Assembly: GCF_011045165.1 (NCBI RefSeq)
Contig: NZ_JAAKZI010000039.1
Location: 1-34,037, forward strand
DNA from: Arthrobacter silviterrae
GTDB lineage: Bacteria; Actinomycetota; Actinomycetes; Actinomycetales; Micrococcaceae
Length of the DNA stretch: 34,037 bases
Direction: 5' to 3'
Positions within the stretch are counted from its first letter, which is position 1. Every line of letters starts with the position of its first letter. Below are positions 1-34,037 of the stretch, in pieces. The notes beneath the pieces are model-generated. The model was not told the DNA's origin. It made no database searches and worked only from the letters and a program-made list of their open reading frames with translations. Position numbers and translations under genes: made by a program.

Positions 1-38
1 AAGCGAGGGCCCCGCCAGCCGGCGGGGCCCTCGCTTTT
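1..38. terminator. Bidirectional intrinsic terminator downstream of rpsT
   Basis: Positions 1-16 and 21-36 are perfectly complementary (16-bp GC-rich stem) around a 4-nt loop (AGCC). A TTTT run (35-38) follows on the plus strand. The hairpin lies 27 bp past the rpsT stop on the minus strand, so it probably ends rpsT. The plus-strand T run suggests it also ends a plus-strand gene that lies before the window. The minus-strand T tract, if present, falls outside the window. Confidence 0.85.
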
Positions 39-63
39 GAGTTGCGAAGCAGATCAGCTTCCC

Positions 64-324
64 TTAGAGGGCGTTAACCTTCTTGGAGATGGCCGACTTG
101 CGGTTGGCAGCGTTGTTGGCGTGCAGCACGCCCTTGCTGACAGCCTTGTCCAGCTTGCGGTTTGCATTCACCAGGGCAGCCGCAGCTGCATCCTTGTCGG
201 CCTTCTCAACGGCCGTGTTTACTGCACGGATGGCCGTCTTGACGCCCGACCGCACGGAGAGGTTGCGCTGACGCGCCTTCTCGTTGGTGAGGATGCGCTT
301 CTTCTGGGACTTGATATTAGCCAC
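64..324 (-). CDS. rpsT: 30S ribosomal protein S20
   Basis: This is an 86-residue basic protein of the bS20 family, a primary binder of 16S rRNA in the small ribosomal subunit. It starts [10 protein letters not shown], the characteristic S20 N-terminus. The middle and C-terminal parts are Lys/Arg/Ala-rich helices ([38 protein letters not shown]), and the length is normal for the family. The start is GTG at 324, preceded by an AAGAGAG ribosome-binding site. A longer in-frame reading to 459 is rejected because S20 proteins begin at this motif. E. coli rpsT also uses a non-AUG start, which there matters for autoregulation; whether that applies here is unknown. The gene lies 171 bp downstream of the PemK-like gene on the same strand, but has its own probable promoter. 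Confidence 0.97.
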
Positions 325-405
325 GTTGTATAACTCTCTTTTGGTACGAAAATACGGTCGTAGAGGGCGTAGCTTGGCCATTGACAGCGGCGTGGGGATG
401 CTCGA

Positions 406-435
406 ATTATGGTGAACGTCAGGCCAAGCTGTTGC
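406..435 (-). promoter_or_regulatory. Possible rpsT promoter
   Basis: On the minus strand CATAAT (406-411) resembles a -10 box, and GCAACA (430-435) lies 18 bp upstream as a weak -35. This would give an rpsT 5' leader of about 70 nt. The call rests on sequence resemblance only. Confidence 0.35.
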
Positions 436-495
436 ACCCGCCGACCTGCACGGGTACACACAATCAAAAAGTTTATCAGACGGCGCGGGTGGCGG

Positions 496-1056
496 TTACG
501 TCCAGCCGTGGCGTTTCCGCAGCCCTTCGGCCACCGTGCCAAAGCGCTGCCGGTCCAGGACGGCGCCTTCCCGGCGCATGTCCGCCTCATTGACTTGCAG
601 GATCCGGTCCAGCTTGGCCTCGCTGGGCCGGCCCTGCCGGTCCCAGGCGCCAGTGCCGATGTCAACATAATCGTTGTCGCCGCGATGGTCCCCGGTGTGG
701 TCCTTGCTGGTCAGCATGACAGCCAACAGCCGCTTTCCGTTCCGGCCCACCACCAGCACGGGGCGGTCCTTGCCCTGGCTGTAGTCCTCTTCAAAGGGCA
801 CCCAGGTCCAGACAATCTCACCGGGGTCCGGGCGGCCGTTGGGCATGGGGGAGTAGTCAATCCGGGACGTGCCGGTGAAGTCGCCGGGGTAGGGGGAGGA
901 CAGTCCTGTTGCGGACGACGCCGGGCCCCTCCCTGGGCGGGCCGGTGCGGTTGGGCCGGGGCGCCGGCCGGGACGCCCCGGCCGGCTTTCCGGCTTGAAG
1001 AAGGCACCGGCCAGGCTGCGGAGGATGCCGATAATGCGTTCGGAGGTTGATGCCAT
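496..1056 (-). CDS. PemK/MazF-like family protein, apparently solitary
   Basis: The product is 186 residues. The C-terminal ~110 residues have the PemK/MazF fold signature: PGEIVWTWVPFEED, then GKDRPVLVVGR, then LAVMLTSKDH and a conserved tail with DIGTGAWDRQGRPSEAKLDR. Classical members are sequence-specific endoribonucleases paired with an antitoxin. The N-terminal ~70 residues are Arg/Pro/Gly-rich and probably disordered. I chose ATG at 1056 (MASTSERIIG) because a TAGGGT box lies exactly 7 nt upstream and no Shine-Dalgarno is visible; an open extension to 1260 would overlap the lepA start. No antitoxin-like small gene lies on either side. The position between rpsT and lepA suggests a fixed chromosomal homologue that may not act as a toxin. 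RNase activity is inferred from the family only. Confidence 0.75.
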   Translation of the reverse strand: MASTSERIIGILRSLAGAFFKPESRPGRPGRRPGPTAPARPGRGPASSATGLSSPYPGDFTGTSRIDYSPMPNGRPDPGEIVWTWVPFEEDYSQGKDRPVLVVGRNGKRLLAVMLTSKDHTGDHRGDNDYVDIGTGAWDRQGRPSEAKLDRILQVNEADMRREGAVLDRQRFGTVAEGLRKRHGWT

Positions 1057-1069
1057 GGCCACCACCCTA
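1057..1069 (-). promoter_or_regulatory. Leaderless -10 box of the PemK-like gene
   Basis: TAGGGT (minus strand, 1064-1069) is followed by exactly 7 nt and then the ATG at 1056. No ribosome-binding site is present. This spacing places the transcription start at or next to the start codon. Confidence 0.5.
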
Positions 1070-1253
1070 CCGAAATGTTCGCCGCCGGCTCGGGAACCGG
1101 GCCGGATTTCCGCCCGCCGGTTCCGCCCGGGCGCCCAATACGTGGGAGACTTGAAGGCAATCAGTGTCCGGCGTGCAGCGCACGGCCACAACCCCTGCAC
1201 GGCACCGGCGTCTGAGCCGTGTCCGGGCGTCCATGCAACAGTAAGGAACCCTA

Positions 1254-3110
1254 GTGTCACCCATGGCCCGCACTGCCCCGGTGCCCGCCGCGACCGATCC
1301 GGCGATCATCAGGAACTTCTGCATCATCGCGCACATCGACCACGGGAAATCCACCCTGGCCGACCGGATGCTCCAGCTCACTGGCGTGGTCCAGCAGCGT
1401 GACATGAAGGCGCAATACCTTGACCGCATGGACATTGAACGTGAGCGCGGCATCACCATCAAGTCCCAGGCTGTGCGCATCCCGTGGGAAGTGGACGGCA
1501 CCGCGTACTGCCTGAACATGATCGACACCCCGGGCCACGTCGACTTCACCTATGAAGTCTCCCGGTCGCTGGCGGCCTGTGAAGGCGCCATCCTGCTGGT
1601 TGACGCCGCCCAGGGCATCGAGGCGCAGACCCTCGCCAACCTTTACCTGGCCATGGAAAACAACCTGACCATCATCCCGGTGCTGAACAAGATTGACCTC
1701 CCGGCGGCCCAGCCCGAGAAGTACGCACTGGAGCTGGCAAACCTCATTGGCGGCAAGCCGGAGGACGTGCTGCAGGTTTCCGGCAAGACGGGCATGGGCG
1801 TTGAGGCGCTGCTGGACCAGATTGTCCGCGAGCTGCCGCCGCCTGTCGGCGACGCCAACGGACCGGCCCGGGCCATGATCTTCGACTCCGTCTATGACAC
1901 CTACCGCGGCGTGGTCACCTACGTCCGCGTGATTGACGGCAGCCTGAGCCCCCGCGAAAAAATCCAGATGATGTCCACGCGGGCCACCCACGAACTCCTT
2001 GAAATCGGCGTCAGTTCCCCTGAGCCCACCCCTTCCAAGGGGCTCGGCGTGGGCGAGGTCGGCTACCTCATCACCGGCGTGAAGGACGTGCGCCAGTCCA
2101 AGGTGGGGGACACCGTCACCACGTTCAACAAGCCGGCCACAGAGTCGCTGGGCGGCTACCAGGATGCCAAGCCCATGGTGTTCTCCGGCCTGTACCCCAT
2201 GGACGGCACTGACTACCCGGTGCTGCGTGACGCCCTCGAAAAGCTCATGCTCAACGATGCCGCGCTCATTTACGAGCCTGAAACGTCAGCAGCCCTCGGG
2301 TTCGGATTCCGCGTCGGCTTCCTGGGCCTGCTGCACCTGGAAATCACCCGGGAGCGACTGGAGCGTGAACACAACCTGGACCTGATTTCCACGGCGCCCA
2401 ATGTGGAGTACCAGGTGACGCTGGAGGACAAGAAGGTCATCCACGTCACGAACCCCAGCGAGTACCCGTCAGGGAAGATCGCCGAGGTTCGCGAGCCCAT
2501 GGTGGCGGCGACCATCCTGGCCCCGAATGAGTTTGTCGGCGCCATCATGGAGCTGTGCCAGAGCCGCCGCGGCATCCTCGGCGGCATGGACTACCTTTCG
2601 GAGGACAGGGTGGAGATCCGCTACCGCCTGCCGCTGGCCGAGATCGTGTTCGACTTCTTCGACATCCTCAAATCCAAGACGCGCGGCTATGGATCCCTTG
2701 ACTGGAAGGCCGACGGCGACCAGGTCGCGGACCTTGTCAAGGTCGACATCCTGCTCCAGGGTGAGCAGGTTGATGCGTTCAGCGCCATCACACACCGCGA
2801 CAAGGCCTACGCCTACGGCGTCATGATGACCGGCAAGCTGCGCGAACTCATTCCCCGCCAGCAGTTCGAGGTGCCCATCCAGGCCGCCATCGGTGCACGC
2901 ATCATTGCCCGTGAAAGCATCCGCGCCATCCGCAAGGACGTCCTTGCCAAGTGCTACGGCGGCGACATCTCCCGCAAGCGCAAGCTGCTGGAAAAGCAGA
3001 AGGAAGGCAAGAAGCGCATGAAGATGGTGGGCCGCGTGGAGGTTCCCCAGGAGGCGTTCATTGCCGCCCTGACCACCGGCGAATCCTCGAAGGACAAGTC
3101 CAAGAAGTGA
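1254..3110 (+). CDS. lepA: Elongation factor 4 (ribosome back-translocase GTPase)
   Basis: LepA/EF4 is a translational GTPase that acts on ribosomes (back-translocation or initiation quality control). The 618-residue length is typical. G motifs are visible: G1 AHIDHGKST (26-34), G2 GITIKS (66-71), G3 DTPGH (91-95), G4 NKID (145-148). The C-terminal LepA-specific domain is present ([17 protein letters not shown], then [18 protein letters not shown]). The start is GTG at 1254 with AAGGA at 1243-1247 (6-nt spacing). An in-frame ATG at 1263 is an alternative that would remove three residues. The gene is divergent from the PemK-like gene. Its TGA is overlapped by the GTG of hemW, so the two are probably translationally coupled. 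Confidence 0.97.
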
Positions 3111-4336
3111 CACCCAGTGCACTGCCCTTGGGCGATCCGGCCCCGGCCGACGGCATCCTGCCCGCGCAGGCTGCCGTCGGCGCGGCTGGGCGCAAGTTCA
3201 GCCTTTACGCGCACATCCCGTTTTGCGCCGTGCGCTGCGGCTACTGCGACTTCAACACCTACACCGCCACGGAGCTGGGCGGGGGCGCCTCCCAGGATGC
3301 CTACGCCCAAACGGCCGTGCGCGAGGTCGAATTTGCCGCCCGCGCGCTGGCCGCATCCGGCCTGCCGGAACGCAAACTCAGCACGGTGTTCTTCGGCGGC
3401 GGCACGCCCACCCTGCTCGCACCAGGCGACCTGACTGCGATCCTGGGCGCCGCCGTCGAGCACTGGGGCCTGGAGGAAGGCGCCGAGGTCACGACGGAGG
3501 CCAACCCGGACTCGGTCACCCGGGAGTCCCTGCAGGAGCTGGCCCGCGGAGGGTTCACGCGAGTGTCCTTCGGCATGCAGTCCGCCGTGCCCCATGTCCT
3601 GAAGGTCCTGGACCGCACCCACAGCCCGGAGCGCGTGCCGCAGGCCGTGGAGTGGGCGCGCGAGGCCGGGCTGCAGGTGAGCCTGGACCTGATCTATGGC
3701 ACTCCCGGGGAGTCCATGGCTGACTGGGAGACGTCCGTGCGGACGGCGCTTTCCTATGGGCCGGACCATGTTTCCGCGTACTCCCTGATCGTGGAGGAGG
3801 GCACCAAGCTCGCTGCGCAGATCCGCCGCGGCCAGGTCCCCAACATCGACGACGACGACCACGCGGCCAAGTACGAACTTGCCGATGCCCTGTTCCAGGA
3901 AGCGGGCCTGTCCTGGTATGAGGTCAGCAATTGGGCACGGACGCCGGATGACGCCTGCCGGCACAACCTTGCCTACTGGCGCGGCGATGACTGGTGGGGG
4001 ATCGGCCCCGGCGCGCACTCGCACGTGGGCGGCGTTCGCTGGTGGAACGTCAAGCACCCCACCGCCTACGCCAACCGGCTGGAGAATGGCGAATCGCCGG
4101 CGGCCGGGCGGGAAACCCTCGACGGCGCCACCCGGGCCATGGAGCGCATCATGCTGACCTCCAGGTTGTCAGAGGGCCTGCCCCTGGACACGCTTGGCCC
4201 CGCCGCACGCAAGGCCGTGGCCGGGCTCATTGCGGGCGAACTGGTGGACCCGGCCAAGGCCTTCCACGGCACCCTGGTGCTGACCCTCAAGGGGCGCCTC
4301 CTCGGCGACGCAGTAACGCGGGCCCTCCTGGACTGA
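3107..4336 (+). CDS. hemW: HemW, radical SAM heme chaperone (formerly HemN-like)
   Basis: The product is 409 residues. HemW binds heme and a [4Fe-4S] cluster and is thought to deliver heme to respiratory enzymes; it is often misannotated as coproporphyrinogen oxidase HemN. The radical SAM motif CxxxCxxC is at Cys40, Cys44 and Cys47 ([14 protein letters not shown]). It is followed by [24 protein letters not shown] and the HemW-type block [17 protein letters not shown]. The extra Cys after the CxxxCxxC that typifies true HemN is absent. The start is GTG at 3107, overlapping the lepA stop by four bases (GTGA), with AAGGACAAG just upstream. A longer open frame from 2951 lies inside lepA and is not credible. 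Heme delivery to the ctaCD oxidase in this window is possible but only inferred. Confidence 0.93.
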
Positions 4337-4352
4337 CGGGGCGGGTTCTGAT

Positions 4353-4382
4353 CCGGTATCGGCGCCGGAGCCGGCATTTTTT
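4353..4382 (+). terminator. Probable hemW terminator
   Basis: CCGGTATCG (4353-4361) can pair with CGGAGCCGG (4366-4374) across a GCGC loop, with two G-T pairs and one mismatch. It is followed by CA and a T6 run (4377-4382). The same bases form the left arm of the longer inverted repeat in repeat copy A, so the two folds compete. Confidence 0.5.
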
Positions 4383-4463
4383 GTAGGCGACGTAGAGGAG
4401 ACGCCAAAGGCCGCCCGCGGCCGACGCGTCGGATAGTCGCCGGAAAAATGGCGGGCCGGCGCC
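4361..4463. repeat. Structured intergenic repeat, copy A
   Basis: A 61-bp core (4376-4436) shares three identical blocks with copy B: ATTTTTTGTAGGCGA, GGCCGCCCGCGGCCG and GTCGGATAG. Outside the core, GGCGCCGG (4361-4368) is complementary to 4456-4463, and ATTTTT (4376-4381) to AAAAAT (4444-4449). GGCGAC (4386-4391) pairs with GTCGCC (4436-4441), GACGC (4400-4404) with GCGTC (4426-4430), and GGCCG with CGGCC around CCCG. The element sits between the convergent genes hemW and DUF4870. I do not recognise it as a named family. Confidence 0.75.
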
Positions 4464-4466
4464 GCC
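4444..4466 (-). terminator. Probable terminator of the DUF4870 gene
   Basis: Read on the minus strand, GGCGG and CCGCC (4462-4466 and 4450-4454) form a stem around a 7-nt loop and are followed by ATTTTT (4449-4444). It lies about 50 bp beyond the DUF4870 stop. It also forms the right arm of repeat copy A. Confidence 0.5.
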
Positions 4467-4516
4467 CTCTTCGGGCCGACGCCTGCACTTAAAGACGGGC
4501 GGGCGCGCGCTCCGAA

Positions 4517-4909
4517 CTACTTGACCAGGCGCAGATTCCAGCGGTAGCGGTAGGGGTTGCCCTTGTTGACCTGGACGGCGGCAATGACGGACCACACCGT
4601 GAGGAACACCCAGATGAGCAGCGCCAGCAGTGAAAACGGCGTGCCGGCACCGGGGTTGATGATGTTCACGATGAAGGCAAGCAGGTTCAGTACCAGTGCC
4701 ACCACGGTGGGCGGCAAGGTGAAGTTGAGGGCCTCACGGGATTCCTGGGCGGTAAACGGGCCGCGCCCGGCCATGAATTTGTATATCAGGGCGGAGGGAA
4801 TGCAGCCCAGGATGCCGCCGCAGTGGGATAGGAACGCCCACTGCTTGTCTTCTGTGGGCGTGAGTGGGGGCTTGGCCGGGACGTTGAATTGGTTCGCCGG
4901 ATTGCTCAC
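4517..4909 (-). CDS. DUF4870 family small membrane protein
   Basis: The product is 130 residues and matches the DUF4870 (Tic20-like) pattern: a polar N-terminus (MSNPANQFNVPAKPPLTPTEDKQWAFLSH), then a first hydrophobic stretch GGILGCIPSALIYKF. Next come the family hallmark GPFTAQESREALNF and two strongly hydrophobic helices (about residues 66-88 and 92-114). The short C-terminus is basic (NKGNPYRYRWNLRLVK). Function is unknown; it is presumably an integral cytoplasmic-membrane protein. The start is GTG at 4909, preceded by GAGAGGCA as the ribosome-binding site. It lies 57 bp downstream of the DUF3097 gene on the same strand and may be cotranscribed with it. Confidence 0.85.
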   Translation of the reverse strand: MSNPANQFNVPAKPPLTPTEDKQWAFLSHCGGILGCIPSALIYKFMAGRGPFTAQESREALNFTLPPTVVALVLNLLAFIVNIINPGAGTPFSLLALLIWVFLTVWSVIAAVQVNKGNPYRYRWNLRLVK

Positions 4910-4966
4910 GTGGAATTGCCTCTCAAAAAAGCCGATGGTTCCATGCCGGGAAGAATGCCGGCGCCA

Positions 4967-5821
4967 CTACAAGGATACGGGTGCCGTGAGGAAGTCAATG
5001 ACTTCTTCGACGCGTCCCAACAGGGACGGTTCAAGGTCGGAGTAGCTGTGGACCCGGGACAGGAGCCGCTGCCAGCCCAGTCCAATGTCCTCGGCTGTGG
5101 TGTGTGGCCAGCCAAACGCCTGCAGGATGCCCAGTTTCCATTCCATGGACCGCGGAATCACGGGCCAGGCGGGGATGCCGAGGGTGGCGGGCTTGATGGC
5201 CTGCCAGACATCCACATAGGGATGGCCCACCACCAGCACATTCTTTTTCGCTGCGGGCGATCGCATGAGATTCGCCACAATCCTGGATTCCTTGGAGTTT
5301 GGCACCAGGTGGTCCACCAGCACCCCGAGGCGCCGGTTGGGTCCGGGGGCAAAATCCTCGACGGCGGCCGCCAACTCGTCGATGCCGCGAAGGGGTTCGA
5401 CAACGATGCCCTCAACACGCAGGTCGTCGCCCCACACCTTTTCCACGAGTTCGGCGTCGTGCTTGCCCTCCACCCAGATCCGGCTGGCCTTCGCGGTCCG
5501 GGCGCGGAGCCCTTCCACCTTGACGGAGCCGGAGGCCGTGCGGGCCGGCTTCCTGGGAGCGGCGGCGACAACGGGCGCCACCAGCTCGACGGGCTCGCCC
5601 TCAACCAGGAAGCCGAACCCTAGGGGGAAGGCCCTGACCTTTTCCCTGCGGTCGGCCAGCTCCATGATGTGCATGCCGCCGGACTTTTCAATCCGCACCA
5701 CGGCGCCCACCCATCCCGTCTGCACGTCCTCCACCACGAGACCGCGGGTGGCTTCAACCTTGCGGAGGGTCCGGGCCGCGGGCCTGGCGAGTTCCGCCGG
5801 GCCCCAGTTGTTGTACTCCAC
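4967..5821 (-). CDS. DUF3097 family protein, possibly with a TOPRIM-like segment
   Basis: The product is 284 residues and matches the actinobacterial DUF3097 family, which has no established function that I know of. The N-terminal third has the conserved RTLRKVEATRGLVVEDV and WVGAVVRIEKSGGMHIMEL, resembling a small beta-rich nucleic-acid or ligand-binding module. A linker (95-112) follows. Then IWVEGKHDAELVEKVWG and, about 50 residues on, LGVLVDHLVPNSKESRI resemble the E and D motifs of TOPRIM domains; this is my inference. The C-terminal half holds VLVVGHPYVDVW and PRSMEWKLGILQAFGW, which are conserved in the family. The start is GTG at 5821 with AGGGGA about 10 nt upstream. The gene is divergent from hrcA. 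Confidence 0.85.
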   Translation of the reverse strand: MEYNNWGPAELARPAARTLRKVEATRGLVVEDVQTGWVGAVVRIEKSGGMHIMELADRREKVRAFPLGFGFLVEGEPVELVAPVVAAAPRKPARTASGSVKVEGLRARTAKASRIWVEGKHDAELVEKVWGDDLRVEGIVVEPLRGIDELAAAVEDFAPGPNRRLGVLVDHLVPNSKESRIVANLMRSPAAKKNVLVVGHPYVDVWQAIKPATLGIPAWPVIPRSMEWKLGILQAFGWPHTTAEDIGLGWQRLLSRVHSYSDLEPSLLGRVEEVIDFLTAPVSL

Positions 5822-5944
5822 GATGGTGCTTTCCCCTGCCGTCTTCGCTGCCGCGGCGTGCGGCGGCCTGTTGAAAACCCCATGCTAGCGCGCGGCCGCG
5901 GGCGCCGGGCGGTGCCATGCCGGGAACCGGGGGCCGGAAAGTAT

Positions 5945-5976
5945 TAGACTTGGCACTTGAATGGGTAGAGTGCCAA
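5945..5976 (+). promoter_or_regulatory. CIRCE operator and probable -10 box of hrcA
   Basis: TTGGCACTT (5950-5958), a 9-nt spacer (5959-5967) and GAGTGCCAA (5968-5976) match the CIRCE architecture (canonical TTAGCACTC-N9-GAGTGCTAA). The half-sites differ by one base. TAGACT (5945-5950) is a good -10 box abutting the operator, so the transcription start falls inside CIRCE and HrcA bound there would block initiation. This predicts autoregulation and heat induction of hrcA-dnaJ. Confidence 0.92.
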
Positions 5977-6003
5977 TTCAGGGCCGTGATGGAGGTGACG
6001 GGA

Positions 6004-7017
6004 ATGAGCGAACCACGCAAGCTTGAAGTGTTGCGGGCAATTGTGGAGGACTATGTTCATTCGCGCGAGCCGGTGGGCTCCAAGGCCCTTGTGGAACGCC
6101 ACCGCCTGGGCGTTTCCAGCGCCACCATCCGCAATGACATGGCCGCGCTGGAAGAGGAGGGGCTCATTGTTGCCCCCCACACCAGTTCGGGCCGAATCCC
6201 CACGGACAAGGGGTACCGGCTGTTCGTGGACCAGATTTCCTCGGTCAAGCCGCTGTCGGCCGCTGAACGGCGGGCCATTGCCGTCTTGCTTGACGGTTCA
6301 ACGGACCTTGACGACGTGCTGGAGCGCACCGTGCGCACGCTGGCCCAGCTGACCAATCAGGTGGCGCTTGTCCAGTACCCGCGTTCGGCCAAGACCACAG
6401 TGCGCCACATTGAATTTGTCTCGCTGGGCCCCCGCCAGGTGCTGCTGGTGCTGATTCTTGCCTCGGGCAAGGTGGAGCAGTCGGTGATCGACGTCGGAGT
6501 CCCGGTGGGGGAGACCATGCTGGCCGGCCTGCGCCAGGCGTTCCTGGCCGGGGTGCACGGCGTGTCCGTGGGCAACCTTTCCGCCGCCTTGGGGCTGGTG
6601 CCCGCCACGGTGCCGGTTGAAGAGCAGGACGTGGCGGACAAGCTGGCCCATGGACTGGCGCAACTGGCCCAGGCAGCCCGTGAAGACCGCATCGTGCTCG
6701 CCGGCACCGCCAACCTGGCCCGCTCCAATGGTGATTTCCCGCTGAGCATAGGCCCTGTCCTGGATGCCCTGGAGGAGCAGGTGGTGCTGTTGCGGCTCCT
6801 GGAACAAATGGCGCAGGATTCCCTGGGCATGGCCGTGAGCATAGGCCGTGAAAACACCCACACCTCACTCGCGGAAGCCTCCGTGGTGGCCACCAGCTAC
6901 GGCGCGGGCGAAAACGCCAAGCTGGGCGTGGTGGGGCCCACTCGCATGGATTACCCCAACACCATGTCCAGTGTCCGGGCCGTGGCCCGGTACCTGTCAC
7001 GAATTTTGGCCGGCTGA
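6004..7017 (+). CDS. hrcA: Heat-inducible transcription repressor HrcA
   Basis: The product is 337 residues. HrcA represses chaperone genes by binding CIRCE and is itself matured by GroEL. The N-terminal winged helix is clear: EPRKLEVLRAIVEDYV, EPVGSKALVERHRLGVSSATIRNDMAALEEEGLI, HTSSGRIPTDKGYR. The C-terminal GAF-like/HrcA domain contains LVQYPRSA and ends with VVGPTRMDYPNTMSSVRAVARYLSRIL. The start is ATG at 6004 with a strong GGAGGTGA (5991-5998, 5-nt spacing). The open frame extends upstream to 5917 through the operator, but that extension is not credible. It is the first gene of hrcA-dnaJ-rsmE, and a perfectly spaced CIRCE directly upstream confirms the assignment. Confidence 0.97.
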   Translation: MSEPRKLEVLRAIVEDYVHSREPVGSKALVERHRLGVSSATIRNDMAALEEEGLIVAPHTSSGRIPTDKGYRLFVDQISSVKPLSAAERRAIAVLLDGSTDLDDVLERTVRTLAQLTNQVALVQYPRSAKTTVRHIEFVSLGPRQVLLVLILASGKVEQSVIDVGVPVGETMLAGLRQAFLAGVHGVSVGNLSAALGLVPATVPVEEQDVADKLAHGLAQLAQAAREDRIVLAGTANLARSNGDFPLSIGPVLDALEEQVVLLRLLEQMAQDSLGMAVSIGRENTHTSLAEASVVATSYGAGENAKLGVVGPTRMDYPNTMSSVRAVARYLSRILAG

Positions 7018-7068
7018 CCGGCCTCCCAAACTGACATCGAACTAGCCACACGTAAAGAGAGCAAGACT

Positions 7069-8196
7069 TTGACCAACCATTACGACGCACTGGGTGTCTC
7101 ACGCGACGCAACCGCCGAAGAAATCAAGAAGTCCTACCGCAAGCTGGCGCGCAAGCTGCACCCCGACGTCAACGACGCCCCTGACGCACAGGACCGCTTC
7201 AAGGCCGTCACCCACGCCTACGAGGTGCTCTCGGACCCGCAGAAGCGCCGCGCCTACGACACCACGGGCAACGAAAACGGCCACGACTCCGGCGCTGGCA
7301 ATTTTGACGGCCAGGGCTTCGCCTTCCAGGACATCTTTGAAACCTTCTTCGGCGGTGGCGGTGGACAGGGCCACGGGCCTGCATCACGCACCCGCCGCGG
7401 ACAGGACGCGCTCATCAGCGTGCGCGTGGAACTGCGCGAGGCAGTGTTTGGCGTCAACAAGAAACTTGAAATCGACACCGCCGTGCTGTGCACCACCTGC
7501 GAGGGCAGCTGCTGCCGCCCGGGCACCCACCCCATCACGTGTGATGTCTGCCATGGCAGCGGGCAGATCCAGCGTCCCATGCGTTCCATCCTGGGCAATG
7601 TCATGACGCTGGCCACCTGCAATTCCTGCCAGGGCTTCGGCACCCGCATCGAGGATCCCTGCAACGAGTGCATGGGGGAGGGCCGCGTGCGCAACCGCCG
7701 CAGCCTCACCATCAAGGTCCCGGCCGGCGTCTCCACCGGCACCCGCATCCAGCTTGCCGGCCAGGGCGAGGCCGGCCCCGCGGGCGGACCCGCCGGGGAC
7801 CTGTACGTGGAGATGAAGGTCAACAACGATCCGGCGTTCCTGCGAGAGGGCGACGACCTCCACGCCACCCTCAGCGTGCCCATGACCGCGGCCGCGCTGG
7901 GCACCGAACTGACATTGGAGACCTTCGACGGCGAGCAGCCCATCAGCATCAAGCCGGGCACGCAGGCAGGCGAGGTGATCAACCTGCGCAACCTCGGGGT
8001 GACGCACCTGCGCGGGTACGGCCGAGGCAACCTCATGGTCCACGTCCATGTCGAAACCCCCACCAAGCCGGATGCCGCCCAGGAAGAACTGCTCAAGCAG
8101 CTGGCCGCCCTGCGCGGGGAAACGTTCACCGAAGGAAAGCTGGTCAACAGCGGCGGCATGTTTGCCAAGCTCCGCGACAAGCTCGGCAACCTCTAG
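7069..8196 (+). CDS. dnaJ: Chaperone DnaJ (HrcA-linked paralogue)
   Basis: The product is 375 residues, a type I J-protein that stimulates DnaK ATPase. The J domain is at 1-65 with HPD at 31-33. A Gly/Phe-rich stretch follows (about 70-105, including [10 protein letters not shown]). The zinc region has four CxxC pairs at Cys141/144, 158/161, 184/187 and 198/201, and the C-terminal substrate-binding domain follows. The first zinc repeat reads CTTCEGSC rather than CxxCxGxG, a mild deviation. The start is TTG at 7069 with AAAGAGAG upstream. Actinobacteria commonly carry two dnaJ genes; this one, cotranscribed with hrcA, corresponds to the second (dnaJ2). It is presumably heat-induced through CIRCE. 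Confidence 0.96.
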
Positions 8197-8198
8197 CC

Positions 8199-8987
8199 GT
8201 GAGCAACCCCGTCTTCTACGCCACGCCGGAGGAACTCGCGCCACTTGCCGCCGGCGGAACGTTCACCTTGGGCGGGGCGGAGGGCCGCCACGCCGCCACC
8301 GTCAAGCGCCTCACCCCGGGTGAGCCTGTGGACCTGTGCGACGGCGCAGGGTTGCGGCTGGTCTGCACCGTCACGGCTGCTGCCGGGGACCAGTTGGGGG
8401 TGCGGGTCGAGCACGTGCTCCCAACCCCCCGGGAACCGTTTGAGCTGGTGCTGGTACAGGCCCTGGCCAAGGCTGACCGGGACGAACTCGCCATTGAAAC
8501 GGCCACGGAGTTGGGTGTGGACGGCGTCGTCCCCTGGCAGGCCGAGAGGTCCATTGTCCGCTGGAAGATGGACAAGGCCGTCAAGGGCCCTGCCAAATGG
8601 CGCAATGTGGTGGCCACGGCCGCCAAGCAGGCCCGGCGCTCGCGCATCCCCTGGGTTGGCGAACTGGTGGGCACGGCAGGGCTGGTGGAGCTGATTGCCT
8701 CGTCAGGGCTTGCCTTGGTCCTCCACGAGGATGCTGTGGACTCCTTGCCCGGGTTGGTCCGTGCCTGGCGGGCGGCCCGCGGGCCGGACAGAGGACCGGA
8801 AAGTGGCGGCGAAACAGGCAGGATCGTAATGGTTGTTGGGCCCGAGGGCGGCATGAGTGCCGCCGAGGTCCGCACGTTCATTGACGCCGGAGCGCACACT
8901 GCCCTGCTGGGCACGCATGTCCTGAGGTCGTCCACTGCCGGACCGGCCGCCGTCGTGCTGCTGAGCCAGGAACTGGGCCGCTGGTAG
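8199..8987 (+). CDS. rsmE: 16S rRNA m3U1498 methyltransferase RsmE
   Basis: The product is 262 residues, a SPOUT-class methyltransferase that uses SAM to methylate N3 of U1498 in the decoding centre of 16S rRNA. The N-terminal PUA-like part contains FTLGGAEGRHAATVKRL and VDLCDGAGL. The SPOUT part has QALAKADRDELAIETATELGV and the knot signature VGPEGGMSAAEV followed by LLGTHVLRSSTAGPAA, which forms the SAM site. The start is GTG at 8199, two bases after the dnaJ stop, so it is almost certainly translated from the same transcript. It converges on the lipoprotein gene with only 14 bp between stops and no room for a separate terminator. Confidence 0.95.
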   Translation: MSNPVFYATPEELAPLAAGGTFTLGGAEGRHAATVKRLTPGEPVDLCDGAGLRLVCTVTAAAGDQLGVRVEHVLPTPREPFELVLVQALAKADRDELAIETATELGVDGVVPWQAERSIVRWKMDKAVKGPAKWRNVVATAAKQARRSRIPWVGELVGTAGLVELIASSGLALVLHEDAVDSLPGLVRAWRAARGPDRGPESGGETGRIVMVVGPEGGMSAAEVRTFIDAGAHTALLGTHVLRSSTAGPAAVVLLSQELGRW

Positions 8988-9001
8988 ATCTTGCCGGCGG
9001 C

Positions 9002-10048
9002 TCAGTGGCCGGTCAGCGTCACGACCTTGGTGTCCACGCCCGCCCGGCCGTTGGGGGCCTTGGGGTCCGCGATGAACACTGAGAGCTCGTAGCTTCCCAG
9101 CGGGGGAACCACATTGAAGTTGAACGTTCCCAGCTTGTCGGGCCCCTGCGGGATGGCCACCGTGCCTGTGAGCACTGCGCCGGACGCCTTGCCGTTCACC
9201 ATCGGGGCCAGGGCCCAGCCCAATGTCCCCGACGGGGACATGGCCTGCCCTGACACCTTGAGGGGGAGAGTTTTGAAGGTGGCACCGTTGCCGGGGTCAA
9301 CGATCCACACGGGCGCCACAAAACCCGCATCGCGCGTCAACGGTTTTGTCAGCGGGACGTGGCCGAACGCCTGGTAGCCGGTGTGCCCGTCCACCAGGAC
9401 GGAGACCTGGACCGTGGCGGCGGGATCGATCAGTCCAGCCATGGATGCGGCTGCCGTGGCCGTGTACACCAGCTGGGCAATGGAGCGCTGGGCAATCCCG
9501 GTGTCCACTTTCTGCGCGAAAGCATCCGAGGACACATCCACCGTGATGACATTCTTGGCCGAGATCGAGGCGCCAATCCGCGATGGCTTGTCCCAGACCG
9601 AAAAATAGTCCGGGTCCTTGGGCTTGGTCGTCATCATGGCCCGTAGGGCGGCAACAATCGGATCGTCGGTGCCGGGCGTTGGCTGGAACTCGCGGTACAA
9701 ATACACAGCGTCGTTGCTGTGCCCCAGCCAATACACGGGGCTGGTTTGGGTGGTGGTGGGAGTTTCCAGGGGTGCGCTGGTGGTCAGTCCTGTTGCCGAG
9801 CTGCCGGCCGTCGAGGGCATCACGGCGTCCTTGGGGCTCACGGTACCCGCCGTGCAGCCCGTGGCTGCCAGGACGGCGCCCAATGCAAGGGCCGCCCAGG
9901 CCGCGTGGTGCCCCACCGCGTGGCGGTTGCGCCGCGCCGTCCCCCGGGAAGCACGCCGAAACTGCTCCACGGGCTCGCCGGACGGCGCTTGTGGACGGGG
10001 CAGAAAGTCAGGCATGCGGGTAACTGGCTCGCTTAAAATAGAAGTCAT
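9002..10048 (-). CDS. GerMN/Gmad2-domain lipoprotein
   Basis: The product is 348 residues. After a polar, Arg-rich N-terminus there is a hydrophobic stretch (AAWALALGAVLA) and a lipobox-like AATGC, consistent with a lipid-anchored exported protein. A Ser/Thr linker follows. The middle part (PVYWLGHSNDAVYLYREF through SVLVDGHTGYQAFGHV) fits the GerMN domain. The C-terminal ~90 residues (APVWIVDPGNGATFKTLPLKVSG through GSYELSVFIADP) fit the immunoglobulin-like Gmad2 domain. Both domains were first described in spore germination proteins but are widespread in non-spore-forming actinobacteria; the role here is unknown. The start is uncertain: ATG at 10048 lies 11 nt after a TATCCT box (10060-10065), and ATG at 10015 is an alternative. 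It is divergent from phoH. Confidence 0.8.
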   Translation of the reverse strand: MTSILSEPVTRMPDFLPRPQAPSGEPVEQFRRASRGTARRNRHAVGHHAAWAALALGAVLAATGCTAGTVSPKDAVMPSTAGSSATGLTTSAPLETPTTTQTSPVYWLGHSNDAVYLYREFQPTPGTDDPIVAALRAMMTTKPKDPDYFSVWDKPSRIGASISAKNVITVDVSSDAFAQKVDTGIAQRSIAQLVYTATAAASMAGLIDPAATVQVSVLVDGHTGYQAFGHVPLTKPLTRDAGFVAPVWIVDPGNGATFKTLPLKVSGQAMSPSGTLGWALAPMVNGKASGAVLTGTVAIPQGPDKLGTFNFNVVPPLGSYELSVFIADPKAPNGRAGVDTKVVTLTGH

Positions 10049-10059
10049 GAATGAGGGTC

Positions 10060-10065
10060 AGGATA
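10060..10065 (-). promoter_or_regulatory. Possible -10 box of the lipoprotein gene
   Basis: TATCCT on the minus strand lies 11 nt before the ATG at 10048. It would give a very short 5' leader of about 4-5 nt. No Shine-Dalgarno is visible. Confidence 0.35.
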
Positions 10066-10249
10066 TGTTCCGGGAATGGCCGGACCACGTTCCGGGCGCC
10101 CCCCTGGCTCCGATCCTCCAAATAGCTTGGCACATGAAAGGCCGGGATTGCCCGGGAACGGCAACTTCACAGTGAACTGAAACCGTATCGAGACACTTTG
10201 GGTGCTTACCGGGGCGGGCCTGCAAGGGCAGAACGGGGGTGCCGTGCAC

Positions 10250-10298
10250 TAAGATTAAACGCAGCAATAGTTGAACAGTGCAGCCGGCAAGCCGCCGG
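10250..10298 (+). promoter_or_regulatory. Possible phoH promoter and leader hairpin
   Basis: TAAGAT (10250-10255) is a plausible -10 box, with no clear -35. A small hairpin follows: CCGGC (10284-10288), loop AAGCC, GCCGG (10294-10298). It sits just before an AAGGAG at 10306-10311. The remainder of the 10049-10339 gap shows only an 11-nt palindrome TTCACAGTGAA (10166-10176), which could be an operator. Confidence 0.25.
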
Positions 10299-10339
10299 TC
10301 CTACGAAGGAGCGATTGAAGGCCCGGGACGGCCGAACAT

Positions 10340-11467
10340 ATGCCAGAAACTACAGCCAGCCGGCATGACGAGTTTGCCGATGCGGAACGCGGCGGCGATT
10401 TTCCGCACTCCGTGGACGGCATGCGTACGGAAATAGTGAATTTTGCCTCGGGGGAGCAGATGGTGGCCACGCTCGGTGCCGGGGATGAAGGACTGCGGAT
10501 GGTGGAAAGCCTGTATCCGGCTGTTTCCTTTTTGGCCCGCGGCAACGTCCTGACCATCACCGGCCCGCAGGCTGTGGTCCCGCGGATCATGCACCTCATG
10601 GAGGAAGCCCGCGGCATGGTCTCCCGGCACTCCACCATGAGTGCCGCCGTCTGGGAGCAACTTGTCACCATGCTCAGGTCTCGCCCGGATGCCTCGCCTG
10701 TTGACATCTTGACCTATGACATCCTGACGAGCCGCGGCCGCACCATCCGTCCCAAGACGCTCAACCAAAAGAATTATGTGGACGCCATTGACCGCAACAC
10801 GGTGGTGTTCGGCATTGGCCCCGCGGGTACCGGCAAGACCTACCTGGCCATGGCCAAGGCCGTCCAGGCGCTCCAGCACAAGGAGGTCAGCCGGATCATC
10901 CTGACACGGCCGGCCGTGGAGGCGGGCGAACGGCTCGGTTTCCTGCCGGGGACCCTGAACGACAAGATCGACCCCTACCTGCGCCCCCTTTACGACGCCT
11001 TGCACGACATGATGGACCCGGAAACCATTCCGCGGCTCATGGCCGCCGGCACCATCGAAGTGGCCCCATTGGCCTACATGCGCGGACGCACGCTCAACGA
11101 TGCCTTCATCATCCTGGACGAGGCACAAAACACCACGCCCGAACAAATGAAAATGTTCCTCACCCGGCTCGGGTTTGGGTCCAAGATTGTAGTCACCGGC
11201 GACATCACCCAGGTGGACCTGCCCAGCGGCACCCGCTCCGGCCTGCGGGTCGTGGAGGAAATCCTGGCGGAAGTCGATGACGTTGTCTTTTCCATCCTCG
11301 ATGCCGCGGACGTGGTCCGGCACCGCCTGGTGGGGGACATCGTCCGCGCCTACAACGACTGGGACGAGGCACACCAGACCCTGGTCCAGCCGCACGTCAC
11401 CGCCCTCCGCACCCACCGCCCCCACACGGCCCCGGCCAACCCCGACCCCAAGGACCCGCACAGCTGA
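10340..11467 (+). CDS. phoH: PhoH-family ATPase
   Basis: The product is 375 residues, a cytoplasmic P-loop ATPase of the PhoH/PhoL type. Its genetic linkage to ybeY is widespread and suggests a role in RNA or ribosome metabolism. An N-terminal RNA-binding-like region (30-110) precedes Walker A GIGPAGTGKT (158-167), a TRPAVEAGERLGFLPG block, Walker B AFIILDEAQN (255-264) and the sensor-like VVTGDITQVDLP. The C-terminal ~30 residues are His/Pro/Thr-rich. ATG at 10340 is the only start between an upstream in-frame stop (10316) and the conserved region, apart from ATG at 10421. Its ribosome-binding site is weak, since the good AAGGAG (10306-10311) is about 30 nt upstream. It is the first gene of phoH-ybeY-CorC-era. 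Confidence 0.93.
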   Translation: MPETTASRHDEFADAERGGDFPHSVDGMRTEIVNFASGEQMVATLGAGDEGLRMVESLYPAVSFLARGNVLTITGPQAVVPRIMHLMEEARGMVSRHSTMSAAVWEQLVTMLRSRPDASPVDILTYDILTSRGRTIRPKTLNQKNYVDAIDRNTVVFGIGPAGTGKTYLAMAKAVQALQHKEVSRIILTRPAVEAGERLGFLPGTLNDKIDPYLRPLYDALHDMMDPETIPRLMAAGTIEVAPLAYMRGRTLNDAFIILDEAQNTTPEQMKMFLTRLGFGSKIVVTGDITQVDLPSGTRSGLRVVEEILAEVDDVVFSILDAADVVRHRLVGDIVRAYNDWDEAHQTLVQPHVTALRTHRPHTAPANPDPKDPHS

Positions 11468-11940
11468 TGAGCATCGAAATCAACAATGAATCCGGCGTTT
11501 CAGTCCGTGAAGAGGAACTTGTCAAGCTGGTGCGGCACATCCTGACACAAATGCATGTCCACCCGGAGACGGAAGTGTCCATCATCATGGCGGACGTGGA
11601 AAACATGGAAAAGCTCCACCTGGAGTGGATGGATGAGCCCGGTCCCACGGACGTCCTTTCCTTCCCCATGGACGAGCTGCGGCCCGGCACAACGGAACAG
11701 CCCACCCCCGCCGGCCTGCTCGGTGACATTGTGCTCTGCCCGGTGGTGGCGCAGGAACAGGCCGCCGCCGCGGGGCACTCCATGGAAGAGGAACTGCTGC
11801 TCCTGACAACCCACGGGGTCCTGCACCTTTTGGGCTACGACCACGCAGAACCTGAGGAAAAGGAAGAGATGTTCGGTCTCCAGCGCCAGCTGCTCTCCAG
11901 CTTCCTGGGCCGGGAAGCCCCCCGGGAGACAATGCAGTGA
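11467..11940 (+). CDS. ybeY: Endoribonuclease YbeY (rRNA maturation factor)
   Basis: The product is 157 residues, a zinc-dependent single-strand endoribonuclease involved in 16S rRNA 3'-end maturation and ribosome quality control. The metal motif HxxxHxxxxxH is at His116, His120 and His126 (HGVLHLLGYDH). The upstream family blocks LHLEWMDEPGPTDVLSFPMD and LLGDIVLCP are present. ATG at 11467 overlaps the last base of the phoH TGA, indicating translational coupling. The downstream CorC-like GTG in turn overlaps the ybeY stop. Confidence 0.97.
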   Translation: MSIEINNESGVSVREEELVKLVRHILTQMHVHPETEVSIIMADVENMEKLHLEWMDEPGPTDVLSFPMDELRPGTTEQPTPAGLLGDIVLCPVVAQEQAAAAGHSMEEELLLLTTHGVLHLLGYDHAEPEEKEEMFGLQRQLLSSFLGREAPRETMQ

Positions 11941-13292
11941 CAGCGGTGGCTCTGCCGCTCATGGGGGTGCTCTTCACGGCGATTGCCGCGTTGCTGACCG
12001 CCATTGAATCGGCCCTGAGTTTTTTCCCCAGGCATGACGCGGAAGCCGTTGCCGCCCACAGCCGCGGAACATCGCTGGCGAAAATCCTGGCGGCGCCGCT
12101 CCCGCACCTCAATGCCCTGCGTTTTTGGCGTGTGTGGTTTGAAATGGCGGCCGCCGTGGCGGTGGCCCTCTTTCTGGTCCGGATCCTTGGCAACGAATGG
12201 ATCGCCGGACTCATCGCCACGGTGGTCATGGCTGCCATCGGATTCATCCTGGTGGGGGTTTCCCCGCGACGGTTCGGCCGGCTTCATTCGGCCGCCGTGG
12301 TTGGTCGCAGCGCCTGGCTGGTGCACTTCCTGTGCCGTGTGCTGGGCCCCATGCCCGGCTGGTTTGTGGCCTTGGGCGGACTGCTGTCCAAGGATGCTCC
12401 GGGCAATGACGACGCCTTTGTCACGTCCGAGGAATTCAGGGAATTTGTGGACCGTGCCAACGACTCGGAAATGATCGAGGACAGCGAGGCGGAACTCATC
12501 CACAGCGTGTTCGACCTGGGCGAAACCCTGGTGCGGGCCGTCATGGTGCCGCGCACCGACATTCGCAGCATTGAGCAGGGGTCCACGCTCGAAGCCGCCA
12601 TGGACGTGTTTCTGGACTCCGGGTTCTCCCGCGTCCCCGTCATCGGCGAAAACACGGACCACATCCTGGGCATCCTTTACCTGAAGGATCTGGTCGCCAC
12701 GATGCACCGGCTCGACGGCGGCGACCCCCGGCCCCTGGTGGAAAACCTGGCCCGCAGCGTCCGCTATGTGCCCGAGTCCAAGGCCGTCGACGAACTCCTG
12801 AAGGAACTCCAGCTGGAATCCACCCATGTGGCCATCGTGGTCGACGAATATGGCGGCACGGCCGGCCTGGTGACGCTGGAGGACCTCATCGAGGAAATCG
12901 TGGGGGAGATCGCCGATGAATACGACGCCGTTTCCCCCGAGGTGCAGGGCCTGGGCCAGGGCCGGTACAGGATCCGGGCCCAGATGGGCCTGGATGACTT
13001 TGGTGAACTTTTCGGCCAGGAACTGGACGATGACGAGGTGGACACGGTGGGCGGGCTGCTTGCAAAGGGCCTAGGCCGGATCCCCTCGGTGGGCAGCACA
13101 GTTGACGTCTACGGAATCCGCCTCGTGGCCGAGCGCATGGAAGCGGCACGCAACCGGGTCAGCCATGTCATTGCCTACGCCGTTCCCCCGGTCCGGGCGG
13201 GCAGCAGCTTGGAACAGCCAAACACTTTCGACGGCGGCGCGCCCCTGCGTGACGCCCACATCCACGAAAAACGCAGGAGCAACCATGACTAA
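11937..13292 (+). CDS. HlyC/CorC (CNNM-type) membrane protein with CBS domains
   Basis: The product is 451 residues. The order is an N-terminal CNNM/DUF21 transmembrane region with about four hydrophobic helices (2-22, 63-82, 89-110, 125-150), then two CBS domains. These contain [21 protein letters not shown] with [23 protein letters not shown], and [15 protein letters not shown] with [28 protein letters not shown] given here in parts. A C-terminal CorC_HlyC domain follows ([12 protein letters not shown] to VSHVIAY). Relatives are linked to Mg2+/Co2+ transport or resistance; the older name haemolysin is misleading. The start is GTG at 11937, overlapping the ybeY TGA. The gene overlaps the start of era by eight bases. 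Confidence 0.92.
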
Positions 13293-14250
13293 GCGCAAGG
13301 GTGCGGACGCCATGCCGTCCCCCAAGAAAGATGATTTTCGGGCAGGTTTTGCGGTTTTGGCCGGACGGCCCAACGCCGGGAAGTCCACACTGACCAACGC
13401 CCTGGTGGGCCAGAAGGTGGCCATCACCTCGGCCAAGCCGCAAACCACCCGGCACACCATACGCGGGATAGTCCACAGGGAGTCATTCCAGCTGGTGCTC
13501 GTGGATACGCCGGGGCTGCACCGCCCCCGCACCCTGCTGGGCAAGCGCCTCAATGACCTTGTCGCAGACACTCTGTCCGAGGTTGACGTGATTGGCTTCT
13601 GCCTCCCGGCCAATGAAAAGATCGGTCCCGGTGACAGGTACATTGCCGCCCAGCTGGCCAATGTCGGAAACAAGCCCGTGATTGCCATTGTCACCAAGAC
13701 CGACACCGTGGACCGACAGGCCGTCACCGAACAGCTCATGGCCGTGGACGCACTGGGACGGGAGGTGTTCGGGGAAGCCGGGTTTGCTGACGTCGTGCCG
13801 GTCTCTGCCGTGGAGGACTTCCAGGTCGAGACGCTGGCACGGGTGTTTGCCGGACACCTTCCCCTGTCGCCCGCCCTGTATCCGGACGGTGAACTCACCG
13901 ATGAGCCCGAGGCCGTCATGGTCGCGGAATTGATCCGGGAGGCGGCCCTGGAGGGCGTCCGGGATGAGCTGCCGCACTCCCTGGCCGTGGTGGTGGAGGA
14001 GATCGTGCCCCGCGAGGGGCGCACGGAGGGGCACGAGCTGTTGGACGTTCGCGTGAACCTGTACGTGGAACGGCCGTCCCAGAAGGCGATCATCATCGGC
14101 AAGGGCGGCGCCCGGCTGCGCGAGGTGGGCACCAACGCCCGCAAGGGCATCGAGGCACTGCTGGGCACCAGGATCTACCTCGACCTGCACGTCAAGGTGG
14201 CCAAGGACTGGCAGAGGGACCCCAAGCAGCTCGTCAAGCTGGGGTTCTAG
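13285..14250 (+). CDS. era: GTPase Era (ribosome biogenesis)
   Basis: The product is 321 residues. Era binds the 3' end of 16S rRNA through a KH domain and couples 30S assembly to GTP hydrolysis. G1 GRPNAGKS is at 27-34, G2 includes KPQTTRH (51-57), G3 DTPG is at 74-77, and G4 reads TKTD (137-140) in place of the textbook NKxD. The C-terminal KH domain contains ERPSQKAIIIGKGGARLREV and ends DWQRDPKQLVKLGF, as expected. The start is ATG at 13285 with AGGAG at 13275-13279. An open frame back to 13102 lies within the upstream gene and lacks a site. It is the last gene of the phoH unit. Confidence 0.97.
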   Translation: MTKRKGADAMPSPKKDDFRAGFAVLAGRPNAGKSTLTNALVGQKVAITSAKPQTTRHTIRGIVHRESFQLVLVDTPGLHRPRTLLGKRLNDLVADTLSEVDVIGFCLPANEKIGPGDRYIAAQLANVGNKPVIAIVTKTDTVDRQAVTEQLMAVDALGREVFGEAGFADVVPVSAVEDFQVETLARVFAGHLPLSPALYPDGELTDEPEAVMVAELIREAALEGVRDELPHSLAVVVEEIVPREGRTEGHELLDVRVNLYVERPSQKAIIIGKGGARLREVGTNARKGIEALLGTRIYLDLHVKVAKDWQRDPKQLVKLGF

Positions 14251-14263
14251 CGCGGACGGGTGC

Positions 14264-14286
14264 CCCCGGAACGGCCGTTCATGGGG
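14264..14286 (+). terminator. Weak hairpin after era
   Basis: CCCC (14264-14267) and GGGG (14283-14286) enclose GAAC-GGCC-GTTC (14269-14280). It lies 13 bp past the era stop with no T run. It may be a factor-dependent or weak terminator. Confidence 0.3.
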
Positions 14287-14368
14287 TTCTCAGGCGTGGC
14301 ATGGCGGATGTTCCCAGAGTTCGCCGGTAAACTCGCATGAGTCTTTATTCCCTGCGAAAGGTCCATCC

Positions 14369-15958
14369 ATGGGGCGACGCCGTGCACAAACGGCGGCAGC
14401 CGGTGCTGCCAACGTTCCTCCTGTTGAACCCCAGGGGGACGCCGAGCCTGCCGGACGGCACTTCAAGCCGCGCCACAGGGCCCCGCTGTGGCTGCGCATC
14501 ACGGCAGTGGCCGTGTGTGCCGTCCTGGTGGTGGGCATCGGCAGCGTCGGCTTCTTGTTCATGCACCTCCAGCAAAACGTCACCACGGCACCCCTGAACG
14601 CCGGCGTCGCCCAGCAGAAGGCCACCAAGGAGGACACCGGCTCCCTGCAGATCCTCATTCTGGGCACCGACACGCGGGACGGAAAAAACAGCGAGTACGG
14701 CACGGCCGCCGACTCCACCGGCCAGGGCAATTCCGACGTCATGCTGCTGATGAACATTTCAGCTGACAACTCACAGGTGTCCGTCACGAGCTTCCCGCGC
14801 GACCTGATGGTCCCCATCCCCGCCTGCCGCGACGCCAAAACCGGGACAGTGACGCCGGCGCAGCCCATGGGCCAGCTCAACTCGGCCCTGGCAGCCGGGC
14901 CGGGCTGCACGGTTGCCGCCATCAACGAGCTCACCGGCCTCACCATTGACCACTTCATGCTGGCAGACTTTACCGCCGTGAAGGAGCTCTCCTCCGCATT
15001 GGGCGGCGTGGAGGTCTGCGTGAACCATGCCATGTACGACGTCAACGGCTCATTCCTGAAGCTGCCCAAGGGCAAGAGCCTGGTCCAGGGAGAGCAGGCG
15101 CTGGCATTCCTGCGCACCCGCCACGCATTTGGCGACTCCAGCGACCTGGCCCGCATCAAGGCACAGCAGTACTTCCTTGGCTCCATGGTCCGCAAGGTCA
15201 AGAGCGAAGGCACCCTCACCAACCTGCCGCGCCTGTACACGCTGGCCGACGTCGTCACCAAGAACCTGACCATTGACGAGAACCTGGCAAACGTTCCCGC
15301 CATGATTTCCATCGCCACCCGGCTGTCAAAAATCGACCTCGCCAACGTCGCCTTTGTCACGGTTCCCAATGAGCCCTACGTGGCGGATCCCAACCGGGTC
15401 CAGCTGATGGAACCGGCAGCGGGCCAGTTCTTCTCCGCCCTGCGGCATGACACCGCCCTGACCAAGGCCGCACCCAAGCCGACCACCGCCCCGGCCACTT
15501 CGGCCGCCGGTGCCAGCACGGCACCCGCCACGACGACACCCGCCACGACAGCCCCGGCCAGCCCGACGGCGGCAGCCTACGACAAGGCCATCCAACCCAT
15601 CAGCGTGGCCAATGCCTCCGCCGTTACGGGCCGCGCCGTGGAGCTGCTCAAGTCCTTGGCGGGGGCCGGTTACACGGCGGCCGTGTCGGCCGGGGACGTT
15701 CCGGCACAAAACCAGACGCAGATCCTCTACGGAGCCAACATGGCGGACGTTGCGGCGGACATGGCCACCCTGTTCAAGATCCCCGCCTCTGCCCTCAAGT
15801 CTGACCCTGCCATCAGCGGGCTGCAGATCGTGGTCGGGACCGACTGGACCGCCGGCACGGAATACGGCAAGGTCGTGGTGCCCAAGGACATCGTCTCCAG
15901 CACGGCGGCCCAGGGCAATGAATGCCTGACGGTCAACCCCCTGTACTACACCAACTAA
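14369..15958 (+). CDS. LytR-CpsA-Psr (LCP) family cell-wall ligase with LytR_C domain
   Basis: The product is 529 residues. LCP proteins transfer lipid-linked glycopolymers (teichoic acid, arabinogalactan or similar) to peptidoglycan outside the membrane. It is a type II membrane protein: a basic N-terminus (to about 42), one helix (43-66, ITAVAVCAVLVVGIGSVGF) and a Ser/Thr-rich stretch. The LCP domain has ILILGTDTR, SVTSFPRDLMVPIP, GGVEVCV and LAFLRTRHAFGDSSDLARIKAQQ, with the Arg/Asp residues that bind pyrophosphate. An Ala/Thr/Pro-rich linker (about 370-405) leads to a C-terminal LytR_C domain. The start is ATG at 14369 with GAAAGG about 8 nt upstream. TAAACT (14328-14333) is a possible -10 box. 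Confidence 0.93.
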   Translation: MGRRRAQTAAAGAANVPPVEPQGDAEPAGRHFKPRHRAPLWLRITAVAVCAVLVVGIGSVGFLFMHLQQNVTTAPLNAGVAQQKATKEDTGSLQILILGTDTRDGKNSEYGTAADSTGQGNSDVMLLMNISADNSQVSVTSFPRDLMVPIPACRDAKTGTVTPAQPMGQLNSALAAGPGCTVAAINELTGLTIDHFMLADFTAVKELSSALGGVEVCVNHAMYDVNGSFLKLPKGKSLVQGEQALAFLRTRHAFGDSSDLARIKAQQYFLGSMVRKVKSEGTLTNLPRLYTLADVVTKNLTIDENLANVPAMISIATRLSKIDLANVAFVTVPNEPYVADPNRVQLMEPAAGQFFSALRHDTALTKAAPKPTTAPATSAAGASTAPATTTPATTAPASPTAAAYDKAIQPISVANASAVTGRAVELLKSLAGAGYTAAVSAGDVPAQNQTQILYGANMADVAADMATLFKIPASALKSDPAISGLQIVVGTDWTAGTEYGKVVVPKDIVSSTAAQGNECLTVNPLYYTN

Positions 15959-15980
15959 CGCACACCAACTCAGGCAATGC

Positions 15981-16014
15981 CGGTGCCGTCCTCGCTGCGG
16001 CGGGGAAGGCACCG
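15981..16014. terminator. Hairpin between convergent LCP and M13 genes
   Basis: CGGTGCC (15981-15987) is perfectly complementary to GGCACCG (16008-16014) across a 20-nt loop. It lies between two convergent stops and could serve both. There is no T run on either strand, so confidence is low. Confidence 0.35.
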
Positions 16015-16018
16015 TGCT

Positions 16019-17977
16019 TCACCAGATGCTCACACGCTCCGCAGGTTCCAGCCACAGGCTGTCGGTGGACGTCGTGCCAAACGCCTCGTGGAAGGCGTCG
16101 AGGTTGCGGACCACGGCATTGCACCGCCATTCGGACGGGGAGTGCGGGTCAACTGCCACGCGGCGCACAGCCTCCTCGGGGCGGATCTTGGTGCGCCAGC
16201 AGCCTGCCCACGAGAGGAAGAACCGCCGGGCCCCCGGCACGCCGCCCAGCTCCGGGGAGGGTGCGCCGTCGAGGTGCAGGAGGTAGGCCCGGTAGGCGAT
16301 CGCCAGCCCGCCCAGGTCGCCAATGTTTTCGCCCAGGGTCAGCTCGCCGTTGACCTTTTCCTGCGGGGCTGCGGAGGGGGAGAGCGCGTTGTACTGGTCC
16401 ACCAGCCTGGACGTCAACTCCTTGAAGGCGGCGCGGTCGGCGTCGCCCCACCAGTTGCGCAGGGCGCCGCTGCCGGCAAACTGGGACCCCTGGTCGTCAA
16501 AGCCGTGCCCGATCTCGTGCCCGATGACGGCGCCAATGCCACCGTAGTTTGCCGCGTCGTCGGCCCCTGCATCAAAGAAGGGCGGCTGCAGGATGGCGGC
16601 CGGAAACACCACCTCGTTCATCGTCGGGTTGTAGTATGCGTTGACCGTCTGCGGCGTCATGAGCCATTCCTCCCGGTCAATCGGCGCACCCACCTTGGCC
16701 AGCTGCCGGGCAAGTTCAAAGGCGTTGCTGCGTTCGATATTTCCGATCAGCTCGCCCTGGACAATCTCCAGGGCTGAGTAGTCGCGCCACTTGGACGGGT
16801 AGCCGATCTTGGGCGTGAAGGCGTCCAGCTTGTCGAGGGCCTTCGCAATGGTGTCCGGGCCCATCCAGGTCAACGCCGAGATGCTCTGGCGGTATGCCTC
16901 GATGAGGTTGGCCACCAGCTCCTCCATGCGGGCCTTGTGGGAATCGGGGAAATGTTCTGCCACGTACAGCTGGCCCACTGCCTCGCCCAGGGCGCCCTCC
17001 ACCAGGGCGACGCCGCGCTTCCACCGCTCCCGGATGGCCGGCGTGCCGGTCAGCGCGGTGCCGTAAAAGGCAAAGTTGGCATTGACGAAGGCCTCGGACA
17101 GGTAGGGCGCGGCCGCGGAGATGGTGCGCAGGGACAGCCAGGCCTTCCAATCCGCGAGCCGGGCGGAAACCAGCAGCGGAGCCTGGCCGCGGAAGAAGTC
17201 CGGGGTGGCCACCACCAGTTCAGCACTCTGCGCGGCTGTGACGCCCAGCGCATCGAGCCACAGTTCGAGGGCAGGCAGGAGGGCCACGGCATCGGCCCGG
17301 TCCATCAGGTTGTAGGTCTTTTGCGGGTCGCGCAGCGTCACCTTGTCCCAGTGGGCGGCCGCTATTTCGGTTTCCAACGCCATGATGCGCTGCGCCTTCG
17401 CGCCGGCGTCGGCCATGCCAGCGAGCTCCAGCATGGCCTGGATGTGGGCCAGGTACGCGGTGCGGATGTCGGAGAATTTCTCCTCACGGTAGTAAGACTC
17501 GTCCGGCAGACCCAGCCCGGACTGGAAGAGATGCAGCAGGGTACGCTCCGGGTTGCCGGCGTCGTTGTTGACGTACAGGCCAAACAATCCATCGCCCCCG
17601 ATTCTGTCCAGGGTGCCCATGAGGGAGACGACGTCGGCAATGGAGGTGGCTGCCTCAATCGCCTCCAGGCGCGGGGCCAGTGGCGCCGCCCCGGCGGACT
17701 CCACTGCGGCTTCGTCCATGAAGGAGGCATACAGGGCACCGATTTTTGCCTCCACGCCCTGTGCATCCGCCTCACCGGCAGCCGCCCCGGCCTTTTCAAT
17801 AATGGCCCGCACGGCGGCCTCTGCGCCGTCGCGCAGGCTGGTGAATGCGCCGGTCATTGCGCGGTCCTCAGGTATGGTCTCCTCGGCCAGCCACTGCCCG
17901 TTGACGTACAGGTAGAGGTCGTCCTGGGGGCGGATGCCGAGGTCATTGCTTGCTGGCGAAATGCCGGAGTGGCTCAA
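16019..17977 (-). CDS. M13-family zinc metallopeptidase (PepO/neprilysin-like)
   Basis: The product is 652 residues, normal for family M13. NAYYNP (446-451), the zinc motif HEIGH (487-491), and the downstream GENIGDLGG block (Glu550 the third zinc ligand, Asp554) are all present, followed by the terminal Trp typical of the family. There is no signal peptide or membrane helix at the N-terminus (MSHSGISPASNDLGIRPQDD), so it should be a cytoplasmic oligopeptidase. The start is TTG at 17977 with AAAGGGGAA about 10 nt upstream. The gene is divergent from the leuA leader and convergent with the LCP gene. Confidence 0.95.
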   Translation of the reverse strand: MSHSGISPASNDLGIRPQDDLYLYVNGQWLAEETIPEDRAMTGAFTSLRDGAEAAVRAIIEKAGAAAGEADAQGVEAKIGALYASFMDEAAVESAGAAPLAPRLEAIEAATSIADVVSLMGTLDRIGGDGLFGLYVNNDAGNPERTLLHLFQSGLGLPDESYYREEKFSDIRTAYLAHIQAMLELAGMADAGAKAQRIMALETEIAAAHWDKVTLRDPQKTYNLMDRADAVALLPALELWLDALGVTAAQSAELVVATPDFFRGQAPLLVSARLADWKAWLSLRTISAAAPYLSEAFVNANFAFYGTALTGTPAIRERWKRGVALVEGALGEAVGQLYVAEHFPDSHKARMEELVANLIEAYRQSISALTWMGPDTIAKALDKLDAFTPKIGYPSKWRDYSALEIVQGELIGNIERSNAFELARQLAKVGAPIDREEWLMTPQTVNAYYNPTMNEVVFPAAILQPPFFDAGADDAANYGGIGAVIGHEIGHGFDDQGSQFAGSGALRNWWGDADRAAFKELTSRLVDQYNALSPSAAPQEKVNGELTLGENIGDLGGLAIAYRAYLLHLDGAPSPELGGVPGARRFFLSWAGCWRTKIRPEEAVRRVAVDPHSPSEWRCNAVVRNLDAFHEAFGTTSTDSLWLEPAERVSIW

Positions 17978-18076
17978 TAGAATCAGTTCCCCTTTGTTGT
18001 TCGAACGGTTGCGGGCAGGTCCTTCACATAATTCCCACGTCCGTGAGCTGTTTCACCATCATCCTACGTGCCGTGC

Positions 18077-18088
18077 TAGGGTAAAAAA
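18077..18088 (+). promoter_or_regulatory. Leaderless -10 box of the leuA leader
   Basis: TAGGGT (18077-18082) is followed by six A residues and then GTG at 18089. A weak -35 (TCACCA, 18053-18058) lies 18 bp upstream. Transcription would begin at or next to the GTG of the leader peptide. Confidence 0.55.
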
Positions 18089-18148
18089 GTGCGCACTGGA
18101 ATGCTTCTTCTTAGCTGCCGCGGCGAGGCCCCAACCGCGTTGAATTGA
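18089..18148 (+). CDS. Leucine leader peptide of leuA
   Basis: A 19-codon frame reads MRTGMLLLSCRGEAPTALN. It carries three consecutive leucine codons, all CTT (18104-18112), whereas the neighbouring genes use almost only CTG/CTC. A fourth Leu codon (TTG) lies near the end. GTG at 18089 is placed 6 nt after a TAGGGT box and would be read without a leader. ATG at 18101 is in frame and gives a 15-residue alternative, but it has no proper ribosome-binding site. Run-of-Leu leader peptides upstream of leuA are the classic sensor of charged tRNA-Leu in attenuation. The gene would control leuA, 90 bp downstream. Confidence 0.75.
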   Translation: MRTGMLLLSCRGEAPTALN

Positions 18149-18217
18149 TCAACGCAGGTTCGACGGCCGCCCTTGCCGCGGTGTTTGTGTTGCCCGGCCC
18201 CCGCATCCACACGTTGA
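18133..18217 (+). promoter_or_regulatory. Candidate leuA attenuator with alternative pairings
   Basis: GCGTTGA (18137-18143) and TCAACGC (18149-18155) form a perfect 7-bp stem around ATTGA, which contains the leader stop codon. It is extended by AACC (18133-18136) and GGTT (18157-18160). TCAACG (18149-18154) can instead pair with CGTTGA (18212-18217), just upstream of the leuA ribosome-binding site (GAAGG, 18226-18230). No T run is seen, so control would be at translation initiation or through Rho rather than by intrinsic termination. The switching model is inference. Confidence 0.55.
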
Positions 18218-19978
<1,761 letters not shown>

Positions 19979-20018
19979 GAAGCAGCCTTCGCGGTGCGGA
20001 TGGTGGGAGAATGTAGGG

Positions 20019-20771
20019 GTGTCCAAGCAATCCTTCGCCGCCCGCACCTACCGCGATGACGCCGTCGTGCTGCGCACCCACAAGCTGGGTGAGGCAGACC
20101 GGATCATCACGCTGCTGACCCGCCACCACGGGCAGCTTCGTGCTGTGGCACGCGGCGTGCGGCGCACCAGCAGCAAGTTTGGTGCCCGGCTGGAACCGTT
20201 CATGGTGGCGGACCTGCAGCTGGTCAAGGGCCGCACCCTGGACATCGTGGCCCAGGCGGTGGCCAAGGGAAGCTACGGGGACGCGATAGCCAACAACTAC
20301 GACAAGTATGTTGTTGCCGCCGCCATGACGGAGACTGCCGAACGGCTGACCGACGTCGACGGTGAAACGTCCACGGCCCACTACCTGCTGCTGGTGGGCG
20401 CGCTGGCGTCCCTGAGCCGGGGCGCCCATGCCCCGGAACTCATCCTGGACTCCTACCTGCTGCGGGCCGTGTCGATCGCCGGCTGGGCACCCAGCTTTGG
20501 CGACTGCGCACGGTGCGGCGAGCCCGGCCCCCACGGCGCGTTCAACGCCTCGCTGGGCGGCGCCGTGTGCCACGACTGCCGCCCGCCGGGATCACTGTCC
20601 CCGGCACCCCAGACCATGTCCCTGCTGGCGCTGCTGCTCAGCGGCAACTGGGCCGGGGCCGACGCCTCGGAACCGGTCCACCGCAGGGAAGCCGCCGGCC
20701 TGGTGGCCGGATATGTCCAATGGCACCTGGAACGCACCGTGCGTTCCCTCAAACTCGTGGAGCGTGTATAA
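20019..20771 (+). CDS. recO: DNA repair protein RecO
   Basis: The product is 250 residues. RecO loads RecA on SSB-coated single-stranded DNA and anneals strands in the RecFOR pathway. The N-terminal OB fold is recognisable ([48 protein letters not shown]). A zinc-binding site is present in the C-terminal part (CARCG, then CHDC about 22 residues later). The start is GTG at 20019 with no convincing Shine-Dalgarno; a weak box GAGAAT lies 6 nt before the GTG, so this start may also be leaderless. The uppS gene follows directly. Confidence 0.95.
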
Positions 20772-20775
20772 AACC

Positions 20776-21603
20776 GTGGCAGCAACCCCCCGCAGCAGCC
20801 GGCATGCTTCGAAGCCGCCAGTCACCGCGCCGTGGCCACACCCCTCGGGAGCTGCCATGCCTGCCATTCCGGCGGAGCTGGTGCCCCGGCACGTGGCCAT
20901 TGTCATGGACGGCAACGGCCGCTGGGCCAACCAGCGCGGGCTGCCGCGCATCGAGGGCCACAAGGCGGGGGAACCGGCGTTGCTGGACGTCATGGCCGGG
21001 GCCATTGAGCTGGGCATCAAGTATGTCAGCGTCTACGCCTTCTCCACCGAGAATTGGAAGCGGTCGCCTGAAGAGGTGCGCTTCCTGATGGGATTTAACA
21101 AGGACGTACTAAGACGCCAGCGTGACCGCCTTGATTCCTGGGGGGTGCGGATCCGCTGGTCCGGGCGCCGGCCCAGGCTCTGGCGATCGGTCATCAAGGA
21201 ACTGGAAGTTGCCCAGGAGCACACTCGGGACAATGACGTCATAACGTTGACCATGTGTGTTAATTACGGTGGCCGGGCCGAGATCTCAGACGCCGTGGCC
21301 GCGCTGGCCGCCGATGTTGCCGCCGGCAGGCTCAGCCCCCGGGCAGTGTCGGAAAAGACGCTGCAAAAGTACATGTACCAGCCGGACGTGCCGGATGTCG
21401 ACCTGTTTCTGCGCTCCAGCGGCGAACAGCGGCTCTCCAATTTTCTGCTGTGGCAAAGTGCCTATGCGGAGTTCGTCTTCATGGACACCCTTTGGCCCGA
21501 CGTGGACCGCCGGACACTTTGGGCTGCCGTGGACGAATATGCGCGCCGGGACCGCCGTTATGGCGGGGCGGTGGATGCCGCGGCTTCCAAGCAACCGCGT
21601 TAG
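20776..21603 (+). CDS. uppS: Isoprenyl transferase (undecaprenyl diphosphate synthase family)
   Basis: This is a cis-prenyltransferase that condenses isopentenyl diphosphate onto an allylic primer to build the lipid carrier for cell-wall synthesis. Motifs are [20 protein letters not shown] (catalytic Asp45), [22 protein letters not shown] and [20 protein letters not shown]. The start is unsettled. GTG at 20776 gives 275 residues and includes a Pro-rich N-terminus ([16 protein letters not shown]) like that of actinobacterial relatives, but its GTGGAG site is 13 nt away. ATG at 20857 (248 residues) has CGGGAG 5 nt upstream. GTG at 20764 overlaps the recO end. The stop overlaps the convergent hydrolase stop by four bases. 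Confidence 0.93.
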
Positions 21604-22688
21604 TCGGGGTCGCAGCCTGCGTTGTAGGCGGACAGCCAGCGCTTGAGCCGGCGGTAGGCGTCCTCCCGGACAGCCTGTCGTGACAGGAACACCTCGTGAA
21701 GTGCCCCGCTGATCCTCTCGATGGCAATGCTGTCGCCGAGGGACACGGCACGCAGTGCCAGGGACCGCACGTCCAGCGCCACGTCGGCTGCCAGCATCGC
21801 GTCGCTCCACACCGGCCCCAGCATGCTCTTGGCGGACAGCAGGACCAGCACCGGAACGTGGAGGTCGAGGCCCGCCGCCACCTCACGCTGGGCGGCCATG
21901 ATGGCCCGCATCCAGCCCGCCCGGACCGGAAAGGCTTGCGGAGGGCGCAGGCGCCTGTCCACCGGCCATTCCCCTTGGGCTTCGTTGCTGATGCCCCGCC
22001 AATAGAAGGTGCGTTCAGGAACACGCATCCGGGTCAGGGGCCGCAATTCGGCAAAAGGATGGACCAAGGGAGTGGCGGCCCTCCGGATTGCGGCCCCGCC
22101 CTGGATCTCCAGCCAAGGGCTGTTGAGCACCAGCGCCGCCACGGAGCCCTGGTTGTGGCTGGCCCAGAGGGCGGCAATGAGCCCGCCCGTGGAGTGTCCC
22201 ATGAGGACCAGGGGCACTCCGGGGCCGGACGGCCCTGCCCCGGCATCCGGTCCTGCCCCCGAAGGCTGGGCTGCGTCGGCGCTGATGACGGCGTGGGCCA
22301 GGGTGATCTCGTCGTCGTAGTCGGAGAGGTTGTCAACATAGCCGCCCAGTTCGGGGCTGGTCAGGCTGCGGCCGTGGTTGTGCAAGTCCAGCGCGTAAAA
22401 GGAGTAGCCCAGTCCCGTGAAGAACTCCGCCAGGCCGGTGTTGTAAAAGTAGTCGCTCCAGCCGTGGATATATAGCACGGTTGTGCTGTTTTGTTTGGAT
22501 GTTCCCCCGGCACCAGTATGCGCGGGGGCGCCCCGGCGGGCCGCTGGGGACGGCAACCCGCCACCCGGGCGGTGCCGCACCAACGTGGCGCGCCGGGCCG
22601 TGCCGTCGGCGCGGGGCACCTGAAGCCGCAGGGCGCTGTAGTCGGGCCCCAGGAAGTCGGGGCGCCAGGTGTGGGACGCATCCGTCAT
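21600..22688 (-). CDS. Alpha/beta hydrolase (serine aminopeptidase S33 / lysophospholipase-like)
   Basis: The product is 362 residues. The alpha/beta-hydrolase core is visible: [20 protein letters not shown] (oxyanion-hole region), [12 protein letters not shown] and the nucleophile elbow GHSTGG, with LVLNSPWLE. The late DxxxG/His region is not clearly assignable by eye, although GALHEVFLS probably carries the catalytic His. Two Gly/Pro/Ala-rich insertions (about 45-70 and 145-165) interrupt the fold. Substrate is unknown. I chose ATG at 22688 because it overlaps the stop of the upstream FAD dehydrogenase (ATGA), indicating coupling; an in-frame ATG at 22742 lies inside that gene. It converges on uppS with overlapping stops. 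Confidence 0.85.
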
Positions 22689-24358
22689 GCGGAGGGACCG
22701 CCGGCTGCGTGCCGGCCGGCGGACCGGCCCGAAAACAGGCACCCGCCCAGGAAGGTTCCCTCCAGGGAGCGGTAGCCGTGCATGCCGCCGCCGCCAAAGC
22801 CGGCCGCCTCACCGGCGGCATACAGCCCCGGGATGGGGGAGCCGCCGCCGTCCAGCACCTGGCTGTTGAGATTCGTGAGCAACCCGCCCAGGCTCTTGCG
22901 CGTGAGGGTGCTCAGCCGGACGGCAATCAAGGGACCGTGCTCGGGCGCCATCATGGCGTGGGGCGGGACCACGCGCATCAGCTTGTCTGTGGCAAAGCGG
23001 CGTGCCTCGCGAATGGCGTTGACCTGGGCATCCTTGCCCAGGCCGCTGGCAACCTGCATGTCGCGGGCCGCGATGGTGTCGTGCAGCCCCTGGGGGTCAA
23101 TCAGTTCCGAACCAACCAGCGTGTTCATCTTTTCCGCCAGCTCCTGCGGGGTGCCGGCCTGCACGAAGTCAATGCCGGCATCGATGAACTTTTGCACCGG
23201 TCCCGTGGCACCCGGCAAAGCCCGCCTGGCCAGGAGCTTGACATCCTTGCCCGTCAGGTCCGGGTTTTGTTCCGAACCCGAAAGCGCGAACTCCTTGCTG
23301 ATGATGGTCTTGTTGAGCACAAACCAGGAATGGTCGTGGCCCGTGGCGCCAAGGTGGCGCAAAGTTCCCAGCGAGTCAAAACCGGGAAAGAGCGGCCCCG
23401 GCAGTCTGTGTCCCGTGGCATCCAGCCACAGCGGCGACGGCCCGGACAGAATGCGGATCCCGTGGTTGGGCCACACCGGGTCCGGGTTGTGGATGCCCTC
23501 TGGGTAATGCCACATGCGGTCGGTGTTGACCAGGCTCCCGCCGCTGCCGGCCACCACCTGCTGAAACTCGCCATCCACCGACGCCGGCACGCCCGTCAGC
23601 ATGAAGCCGGGGCTGTTTCCGCCCGGCCACTGGCGGCGCACCATGTGGTGGTTGCCGCCGATCCCGCCGGTTGTCACCACCACGGCGTCCGCCAGGGCAG
23701 TGAATTCACCCACCGGCTCGCGGCTGCTGGCGGCGCCCCTGGGAACATGCGAGGGCTCCAGGACCTGACCGGCCACCCCGGTGACTGTGCCGCCGTCGAA
23801 CGTCAGCGAAGTGGCCCGGTGCCGGAACAGCAGCTGCACGCGCCCCGCAGCCACGCCTTCCTTCACCTTGGACAGGAACGGTTCCAGAATGCCGGGGCCC
23901 GTTCCCCACACCACATGGAAGCGCGGCACCGAGTTGCCGTGGCCCTGGGCGTCATAGCCGCCGCGCTCCGCCCACTGGACCAGCGGGAAGAAGCGCACCC
24001 CCAGTGCATGGAGCCACGCCCGCTTTTCGCCCGCGGCAAAGTTGACATACGCCTCGGCCCAGCGCCGCGGCCATTCATCGGCGGGGCGGTCGAAGCCGGC
24101 GGAACCGAGCCAGTCGCCCCACGCCAGTTCCACGGAATCCTTCACGCCCAGGTGCCGCTGTTCCGGCGAATCCACCATGAAGAGCCCGCCAAAGGACCAG
24201 TGCGCCTGGCCGCCCAGGGACGCCTCCGGCTCCTGGTCCAGCACCACCACCTTCCGCCCGGCATTGTAGGCCTCAGCGGCGGCCACCAGCCCGGACAGGC
24301 CGGCGCCAACCACCAGGACGTCGGCATGAATCCTTGCTGCGGCACCGTTGCTCTCCAT
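22685..24358 (-). CDS. FAD-binding dehydrogenase (fumarate reductase / 3-ketosteroid dehydrogenase superfamily)
   Basis: The product is 557 residues. The dinucleotide motif VVGAGLSG is at 16-23, followed by VVLDQEPEASLGGQAHWSFGG in the FAD site. The C-terminal FAD segment reads PIPGLYAAGEAAGFGGGGMHG. It most resembles the group of putative FAD-binding dehydrogenases with the conserved GLFMVDSPEQRHLGVKDS block. The substrate is unknown; a steroid-like or other alpha,beta-desaturation is possible but not shown. The start is ATG at 24358 with TAGCAT 6 nt upstream and no ribosome-binding site. It is the first gene of a two-gene unit with the hydrolase and is divergent from pyrD. Confidence 0.9.
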   Translation of the reverse strand: MESNGAAARIHADVLVVGAGLSGLVAAAEAYNAGRKVVVLDQEPEASLGGQAHWSFGGLFMVDSPEQRHLGVKDSVELAWGDWLGSAGFDRPADEWPRRWAEAYVNFAAGEKRAWLHALGVRFFPLVQWAERGGYDAQGHGNSVPRFHVVWGTGPGILEPFLSKVKEGVAAGRVQLLFRHRATSLTFDGGTVTGVAGQVLEPSHVPRGAASSREPVGEFTALADAVVVTTGGIGGNHHMVRRQWPGGNSPGFMLTGVPASVDGEFQQVVAGSGGSLVNTDRMWHYPEGIHNPDPVWPNHGIRILSGPSPLWLDATGHRLPGPLFPGFDSLGTLRHLGATGHDHSWFVLNKTIISKEFALSGSEQNPDLTGKDVKLLARRALPGATGPVQKFIDAGIDFVQAGTPQELAEKMNTLVGSELIDPQGLHDTIAARDMQVASGLGKDAQVNAIREARRFATDKLMRVVPPHAMMAPEHGPLIAVRLSTLTRKSLGGLLTNLNSQVLDGGGSPIPGLYAAGEAAGFGGGGMHGYRSLEGTFLGGCLFSGRSAGRHAAGGPSA

Positions 24359-24370
24359 GCCGCCATGCTA
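24359..24370 (-). promoter_or_regulatory. Leaderless -10 box of the FAD dehydrogenase
   Basis: TAGCAT (minus strand, 24365-24370) is separated by exactly 6 nt from the ATG at 24358. No Shine-Dalgarno is present. Confidence 0.45.
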
Positions 24371-24445
24371 TCCCCAGCCGGCATTCGCCTGCAGCGCGGC
24401 CCCGGGCGTTTTGCAGATGGGCCGCCAAGACGGAAAACTAGGGGC

Positions 24446-25513
24446 ATGCGACTTTACCCCACCTTCTTCCGTGTCTGCTTCTCGTGGATGGACGCCGAAC
24501 GGGCCCACAAGATCGGATTTACCTTGATCAAGGCGGCCCACCGGGTGGGGGCCGGGGCCGTTCTTCGCCGCCTGTGCGCGCCGTCCCCGACACTCCAGAC
24601 GGAGGCGCTTGGCCTGACGTTTCCCACACCCTTTGGCCTGGCCGCAGGCTTTGACAAAGAGGGCCGGGGCATCAACGCCCTTGCCAACCTCGGTTTCGGC
24701 CATGTGGAGGTCGGCACCATTACGGGACAGCCCCAGCCGGGCAATCCGCAGCCACGGCTTTTCCGGCTGGTCCAGGACCGGGCAGTGATCAACCGCATGG
24801 GATTCAACAACGACGGCGCTGCCGCCGTCGCACCCCGCCTCGCCGGCGCTGTGGCCGGGCTGGGCAGGGCGTACCCTTCCGTGCGACCCGTGGTGGGCGT
24901 GAACATAGGGAAGACGAAGCTCGTGGAGCTTGAGGACGCTTTGGGGGACTACCTGGTCAGTGCCCGCACCCTGGCCCCCACAGCCGACTACCTGGTGGTC
25001 AACGTCAGCTCGCCGAACACTCCCGGACTTCGCCTGCTGCAAAATGTGGAGACACTGCGCCCCCTGCTGTCGGGCGTGCGGGAAACAGCCGACTCCGCGG
25101 CTGGCCACCATGTGCCCCTGCTGGTGAAGATTGCCCCCGACCTGTCCGACGACGACGTGGCGGACGTGGCGGCACTGGCCCTGGACCTGAAACTGGACGG
25201 CATCATTTGCACCAACACCACCATCAGCCGCGACGGCCTGGCAAGCCCTGCGGAGCTGGTGGCGGAGAAGGGTGCAGGCGGCCTTTCCGGGGCGCCGCTG
25301 AAAGCGCGGTCACTTGAGGTGCTCCGCCAGCTCAAGTCCATTGTGGGGGACCGGCTCACACTCGTCTCGGTGGGCGGGGTGGAAACCGGCGCCGAAGTCC
25401 AGGAACGGCTCGACGCCGGCGCCACCCTTGTCCAGGGCTACACGGCCTTCCTCTACGAAGGCCCGTTCTGGGCCGCCCGCATCAACAGGGAGCTGGCCAA
25501 GCTGCGGAAGTAG
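24446..25513 (+). CDS. pyrD: Dihydroorotate dehydrogenase, class 2 (quinone-dependent)
   Basis: The product is 355 residues and oxidises dihydroorotate to orotate in pyrimidine synthesis, passing electrons to menaquinone at the membrane. The class 2 N-terminal membrane-associated helices are present (LYPTFFRVCFSWMDAERAHK). FMN and substrate motifs include GLAAGFDKEGRGI, VINRMGFNNDG, VVNVSSPNTPGLR (catalytic Ser in class 2), LVKIAPDLSDDD, CTNTTISR and SVGGVETGAEVQERLDAGAT. The start is ATG at 24446; a far longer open frame upstream runs antisense through two other genes and is not real. No Shine-Dalgarno is obvious; AAAACT 6 nt upstream is a weak leaderless box. The gene ends 28 bp before repeat copy B. 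Confidence 0.96.
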   Translation: MRLYPTFFRVCFSWMDAERAHKIGFTLIKAAHRVGAGAVLRRLCAPSPTLQTEALGLTFPTPFGLAAGFDKEGRGINALANLGFGHVEVGTITGQPQPGNPQPRLFRLVQDRAVINRMGFNNDGAAAVAPRLAGAVAGLGRAYPSVRPVVGVNIGKTKLVELEDALGDYLVSARTLAPTADYLVVNVSSPNTPGLRLLQNVETLRPLLSGVRETADSAAGHHVPLLVKIAPDLSDDDVADVAALALDLKLDGIICTNTTISRDGLASPAELVAEKGAGGLSGAPLKARSLEVLRQLKSIVGDRLTLVSVGGVETGAEVQERLDAGATLVQGYTAFLYEGPFWAARINRELAKLRK

Positions 25514-25541
25514 TACAACAGGGGGCAGGCCCGGCAAAAAT

Positions 25542-25697
25542 GCGCTTTCCCGACATTTTTTGTAGGCGAGGTAAAGCTAGAGAAAGGGCCGCCCGCGGCC
25601 GTGGTGTCGGATAGACCCCAAGCGCTCCCACTGCTCGCAAGCTCGCAGCGGGTCCCTCGCGCCTGTGGGCCCAGCCGGAAAAATGCCGGGAAAGCGC
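25542..25697. repeat. Structured intergenic repeat, copy B
   Basis: This is the second copy of the element at 4361-4463, in the same orientation. The core (25555-25614) has the same three identical blocks. The outer arms are GCGCTTTCCCGACATTTTT (25542-25560) and its near-perfect complement (25679-25697), with one mismatch in 19; they are unrelated in sequence to the arms of copy A. GCGAG (25566-25570) pairs with CTCGC (25656-25660), covarying with copy A. About 50 extra bases hold an additional stem: CCCACTGC (25627-25634) with GCAGCGGG (25645-25652), one mismatch. It lies between the convergent genes pyrD and aldo/keto reductase. Confidence 0.75.
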
Positions 25698-25711
25698 CCC
25701 TTAACGTCTCG

Positions 25712-26716
25712 TTACGCCGGCCGGCTGGCCGGGCTGACCGTCTTGGCGGGGTCGCGTTCGATGGTCGAGGCAAGGGCGTCATCGATGGCGGCCATCAGCT
25801 CGGCCGGGATCTTCACCCCGGAGGCCTTGACGTTTTCCGCCACCTGCTCGGGCCGGGAGGCGCCGACCAGGGCCGTGGCGACGTTGTCGTTCTGCAGCAC
25901 CCAGGCGATGGCGAGCTGGGCCATGGTCAGTCCCAGCCCGTCGGCGATGGGGCGCAGCTTCTGCACGTTTTCCAGGATGGAATCCTCAAGGTAGCGGCTG
26001 ATCATGTTCGCCCCGCCGTGCTGGTCCGTGGCGCGCGAGCCGGCCGGTGCGGGCTGACCGGGCAGGTATTTGCCGGACAGCAGGCCCTGCGCCATGGGGG
26101 ACCACACCACCTGCGACATTCCCAATTCCTTCGCCGCGGGGATGACTTCGGGCTCAATGACCCGCCACAGGGCGTTGTACTGCGGCTGGTTGGAGACCAG
26201 CGAGAAACCGGCCTGGCGGGCAAGTTCCTGCCCGCGGCGCATCTGATCGGCCGTCCATTCGCTGACACCGATGTACAGCGCCTTGCCTGAGCGTACGACG
26301 TCGGCGAACGCGGCAATGGTTTCCTCAAGCGGTGTTTCGTGGTCGAAGCGGTGTGCCTGGTAGAGGTCAACGTAGTCCATGTTCAGCCGGCGCAGGGAGT
26401 TGTTGATCCCCTCCATGATGTGCTTGCGCGAAAGTCCGGTGTCATTGGGCCCCTTGGGTCCCACGGGCCAGTAGACCTTGGTGAAAATCTCCAGCGACTC
26501 GCGGCGCTGGCCGGCCAGCGCCGCACCCAGCACCTCTTCGGCCTTGCCGTTCGCGTAGGTGTCGGCGGTGTCAAAAGTGGTGATGCCGGCGTCGAGCGCG
26601 GCCCGCACGCAGGCGGTGGCGACGTCGTTCTCCACCTGTGAACCGTGCGTGAGCCAGTTGCCGTAGGTGATTTCAGTGATTTTCAGGCCCGAGCGGCCAA
26701 GGTAACGATATTCCAT
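25712..26716 (-). CDS. Aldo/keto reductase (Kv-beta / YghZ-like)
   Basis: The product is 334 residues, an NADPH-dependent oxidoreductase with a TIM-barrel fold. Family features are MEYRYLGRSGLKITEITYG, the catalytic Asp/Tyr in FDTADTYANGKAE, Lys in FTKVYWP and His in YQAHRFD, and the cofactor region WSPMAQGLLSGKY and ALVGASRPEQV. It resembles the potassium-channel beta-subunit type of aldo/keto reductase. The substrate is unknown. The start is ATG at 26716, 7 nt after a TAGGCT box and without a ribosome-binding site. An 18-bp tandem duplication lies immediately upstream. Confidence 0.93.
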   Translation of the reverse strand: MEYRYLGRSGLKITEITYGNWLTHGSQVENDVATACVRAALDAGITTFDTADTYANGKAEEVLGAALAGQRRESLEIFTKVYWPVGPKGPNDTGLSRKHIMEGINNSLRRLNMDYVDLYQAHRFDHETPLEETIAAFADVVRSGKALYIGVSEWTADQMRRGQELARQAGFSLVSNQPQYNALWRVIEPEVIPAAKELGMSQVVWSPMAQGLLSGKYLPGQPAPAGSRATDQHGGANMISRYLEDSILENVQKLRPIADGLGLTMAQLAIAWVLQNDNVATALVGASRPEQVAENVKASGVKIPAELMAAIDDALASTIERDPAKTVSPASRPA

Positions 26717-26729
26717 AGGCCTAAGCCTA
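26717..26729 (-). promoter_or_regulatory. Leaderless -10 box of the aldo/keto reductase
   Basis: TAGGCT (minus strand, 26724-26729) lies exactly 7 nt before the ATG at 26716. The spacing matches that of the PemK-like and M20 genes. Confidence 0.5.
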
Positions 26730-26767
26730 GCGGCCGTGACGGCGCTAGCGGCCGTGACGGCGCTAGC
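26727..26767. repeat. 18-bp tandem duplication upstream of the aldo/keto reductase
   Basis: The unit CTAGCGGCCGTGACGGCG occurs twice with no mismatch (26727-26744 and 26745-26762), followed by a partial third copy (CTAGC). The repeat covers the probable -35 region of the aldo/keto reductase promoter. Confidence 0.9.
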
Positions 26768-26783
26768 CTTCGCTCCGAAACTA

Positions 26784-26822
26784 CGACGCCGGCCACTTCC
26801 GTTGGGAAGGGCCGGCGCGTCG
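26784..26822 (-). terminator. Hairpin downstream of DUF3043
   Basis: CGACGCCGGCCACTTCC (26784-26800) pairs with GGAAGGGCCGGCGCGTCG (26805-26822) around GTTG, with small bulges. It lies 24 bp past the DUF3043 stop on the minus strand. Only a short TTT follows, so termination efficiency is uncertain. Confidence 0.5.
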
Positions 26823-26845
26823 GGAGCCTGGAGGAGCGGAGGAGG

Positions 26846-27445
26846 TCAGCTGGGGTACTCCCCGCGCTGGACCATGGGCTTGGGGAGGCGCAGGCGGCGG
26901 AACTGGAGGGACCGCATGGTTCCGTACCAGATAACGCCGTGGTCGACAGTTTTGAACTTGTCCATGATCTTGCCCTTGAGCTTGCGGGACATGAGCCAGG
27001 CATCGACTGCCACGGCTGCAACCAGCACCCAGAAGAAGACAAAGATGTAAATCTGCATGTTGACGTTGTTGAAGACCATGGACGCCACCACGATGGCCAG
27101 CGCCACGAACATGACGTATTCACCCAGGCTGAAGCGGGCGTCCACCCAGTCGCGTGCGAACCGCTTCTGAGGGCCCTTGTCGCGGGCAGGCAGGAAGCGT
27201 TCCTCGCCGGTGTCCATGGCACGGCGCATGCGGGCCTGTTCCTCGCGCCGCGCGTCCCGGGCTGCCACCTTGGCGGCCGCCCGGTCATTGGGGACCAGGG
27301 GGCGTTTGCGGGCCTCCTCCTGGGCCCTGCGCGACGGCGTCGGGGCACCCTTCTTGGACTGGGGGTCCCGGGAGTGGTCACCGTGGGCATCAGGGGCAGG
27401 CGTTACCTGCAGGTCAGCGGCTTCATCTTTCTTACGTCCAAACAC
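26846..27445 (-). CDS. DUF3043 membrane protein
   Basis: The product is 199 residues of the actinobacterial DUF3043 family, of unknown function. The N-terminal half is highly charged and probably helical or coiled (RRAQEEARKRPLVPNDRAAAKVAARDARREEQ in part). The family block ERFLPARDKGP and RFARDWVDARFSLGEY follows. Two hydrophobic helices (about 112-128 and 131-150, VMFVALAIVVASMVF and IYIFVFFWVLVAAVAV) place it in the membrane, and the C-terminus is basic (KLKGKIMDKFKT, LQFRRLRLPKP). The start is GTG at 27445 with TATCCT 6 nt upstream and no Shine-Dalgarno. It is divergent from the M20 peptidase. Confidence 0.88.
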   Translation of the reverse strand: MFGRKKDEAADLQVTPAPDAHGDHSRDPQSKKGAPTPSRRAQEEARKRPLVPNDRAAAKVAARDARREEQARMRRAMDTGEERFLPARDKGPQKRFARDWVDARFSLGEYVMFVALAIVVASMVFNNVNMQIYIFVFFWVLVAAVAVDAWLMSRKLKGKIMDKFKTVDHGVIWYGTMRSLQFRRLRLPKPMVQRGEYPS

Positions 27446-27457
27446 CCGTAAAGGATA
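27446..27457 (-). promoter_or_regulatory. Leaderless -10 box of DUF3043
   Basis: TATCCT (minus strand, 27452-27457) lies exactly 6 nt before the GTG at 27445. Confidence 0.45.
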
Positions 27458-27514
27458 CCGCGTTGGCGGCCCATGGCAGGACCGGCACCTTTAGCGGCGT
27501 CGGCAGGGCGGCGG

Positions 27515-27527
27515 TAGGGTGGCACAT
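27515..27527 (+). promoter_or_regulatory. Leaderless -10 box of the M20 peptidase
   Basis: TAGGGT (27515-27520) is followed by 7 nt and the ATG at 27528. The AGGG inside the box could also be read as a weak ribosome-binding site, so this case is less clear-cut than the others. Confidence 0.45.
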
Positions 27528-28964
27528 ATGACTGAAGAATCCCCCCTCACTTCTCCTTCCGCCGCCGCTCCGGGCGCCGGAATCCCCGTTGAAAAACTGC
27601 GCCAGAGCGTGGCCGGAAGCTTCCGGGCCACGGTGTCCGAACTGGTGGACCTCGTGGCGATACCCGGCATTGCCTGGGACGCGTTTGATGCCTCGCAGCT
27701 GGACCGTTCGGCCGAAGCCGTCGCGGCCCTCATCCGCACCACGGGCGTGTCGGATGTGCAGATCCTGCGCGTCAACAAGGATGACGGAACCCCCGGCGGT
27801 CCCGCCGTCGTCGCCCGCAAGCCTGCGGCACCGGGCTTCCCCACAGTGGTGCTCTACGCCCACCATGACGTCCAGCCGCCGGCGGACCTGACGCTTTGGC
27901 AGACCGAGCCGTTTACCGCCGTCGAGAAGGACGGGCGCCTCTTTGGGCGGGGCGCCGCGGATGACAAGGCGGGCATCATGGCCCACATCGGCTCCCTGCG
28001 TGCCCTGACCGAGGTGCTGGGCGGCGACTTTGGCCTGGGTGTGACGCTGTTCATCGAGGGGGAGGAGGAGGCCGGCTCGCCCACATTCCGTTCCTTCCTC
28101 GAAACCCACCACGAACTGCTCGCCGGGGACGTCATTGTTGTGGCCGACTCCTCCAATTGGCAGGTGGGTGTTCCGGCGCTGACCACCAGCCTCCGCGGGC
28201 TGGTTGACGGCACCGTGGAAGTTCGCGTGCTGGAGCACGCCGTCCACTCGGGCATGTTTGGCGGCCCCGTCCTGGACGCACCGACGCTGCTGGCCCGCCT
28301 GATTGCCACCTTCCACGACGACTCCGGCTCCGTCGCCATTGCCGGGCTCACGGTCGGGAGCCCGGGCGAGCTTGAATACCCGGAGGCGACATTCCGGCGG
28401 GACGCAGCAGTCCTTGATGGCGTCCGGCTGGCCGGTACGGGAAGCATCACCTCCCGCCTGTGGACCCAGCCCGCACTGTCCATCATCGGCATGGACATCC
28501 CCTCCGTCGCCCTGAGCTCAAACACCCTGCTGCCCGCGGCGCGGGCAAAGTTCAGCTTGCGCCTGGCCCCGGGACAGGATCCGCAGGCAGCCATGGCCGC
28601 CATCGACGCCCACGTGCAGGCCAATGCGCCCTTCGGGGCCAAGGTCACCTTCACCCCGGGGGAGTCCGGGCAGGCATTCGCCACGGATACCAGCGCGGCG
28701 GCGGCCCAGACTGCGATGTGGGCGCTGGGGGAGTCCTGGGGCGTGCCAGCAGTGGAAAGCGGCATGGGAGGGTCCATCCCCTTCATTGCCGACCTCAATG
28801 AGGTGTTCCCGCAGGCGCAGATCCTGGTGACCGGCGTGGAGGACCCTGATTCCAGGGCCCACAGCGCCAATGAGTCCCTGCACCTGGGCGACTTTGAGAA
28901 GGCCATCGTGGCAGAAGCCCTGCTGCTGGCAGCCATGAACCGCCCGGGCAGGGCGGGGAGCTAG
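27528..28964 (+). CDS. M20-family dipeptidase
   Basis: The product is 478 residues, a dinuclear zinc exopeptidase of the M20 family (carnosinase/PepV/Dug1-like). Metal and catalytic residues are visible: HxD in YAHHDVQPP (His112, Asp114), GAADDKAGI with the bridging Asp145, and EGEEEAGSP (178-185) with the catalytic Glu pair. A dimerisation/lid insertion follows (about 215-400), including HAVHSGMFGGPVLDA. The C-terminus has ESGMGGSIPF and ends with SANESLHLGDFEKAI, supplying the last His ligand. ATG at 27528 is preferred over the in-frame GTG at 27519. It probably hydrolyses dipeptides in the cytoplasm; the exact substrate is unknown. Confidence 0.93.
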   Translation: MTEESPLTSPSAAAPGAGIPVEKLRQSVAGSFRATVSELVDLVAIPGIAWDAFDASQLDRSAEAVAALIRTTGVSDVQILRVNKDDGTPGGPAVVARKPAAPGFPTVVLYAHHDVQPPADLTLWQTEPFTAVEKDGRLFGRGAADDKAGIMAHIGSLRALTEVLGGDFGLGVTLFIEGEEEAGSPTFRSFLETHHELLAGDVIVVADSSNWQVGVPALTTSLRGLVDGTVEVRVLEHAVHSGMFGGPVLDAPTLLARLIATFHDDSGSVAIAGLTVGSPGELEYPEATFRRDAAVLDGVRLAGTGSITSRLWTQPALSIIGMDIPSVALSSNTLLPAARAKFSLRLAPGQDPQAAMAAIDAHVQANAPFGAKVTFTPGESGQAFATDTSAAAAQTAMWALGESWGVPAVESGMGGSIPFIADLNEVFPQAQILVTGVEDPDSRAHSANESLHLGDFEKAIVAEALLLAAMNRPGRAGS

Positions 28965-28965
28965 C

Positions 28966-29008
28966 GCCACCCGCATGGCGGCCACGGGAGACCTGGCCGC
29001 CATGTGGC
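28966..29008 (+). terminator. Strong hairpin after the M20 dipeptidase
   Basis: CATGGCGGCCA (28974-28984) is a perfect 11-bp complement of TGGCCGCCATG (28994-29004) around a 9-nt loop. GCCAC (28966-28970) can further pair with GTGGC (29004-29008). It lies directly after the stop codon. No T run follows. The rest of the gap to 29111 shows a TAGCAT box (29078-29083) that may serve the next gene. Confidence 0.5.
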
Positions 29009-29111
29009 CCACTGAGGCGGGGAACACATCCGGCAGGTGCGCGGTTGCAACAGTTAGCGCCCCTGCCGGGCCCGACGTAGCATGTATCTGTAACCCACGT
29101 AAGGAAACGCC

Positions 29112-29498
29112 ATGACCGCAAATGCCAATGAAGTAACCTCCGCCGCCAATGTCGCGGTGGCCGACCTGCCCGCCCACGGTGTGCTCATCAGCGACGTTGC
29201 TGCCGGCAAGGTCCGGAGCCTGCTTGAACAGGAAGGCCGCACCGACCTGCGCCTGCGCGTGGCTGTCCAGCCCGGCGGATGCTCGGGGCTGATTTACCAG
29301 CTTTACTTTGACGAGCGCCTGCTCGAAGGAGACGCAGTGCGTGAATTCGACGGCGTCGAGGTTGTCATCGACAAGATGAGCGTTCCGTACCTCGACGGTG
29401 CCAGCATTGACTTTGAGGACACCATCTCCAAGCAGGGCTTCACCATTGACAACCCGAATGCCGGCGGCTCCTGTGCCTGCGGGGATTCGTTCCACTAA
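29112..29498 (+). CDS. erpA: Iron-sulfur cluster insertion protein ErpA/IscA family
   Basis: The product is 128 residues, an A-type carrier that delivers Fe-S clusters to apoproteins. The three invariant cysteines are Cys57 (PGGCSGLIY) and Cys121 and Cys123 (GSCACGDSF), in the C-x63-C-x-C arrangement. After a nonconserved, acidic N-terminus (1-22), the HesB/IscA fold begins at GVLISDVAAGKVRSLL. The start is ATG at 29112 with AAGGAAA 6 nt upstream. In actinobacteria a gene of this family often lies beside the cytochrome oxidase genes, as here; support of respiratory Fe-S enzymes is inferred. The symbol is by family; iscA would be an equal choice. Confidence 0.92.
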   Translation: MTANANEVTSAANVAVADLPAHGVLISDVAAGKVRSLLEQEGRTDLRLRVAVQPGGCSGLIYQLYFDERLLEGDAVREFDGVEVVIDKMSVPYLDGASIDFEDTISKQGFTIDNPNAGGSCACGDSFH

Positions 29499-29573
29499 TC
29501 CAAGCCTGCTGTCCCGGTGTGGGGCGATCGAGCGAAATTGAGTAATTTGCCGCCGACGCACGGTGGGTTTAGT

Positions 29574-29586
29574 ACGCATTTTGCGT
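29574..29586. promoter_or_regulatory. Small inverted repeat upstream of ctaC
   Basis: ACGCA (29574-29578) and TGCGT (29582-29586) flank TTT. It lies within the presumed ctaC promoter region (29499-29682), where TTGCCG-N17-TAGTAC (29547-29575) and TTGCGT-N17-TACATC (29581-29609) are both weak promoter candidates. It could be an operator site. The evidence is slight. Confidence 0.2.
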
Positions 29587-29682
29587 GCCGTGGCGGTAAG
29601 CTCTACATCGAGTAGTAAAACCCGTTTCGCACCTCCCGTCCCTGACGGGCCCGGTGCGCAGTAACAAGAGGAAGGGCCGTCT

Positions 29683-30552
29683 GTGAGTTCGCAGGACCGA
29701 ACCGGCAGCCGACGCGCAAAAGTCATCCCCATAGCAGGGTTGGCAATTGCCGGGGCGTTAGCTTTGTCTGGATGTACGGCAGAGAATAAGAATGGCTGGA
29801 TGCCCGGCCAACGTGACACCACCAATCACACCGCGGGCATCATTGACCTTTGGGTCAACACCTGGATCACCGTTTTGATCATCGGCCTCATTACCTGGGG
29901 ACTGATCATCTGGTGCATCATCGCTTACCGCCGCCGCAAGGATGCCGTCGGTTTCCCGCGCCAGACAAGCTACAACCTCCCGTTGGAGGTTTTTTATGTG
30001 CTGGTGCCGCTGTTCATGGTTTTTGTGTTCTTCCACTTCACCGACGTGGAGCAAAAGTCGATTACGGCTCGGGTGGACAACCCTGATGTCACCATTGATG
30101 TCCGGGCCAAGCAGTGGGCCTGGGACTTCAACTACATGCAGGGCAACGACATCAAGGAGTCGGTGTACTCCACGGGTGTCCAGGCTGAACTGGACGGCAA
30201 GCCGTTCGACAAGTCGAAGCTGCCCACCCTGTACCTGCCCGTCAACCGCACGGTTGAACTGCAGCTCAATTCCCGCGACGTGGTCCACTCCTTCTGGGTT
30301 CCGGCCTTCCTGACCAAGCTGGACGTCATTCCCGGTAAAACCAACTACATGGACCTGACGCCGACCGCCCTGGGCGAGTACGACGGCAAATGTGCCGAGC
30401 TGTGTGGCGAGTACCACTCCGAAATGCTTTTCAATGTCAAGGTTGTTTCACAAGCCGACTTCGATGCCTACCTTACGTCCCTCAAGGACAAGGGCCAGAC
30501 CGGAACGCTTGGCAATGCGTACGACCGCAATCCGAATCTGAACAAGAAGTAG
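29683..30552 (+). CDS. ctaC: Cytochrome c oxidase subunit II
   Basis: The product is 289 residues, the CuA subunit of the aa3-type oxidase. A signal sequence ends in the lipobox LALSGC (Cys31), so it is a lipid-anchored, externally facing protein. Two transmembrane helices follow (about 57-81 and 100-120). The cupredoxin domain has WAWDFNY and the full CuA ligand set: His202, Cys237, Glu239, Cys241, His245 and Met248 ([12 protein letters not shown]). The start is GTG at 29683 with AGGAAGG about 9 nt upstream. It is the first gene of ctaC-ctaD-ctaF. In actinobacteria this oxidase works in a supercomplex with the cytochrome bcc complex, whose genes are not in this window. Confidence 0.97.
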
Positions 30553-30565
30553 GGGGAAGAGGAAA

Positions 30566-32272
30566 GTGTCTACACTCGAGTACTCGGCAACCGAAGTCAA
30601 TTCGGCTGCGCCTAGGGTGGTCCCCGTGTCCAAGGGGCGCATCGTCGTCAACTGGATCACGTCCACCGACCACAAGACGATCGGCTACATGTACCTGATC
30701 GCCTCCTTCATCTTCTTCTGCCTGGGCGGCGTCATGGCGCTCATCATCCGTGCAGAGTTGTTTGAACCCGGCATGCAGATCCTGCAGACCAAGGACCAGT
30801 ACAACCAGCTGTTCACCATGCACGGCACCATCATGCTGCTCATGTTTGCAACACCGCTGTTTGCAGGGTTCGCCAACGTGATCATGCCGCTGCAAATCGG
30901 CGCCCCCGACGTTGCCTTCCCGCGCCTGAACGCGCTGGCCTTCTGGTTCTACCTGTTTGGCAGCACCATTGCGGTGTCCGGCTTCATCACCCCCCAGGGT
31001 GCCGCCGCCTTTGGCTGGTTTGCCTATGCGCCATTGTCCAACACCACTTTCAGCCCCGGCGTTGGTGGCGACTTGTGGGTGTTCGGCCTGGCGTTGTCCG
31101 GTTTCGGAACCATCCTTGGCTCCGTCAACTTCATCACCACCATCATCTGCCTCCGTGCCCCCGGCATGACGATGTGGCGCATGCCGATCTTCACCTGGAA
31201 CACCCTGATTACCGCCATCCTGGTTCTCATGGCCTTCCCGCCGCTTGCCGCCGCACTGTTCGCACTCGGCGCCGACAGGCGGTTTGGGGCGCACATCTTC
31301 GATCCGGAAAATGGCGGGGCCATGCTGTGGCAACACTTGTTCTGGTTCTTCGGCCACCCCGAGGTGTACATCATCGCCTTGCCGTTCTTCGGCATAGTCT
31401 CGGAAATCTTCCCTGTCTTTAGCCGCAAACCTGTTTTCGGCTACAAGGGCCTGATCTTCGCAACCATCTCCATTGCCGCTCTGTCCGTGACCGTGTGGGC
31501 CCACCACATGTACGCCACGGGCCAGGTCATGCTGCCGTTCTTCTCCTTCATGACCATGCTGATCGCCGTGCCCACGGGCGTGAAGTTCTTCAACTGGATC
31601 GGCACCATGTGGCGGGGGTCCCTGACCTTTGAGACGCCCATGTTGTGGAGCCTCGGCTTCATCGTCACCTTCCTCTTCGGCGGGCTGACGGGCATCATCC
31701 TGGCGTCACCGCCGCTGGACTTCCATGTGTCCGACACCTACTTCGTGGTGGCGCACTTCCACTACGTGGTGTTCGGCACCGTGGTGTTTGCCATGTTCGC
31801 AGGCTTCTACTTCTGGTGGCCCAAGTTCACCGGCAAGATGCTCAACGAACGCCTCGGCAAGATCCACTTCTGGATGCTTTTCCTTGGCTTCCACGGCACG
31901 TTCCTCATCCAGCACTGGCTGGGCGTGCTCGGCATGCCGCGCCGCTACGCGGACTACATGCCGCAGGACAACTTCACCTGGATGAACCAGTTCTCCACCA
32001 TCTCGTCGTTTGTCCTGGGCGCTTCCATGATTCCGTGGTTCTGGAACGTGTACATCACCTGGCGCAACGGCAAGAAGGTTGAAGTTGACGACCCGTGGGG
32101 CTTTGGCGCTTCCCTCGAGTGGGCCACGTCGTGCCCGCCGCCGCGCCACAACTTCACCTCCCTGCCGCGCATCCGTTCGGAGCGTCCTGCACTTGACCTG
32201 CACCACCCCGAATTGGCGCCGCACCACGTGCCGGCACCCGCCATGGCAGCCTCGAAGGGAGGCCAGAAGTGA
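30566..32272 (+). CDS. ctaD: Cytochrome c oxidase subunit I
   Basis: The product is 568 residues, the haem-copper catalytic subunit that reduces O2 and pumps protons. About twelve transmembrane helices are visible. Metal ligands are His86 (low-spin haem, TMHGTIM), His264 with the cross-linked Tyr268 (GHPEVY), His313/His314 (AHHMYATG), His397 and His399 ([10 protein letters not shown]). The hydrophilic C-terminal tail is Pro/His-rich ([25 protein letters not shown]). The start is GTG at 30566, 13 bp after the ctaC stop, with GGGGGAAGAGG upstream. The last codons overlap the ctaF start (GTGA). Confidence 0.98.
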
Positions 32273-32670
32273 AGGTAGAAGCCAAGCTCTTCATGCTTGT
32301 TGGAGTGTTCTTCATTCCCGTGGCCACCGTCTACGGGTTCATGGTCCAATGGCACGAGCACGTTGGCTACCTGGGCATGTACCTGCTGGCCGGACTGTGC
32401 CTGATGATCGGCGTGTACCTGTACTACACAGGCAACCGTGTAGGCGCCCGTCCTGAGGACCGGGTTGACGCTGAGATCCATGAAGGTTCCGGCGAGCAGG
32501 GGCACTTCAGCCCTTGGAGCTGGTGGCCCCTGGTGCTTGGACTTGCCTGCGCTGCCGGCTTCCTGGGCCTGGCAGTGGGCTGGTGGGTGCTGTTCATGGG
32601 TGCCGGCCTGGCCGTCATTGCCCTGATCGGCTGGGTGTACGAATACAGCCGCGGGGACCACGCCCACTAG
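32269..32670 (+). CDS. ctaF: Cytochrome c oxidase subunit IV, actinobacterial type
   Basis: The product is 133 residues with four predicted transmembrane helices (about 6-25, 33-52, 84-105 and 107-126) and the family signatures [15 protein letters not shown] and [13 protein letters not shown]. It is a small structural subunit of the actinobacterial aa3 oxidase, unrelated in sequence to the mitochondrial subunit IV. GTG at 32269 overlaps the ctaD stop by four bases, so it is translationally coupled. A strong intrinsic terminator follows 27 bp later. Confidence 0.95.
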
Positions 32671-32697
32671 GACCTGAATCACCTGCACCACAAGAAA

Positions 32698-32736
32698 CTG
32701 CCCCGCCACTGTTGACCAGTGGCGGGGCAGTTTTTT
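32698..32736. terminator. Intrinsic terminator after ctaF, usable from both sides
   Basis: CTGCCCCGCCACTG (32698-32711) pairs perfectly with CAGTGGCGGGGCAG (32717-32730) around TTGAC, followed by T6 (32731-32736). AAA (32695-32697) extends the symmetry and gives a short T run on the minus strand, where the ptsH stop lies 22 bp away. It is the clearest terminator in the window. Confidence 0.93.
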
Positions 32737-32758
32737 GTGCTCTCTGTGGACAGCCGGC

Positions 32759-33046
32759 CTAGGACGGGTCCGTCAGGTCCGTGACCAGCAGGGCCGCCAG
32801 CAGGTCCACAGCCGCCCGGACTGCGCCGTCGTCGTGCTCGCCGTCCCGCACCGAGATTTCAACTTCGCTGCCGCACATGAAGTCAGCGGTCATGACCTCA
32901 AGCAGGGACCTGCCGTCTATGGGTGCCATGCCTTCCTTGGCCAAGGTGATGGGGAGCCCGGTTTTGTTGACGGCTCGGACGAAGACCGCGGCGGGCCGGG
33001 CATGGAGCCCCACACTGGCCGTTACGGTGGCTTTCCGGGTGTACAT
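32759..33046 (-). CDS. ptsH: HPr-family phosphocarrier protein
   Basis: The product is 95 residues. HPr carries phosphate from enzyme I to the sugar-specific EIIA proteins of the phosphotransferase system. The active His15 is in SVGLHARPAAVF, and the regulatory-Ser region is DGRSLLEVM (Ser47). The length is normal apart from a short acidic tail. The start is ATG at 33046 with AAGGAGC 7 nt upstream. It is divergent from the GntR regulator with an 81-bp shared promoter region, which suggests regulation by it. No other PTS gene is in view. Confidence 0.94.
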   Translation of the reverse strand: MYTRKATVTASVGLHARPAAVFVRAVNKTGLPITLAKEGMAPIDGRSLLEVMTADFMCGSEVEISVRDGEHDDGAVRAAVDLLAALLVTDLTDPS

Positions 33047-33083
33047 TGCTTTGCTCCTTGGCAGTTGTTGCTTTACGTATTGA

Positions 33084-33091
33084 GACTAGTC
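33084..33091. promoter_or_regulatory. Candidate operator between ptsH and gntR
   Basis: GACTAGTC is an 8-bp palindrome at the centre of the 81-bp divergent region and lies just upstream of a TAGGCT -10 box (33098-33103) for the regulator gene. GntR/HutC regulators often bind a GTCTAGAC-like or similar palindrome, but this match is short. Confidence 0.3.
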
Positions 33092-33127
33092 GTGTTTTAG
33101 GCTGGGGATGGCCAGCAAAGGAGTGTC

Positions 33128-33907
33128 ATGAGCTATTTGGTTCCCCCTGCCGCGGACGTGCCCGGACTGCTGGACCGGCAGTCCGAAGTCTCCGTCCATA
33201 TTCAGTTGCGTGAGCTCTTCCGCAACTACATCACCACCGTTGCCAAGGCGGGGCGGCAGCTTCCCTCAGAGCGGGACCTTGCCGAGCACTTCGGCGTGGC
33301 CCGGATGACGGTCCGGCACGCGATCGCGGCCCTGGTCGATGAGGAATTGCTGGAACGGGTGGTGGGTGTGGGAACGTTTATCTCCCATGAAAAGCTCGAT
33401 GTCCAGGTGAAGTTGACGTCATATTCGGAAGAGATGCAGCGCCGCGGCATGCGGCCGGCCGCGCGCACACTTTCCTTCGAACAAATTCCGGCCACCGCCA
33501 GGCTGGCACGCGAGCTGCAACTGGACGAGGGGCAGGCCGTGATCAGGTTTCGCCGGCTCCTGCTGGCGGATGAGGAACCCATGAGCGTGGATGAGAACTT
33601 CATCCCGGCCTGGCGGGTTCCGGGCATCCTGGAACAGGGCCCGCCCACATCCCTGTACAACCTGCTGAGTGAGCAGTACGGCTTGGTCATTGAATGGGGG
33701 GAGGACATTGTGGAGGCCAACGCTGCCACCCCATCCATCGCCCGGCTCCTGAAGGTCGACGTCGGCACGCCCGTCCTGCGGATGGAGCGCCACGCCTTCG
33801 TATCCAGGGCCACGGTTGACTACTCGATTTCGTTTTACCGCGCCGACCGCTACAAGCTGCGTGTGCCCCTCCAGCGGGCTGGTGCGCGAACAAGGCGCAC
33901 ATACTAG
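33128..33907 (+). CDS. GntR-family transcriptional regulator (HutC/UTRA type)
   Basis: The product is 259 residues. The N-terminal winged helix (about 20-90) has the GntR signature LPSERDLAEHFGVARMTVRHAI and ERVVGVGTFI. A UTRA effector domain follows (about 95-245), with LTSYSEEMQRRGM, RFRRLLLADEEPM and a C-terminal VLRMERHAF, then YSISFYRADRYKL. UTRA regulators of this kind usually sense phosphorylated sugars or amino-sugar derivatives. The start is ATG at 33128 with AAAGGAG 6 nt upstream. Divergence from ptsH suggests it controls PTS or amino-sugar functions, comparable to DasR or NagR; that is inference. Confidence 0.93.
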   Translation: MSYLVPPAADVPGLLDRQSEVSVHIQLRELFRNYITTVAKAGRQLPSERDLAEHFGVARMTVRHAIAALVDEELLERVVGVGTFISHEKLDVQVKLTSYSEEMQRRGMRPAARTLSFEQIPATARLARELQLDEGQAVIRFRRLLLADEEPMSVDENFIPAWRVPGILEQGPPTSLYNLLSEQYGLVIEWGEDIVEANAATPSIARLLKVDVGTPVLRMERHAFVSRATVDYSISFYRADRYKLRVPLQRAGARTRRTY

Positions 33908-33923
33908 GGCGTGCACCTCCCAG

Positions 33924-33955
33924 GCCCCTGAAGGGTGCGTGCAGCCCTCAGGGGC
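33924..33955 (+). terminator. Hairpin after the GntR gene
   Basis: GCCCCTGA (33924-33931) and TCAGGGGC (33948-33955) form a perfect 8-bp stem, extended inwards by GGG/CCC with a bulged A. It lies 17 bp after the stop. It has no T run. Confidence 0.45.
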
Positions 33956-33998
33956 TGCCGGTGCGGCTTGCGGCCCGAATGCCATAGGGAGTCGACAC

Positions 33999-34037
33999 AA
34001 AAAATGGTGGGGCGGTTACCGTTCGGGAACCCCCCCA
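33999..34037 (-). terminator. Probable terminator of a minus-strand gene beyond the window
   Basis: TGGGG (34008-34012) and CCCCA (34033-34037) enclose GGTTACC-GTTC-GGGAACC. On the minus strand the hairpin is followed by a T6 run (34004-33999). The sequence ends inside or at the edge of the hairpin. It should end a leftward gene that starts to the right of the window. Confidence 0.5.

Follow-up and report, generated by a model that had tools for sequence, protein, structure and literature searches.

A family of dispersed hairpin repeats of about 105 nt with a conserved fold in an Arthrobacter-related clade of the Micrococcaceae

An intergenic hairpin of Arthrobacter silviterrae, here called copy A, is a full member of a family of dispersed, structured repeats of about 105 nt that is centred on a single Arthrobacter-related clade of the Micrococcaceae. 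The family may be REP/BIME-like, a reading whose chances we consider to be about even. The fold of these repeats is preserved by selection, mainly on one strand, and this is strongly supported. The first-pass annotation of the window (the whole stretch of DNA analysed here, 34,037 nt) had proposed selection on a fold from two copies of the element. Its observations were on the whole partly confirmed, and its interpretation was partly supported.

Results

Copy A is a nested hairpin between convergent genes

Both reported copies of the element, copy A and copy B, were recovered at the same places and share the blocks ATTTTTTGTAGGCGA, GGCCGCCCGCGGCCG and GTCGGATAG. As described, they lie in one orientation between convergent genes (4336> <4517 for copy A; 25513> <25712 for copy B), and the arms of each are self-complementary (Table 1). 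The left neighbour of copy A is a radical SAM protein (Pfam). The stops lie 18 nt to the left and 47 nt to the right, and copy A is 'sense' to the nearer gene, an orientation opposite to the family trend at the nearest gene 3' end.

As RNA, copy A has a minimum free energy of −63.6 kcal/mol, as compared to −45.3 ± 3.3 kcal/mol in 200 shuffles. The hairpin is composed of the helices P1 to P5, a GTAG motif at the P2/P3 junction and a two-sided internal loop between P3 and P4. The score of copy A against R1, the covariance model of the family, is that of a sequence belonging to the R1 training set.

Table 1. Coordinates of copy A, its structural elements and copy B in the window
Feature	Position	Strand	Remarks
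Copy A, whole hairpin	4360–4464	+	R1 match 4355–4469, 127.8 bits; fold z −5.5
Outer helix P1, 5' strand	4360–4368	+	9/9 complementary to 4456–4464
Helix P2, 5' strand CCGGCATTTTTT	4371–4382	+	Partner 4443–4454; single G.G mismatch in copy A
GTAG motif, P2/P3 junction	4383–4386	+	GTA unpaired; G is the first base of P3
Helix P3, 5' strand GGCGAC	4386–4391	+	Partner 4436–4441
Conserved internal loop, 5' side	4392–4399	+	GTAGAGGA in copy A; commonest form in the family GTAAAGGA
Helix P4, 5' strand GACGC	4400–4404	+	Partner 4426–4430, GCGTC
Apical hairpin P5, GGCCG-CCCG-CGGCC	4409–4422	+	Nearly invariant
Conserved internal loop, 3' side GGATA	4431–4435	+	Coupled loop forms
Helix P3, 3' strand GTCGCC	4436–4441	+	RNA fold and covariation
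Helix P2, 3' strand GAAAAATGGCGG	4443–4454	+	RNA fold and covariation
Outer helix P1, 3' strand	4456–4464	+	Pairs with 4360–4368
Copy B, composite variant	25542–25697	+	Outer arms 25542–25560/25679–25697, 18/19 complementary
Inserted hairpin from another repeat family	25616–25672	+	Sits at the 3' strand of P3 in copy B

The fold is preserved by compensatory changes, mainly on one strand

In an alignment of 31 copies, both-sided changes were found at 23/37 pairs (9.7 when shuffled). Once the partner was shifted by one to three columns, the paired cells fell from 90.4% to 28.7–54.3%. A second alignment, A3, comprises 93 copies recovered with the covariance model and has both-sided changes at 27/37 pairs and in 318 cells (17.8 and 74.5, respectively, when shuffled); shifting the partner there reduced the paired cells from 94.1% to 31.6–56.9%. 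Since A3 was fitted to the structure, its values lean towards that structure.

Among the 93 copies, both-sided changes affect 9/9 pairs of P1 (85.6% of cells paired), 11/12 of P2, 5/6 of P3 (98.6% paired) and 2/5 of P4 (96.3% paired). P5 is exact in 63/93 aligned copies and four of its five pairs never vary, so that this helix is uninformative for or against pairing. The outer arms, which had been taken to be unrelated in sequence between copies, turned out to share a family consensus of about GGCGGCGG/CCGCCGCC, with G in 87% and 78% of 97 copies at the first two positions, and this consensus drifts with compensation.

The two strands are not equivalent. The model pairs contain 174 G-U as against 50 A-C cells (89 distinct rows), a single helix-end pair supplying 58 of the former and 17 of the latter. 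In alignment-free comparisons, the + strand has the lower energy in 89/98 copies as RNA and in 92/98 as DNA; in other genera, where 11 of 13 matches were compared, it is better as RNA in 9/11. Taken together, the covariation in both alignments and the better folding of the + strand strongly support the proposal of selection on the fold.

Parts of the unpaired sequence are conserved as well. The two sides of the internal loop occur in coupled forms, GTAAAGGA with GGATA in 64/98 copies and GTCAGGGA with GGAAA in 12/98, the remaining 22/98 being other or unparsed. In 84/98 copies, the inner helix is accompanied by GTAG.

The family is centred on one clade

A gapped pattern of the core occurs seven times in the A. 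silviterrae genome and a looser one (up to three mismatches) 11 times, while the control, with the pattern reversed, gave no hit in either case. R1 was built from 31 copies, including copy A and leaving out copy B and other composites, and has 18 matches in this genome at E ≤ 0.01, copy B not being among them. Across the genus, with at most 150 candidates scored per genome, R1 matched 23/23 genomes, with a total of 241 matches at E ≤ 1e-5 and 1 to 32 matches per genome. In the Micrococcaceae as a family, 20/158 genomes have a match; 12 of these lie outside the genus, and their matches are weak. The 13 matches from these 12 genomes have the nested architecture in common and 11/13 have the apical hairpin, but they carry different internal loops. 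In a class-wide scan, one of 296 genomes had a match, namely that of A. silviterrae itself; as 12 candidates were scored per genome, this result speaks only weakly for absence. Of 80 loci of named genomes surrounding the left neighbour of copy A, 44 were searched, with no match. In Arthrobacter sp. ERGS1:01, a copy lies on a 754-kb plasmid, between pyrE and the gene of a nickel-binding protein, which are convergent.

The first-pass annotation had reasoned that a lack of further copies in related genomes, or copies whose arms do not covary, would argue against a selected structure; relatives proved to hold many copies, and their arms covary. It had not recognised the element as belonging to a known family, and this also stood. 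Rfam gave no match at gathering score in the window, where the best E for copy A was 0.6, below gathering score, and a known RNA family was set aside as a candidate on this result. Neither viral contigs (searched with one exact pattern) nor phage records contained a hit, and no earlier description of the family was found in the titles and abstract openings of the open-licence PMC literature.

Copies lie near gene 3' ends in a preferred orientation

The set of 98 copies was derived from 110 matches by removing ten duplicates, six weak matches (<34 bits, partly on the opposite strand of known copies) and three rows of the tandem array L022, and by adding seven copies. It represents 17/23 genus genomes, consists mostly of the higher-scoring among the matches listed and keeps orthologous copies; with this make-up it is not a random sample. 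Gene neighbours were assigned with a purpose-made codon-usage caller which, on an annotated plasmid stretch, gave the correct strand for 7/7 genes and the correct stop for 6/6 genes whose stop lies within the stretch.

Thirty-seven copies lie between convergent and 54 between co-directional genes, none between divergent genes, five inside predicted genes and two at edges. In 62/91 copies, the + strand runs antisense to the gene whose 3' end is closest (p 0.0007, a value that treats the copies as independent, some being orthologous), and 48 of these 62 are at most 40 nt from the stop. Single copies show the same orientation in 42/63 cases, and matches in other genera in 11 of the 12 that could be classified. 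A 3'-UTR RNA, as suggested by the first-pass annotation, is possible, but in those 62/91 copies the strand that folds better runs antisense to the gene whose 3' end is closest.

All 16 close pairs among the 98 copies are arranged −/+, with the 5' (GTAG) ends inside, a count that leaves out the same-strand neighbours of one genome, G015. There, six tandem copies in one orientation follow each other with a 111-bp step (L022; contig 17, about 52121–52789), and two further same-strand neighbours exist besides this array. A partial copy also stands on the same strand beside the copy at L049. When copies of four genomes were sorted by half of the chromosome (52 positions among the matches listed), no clear link to replication direction was seen; the origin was not located for this comparison, and no formal statistic was applied.

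Corresponding sites differ between genomes

In genome G021, the copy A site is occupied by a family member (L210) with the same relative orientation, which has the alternative loop form and differs from copy A in both strands of P3. By eye, ten named relatives have other hairpins or none at this site. At the copy B site, compared in 23 genomes, G006 and G014 hold family copies in the opposite orientation; several genomes carry a different repeat within terminator-like hairpins, and others short spacers (by eye). This different repeat, GAGCAGTAAG...AAATCCATCCTCGCTC and variants, was seen by eye on either strand at L149, L154, L157, L158 and L165, where bidirectional terminator-like hairpins enclose it and the flanking genes are those of copy B. 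At the copy A site of Specibacter cremeus (L065, downstream of 4386), a long palindrome GGTCTCGAC...GTCGAGACC was noticed, and similar words stand beside several family copies (both by eye).

Core similarity is 0.857 at orthologous sites (54 same-orientation pairs) as compared to 0.837 over 3726 pairs, and that of the outer helix is 0.667 as compared to 0.621. These means leave out the close pair G007/G008. Its four shared copies that were compared are nearly identical, with a single outer helix at 0.64 as the exception. Sharing a site thus hardly makes copies more alike, and at such distance descent is indistinguishable from saturation or turnover. No clean empty site for the family was found.

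Copy B is a composite that carries an insert

Copy B lies between the genes for a DHO dehydrogenase and an aldo-keto reductase. Its fold (z −1.9) is weaker than that of copy A, and R1 finds in it a local match only (25560–25622, model positions 27–90, 21.5 bits, E 0.0017). After GTCGGATAG stands an inserted hairpin of about 57 nt. Composite copies at L028, L037, L059, L192 and L285 have the insert at the same point, whereas L009 has it reversed and L218 has it on the 5' side. The pattern of the insert family, CTCGCAAGCTCGCAGCGGGNCCCTCGCGC with up to three mismatches, was found in 22/23 genus genomes (loci L286–L315 and 25616–25672 of the window), frequently as tandem arrays whose step is mostly 53–58 bp.

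The change from GGCGAC/GTCGCC in copy A to GCGAG/CTCGC in copy B had been read as compensatory. The two helices are not homologous: the CTCGC of copy B lies inside the insert, and the GCGAG/CTCGC helix is therefore no evidence of covariation. The genuine compensatory changes in P3 are those of other copies, given above.

L062, L235, L236 and L253 keep the outer scaffold, including GTAG and P3, around differing inner sequences, which suggests that nested modules have been exchanged.

Discussion

A REP-like origin of the family is favoured because of the GTAG motif, the inverted dimers, the placement and the mosaic structure. By analogy with REP transposases, which recognise GTAG hairpins in single-stranded DNA, a putative trans-acting protein would recognise the folded strand, the stems by their shape and the GTAG motif and the GTAAAGGA/GGATA loop by their sequence. 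The activity of such a protein would once have spread the copies. Those at gene 3' ends may have persisted because they are nearly harmless in such places, and transcribed copies would form strong RNA hairpins. The REP/MITE-like dispersed element offered by the first-pass annotation is supported in a REP/BIME-like form.

Size and intergenic place also recall the ERIC/RU-type repeats of enterobacteria, which are intergenic and of the order of 100–170 bp; their hosts are unrelated bacteria. The closer comparison is with the GTAG REPs. According to Di Nocera et al. (2013; PMC3733652), GTAG/CGTC REPs lie between convergent or co-directional genes near 3' ends, form inverted dimers with GTAG inside ('TT') and occur within larger palindromes. 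With these REPs and with BIMEs, the copy A family shares its palindromic and dispersed nature, the position near 3' ends, the inverted dimers, the GTAG motif, compensatory stem changes and the occurrence within larger palindromes. Dispersed and mostly intergenic placement is seen in the 91/98 copies between two called genes, with 0/91 divergent sites and 16/16 inverted dimers. In contrast to the GTAG REPs, with units of 20–40 bp, the family measures about 105 nt and covaries out to P1, its GTAG is internal, between P2 and P3, instead of terminal, it has a conserved coupled internal loop and 1 to 32 matches per genome, and 21/23 genus genomes have no match to a Y1 transposase (PF01797). A REP transposase encoded in the A. 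silviterrae genome itself was rejected as a candidate, PF01797 being unmatched there. The two PF01797 matches of the genus, L233 in G019 and L234 in G016, have no R1 match within either locus. By size, GTAG position and transposase, the family thus falls outside the GTAG REP superfamily. The same-strand neighbours, such as those in G015, and the failure to find a clean empty site as a sign of recent transposition likewise speak against the REP-like reading.

Orientation tied to the nearest gene 3' end (62/91) need not arise from a purely selfish element, and an RNA element acting in one direction at the 3' borders of genes, which we hold to be a tentative possibility, would account for the strand and orientation data better than the REP-like reading, as judged from sequence. 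The + strand RNA would fold as transcription nears a gene 3' end from outside, as convergent readthrough or antisense, and would halt or process it there, no U-tract being involved; where two copies face each other, each gene would be protected. Hairpin termination without a U-tract is known from work on mycobacteria. The fold kept on the + strand, in G-U over A-C cells, RNA energies and covariation, is consistent with such an element, and so are the antisense orientation of all copies, of singles and of matches in other genera, the short distances to the stop, the −/+ arrangement of every close pair and the lack of divergent sites. Inspection by eye of the copy A and copy B sites in several other species gave unrelated hairpins or sequences resembling terminators, as if these slots often held some hairpin. 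Against this stand the opposite orientation in 29/91 copies, including copy A, the counting of orthologous copies as independent, and the copy B site of several relatives, which by eye is a short spacer with no element or obvious hairpin. A more specific proposal, rather unlikely in our estimate, is that the repeats would be strand-specific RNA marks of gene 3' borders built from exchangeable nested modules (proposed to be the outer scaffold, the recognised internal loop and the apical hairpin), acting one way in stopping or processing, without a U-tract, transcripts that enter a gene from its 3' side, and served by a dedicated putative RNA-binding protein.

Other readings concern the arms. 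A small element could have inserted into the loops of pre-existing hairpins, the outer arms belonging to the target. The arms indeed differ strongly between copies, REPs within larger palindromes have been described (PMC3733652) and, in other species, the copy B site has a different repeat lying within terminator-like hairpins (by eye); however, the outer arms have a consensus across loci and compensate pair by pair, and among ten named genomes whose copy A site was read, none was noticed to have an empty hairpin with arms that match, so that we regard this as improbable. The bidirectional terminator of the first-pass annotation, in the form of a canonical intrinsic terminator with a structured loop, appears very improbable. 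Like rho-independent terminators, copy A is a strong GC-rich hairpin between convergent genes, and it has hits on both strands in which one self-folded arm is followed by a T-run (two found as compared to 0.3 expected). Unlike them, the family has sequence-conserved loop regions, and on neither strand is the hairpin followed by a consensus T-tract, which leaves the canonical form unsupported: T never exceeds 29% at any position of the 30-nt flanks (97–98 copies), the one-arm type occurs in 12/98 (5' arm) and 19/98 (3' arm) copies as compared to 18.0 ± 3.3 and 17.8 ± 3.2 in shuffles, and some copies swap the T-run (TTTCC/GGGAA) while keeping the pairing. The U-tract of an intrinsic terminator is thus absent from the family at large, copy A by itself having one-arm hits on each strand. 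A MITE belonging to a DDE-type insertion sequence, with the arms as terminal inverted repeats, would fit the inverted ends, the dispersed copies and the copy on the ERGS1:01 plasmid, but seems the least probable of all. Its terminal inverted repeats should be constant, whereas the outer helix varies between copies and the middle is the most conserved part; the flanks have no strong positional consensus, though by eye a few have short words in common.

Many of the small repeats of bacteria are short and classified by their sequence; the fold of the present family measures about 105 nt and has been maintained in different species by many compensatory changes. Either a putative protein handles such hairpins, or REP-like repeats can be retained to act as RNA at the ends of genes. 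The alignment could support an Rfam-style entry for annotating the clade.
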